Assembly (NCBI GenBank): GCA_934358405.1
Contig: CAKRKL010000044.1
Coordinates: 1 to 14,162 of the forward strand
Reading direction: 5' to 3'
Source: an uncultured Blautia sp.
GTDB taxonomy: Bacteria; Bacillota; Clostridia; Lachnospirales; Lachnospiraceae
DNA: 14,162 nucleotides
How positions within the stretch are numbered: position 1 is the stretch's first letter; each line of letters begins with the position of its first letter. The notes below the pieces were generated by a model. It did no database searches. It was given only the letters and a program-made list of their open reading frames with translations, and was not told where the DNA came from. This document shows, in pieces, positions 1 to 14,162 of this stretch. The translations under genes were made by a program, and so were the position numbers.

Positions 1-147
1 TTTGTCATTTCCGGCTTTCTGGTATACCAGTCTTCCGTCGATGCCGATTCTCTCGCAAAGACCTTTTGCAAGAACTGCTTCTGTCTCAGAATCGATCAGC
101 TGGTATTTTAAAGAAGAACTACCGCAGTTAATTACCAATACATTCAT
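1..147 (-). CDS. ackA: Acetate kinase, N-terminal part (cut by window edge)
   Basis: Acetate kinase makes ATP and acetate from acetyl phosphate in the cytoplasm, the last step of the Pta-AckA fermentation route. Only the first 49 codons are in the window. The translation begins [19 protein letters not shown], the phosphate-binding start of the acetate/sugar kinase (ASKHA) fold with the family's N-x-G-S-S-S-x-K motif. It continues with the typical E-R-I-G-I-D-G stretch. The ATG at 147 is preceded by an AGGAG ribosome binding site 8-9 bases upstream. The gene lies 85 bases downstream of pta on the same strand, so the two very probably share a transcript. Nothing looks broken; the truncation is caused by the window. 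Confidence 0.96.
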
Positions 148-184
148 TTTTTTACTCTCCTGTTTACATGATTATGTAAGATAA

Positions 185-209
185 CGGGGAAAGCAAACTC
201 CCTTCCCCG
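185..209 (-). other. Small inverted repeat between pta and ackA
   Basis: Seven-base arms CGGGGAA (185-191) and TTCCCCG (203-209) flank an 11-base loop in the 85-base gap between pta and ackA. There is no T-run after it on the minus strand, so it does not look like an intrinsic terminator. It could be an mRNA processing or stability element between the two genes, or chance. Confidence 0.3.
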
Positions 210-232
210 ACACCTTATGTATGAATATTTAA

Positions 233-1270
<1,038 letters not shown>

Positions 1271-1312
1271 TTATCTGTGTCTTGGCAGACAGCCCTCTAG
1301 TAACTTACTCCC

Positions 1313-1341
1313 ATTATACGCCACCTGACCTTGTATTTCAA
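1313..1341 (-). promoter_or_regulatory. Promoter of pta-ackA (sigma-A type)
   Basis: Read on the minus strand there is a -35 box TTGAAA (1341-1336), a 17-base spacer and a perfect -10 box TATAAT (1318-1313). Transcription would start near 1306, giving a leader of about 70 bases before the pta ATG at 1237. A second TTGAAA copy lies at 1350-1345, nine bases further upstream. The -35 box shares a base with the -35 of the divergent tmcAL promoter. Confidence 0.8.
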
Positions 1342-1359
1342 GCGTTTCAATGTTAGAAT
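1331..1359 (+). promoter_or_regulatory. Promoter of tmcAL (extended -10)
   Basis: Plus-strand -35 TTGTAT (1331-1336, weak), 17-base spacer, -10 TAGAAT (1354-1359) preceded by TGT (1351-1353), an extended -10 that can make up for a poor -35. The predicted start is near 1366, about 28 bases before the tmcAL ATG. It lies back to back with the stronger pta promoter. Confidence 0.55.
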
Positions 1360-1393
1360 ATGGAATAACAACGTATTTTTTGAGGTGCAATTT

Positions 1394-2671
1394 ATGAAAG
1401 CAGCCGGAATCATTGCAGAATATAATCCCTTTCATACAGGGCATAAATATCAGATTGATTATGTAAAAAAAAGCTTAGGCGCTGATTATGTGATCATTGC
1501 CATGAGCGGAGACTTTGTGCAAAGAGGGACTCCTGCTCTTTTTTCCAAATATGTGCGTGCCGAGATGACTCTTCGTGCAGGAGCCGATCTTGTTCTGGAG
1601 CTTCCCACTGCCTGTGCTTCTGCAAGTGCAGAGCTTTTTGCAAAAGGCGGCGTACAGCTTCTTAACGGGCTTGGAGTGACAGACATCCTCTGCTTTGGAA
1701 GCGAATGCGGAGACGCAGATATTCTCATGGAGCTGGCCCGTCTTCTTATCGACGAGCCGGAAGCTTTTCAGAATGCCCTTCGCCAGAATCTGAAGGAGGG
1801 AATGACCTTTCCCCGTGCAAGAAGTCTGGCTCTTGCTGCCCTTTTTCCGGAGCATAAGGCAGAAAGATACCAGCAGGTTCTCTCCTCCCCCAACAATATT
1901 CTGGGAATAGAATACTGCAAAGCCATTCTAAGAGAAGGCAGTTCCATGATCCCGGCCGCCATAAAGCGTGAAGGGAGCGGCTACCATGCGCATACCTTGT
2001 CTGCCGGCAGCTTTCCTTCTGCTTCTGCTATCCGCAGTACCATTGTGCAGGCAAATAAAGGCTCTGGCAGTCTGAATGCTTCTGATTCCTCTTTGCCTCT
2101 TACTGCACTGACCTGTGATTTTCTCCCCGCACCCTGTCAGGAATTGTTTTATAAATCTGTTTTCTCAAACAGATTTCTTCTGGAAAACGATTTTGACAGT
2201 CTGTACCGTTATTGCCTTCTTCAGGAAACGGAAGAAAGCCTGTGTACTTATCTGGACATGTCCCGGTCCCTTGCCAGAAGGATTCTTGCCTGCAGGGATC
2301 GGTACGAAACCTTTTCCGGTTTTGCCCAGCTTCTGAAAACCAAAGACATTACCAGAACCAGAATCCAAAGAGCACTTCTTCACATGCTTCTTCATATTCA
2401 TAAAACACCAGAGCAGATTCCTTATGCCAGGGTTCTTGGCTTTAAGAGAAGCAGTTTGGCTCTTCTTGGCGAAATAAAAAAGCAGGGGCATATTCCCCTG
2501 CTTACCAAGCTTGCCAATGCAGACCAGATATTATGCGGACCACAGTCCTTAGCTGCCCTTTCATTGCTAAGCGAAACCACCTTTGCCTCCAATCTTTACG
2601 AAAGTATGCTGGCTCAAAAAAGCGGTACCTCCTATATCCATGAATACAAGCAGCAAATTGTAATTATATGA
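1394..2671 (+). CDS. tmcAL: tRNA(Met) cytidine acetate ligase (TmcAL, formerly YlbM family)
   Basis: TmcAL uses ATP and acetate to acetylate the wobble cytidine (ac4C34) of elongator tRNA-Met, which improves AUG reading. The 425-residue protein starts MKAAGIIAEYNPFHTGHKYQ, with the nucleotidyltransferase HxGH motif at residues 14-17. It then has the family stretch MSGDFVQRGTPALFSKY and later GIEYCKAI. Length is normal for the family (about 400). The open frame extends 21 codons further upstream, but the ATG at 1394 is chosen. It has GAGGTG at 1382-1387 with a 6-base gap, the protein similarity begins there, and the extra codons would overlap the promoter. It is the only plus-strand gene in the window. 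It uses acetate directly, so sitting beside the acetate-producing pta-ackA operon is suggestive, though this may be chance. Its 3' end converges on trpZ with 5 bases between stops, and it contains a minus-strand terminator (2476-2503). Confidence 0.94.
   Translation: MKAAGIIAEYNPFHTGHKYQIDYVKKSLGADYVIIAMSGDFVQRGTPALFSKYVRAEMTLRAGADLVLELPTACASASAELFAKGGVQLLNGLGVTDILCFGSECGDADILMELARLLIDEPEAFQNALRQNLKEGMTFPRARSLALAALFPEHKAERYQQVLSSPNNILGIEYCKAILREGSSMIPAAIKREGSGYHAHTLSAGSFPSASAIRSTIVQANKGSGSLNASDSSLPLTALTCDFLPAPCQELFYKSVFSNRFLLENDFDSLYRYCLLQETEESLCTYLDMSRSLARRILACRDRYETFSGFAQLLKTKDITRTRIQRALLHMLLHIHKTPEQIPYARVLGFKRSSLALLGEIKKQGHIPLLTKLANADQILCGPQSLAALSLLSETTFASNLYESMLAQKSGTSYIHEYKQQIVII
2476..2503 (-). 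terminator. Intrinsic terminator for trpXYZ, embedded in tmcAL
   Basis: On the minus strand a perfect 9-bp stem, AAGCAGGGG (2503-2495) against CCCCTGCTT (2488-2480), closes a 6-base loop. It runs straight into TTTTT (2480-2476), then ATTTC. This is a classic Rho-independent terminator shape. It lies about 175 bases beyond the trpZ stop, inside the tmcAL coding region (its codons read KKQGHIPLLTK). No other terminator is visible at the trpZ end. Confidence 0.75.
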
Positions 2672-2676
2672 TACCT

Positions 2677-3471
2677 TTATTTCTCGTTGGAAAGAAGAAT
2701 CCTGTCATTATCCAGCTTCTTTCCGGCGCCCACCTTAAACTTATCAAGAAGCCCCTCTACAGTAAGACCTTTCTTTTCTTCTTCCTTGATATCCAGAACA
2801 ATATTTCCGGAATCCATCATCAAAATGCGGTTGCCAAGCTCCAGGGCTGACTGCATATTATGAGTGATCATCAGACAGGTCAGATGATGTTCCTGCACGA
2901 TGCGCTTTGTCAGATTCAGAACCTTTTCAGCAGTGCCCGGATCAAGAGCAGCTGTATGCTCATCCAGAAGAAGAAGCTTAGGTGGATTCATGGTAGCCAT
3001 CAGAAGGGTAAGTGCCTGTCTTTGACCTCCGGACAGAAGGCCAACCGGATGATTCATGCGATTCTCCAGTCCAATATCAAGAAGCGCAAGCTGCTCGCGG
3101 AACCGTTCCCGGTCGCTTCTGGAAATACGGGAAAGCCATCCGCCCTTCCCTGCAGCAAGAGCAAGGTTCTCCTCGATGGTCATGCCAGGTGCAGTCCCCC
3201 TCATGGGATCCTGGTAAAGTCGTCCGATGTTCTTGGCTCTGACATGCTGTGGCATAAAGGTAATATCCTGTCCATCCAGTACAACAGAACCAGAGTCCGT
3301 AAAAAAGTCTCCGCAGATGGCATTAAACATAGTAGACTTGCCGGCTCCGTTGGAACCGATGATCGTTGCAAAATCACCCTTTTCAAGGTGAAGGGACAGA
3401 TCCTGAATAGCCACCTTCTCATTAACAGTACCCGGATTAAAGGTTTTGGAAATATGTGAAAGCTTCAGCAT
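2677..3471 (-). CDS. trpZ: Tryptophan ABC importer, ATP-binding protein
   Basis: This cytoplasmic ATPase subunit powers the importer encoded with trpX and trpY. The 264-residue protein has all ABC motifs: Walker A GSNGAGKST (residues 39-47), Q-loop Q87, signature LSGGQRQ (146-152), Walker B LLLLDE (166-171), D-loop TAALD and switch His204 (MITHN). It resembles the COG1101 ATPases that pair with TrpX-type binding proteins. The ATG at 3471 lies 3 bases after the trpY stop, with a GGGAGG ribosome binding site inside the trpY 3' end, indicating translational coupling. Substrate is assigned from operon context and the Trp T-box, not from the ATPase itself. The trpY/trpZ lettering follows usage I recall and may be swapped in other sources. 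Confidence 0.88.
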   Translation of the reverse strand: MLKLSHISKTFNPGTVNEKVAIQDLSLHLEKGDFATIIGSNGAGKSTMFNAICGDFFTDSGSVVLDGQDITFMPQHVRAKNIGRLYQDPMRGTAPGMTIEENLALAAGKGGWLSRISRSDRERFREQLALLDIGLENRMNHPVGLLSGGQRQALTLLMATMNPPKLLLLDEHTAALDPGTAEKVLNLTKRIVQEHHLTCLMITHNMQSALELGNRILMMDSGNIVLDIKEEEKKGLTVEGLLDKFKVGAGKKLDNDRILLSNEK

Positions 3472-3474
3472 GGT

Positions 3475-4401
3475 TCAGATTCCTCCCTTCTTGTGTGTCA
3501 TTCTTCGCTTCAGCTGCGGCCACTGCCGTTTCAGGTATGGACCGGAAATTGCCAGAATGACGATCACAGAGGATACCAGCTTCAGCATAAATGCCGGCAT
3601 ATTTAATCTCAAGGCAACCGTATATACCAGACGGAAAACAAAGGAACCAAGAACCATACCCACAGCTCTTACAAAAATTCCGCCTTTACCAAGAATAGTT
3701 CCTCCGATCAAAAGAGAGGCAAGTGCAATGGTAACCATTCCCTGGCCAATGTTGATATCCACAGATTTCTGTGACTGGGAAAGCAGGCATCCGGACAGGG
3801 CTGTAAAGGAGTTTGCAATACAAAGTCCCACAATTGTTGTAAATACAGGATTGATGGAGGATGATTTCACCATATCCGCATTATTGCCGGTTGCACGGAT
3901 TGCAAGACCAAGCCGTGTTTTTAAAAAAATCACAAGAAATGCCACAACTGCTGCTACTGCAATAAGGGCAACAATAATGTCTGCCCTTCCCTTCAAAGGG
4001 GTATCTGCCAGAGCATCCTTCATCATGGAAAATACGGTGTCTGTACGGTTCATATTAATCAGGGAGGAGCCCCCCATCACTGCAATATTAATAGAATACA
4101 AGCCTGTATTCACAATAATTCCTGCAAGCAGGCTGTCCACGCCCATCTTCGTCTGCAGAAATCCGGTTACAAAGCCGGAGCAGATTCCGGCAAGCATTGC
4201 CGCTATAATAGATAAAAAAGGATGTCCGCTGACTGCCACAGCGGCTCCTACAGCGGCTCCCAGTGTAAAGCAGCCGTCTGTAGAAAGGTCGCAGACATTC
4301 AGCATGGAATAGCTTAAAAATAATGCAAGGACAGTCAGCGAACAGATCAGTCCCAGTTTCAGGGCAGTTTCTCCTAAGGAGAGTGCAGTAGCCAGTGTCA
4401 C
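3475..4401 (-). CDS. trpY: Tryptophan ABC importer, membrane permease
   Basis: This is the membrane-spanning subunit of the importer. The 308-residue protein is highly hydrophobic, with about eight or nine likely membrane segments, for example LGLICSLTVLALFLSY, FLSIIAAMLAGICSGFVTG and DIIVALIAVAAVVAFLVIF. It resembles the branched-chain-amino-acid-type permeases (BPD_transp_2; COG4120 group). Translation appears to start at a GTG at 4401: a strong GGAGGA box lies 8 bases upstream, and no better ATG exists at the N-terminus. The gap to the trpX stop is 15 bases and to trpZ 3 bases, so all three genes form one operon. A long open frame on the opposite strand (3446-4312) is a shadow. Confidence 0.88.
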   Translation of the reverse strand: MTLATALSLGETALKLGLICSLTVLALFLSYSMLNVCDLSTDGCFTLGAAVGAAVAVSGHPFLSIIAAMLAGICSGFVTGFLQTKMGVDSLLAGIIVNTGLYSINIAVMGGSSLINMNRTDTVFSMMKDALADTPLKGRADIIVALIAVAAVVAFLVIFLKTRLGLAIRATGNNADMVKSSSINPVFTTIVGLCIANSFTALSGCLLSQSQKSVDINIGQGMVTIALASLLIGGTILGKGGIFVRAVGMVLGSFVFRLVYTVALRLNMPAFMLKLVSSVIVILAISGPYLKRQWPQLKRRMTHKKGGI

Positions 4402-4416
4402 AATTTTTTCCTCCGG

Positions 4417-5442
4417 TTATTTTTCTTCCAGTTCATCAAAGCTCTCTGCTGTAGTGATCTCATTTACCTGTGTGCAAAGAGGTCCCATAGCTGCTTTGAC
4501 GGTTTCAAAATCAAGGCCAAGTGCCTCGCAGGTTTCTGTATTTACAGTTGCAGTTCCATTATCAAAGGTCTCTACAGGAGTAGATGCCGGATCTGCACCG
4601 TTTAAAAGAATATCCGCAACCATATCGGCTGTTTTGGCTCCAAGGTTTGCATAGTCAACGCCGTAGCCTGCAAAGGCTCCGTTTAATGCAAAGGAATCAG
4701 CGCCTGTGTAGTGTAAGATTCCTGCATCAATGAATTTCTCATAGATAGAAAGCTCTGCTGTCATGATGGTGTTGTCAGTCGGGGTAAACACTGCGTCCAC
4801 GCCATCTGCAACAAGTGCATCTGCTGCAAGCTGTACCTCATCTGTGGTGGTTCCGGTGCGTTCTACATATTCAATTCCGTTTTCATCCATATAAGCTTTC
4901 GCTGCTTCAATAGCTGCTGTAGATGAATCCTGTCCGATATCATATAAAAGTCCGATTTTCTTAGTGTCCGGATTTACAGCTTCAATCAGCTTCATAATGG
5001 AAGCGGTATCCAGATAATCGCTTGTTCCGGTAAGATTTGCTCCTGGCTCCTCTAAGGATTCTACAAGTCCTGCTCCAACCGGATCAGAAACTGCTGAAAA
5101 TACAACAGGAATGTCTGTTCCTTCTGTGCTTGCCTGCATACGCATAGCTACAGGTGTTGCAACGCCTACCATCAGGTCCACACCATCTGCCTGGAAGTCA
5201 GAAATGATCTGCTCCATAACATTTGCATCTGCATTACAATTGTCATAAGAGATTTCGAAATTTACACCCTTCTCTTCTCCGATTTCTTTAAGACGGTTCT
5301 CCAGATTGTCCACGATCTGATTCAGAGATGCATCGTCTACATAGTTGCAGATACCGATCTTATAATCCTCTGCAAAAACAGGTGTTGTCATCATCATAGT
5401 TGCCATTGTTGCTGCTGCGATTGCGATCATTCTTTTTTTCAT
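4417..5442 (-). CDS. trpX: Tryptophan ABC importer, substrate-binding protein (TrpX family)
   Basis: This extracytoplasmic receptor should capture tryptophan and deliver it to TrpY. The 341-residue protein opens with MKKRMIAIAAATMATMMMTT, a basic start and hydrophobic core, ending PVFA before EDYKIGI. That is a signal peptidase I site after Ala24. The mature part looks like the COG2984 periplasmic-binding fold (KIGICNYVDDASLNQIVDN, then VFSAVSDPVGAGLV). There is no lipobox cysteine, which is odd for a Gram-positive binding protein. The ATG at 5442 is chosen because GAGAGGA lies about 8 bases upstream and the signal peptide begins there. The frame stays open further upstream to about 5550, but that part lacks a ribosome site and has no signal-like sequence. 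Specificity for tryptophan follows from the UGG-specifier T-box upstream. Confidence 0.88.
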   Translation of the reverse strand: MKKRMIAIAAATMATMMMTTPVFAEDYKIGICNYVDDASLNQIVDNLENRLKEIGEEKGVNFEISYDNCNADANVMEQIISDFQADGVDLMVGVATPVAMRMQASTEGTDIPVVFSAVSDPVGAGLVESLEEPGANLTGTSDYLDTASIMKLIEAVNPDTKKIGLLYDIGQDSSTAAIEAAKAYMDENGIEYVERTGTTTDEVQLAADALVADGVDAVFTPTDNTIMTAELSIYEKFIDAGILHYTGADSFALNGAFAGYGVDYANLGAKTADMVADILLNGADPASTPVETFDNGTATVNTETCEALGLDFETVKAAMGPLCTQVNEITTAESFDELEEK

Positions 5443-5565
5443 AGTTGTTTTCCTCTCTCTCTTAAAATTGGCTGGGGGATTACTTAGCCGTTCCCCTGCA
5501 TCTTGTCTGCGAGAAAGAATGAGTGACATGATATGCGAAGCAATTTCCAATTACTTCTGCTACGT

Positions 5566-5610
5566 AAAAAACCGTCTCTAGAACAACCTTTCGTTGTTCT
5601 TTGAGACGGT
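5566..5610 (-). terminator. Regulated terminator of the Trp T-box
   Basis: Stem ACCGTCTC (5610-5603) with GAGACGGT (5578-5571), continued by AGAACAAC with GTTGTTCT around a small loop, then six T residues (5571-5566). The CGTCTC of its 5' arm is the same segment that pairs with the T-box core, so terminator and antiterminator exclude each other. The 123 bases between this terminator and the trpX ATG hold only the ribosome binding site and a weak GGGGA/TCCCC repeat. Confidence 0.92.
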
Positions 5611-5876
5611 AATAAAATCTTATTATCGCGGTGCCACTCAAATTGACAAATCGTCCACTTTCTCATGTACAAACATACACTCCTGATTGGTAACGGGTTC
5701 GGTTCCCGTCGGCGCCTACTCTAAGATTAAAATTTCGGGCCGCCCTCGAAAGTCCATTCCACCAGCCGCTTCATACGAAGATCACACCATCCTTCGCTCT
5801 CTGTCAGGTCATCACTTACTCTTATCATGACCAAATGTCACCTCTGGTTTACTACTCTTTCTCATCGGTTTAACTG
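5566..5876 (-). promoter_or_regulatory. T-box riboswitch leader, tRNA-Trp specific, controlling trpXYZ
   Basis: The leader senses uncharged tRNA. Stem I begins near 5870 with GATGAGAAAGAGTAGTAA. The specifier loop is closed below by GAAAG (5861-5857) with CTTTC (5752-5748) and above by CCAG (5847-5844) with CTGG (5765-5762). Its 5' side carries AGTA (5856-5853) and its 3' side GAA followed by TGG (5756-5754), the Trp codon, then A. The apical features AGAGAGCGA and GGTGTGA are present. A small stem ACGG/CCGT follows. The T-box core GAGTGGCACCGCG is at 5639-5627. Its bulge UGGC can pair with GCCA, the 3' end of a tRNA with discriminator G, as expected for tRNA-Trp. The antiterminator can form by pairing GAG and GCG, around the 7-base bulge, with CGTCTC (5608-5603), plus TAATA/TATTA. 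When tRNA-Trp is uncharged, trpXYZ should be switched on. Confidence 0.93.
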
Positions 5877-5882
5877 CTTTAT

Positions 5883-5911
5883 ACTTTAGCACAGCAATGT
5901 GGAAATGTCAA
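5883..5911 (-). promoter_or_regulatory. Promoter of trpXYZ (TTGACA, extended -10)
   Basis: Minus strand: perfect -35 TTGACA (5911-5906), 17-base spacer, -10 TAAAGT (5888-5883) preceded by TGC, giving an extended -10. Transcription would start near 5876, just ahead of T-box stem I. The promoter begins 41 bases after the stop of the UPF0210 gene. Confidence 0.8.
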
Positions 5912-5952
5912 GTGGTAATTTCGCCCATTTCGTTATTTTTCCAACTGGCCAA

Positions 5953-7317
5953 TCAGTTTTTAAAGCTGTGGATCGGTGCCGGGATACGTCCGCCTCTTGC
6001 CACAAAGGCCTCGCAGGAGAAGTTATTTACAGGCATGATCGGTGCATATCCGAGCAGACCTCCAAACTCAACGGTCTCTCCCACACCCTTTCCGATTACC
6101 GGGATAAGACGAACTGCAGTTGTCTTCTGGTTTACCATACCGATTGCCGCCTCATCTGCAATAATACCGGAAATAGTGGAAGCCTTGGTATCTCCTGGAA
6201 TGGCGATCATATCAAGACCAACGGAGCATACACAGGTCATAGCTTCCAGCTTCTCAAGAGTAAGAGCACCCTCTGTCACTGCATCGATCATTCCCTGGTC
6301 CTCACTTACCGGAATAAATGCACCACTTAATCCGCCTACTGCTGTAGATGCCATTACACCGCCTTTTTTTACCTGGTCATTAAGAAGCGCAAGGGCAGCT
6401 GTAGTTCCCGGTGCTCCGGCTCTCTCAAGGCCGATCTCCTCCAGGATCTCAGCTACACTGTCACCGATTGCAGGTGTTGGTGCAAGAGAAAGGTCTACAA
6501 TGCCAAAAGGAACGCCCAGCATCTTGGATGCTTCTCTGGCAACCAGCTGGCCCACACGGGTAACCTTAAAGGCTGTGCGCTTGATCGTCTCGCAAAGAAT
6601 CTCAAAATCCTCTCCTCTGACCTTCTCAAGGGCAGTCTTTACAACGCCAGGTCCGCTGACGCCTACATTAATAATGCTGTCTGCCTCTGTAACACCGTGG
6701 AAAGCACCTGCCATAAACGGGTTGTCATCCGGTGCATTACAAAATACTACCAGCTTGGCACAGCCAAGAGAATCCACCTCTTTGGTAGCCTCTGCTGTCT
6801 CAAGGATAATCTCTCCCATAAGCTTCACAGCATCCATATTGATTCCGGTCTTTGTGGAACCCACATTTACAGAGCTACATACCCGCTCCGTGCACGCAAG
6901 TGCCTGAGGGATTGAGCGAATAAGAAGCTCCTCTGCAGGTGTCATTCCCTTGCTTACAAGAGCTGTATATCCGCCAATAAAGTTTACGCCAACCTGCTTG
7001 GCAGCTTTGTCAAGAGTCTTTGCGATGGTCACGAAATCCTCTGTAGTCTTGCAGGCTGCTCCGCCGATCAGGCCGATAGGAGTTACGGAAATTCGCTTAT
7101 TTACAATGGGAATTCCGTACTGTGCAGAGATTTTCTCTCCGGTTTCCACCAGGTCCTTGGCATAAGTCGTTATTTTGTTATAGATTTTTTCGTTTACTTT
7201 ATCGAGATCACTGTCAATACAATCCAGCAGGCTGATTCCAAGGGTAATGGTACGTACATCCAGATTCTCCTGCTCGATCATTTTATTGGTCTCGTTTACC
7301 TCAAACATGTTGATCAT
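5953..7317 (-). CDS. UPF0210 protein (DUF711, 'PFL family'), function unknown
   Basis: The 454-residue cytoplasmic protein matches the conserved UPF0210/DUF711 family by eye. It has a start like [30 protein letters not shown], then [36 protein letters not shown], and the glycine-rich [11 protein letters not shown]. It ends [37 protein letters not shown]. Length is normal for the family. No signal peptide or membrane segment is visible. The fold is related to pyruvate formate-lyase-like barrels in known structures, but I see no glycyl-radical motif and no activating enzyme nearby. It almost always pairs with a UPF0237 ACT protein, as here (7387-7659), which suggests an amino-acid-sensing role; this is inference. 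The ATG at 7317 has AAAGGA 10 bases upstream; another ATG at 7308 is possible. No clear terminator follows it. Confidence 0.9.
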
Positions 7318-7349
7318 AGTTTCATGTTCCTTTCAAATATAATGATGTT

Positions 7350-7373
7350 GGGGTCAAAAGGTTTTTTGACCCC
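7350..7373 (-). repeat. Perfect inverted repeat between the ACT and UPF0210 genes
   Basis: Ten-base arms GGGGTCAAAA (7350-7359) and TTTTGACCCC (7364-7373) with a 4-base loop lie in the 69-base gap between the two genes. No T-run of terminator length follows on the minus strand (AACATC). It could be an RNA hairpin that sets the ratio of the two proteins or an RNase-processing site. As DNA it could be an operator. Confidence 0.7.
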
Positions 7374-7386
7374 TTTGATACCAGAG

Positions 7387-7659
7387 TCAAATACGATGCA
7401 TTACGTTAAAAATATCCTCATGCTGGCAGTGGATCACTACACCGATTTCATTTCCCAGTGCTTCCAGCTCTTTGGAAAGTACTGTGATTTCTTTTTCAGA
7501 AGCATTGGTATCTGTAACCATCATCATGCTAAAATATCCCTGTACAATTGTCTGGGTAATGTCCAGGATATTAACCTGATTCTGGGCAAGATAGGTACAT
7601 ACCTTTGCAATAATACCAACTCTGTCGTTTCCTACTACTGTAATGATTGTTTTTTTCAT
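7387..7659 (-). CDS. ACT-domain protein, UPF0237 family
   Basis: The 90-residue protein is a single ACT domain, a small fold that usually binds amino acids and works as a dimer. It starts MKKTIITVVGNDRVGIIAKV, with the G-x-D-R-x-G-I-I loop typical of ligand-binding ACT domains. It continues LAQNQVNILDITQTIVQGYFSMMMVTD and ends HCQHEDIFNVMHRI, matching the stand-alone UPF0237 (GcvR-like) group in length and pattern. The ATG at 7659 has a strong AGGAGGA box. It sits just upstream of the UPF0210 gene, the usual pairing, and is likely co-transcribed with it. The ligand and target are unknown. It may regulate UPF0210 by direct contact (inference). Confidence 0.92.
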   Translation of the reverse strand: MKKTIITVVGNDRVGIIAKVCTYLAQNQVNILDITQTIVQGYFSMMMVTDTNASEKEITVLSKELEALGNEIGVVIHCQHEDIFNVMHRI

Positions 7660-7705
7660 GATGTTCCTCCTGTGTCTGGGCCTGCTGCCCGTATTTAACT
7701 GTATA

Positions 7706-7730
7706 TAAAAACGATGAGAATTTCATTCTC
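7706..7730 (-). terminator. Weak terminator-like hairpin after the MBL hydrolase gene
   Basis: Directly after the stop codon, GAGAAT (7730-7725) and ATTCTC (7721-7716) form a 6-bp stem with a 3-base loop, followed after four bases (ATCG) by five T residues. The stem is AT-rich and the T-run is offset, so termination would be partial at best. I see no convincing promoter between it and the ACT gene, so read-through from polA-coaE is plausible. Confidence 0.3.
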
Positions 7731-8528
7731 TTACAGCATAACTACCTCTGAAATGCTGTCCCGTTTCGCAACCTGTATCTGAAAATCCCTGGATTTATAC
7801 GGATTATCTCCAAGGGTTACTTCTGAGCACACAGTCTCATAGGCAAGAGCCTCATAATTGTTTTCTTTACTTAAATGTCCCAGGAATATTGCTTTCATAT
7901 CATCATGCAAAAGCCTGCAAAGTAATCTTCCTGCATTTTCGTTGGAAAGATGTCCTCTGTCTCCCAGGATACGCTGTTTCAGATAATAGGGATAGCTTCC
8001 CACCTGAAGCATATGTATGTCATGGTTTGCTTCCAGTAAAATGGCATCCAGGTTCTGTAAATTATCTACTATGTATTCGTTGTATTTCCCGAGGTCTGTC
8101 GCAATTCCCACAGCCTTATCCTGACATTCCAGACGGTATCCTACAGGCTGTGCCGCATCGTGAGGAATTGAAAAAGGATGGATGGTCAGATCTTTAATGT
8201 GAAAATCCTGATCCTCGCAGATCTCATGGAGGGTATCCTCCGGAAGGTTCTGCATATTCTTCATTCTGCTGATGGCATCTGCTGTGCCGCCTGTTGTATA
8301 CACGGGAATATGATATCTGCGCGCCATCACTCCAAGTCCGCTGACATGATCACTATGCTCATGTGTTACCAAAATGGCATCAATATCACTGCCAGTAAGG
8401 TCCAGCTGATTCAGTCCCTGTTCAATCTTTTTCCCGCTGATCCCTGCATCTACCAGGACATGTGTCTCTTCTGAACCCACATAAATACAGTTTCCGCTGC
8501 TACTGCTGGCAATGCTGCAAAATCTCAT
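7731..8528 (-). CDS. Metallo-beta-lactamase-fold hydrolase, WalJ/YycJ type
   Basis: The 265-residue cytoplasmic protein starts MRFCSIASSSSGNCIYVGSE, the hallmark start of the WalJ/YycJ group. It has the metal-binding HEHSDH motif at residues 56-61. Further fold motifs are IPHD (121-124), ATDLG (143-147, likely bridging Asp145), EANHD (166-170), GDRGHLSNE (189-197) and GHLS with His218. All metal ligands of a two-metal hydrolase appear present. YycJ is thought to be a nuclease-like enzyme linked to replication or cell wall control, and in bacilli sits beside walRK. Here it is instead downstream of polA and coaE, with no two-component system in view, so the name is given as family only. The ATG at 8528 lies inside the end of coaE (29-base overlap) with AAGGAG 9 bases upstream. 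Confidence 0.88.
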   Translation of the reverse strand: MRFCSIASSSSGNCIYVGSEETHVLVDAGISGKKIEQGLNQLDLTGSDIDAILVTHEHSDHVSGLGVMARRYHIPVYTTGGTADAISRMKNMQNLPEDTLHEICEDQDFHIKDLTIHPFSIPHDAAQPVGYRLECQDKAVGIATDLGKYNEYIVDNLQNLDAILLEANHDIHMLQVGSYPYYLKQRILGDRGHLSNENAGRLLCRLLHDDMKAIFLGHLSKENNYEALAYETVCSEVTLGDNPYKSRDFQIQVAKRDSISEVVML

Positions 8529-9114
8529 TTCTTCTTACTCCTTCTTCGATCTGTTTCCATGTTTTCTCCAGATCTCCGTTATTTTCTACTGTATAATCTG
8601 TATGTGCGCGAAAATATTCCTCCGCTGCCTGATTTCGGATGATTCCAAGAGATTTCTCCCGGGTGTACCCCCTGTTCTTCATTAATCTTTGAATTCTGTT
8701 CTCTGTGTCCGTATGAATATACCACACTTCGTCACAAAATTCATCATAATGTTCTTCCAGAAAAAGTGCAGCCTCCACAACGAAAAGCTTGCATCCCTGT
8801 GTCTTTTTTTCATTAAGGCTTTTCAGAATATACCGCTTCACAGCCGGATGGATAATACTGTTTAATTGCTCTAACATATCCGGCTTCCCAAATACTACAT
8901 CCGAAACCTTCTTCCGGTCAATAGTTTTATCATTTTTCAGCACATCTTTTCCAAACAGAGAAATCACCGGCTCATAACATTCCCCGCCGGGTTCCATCAC
9001 AAGATGGCCCACTTCATCTGCCTGAATCACAAATGCGTTATATTTCTTTTCAAGGTAGGACAGCACCGTACTTTTCCCGGCACCAACTCCTCCTGTAATT
9101 CCTATGACTCTCAT
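8500..9114 (-). CDS. coaE: Dephospho-CoA kinase
   Basis: CoaE phosphorylates dephospho-CoA with ATP, the final step of coenzyme A synthesis, in the cytoplasm. The 204-residue protein has the P-loop GGVGAGKST (residues 8-16), the substrate-site QADEVGH (31-37) and LNSIIHPAVK. It also has VVEAALFLEE, with the family's usual 'DxPLLxE' slot here reading EAALFLE, and an R-x-x-x-R lid region (RIQRLMKNRGYTRE). Length is normal. The ATG follows the polA stop with no gap (TAAATG), and GAGG in the polA 3' end serves as ribosome site, so the two are translationally coupled. The polA-coaE order is widespread in Firmicutes. It overlaps the next gene by 29 bases. Confidence 0.95.
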   Translation of the reverse strand: MRVIGITGGVGAGKSTVLSYLEKKYNAFVIQADEVGHLVMEPGGECYEPVISLFGKDVLKNDKTIDRKKVSDVVFGKPDMLEQLNSIIHPAVKRYILKSLNEKKTQGCKLFVVEAALFLEEHYDEFCDEVWYIHTDTENRIQRLMKNRGYTREKSLGIIRNQAAEEYFRAHTDYTVENNGDLEKTWKQIEEGVRRNEILQHCQQ

Positions 9115-11754
9115 TTATTTTGCCTCGTACCAGTTATTTCCCTGATGCATATCCACCTCCAGCTCCACAGCCAGATGTGCAGCTCCCTTCATCTCTTCCT
9201 CCAGAATTCTGGAAACCTCAGGAATTTCATCCTTCCATGTTTCGATCAGAAGCTCATCATGTACCTGCAGTACCAGCCTGGACTTTAGATTCTCATCCAG
9301 GAGGCGCTTGTAGACACGGTTCATGGCAATTTTGATAATATCCGCTGCTGTTCCCTGAATAGGAGAATTCATGGCCACACGCTCACCAAAGGAGCGCTGC
9401 ATGAAATTACTGGATTTCAGCTCCGGCACAGGACGTCTTCTGCCAAACATAGTGGAAACATAACCCTTTTCTTTCCCCTGCTCCACCAGCTTATCAAGAA
9501 ATCCTTTAATGCTTGGATATGTTTCAAAATACTTCTGAATATATGCGGCTGCTTCCTTACGGGTAATGCTTAGATCCCGGCTTAGTCCAAAGGAGCTGAT
9601 GCCGTATACAATACCAAAGTTGACTGCCTTGGCATTTCGCCTCTGCAAAGGAGTAACCTGATCAAGAGGTACATGGAACACCTGGGACGCAGTCAGCCTG
9701 TGGATATCCTCTGCCTCCCGGTATGCACAGATCAGCTTCTCATCTCCTGACATATGTGCCAGCACACGAAGCTCAATCTGGGAATAGTCTGCATCCAGAA
9801 AAACAAAGCCTGATTCCGGCACAAAAACCTTACGGATCAGTCTTCCCATCTCCATTCGGACCGGAATATTCTGAAGGTTAGGTTCTGTACTGCTGATTCT
9901 TCCTGTTGCAGTGATTGTCTGATTAAAGGTGGAATGAATTCTTCCATCTGCTTCGATCACAGCGCCAAGACCATCTGCATAGGTAGATTTCAGCTTGGCA
10001 AGCTGTCTGTACTCAAGAATATCATTTACAATGGGATATTCCAAAGCCAGCTTCTCCAAAATGTCAGCTGATGTGGAATAACCTGTTTTGGTCTTCCTGC
10101 CGCCCTGGATTCCCATTTTTTCAAAAAGGATCACACCCAGCTGTTTCGGCGAATTAATATTAAATTCTTCTCCTGCCTGCTGCCAGATCAGCTTCTCCAG
10201 CTCCTGAATACGAACAGTCAGCTTATCCCCATAGCTTTTCAGCTCTTCACCTCTGACTTCAATCCCCCATTTTTCCATGGAATCCAGGGTAAATACAAGA
10301 GGAAGCTCAATTTCTGTATAAACCTTCCACATGCCGGTCTCGTTTAACTGCTCCTGCAAAGGCACTCTGACTAAAAGCGCCGTATAAGCCATATAGCATG
10401 CCAGCTGTTCCAGCTCTATAAGCTCCTGCTCCCAGGCCTTTTGCAAAGATATTTTGCCAAGAAGCTCTTCTTTTGACGGAATTTTACTGCCGCTTAGATA
10501 TTCTTCTGCAAGCTCATTGTATGTGTAGGTGTTTTTGAGAGGATCCAAAAGATACGCTGCAATGCCGCAGTCAAATACTCTGGCATCCGGCTGCAGCTGT
10601 ACGTGCTTCAGCATAGCCTTTACATCCATAGCGCAAAGCACAGTGCTCTTTCCCAGGCTCTTTAGCTTATCACTAAGATATCCCGGTGTAATCATTCCCT
10701 GTACCGGAATATAGTAAATTTCTTTATCATTTAAGGCAAGGCCAAGGCCGTATGTGCCTTCCTTGTCACCAAGAAGCTCAACTCCGACAGCTTCGGTCTT
10801 TCCGGCTTTTTCAAAAAGTGCCTCACTGCCCCCAAAATCGCTGCAGGTAAAGAATTCCTGCTCCACCGGATTCTCATTTACCTGTGCCGGATCAAAACGG
10901 TTAAGAAAGCTTTTAAGCCCCAATCTTATGCAAAGATCCCAGGCCTCCTTTGTATAAAAATCCGTCACTTTTGCATTCTCGAGGGAAAATTCTACGGGAC
11001 TGTCTGTACAGATCAAAAACAGCTCCTTGCCAAGCTGTGCCTCTTTATAATTTCCCAGCAGGGATTCTCTCACCCGCTTCTGGGAAATCTCCTCTGCATG
11101 GGCATAGGCATTCTCCAAAGTACCATATTCTCTAATCAGGCAGATTGCTGTTCTTTCACCCACACCGCAAATTCCCGGAATATTGGAAGCAGGGTCTCCC
11201 GTAAGAGCCTTTAAATCGACAAGCCGGGACGGTGCAATCTGATAATGCTCCATCACATCTTCTTCGCGAAAATTCTCTATAACAGTCTGCCCCTTGGACG
11301 TATTAAGCAGGCGGATCAGAATGTTCTCTGAGGCCAGCTGCAGCAGATCCCGGTTACCGGAAAGAATCGTTACATCCATTTCCTTCGCTTTACTTCTCGT
11401 TGCCAGTGTGCCAAGAATATCACCTGACTCATAGCCGGAATAAGAAACACAGGCTATGCCCATTGCAGCCAGCAATTCCTGAAGAATGGACATCTGTTCC
11501 TTTAATCCTTCCGGCACAGGGCTGCAGTTTCTCCTGTACTCCGGATACCTTTGCCGACGAAATGCAGGTTCACCGCTGTTAAAAGCCACTGCCAGATATT
11601 CCGGTTTCTCTTCCTCCAATACTCTAAACAGAATATTCATAAAACCATAGACAGCTCCCGTGTGCAGTCCCTTTGGACCGGTCATATCAGGCAGCCCGTA
11701 AAATGCTCTGTTTAAAATACTGTAACCATCTATTAATAAAACTTTTTTACACAT
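9115..11754 (-). CDS. polA: DNA polymerase I with apparently inactive 5'-nuclease and proofreading domains
   Basis: Pol I fills gaps during replication and repair and normally also removes RNA primers. The 879-residue protein has normal length and domain order: 5'-nuclease (1-290), exonuclease-like (about 310-470), polymerase (about 480-879). The polymerase is intact: TGRISSTEPNLQNIPVR, motif A DYSQIELR (Asp656), motif B RRNAKAVNFGIVYG (705-718), motif C QVHDE (830-834). The exonuclease-like domain lacks the usual carboxylates, as in many Firmicutes. The 5'-nuclease domain is unusual. By eye alignment with E. coli, Asp9, Glu109, Asp112, Asp136 and Asp187 are kept. D63 is Asn59, D115 is Gly111, D138 is Asn134 and D188 is Ser190. 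The basic arch has R81 replaced by Cys77. The ATG at 11754 has AGGAGG 6 bases upstream. No frameshift is seen. Confidence 0.97.
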   Translation of the reverse strand: MCKKVLLIDGYSILNRAFYGLPDMTGPKGLHTGAVYGFMNILFRVLEEEKPEYLAVAFNSGEPAFRRQRYPEYRRNCSPVPEGLKEQMSILQELLAAMGIACVSYSGYESGDILGTLATRSKAKEMDVTILSGNRDLLQLASENILIRLLNTSKGQTVIENFREEDVMEHYQIAPSRLVDLKALTGDPASNIPGICGVGERTAICLIREYGTLENAYAHAEEISQKRVRESLLGNYKEAQLGKELFLICTDSPVEFSLENAKVTDFYTKEAWDLCIRLGLKSFLNRFDPAQVNENPVEQEFFTCSDFGGSEALFEKAGKTEAVGVELLGDKEGTYGLGLALNDKEIYYIPVQGMITPGYLSDKLKSLGKSTVLCAMDVKAMLKHVQLQPDARVFDCGIAAYLLDPLKNTYTYNELAEEYLSGSKIPSKEELLGKISLQKAWEQELIELEQLACYMAYTALLVRVPLQEQLNETGMWKVYTEIELPLVFTLDSMEKWGIEVRGEELKSYGDKLTVRIQELEKLIWQQAGEEFNINSPKQLGVILFEKMGIQGGRKTKTGYSTSADILEKLALEYPIVNDILEYRQLAKLKSTYADGLGAVIEADGRIHSTFNQTITATGRISSTEPNLQNIPVRMEMGRLIRKVFVPESGFVFLDADYSQIELRVLAHMSGDEKLICAYREAEDIHRLTASQVFHVPLDQVTPLQRRNAKAVNFGIVYGISSFGLSRDLSITRKEAAAYIQKYFETYPSIKGFLDKLVEQGKEKGYVSTMFGRRRPVPELKSSNFMQRSFGERVAMNSPIQGTAADIIKIAMNRVYKRLLDENLKSRLVLQVHDELLIETWKDEIPEVSRILEEEMKGAAHLAVELEVDMHQGNNWYEAK

Positions 11755-11773
11755 GTGTGCCTCCTGTATAGTT

Positions 11774-12112
11774 TCACAAGGTCTGCATAATAATATAGAT
11801 CAAAAAACCTCCCAGCCCTGCAATCAATGCACAAAAGCTTAAACCGCTTAATGCTCTGCGAAATTTCACCTTCACTATATAGCGCTTGGAGCTGCGGATA
11901 TCCTCCTCCAGAAGCTCCTGAAGATTCAGGGACGATTCTCCGCTTTCATCATCCAACTGGCGCATAGCAGCATGAACAATAAAATAGGTCTCCAGCTCAT
12001 CATAGCAGGATGGACAATTCTCCACATGGTTCAGAAACCCTTCCAATTCCTCTACGGAAAGATCATGCTCAATGTATCTGTTCACCATACTCTCTGCTGT
12101 CTGACAATTCAT
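11774..12112 (-). CDS. Membrane-anchored zinc-finger protein, anti-sigma-factor-like (zf-HC2)
   Basis: The 112-residue protein has an N-terminal zinc-binding anti-sigma signature, Cys3 ... His29-x3-Cys33-x2-Cys36 (HVENCPSC). A short acidic linker follows (LDDESGESSLNLQELLEED), then a basic patch (KRYIVKVKFRR), and a single C-terminal membrane helix at about residues 91-109 (LSFCALIAGLGGFLIYIIM). The zinc finger should be cytoplasmic and the C-terminus almost buried in or just outside the membrane, so no real sensor domain lies outside. No ECF sigma gene is adjacent, which leaves its partner unknown. The ATG at 12112 is chosen because a GGAAGGGGG purine stretch lies close upstream and the motif starts there. 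The longer open frame to 12205 would run over the promoter. It is 19 bases upstream of polA and probably co-transcribed. Confidence 0.8.
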   Translation of the reverse strand: MNCQTAESMVNRYIEHDLSVEELEGFLNHVENCPSCYDELETYFIVHAAMRQLDDESGESSLNLQELLEEDIRSSKRYIVKVKFRRALSGLSFCALIAGLGGFLIYIIMQTL

Positions 12113-12160
12113 GGATCTGTCCCCCTTCCTGTGTGCCAATTCTGTTTTCACAATGTAATC

Positions 12161-12189
12161 ATTATATCCGAATCTCCCCAAAAACACAA
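12161..12189 (-). promoter_or_regulatory. Promoter of the zinc-finger gene-polA-coaE string
   Basis: Minus strand: perfect -10 TATAAT (12166-12161), 17-base spacer, and a weak -35 TTGTGT (12189-12184). The -35 overlaps the 3' arm of the ftsH terminator hairpin. Transcription would start near 12154, about 42 bases before the ATG at 12112. Confidence 0.6.
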
Positions 12190-12231
12190 GGGAGTGAAAA
12201 AACATAGTATAGTTCTTTTACACTCCCTTGT
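12180..12231 (-). terminator. Terminator of ftsH (long-loop hairpin)
   Basis: Minus strand: perfect 11-bp arms ACAAGGGAGTG (12231-12221) and CACTCCCTTGT (12196-12186) around a 24-base loop, followed by TTTTT (12184-12180). Inside the loop AAAA and TTTT can extend the stem after one mismatch. Confidence 0.75.
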
Positions 12232-12257
12232 TTAAACCGGCTTAAAAGCCTTTAAAC
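12230..12257 (-). repeat. Second hairpin directly after the ftsH stop
   Basis: GTTTAAAGGCTT (12257-12246 region) pairs with AAGCC, a 2-base bulge, then TTTAAAC (to 12230), forming a roughly 12-bp stem with a 2-base loop that begins one base after the ftsH stop codon. It abuts the terminator hairpin at 12231, so the ftsH 3' end carries two hairpins in tandem. There is no T-run of its own. Confidence 0.5.
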
Positions 12258-12258
12258 T

Positions 12259-14115
12259 TTATTCTTCTGTTGTAAGTGCCTTCGTCGGGGCATTGAGGAT
12301 TTTCATAAATTCCTCACCTGTAATGGTTTCGTGCTCATACAGATACTTGGCAAGCTCATGGAGCTTATCAATGTTATCCTCCAGGATCTTGTATGCCTTT
12401 TCATGCTGTCTGCGCACCAGCTCTACAACCTTCTGATCCAAAAGAGTCTGTGTCTCAAAAGAACAGCTAAGACTTGCATCTCCGCCAAGATACTGGTTGT
12501 TCATGCTCTCCATTGCCACCATATCAAATTCGTCACTCATTCCATAGCGGGAAATCATGCCCCGGGCAATTTTAGTCGCCTGCTCAATATCATTGGATGC
12601 ACCTGTTGTGATGCTGTGGAAAATCAGTTCCTCTGCAGCACGCCCTCCTGTGAAGGTGGCGATCTTGTTCTCCAGTTCCTCCTTGGACATCAGGAAATGT
12701 TCCTGTTCATCCACCTGCATGGTGTATCCAAGTGCACCGGAGGTACGGGGGATAATGGTAATCTTATGAACCGGAGCCGAATCCGTCTGCTTGGCAGCTA
12801 CAAGTGCGTGTCCCACCTCGTGATAAGAAACGATCAGCTTCTCCTTATTGGAAAGTACGCGGTTCTTCTTCTGATATCCGGCAATTACAACCTCAATGCT
12901 CTCTTCAAAATCTGCCTGTGTAGCAAATTTTCTGCCGTCACGTACTGCACGCAGGGCAGCCTCATTTACAACATTGGCAAGCTCTGCGCCGGAAGCTCCG
13001 GCTGCTGCCTTGGCAATATCCTCAAAGCGTACGCTATCCGCAATCTTGATCTTCTTGGCGTGAACCTTAAGAATTTCCTCACGACCCTTCAAATCAGGAA
13101 GTTCTACCGGAATACGTCTGTCAAATCGCCCCGGACGAAGCAATGCCGGGTCAAGAGAATCCGGACGGTTGGTTGCTGCCAGAATCACAACACCCTTAGA
13201 ACCGTCAAAGCCATCCATCTCTGTAAGAAGCTGATTCAGGGTCTGCTCACGCTCATCATTCCCGCCGGTGAAGCTTCCGCTGTCACGCTTCTTTCCGATA
13301 GTATCAATTTCGTCAATAAATACGATACAGGGTGCTTTCTCATTAGCCTGCTTAAACAGATCCCGAACCTTGGCAGCTCCCATACCAACAAACATTTCTA
13401 CAAATTCAGAGCCTGAAATAGAGAAGAAAGGAACCTCTGCTTCTCCTGCAACTGCCTTGGCAAGCAAGGTCTTACCTGTACCTGGAGGACCTACAAGAAG
13501 CGCACCCTTTGGCATGGATGCTCCGATCTCTGTATATTTCTGAGGATTATGAAGATAATCTACAATCTCTGTGAGAAGCTCCTTTGCTTCATCCTCTCCT
13601 GCCACATCGGAAAATTTAATTCCTGTGGAGGATTTCACATATACCTTGGCATTGCTTTTCCCAAAGGACATAGCACCGCCCGGGCCTCCACCCATAGTAC
13701 TCATCATCTTCTTGCTCAGCCATCTTCCAAGCAGGACAAAAATAGCGATCGGGATTACATAGCCTATAAACAGGCTGAGAAGAATAGACTGCTTCTGAGG
13801 CTCAACTGCCTCCATGCTGGTTCCAGCCTCATAAAGGCGATTTACCAGATCCGGGTCATCCATACGCACAGTCTTGCACACTGTGTCTTCCCCGTTCTTT
13901 CTCACCACATAATAGATGTAGGCATCCTGTACCTCCGCCTTGGACACATTCCCACGCTCTACATTGCTCAGAAATGTGCTGTAATCTGTTTTCTCCACAG
14001 AACGTTCCTGCATGGCAGGAATCGCGAACATATTCAGGAGAAGGATAACCACAACTGCCACCAGTGCAAAAATGTACAGCGGACGGTTCTCTGGTTTTTT
14101 ATGGTCAATATTCAT
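12259..14115 (-). CDS. ftsH: ATP-dependent zinc metalloprotease FtsH
   Basis: FtsH is a hexameric membrane protease that unfolds and degrades misassembled membrane proteins and some short-lived cytoplasmic regulators. The 618-residue form has a first membrane helix at about 13-30 ([19 protein letters not shown]), a small extracytoplasmic domain, and a second helix at about 111-133 ([20 protein letters not shown]). The AAA domain follows, with Walker A GPPGTGKT (209-216), pore motif FVEMFVG (238-244), Walker B VFIDEID (265-271) and the [21 protein letters not shown]. The protease site is HEVGH (432-436; most relatives have HEAGH), with a likely third zinc ligand Asp509. The start at 14115 is preferred over ATGs at 14130 and 14121: GGAGG at 14128-14124 is spaced 8 bases from 14115, and there is no ribosome site upstream of 14130. 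Confidence 0.96.
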
Positions 14116-14149
14116 TGGCATTTCCTCCATTTTCTGTCAACTGTTATTT

Positions 14150-14158
14150 ACTTTAGCA
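14150..14158 (-). promoter_or_regulatory. Likely extended -10 of the ftsH promoter (partial, window edge)
   Basis: TGCTAAAGT on the minus strand, identical to the extended -10 of the trpXYZ promoter. The start would be near 14143, about 28 bases before the ATG at 14115. The matching -35 would lie beyond the window end, so this is tentative. Confidence 0.4.
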
Positions 14159-14162
14159 TTTC

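Follow-up and report, generated by a model that had tools for sequence, protein, structure and literature searches.

A DNA polymerase I with a substituted 5'-nuclease active site in an uncultured Blautia sp. and its probable handover of flap cleavage to a stand-alone flap endonuclease

The 5'-nuclease of DNA polymerase I (Pol I) is usually counted among its most needed activities. The polA gene of an uncultured Blautia sp., located in the 14,162-nucleotide stretch of DNA analyzed here (contig CAKRKL010000044.1; hereafter, the window), raises the question of how a cell manages when this flap endonuclease (FEN) domain has lost metal ligands while the rest of the enzyme is retained. An initial annotation made from the letters alone had proposed that the domain lacks four of nine metal-binding carboxylates and is a dead nuclease that keeps its fold. 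The features of the gene are listed in Table 1.

Table 1. Features of the window polA gene and the substituted positions of its 5'-nuclease domain
Feature	Position in the window	Strand	Basis
polA, DNA polymerase I, 879 aa, full length	9115..11754	-	ORF; Pfam PF02739, PF01367, PF00476 above cut-off
5'-nuclease (FEN) domain, residues 1-270, substituted active site	10945..11754	-	PF02739 164.7 bits; model fold kept
3'-5' exonuclease-like domain, residues 290-480, without catalytic acids, as in relatives	10315..10887	-	alignment to E. coli
Polymerase domain, residues 490-879, catalytic residues intact	9118..10287	-	alignment to E. coli
AAC, Asn59 = E. coli D63 (Cat1)	11578..11580	-	codon read, alignment
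YKxxR motif broken: residues 74-77 R-R-N-C = E. coli K78, R81 positions	11524..11535	-	codons, alignment
TGC, Cys77 = E. coli R81	11524..11526	-	codon read, alignment
GGT, Gly111 = E. coli D115 (Cat1)	11422..11424	-	codon read, alignment
AAC, Asn134 = E. coli D138 (Cat1)	11353..11355	-	codon read, alignment
TCC, Ser190 = E. coli D188 (Cat2)	11185..11187	-	codon read, alignment

By Pfam and the predicted model, the window protein has the FEN, 3'-5' exonuclease-like, and polymerase architecture of PolA1. It shares length, domain order, and an intact polymerase site with canonical Pol I but differs from it in that the FEN active site appears disabled. The polymerase domain was identical to E. coli at 10 of 10 checked positions of the alignment and was 93-95% identical to those of P0003, P0012, P0106, and G001; judging from these residues, the polymerase should still function. 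In the exonuclease-like domain, E. coli D355, E357, D424, Y497, and D501 aligned with Glu, Leu, a gap, Leu, and Met, respectively, and the domain scored 19.9 bits, under the Pfam cut-off of 27 bits. The alignment indicated a dead 3'-5' site both in the window PolA and in the relatives compared, as is reported for many Firmicutes PolA1 in a survey of >3000 species that describes loss of this site as widespread (PMC12926913). We used this dead domain as the yardstick for a non-functional domain in the rate comparisons below. The PF02739 score of the window PolA was 164.7 bits, compared with 183-215 bits for the unbroken and unmasked ordinary family PolAs among the matches listed. Elsewhere in the window (2677-7659, minus strand), Pfam identified an operon-like series of genes for an ABC transporter ATPase, a permease, and a substrate-binding protein, followed by DUF711 and ACT-domain proteins.

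Reading the codons on the DNA and aligning the protein with E. coli MG1655 PolA confirmed each of the substitutions first reported for this gene (D63N, D115G, D138N, D188S, and R81C) and added K78R, the YKxxR motif thus reading YRRNC. Four of nine carboxylates are accordingly missing from a full-length Pol I of 879 aa with an intact polymerase site, as the annotation had stated, and the other five (D13, E113, D116, D140, and D185 in E. coli numbering) are retained. The other codons read in the window were D9 GAT, R74 AGG, E109 GAG, D112 GAT, D136 GAT, and D187 GAC. In the alignment with related PolAs that the annotation had proposed as a check, the ligand losses stood apart, all 13 checked residues being kept in 140 of 145 aligned proteins. 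The five exceptions were the window PolA, P0002, P0022 (D138N only), P0105 (D115N only), and L007, which ends at a contig end and is intact where present. Of 49 near-invariant columns in the nuclease domain, the window PolA departed from 10, but it matched all 120 such columns of the polymerase domain and all four of the 3'-5' domain; this concentration of changes in the nuclease domain is more than chance.

The window is a single stretch, which leaves room in principle for a sequencing or assembly error. The nuclease domain of P0002, however, is 95.2% identical to that of the window (13 of 270 residues differ) and carries the same Asn, Cys, Asn, and Ser, with Ser instead of Gly at residue 111 (E. 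coli D115). This sharing of substitutions, together with the restriction of near-invariant column changes to the nuclease domain, leaves error with a practically negligible probability. The further possibility, raised at the outset, that the metal ligands are supplied by shifted residues found no backing, as no newly gained acids were seen by eye beside the lost ligands in the aligned motif stretches. Glu62, for example, is also present in P0003 and L001, both of which have intact ligands.

We take D13, D63, E113, D115, and D138 of E. coli Pol I to be Cat1, and D140, D185, and D188 to be Cat2, on the basis of the family alignment; two of five Cat1 acids and two of three Cat2 acids are kept in the window PolA. 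In FENs, Cat1 comprises five acids (ExoIX D9, D50, E102, D104, and D127; T5 D26, D68, E128, D130, and D153), Cat2 comprises three (T5 D155, D201, and D204), and a YKxxR motif has been described (PMC3783174). A single Asp of ExoIX directly contacts Mg (PMC3783174), and the window PolA is without its equivalent. Because three of five Cat1 ligands, one Cat2 ligand, and the Lys and Arg of YKxxR are replaced, no flap cutting is expected. The AlphaFold model of the window PolA had a mean pLDDT of 87.1, with 24 of 27 ten-residue blocks of the FEN domain above 80, and the FEN fold was kept. Its best matches among solved structures were full-length M. smegmatis Pol1 (6vde) and Taq polymerase (1taq), with approximately 900 columns aligned; the overall rmsd of 24-25 Å was large, indicating that the domain arrangement of the model differs from those of the two structures. 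A catalytically dead 5'-nuclease with a kept fold is the best reading of these residues and of the model, and the original proposal to this effect is supported by the Cat1 and YKxxR losses, the predicted FEN fold, and domain deletions in relatives (see below).

A nuclease that is weakened yet active, by way of the remaining ligands or a changed metal, is in our view decidedly improbable. The equivalents of D13, E113, D116, D140, and D185 are kept, Asn and Ser could hold a water-bridged metal, and E. coli ExoIX, likewise a FEN fold that has lost metal ligands, can cut a double-flap substrate although it has only one metal site (PMC3783174). However, in ExoIX it is Cat2 that has been lost, with Cat1 and YKxxR retained (PMC3783174), whereas the losses in the window are roughly the reverse, falling mostly on Cat1, including the Asp equivalent to the Mg contact of ExoIX, and breaking YKxxR; moreover, the window FEN is a domain of a polymerase, unlike ExoIX. 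We looked for mutant data in PMC3021548 and found none.

To place the window PolA among its relatives, we defined a Blautia-related clade as the listed database proteins with an exonuclease-like domain at least 60% identical to that of the window, which gave 122 proteins among the matches listed. Sampling was uneven, with the best 120 matches per protein search, and many of the 102 of these 122 proteins that retained all ligands and the arginine are near copies. Changed residues were found in nine of the 122, including the window PolA and P0002. Three of the nine had single changes, namely P0022 (D138N), P0105 (D115N), and P0244 (R81G only, affecting the arginine and no ligand). P0245 had E113R, D115C, D140N, and R81K, and P0246 had D115G, D140T, D188S, and R81P; in P0247 and P0248, several changed residues were accompanied by the absence of the H3TH part. 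Another ten of the 122 (P0249-P0258, 557 aa) start inside the exonuclease-like domain and have no nuclease domain, which may reflect whole-domain deletion or gene calls after a frameshift, and the remaining listed protein, P0243, is truncated. All 16 listed proteins outside the clade were intact. The lineages of the clade thus stand at different stages: some evolve fast with intact ligands, others have single or many losses, and in others the H3TH part or, possibly, the entire domain has been deleted. The nearest genome compared, and the only one from the clade, was G001 (record L001), whose PolA is 77% identical to that of the window overall, with 93% identity in the polymerase domain and 62% in the nuclease domain. 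Some cluster representatives (P0004, P0015, P0016, P0048, P0049, and similar) combined clade-type nuclease and exonuclease-like domains with a polymerase domain only ~79% identical to that of the window; these are probably mixed metagenome assemblies.

We then compared evolutionary rates among domains. The mainstream group was not monophyletic in the branch tree, and tip-to-tip distances were therefore used for its comparison with the clade, in place of the branch totals and of two chi-square values that depended on them. The ratio of nuclease to exonuclease-like distance was 0.22-0.33 in eight of eight mainstream pairs, as opposed to 0.68-1.49 in eight of nine clade pairs, not all pairs being independent; the ninth clade pair (P0053-P0022) had almost no changes and a ratio of 0.36. 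The ratio of nuclease to polymerase distance was 0.74-1.83 in mainstream pairs and 1.75-5.69 in clade pairs (the same pairs without P0053-P0022). A rank test gave p 0.008 with five and six hand-chosen pairs, some of which share lineages. When representatives with an odd polymerase domain were left out, proteins 88-91% identical to L029 in the polymerase domain had nuclease domains 81-85% identical to it in P0107-P0121 (mainstream) and 55-70% identical in the clade. Synonymous sites were saturated in the pairwise dN/dS analysis and only dN was informative: dN between the window and G001 was 0.266 in the nuclease domain and 0.046 in the polymerase domain, and the corresponding values between L029 and L030 were 0.088 and 0.048. 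In the clade, the nuclease domain has changed at approximately the rate of the dead 3'-5' domain.

Within this accelerated clade, the branch leading to the window and P0002 had lengths of 0.373 in the nuclease, 0.191 in the exonuclease-like, and 0.042 in the polymerase domain. Between the window and P0002, the nuclease/polymerase and nuclease/exonuclease-like ratios were 1.75 and 0.78, respectively, which is near normal, although few changes are involved; the lower ratio reflects either renewed constraint or small numbers. A near-normal rate after a burst is not predicted by free decay and counts against the reading, developed below, in which the domain is simply drifting. It would suit a repurposed domain, one in which catalysis was lost and the fold persists as a module that binds flaps or the clamp without cutting and steers the polymerase. 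The well-predicted FEN fold, the open frame, and the retention of D9, R16, and four further ligands would fit such a role as well. We nevertheless regard repurposing as rather unlikely: other members of the clade are missing the H3TH part or perhaps the entire domain, the 13 differences in 270 residues between the window and P0002 are too few to show constraint, and the frame must stay open in any case because the polymerase lies downstream.

If the nuclease is dead, the cell would need a separate flap nuclease or RNase H to remove Okazaki primers, as the annotation had noted. A candidate for the separate nuclease it predicted is present in G001, which encodes, in addition to its PolA, a 351-aa stand-alone FEN with all ligands, adjoining nrdD (Pfam NRDD) and a small radical-SAM gene that is nrdG-like by eye. 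The nrdD on this contig is 89% identical to those of G008 and G049 of the same genus and is the sole nrdD match in G001, and the FEN contig thus probably belongs to G001. Database relatives of this FEN had 80-96% identity, and one (P0137) is named uncultured Blautia sp. The PolA of G001 itself keeps intact ligands. Among the 64 genomes of the genus, 60 had any PF02739 match and only G001 had a stand-alone FEN, none being found in the other 63 by PF02739 (four of the 64 without any match). In G008 and G049, PolA was the only PF02739 match, and no FEN was found in the short stretches beside their nrdG. From G001, we infer that the window's own genome may likewise carry a stand-alone FEN. In a FEN tree constructed without YpcP, the G001 protein grouped apart from FENs of 285-308 aa that are present in some family genomes. 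The anaerobic ribonucleotide reductase of G001 (L078:3468-6346) is of a type matched by seven genomes of the genus at 81-89% over the full length or, in G063, in pieces at 60-73%; most others matched at ~30%.

To examine the relationship between stand-alone FENs and PolA nucleases more widely, we searched draws of 397 genomes from the family and 392 from the order; the draws overlap, and some genomes are incomplete. In the family draw, 31 of 397 genomes matched the G001 FEN at E 1e-30 or better, comprising 11 stand-alone FENs and 20 PolAs of another type (that of G141 split into two frames). The PolA FEN was disabled or deleted in five of the 11 carriers (G198, G237, G273, G377, and G386) and had intact ligands in six, including G001. 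The order draw gave 25 matches, namely four carriers seen before, two other-type PolAs, and 19 new carriers. Of these 19 carriers, 17 have a disabled or deleted PolA FEN, G598 has an intact one, and that of G751 is interrupted by the contig end. Over both draws and 30 carriers, the PolA FEN was thus disabled or deleted in 22 of 29 testable genomes, had intact ligands in seven, and was cut by a contig end in one. The stand-alone FEN kept all nine ligands in all 30 carriers. Four of its matches (G273, G616, G519, and G761) had one stop codon inside the aligned stretch, and their open frames still span residues 3 to at least 339 of the 351-residue query.

PolAs of genomes without this FEN were intact wherever they were checked: in 30 of 30 low-scoring PolAs by residue check (G195 and G461, of similar score, lying outside these 30), and in 10 of 10 testable PolAs of the order draw, the eleventh genome having no PolA match. 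The same held in the genus besides G001 for all 41 genomes with nine readable ligands, and for three more where readable. Ligands were also intact in 19 of 19 other-type PolAs examined and in four of four PolAs of carriers of shorter, 285-302 aa stand-alone FENs. In the order draw, PolA was examined in carriers and 11 others. PF02739 was run against every genome of the family draw (388 of 397 matched, weak or multiple matches being followed up), and its five decayed PolAs were therefore not found only by looking at carriers. A Fisher test that ignored kinship gave 5e-8, with 16 carriers of any stand-alone FEN, including G117, among 397 genomes and with PolA integrity taken mostly from HMM scores, residues having been checked in the 30 low scorers only. 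In a polymerase-domain tree (FastTree, without P0004 and both pieces of G479), the 22 disabled or deleted PolA FENs corresponded to at least six separate losses outside the window's clade, with further ones inside it, with no regain allowed and with a weakly supported backbone in the related tree. Carrying a stand-alone FEN does not force PolA decay, as the seven carriers with intact PolA ligands, including G001, demonstrate. Two candidates for decay were rejected: the low PF02739 score of G333 goes with masked letters, and the frame-broken polA of G163 has intact ligands where readable. The latter gene (L150 and L151; C103 of G163) lies in three frames, through error or as a pseudogene. In G117 (L169, C170), we found a 308-aa stand-alone FEN with all ligands and no PolA at E 1e-30; either the assembly is incomplete or the genome has lost Pol I.

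The same screen bears on whether primers could be removed in this lineage by RNase H and other exonucleases without any FEN, which we consider very improbable. PF02739 was matched in 388 of 397 family genomes, and the nine unmatched genomes, two with PolA only as contig fragments and seven without a PolA match, look as incomplete assemblies would. In B. subtilis, moreover, losing both FEN activities is lethal, at least one of the Pol I FEN and the discrete FEN being needed (PMC10191290).

We consider it likely that the window Pol I has a dead nuclease and a kept polymerase, and that flap cleavage has moved to a separate FEN, leaving the PolA nuclease dispensable and drifting. The window PolA is most readily interpreted as a single stage in a recurrent process, the transfer of flap cleavage from Pol I to a stand-alone FEN. 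In the sequence of events we propose, a stand-alone FEN would be gained first. This FEN, of ~350 aa and of the kind found beside nrdD in G001, would remove Okazaki primers and flaps with the help of RNase H, and the polymerase of Pol I would keep its gap-filling and strand-displacement role. Relieved of nuclease duty, the PolA FEN domain would then drift, with lineages now at different stages.

Such a handover agrees with the suggestion of Lowder and Simmons (2023) from Bacillus. There, the discrete FEN (YpcP/FenA) is more active than the Pol I FEN on Okazaki-like substrates and is regarded as the enzyme that takes on primer removal; the authors suggested that an active discrete FEN makes the Pol I FEN unnecessary (PMC10191290). 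The B. subtilis Pol I FEN is described as feeble, or weakly active (PMC10191290), whereas in the window the ligands are gone. In the survey of >3000 species, a solo FEN was almost always present when Pol I was missing (PMC12926913). Loss of the PolA FEN in carriers of a stand-alone FEN, as proposed for the window, is seen in the G273 group and G377; their FEN domain is largely deleted or unrecognizable, whereas that of the window is full length. We found no mention of PolAs with a disabled FEN in the passages of PMC12926913 examined, and no paper on PolA FEN decay in our searches of open-licence PMC papers.

The nuclease of Pol I thus appears to have been lost in several gut-bacterial lineages. 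Relatives preserve many stages of this process, and wherever the genome behind a loss could be examined, a separate intact FEN was present. These losses offer natural genetic support for the removal of Okazaki primers by discrete FENs in many bacteria, and ready-made lineage pairs for testing when the Pol I nuclease becomes dispensable. A bolder version, in which FEN gain drives repeated stepwise dismantling across the order and the dead domain of the window has also been re-tuned as a non-cutting flap-binding module, is unlikely to hold as a whole; if true, such Pol Is would work like eukaryotic polymerase delta paired with FEN1.

The other-type PolAs, here called type-2 (L090-L108; 20 of 397 family genomes), have a FEN domain 39-45% identical to the G001 FEN, compared with ~25% for ordinary PolA FENs. 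This domain grouped with stand-alone FENs in the FEN tree, and the type-2 polymerase domains were scattered among ordinary ones with weak support. Replacement of the FEN domain, or re-fusion of a FEN, is a possible origin of type-2 PolAs.
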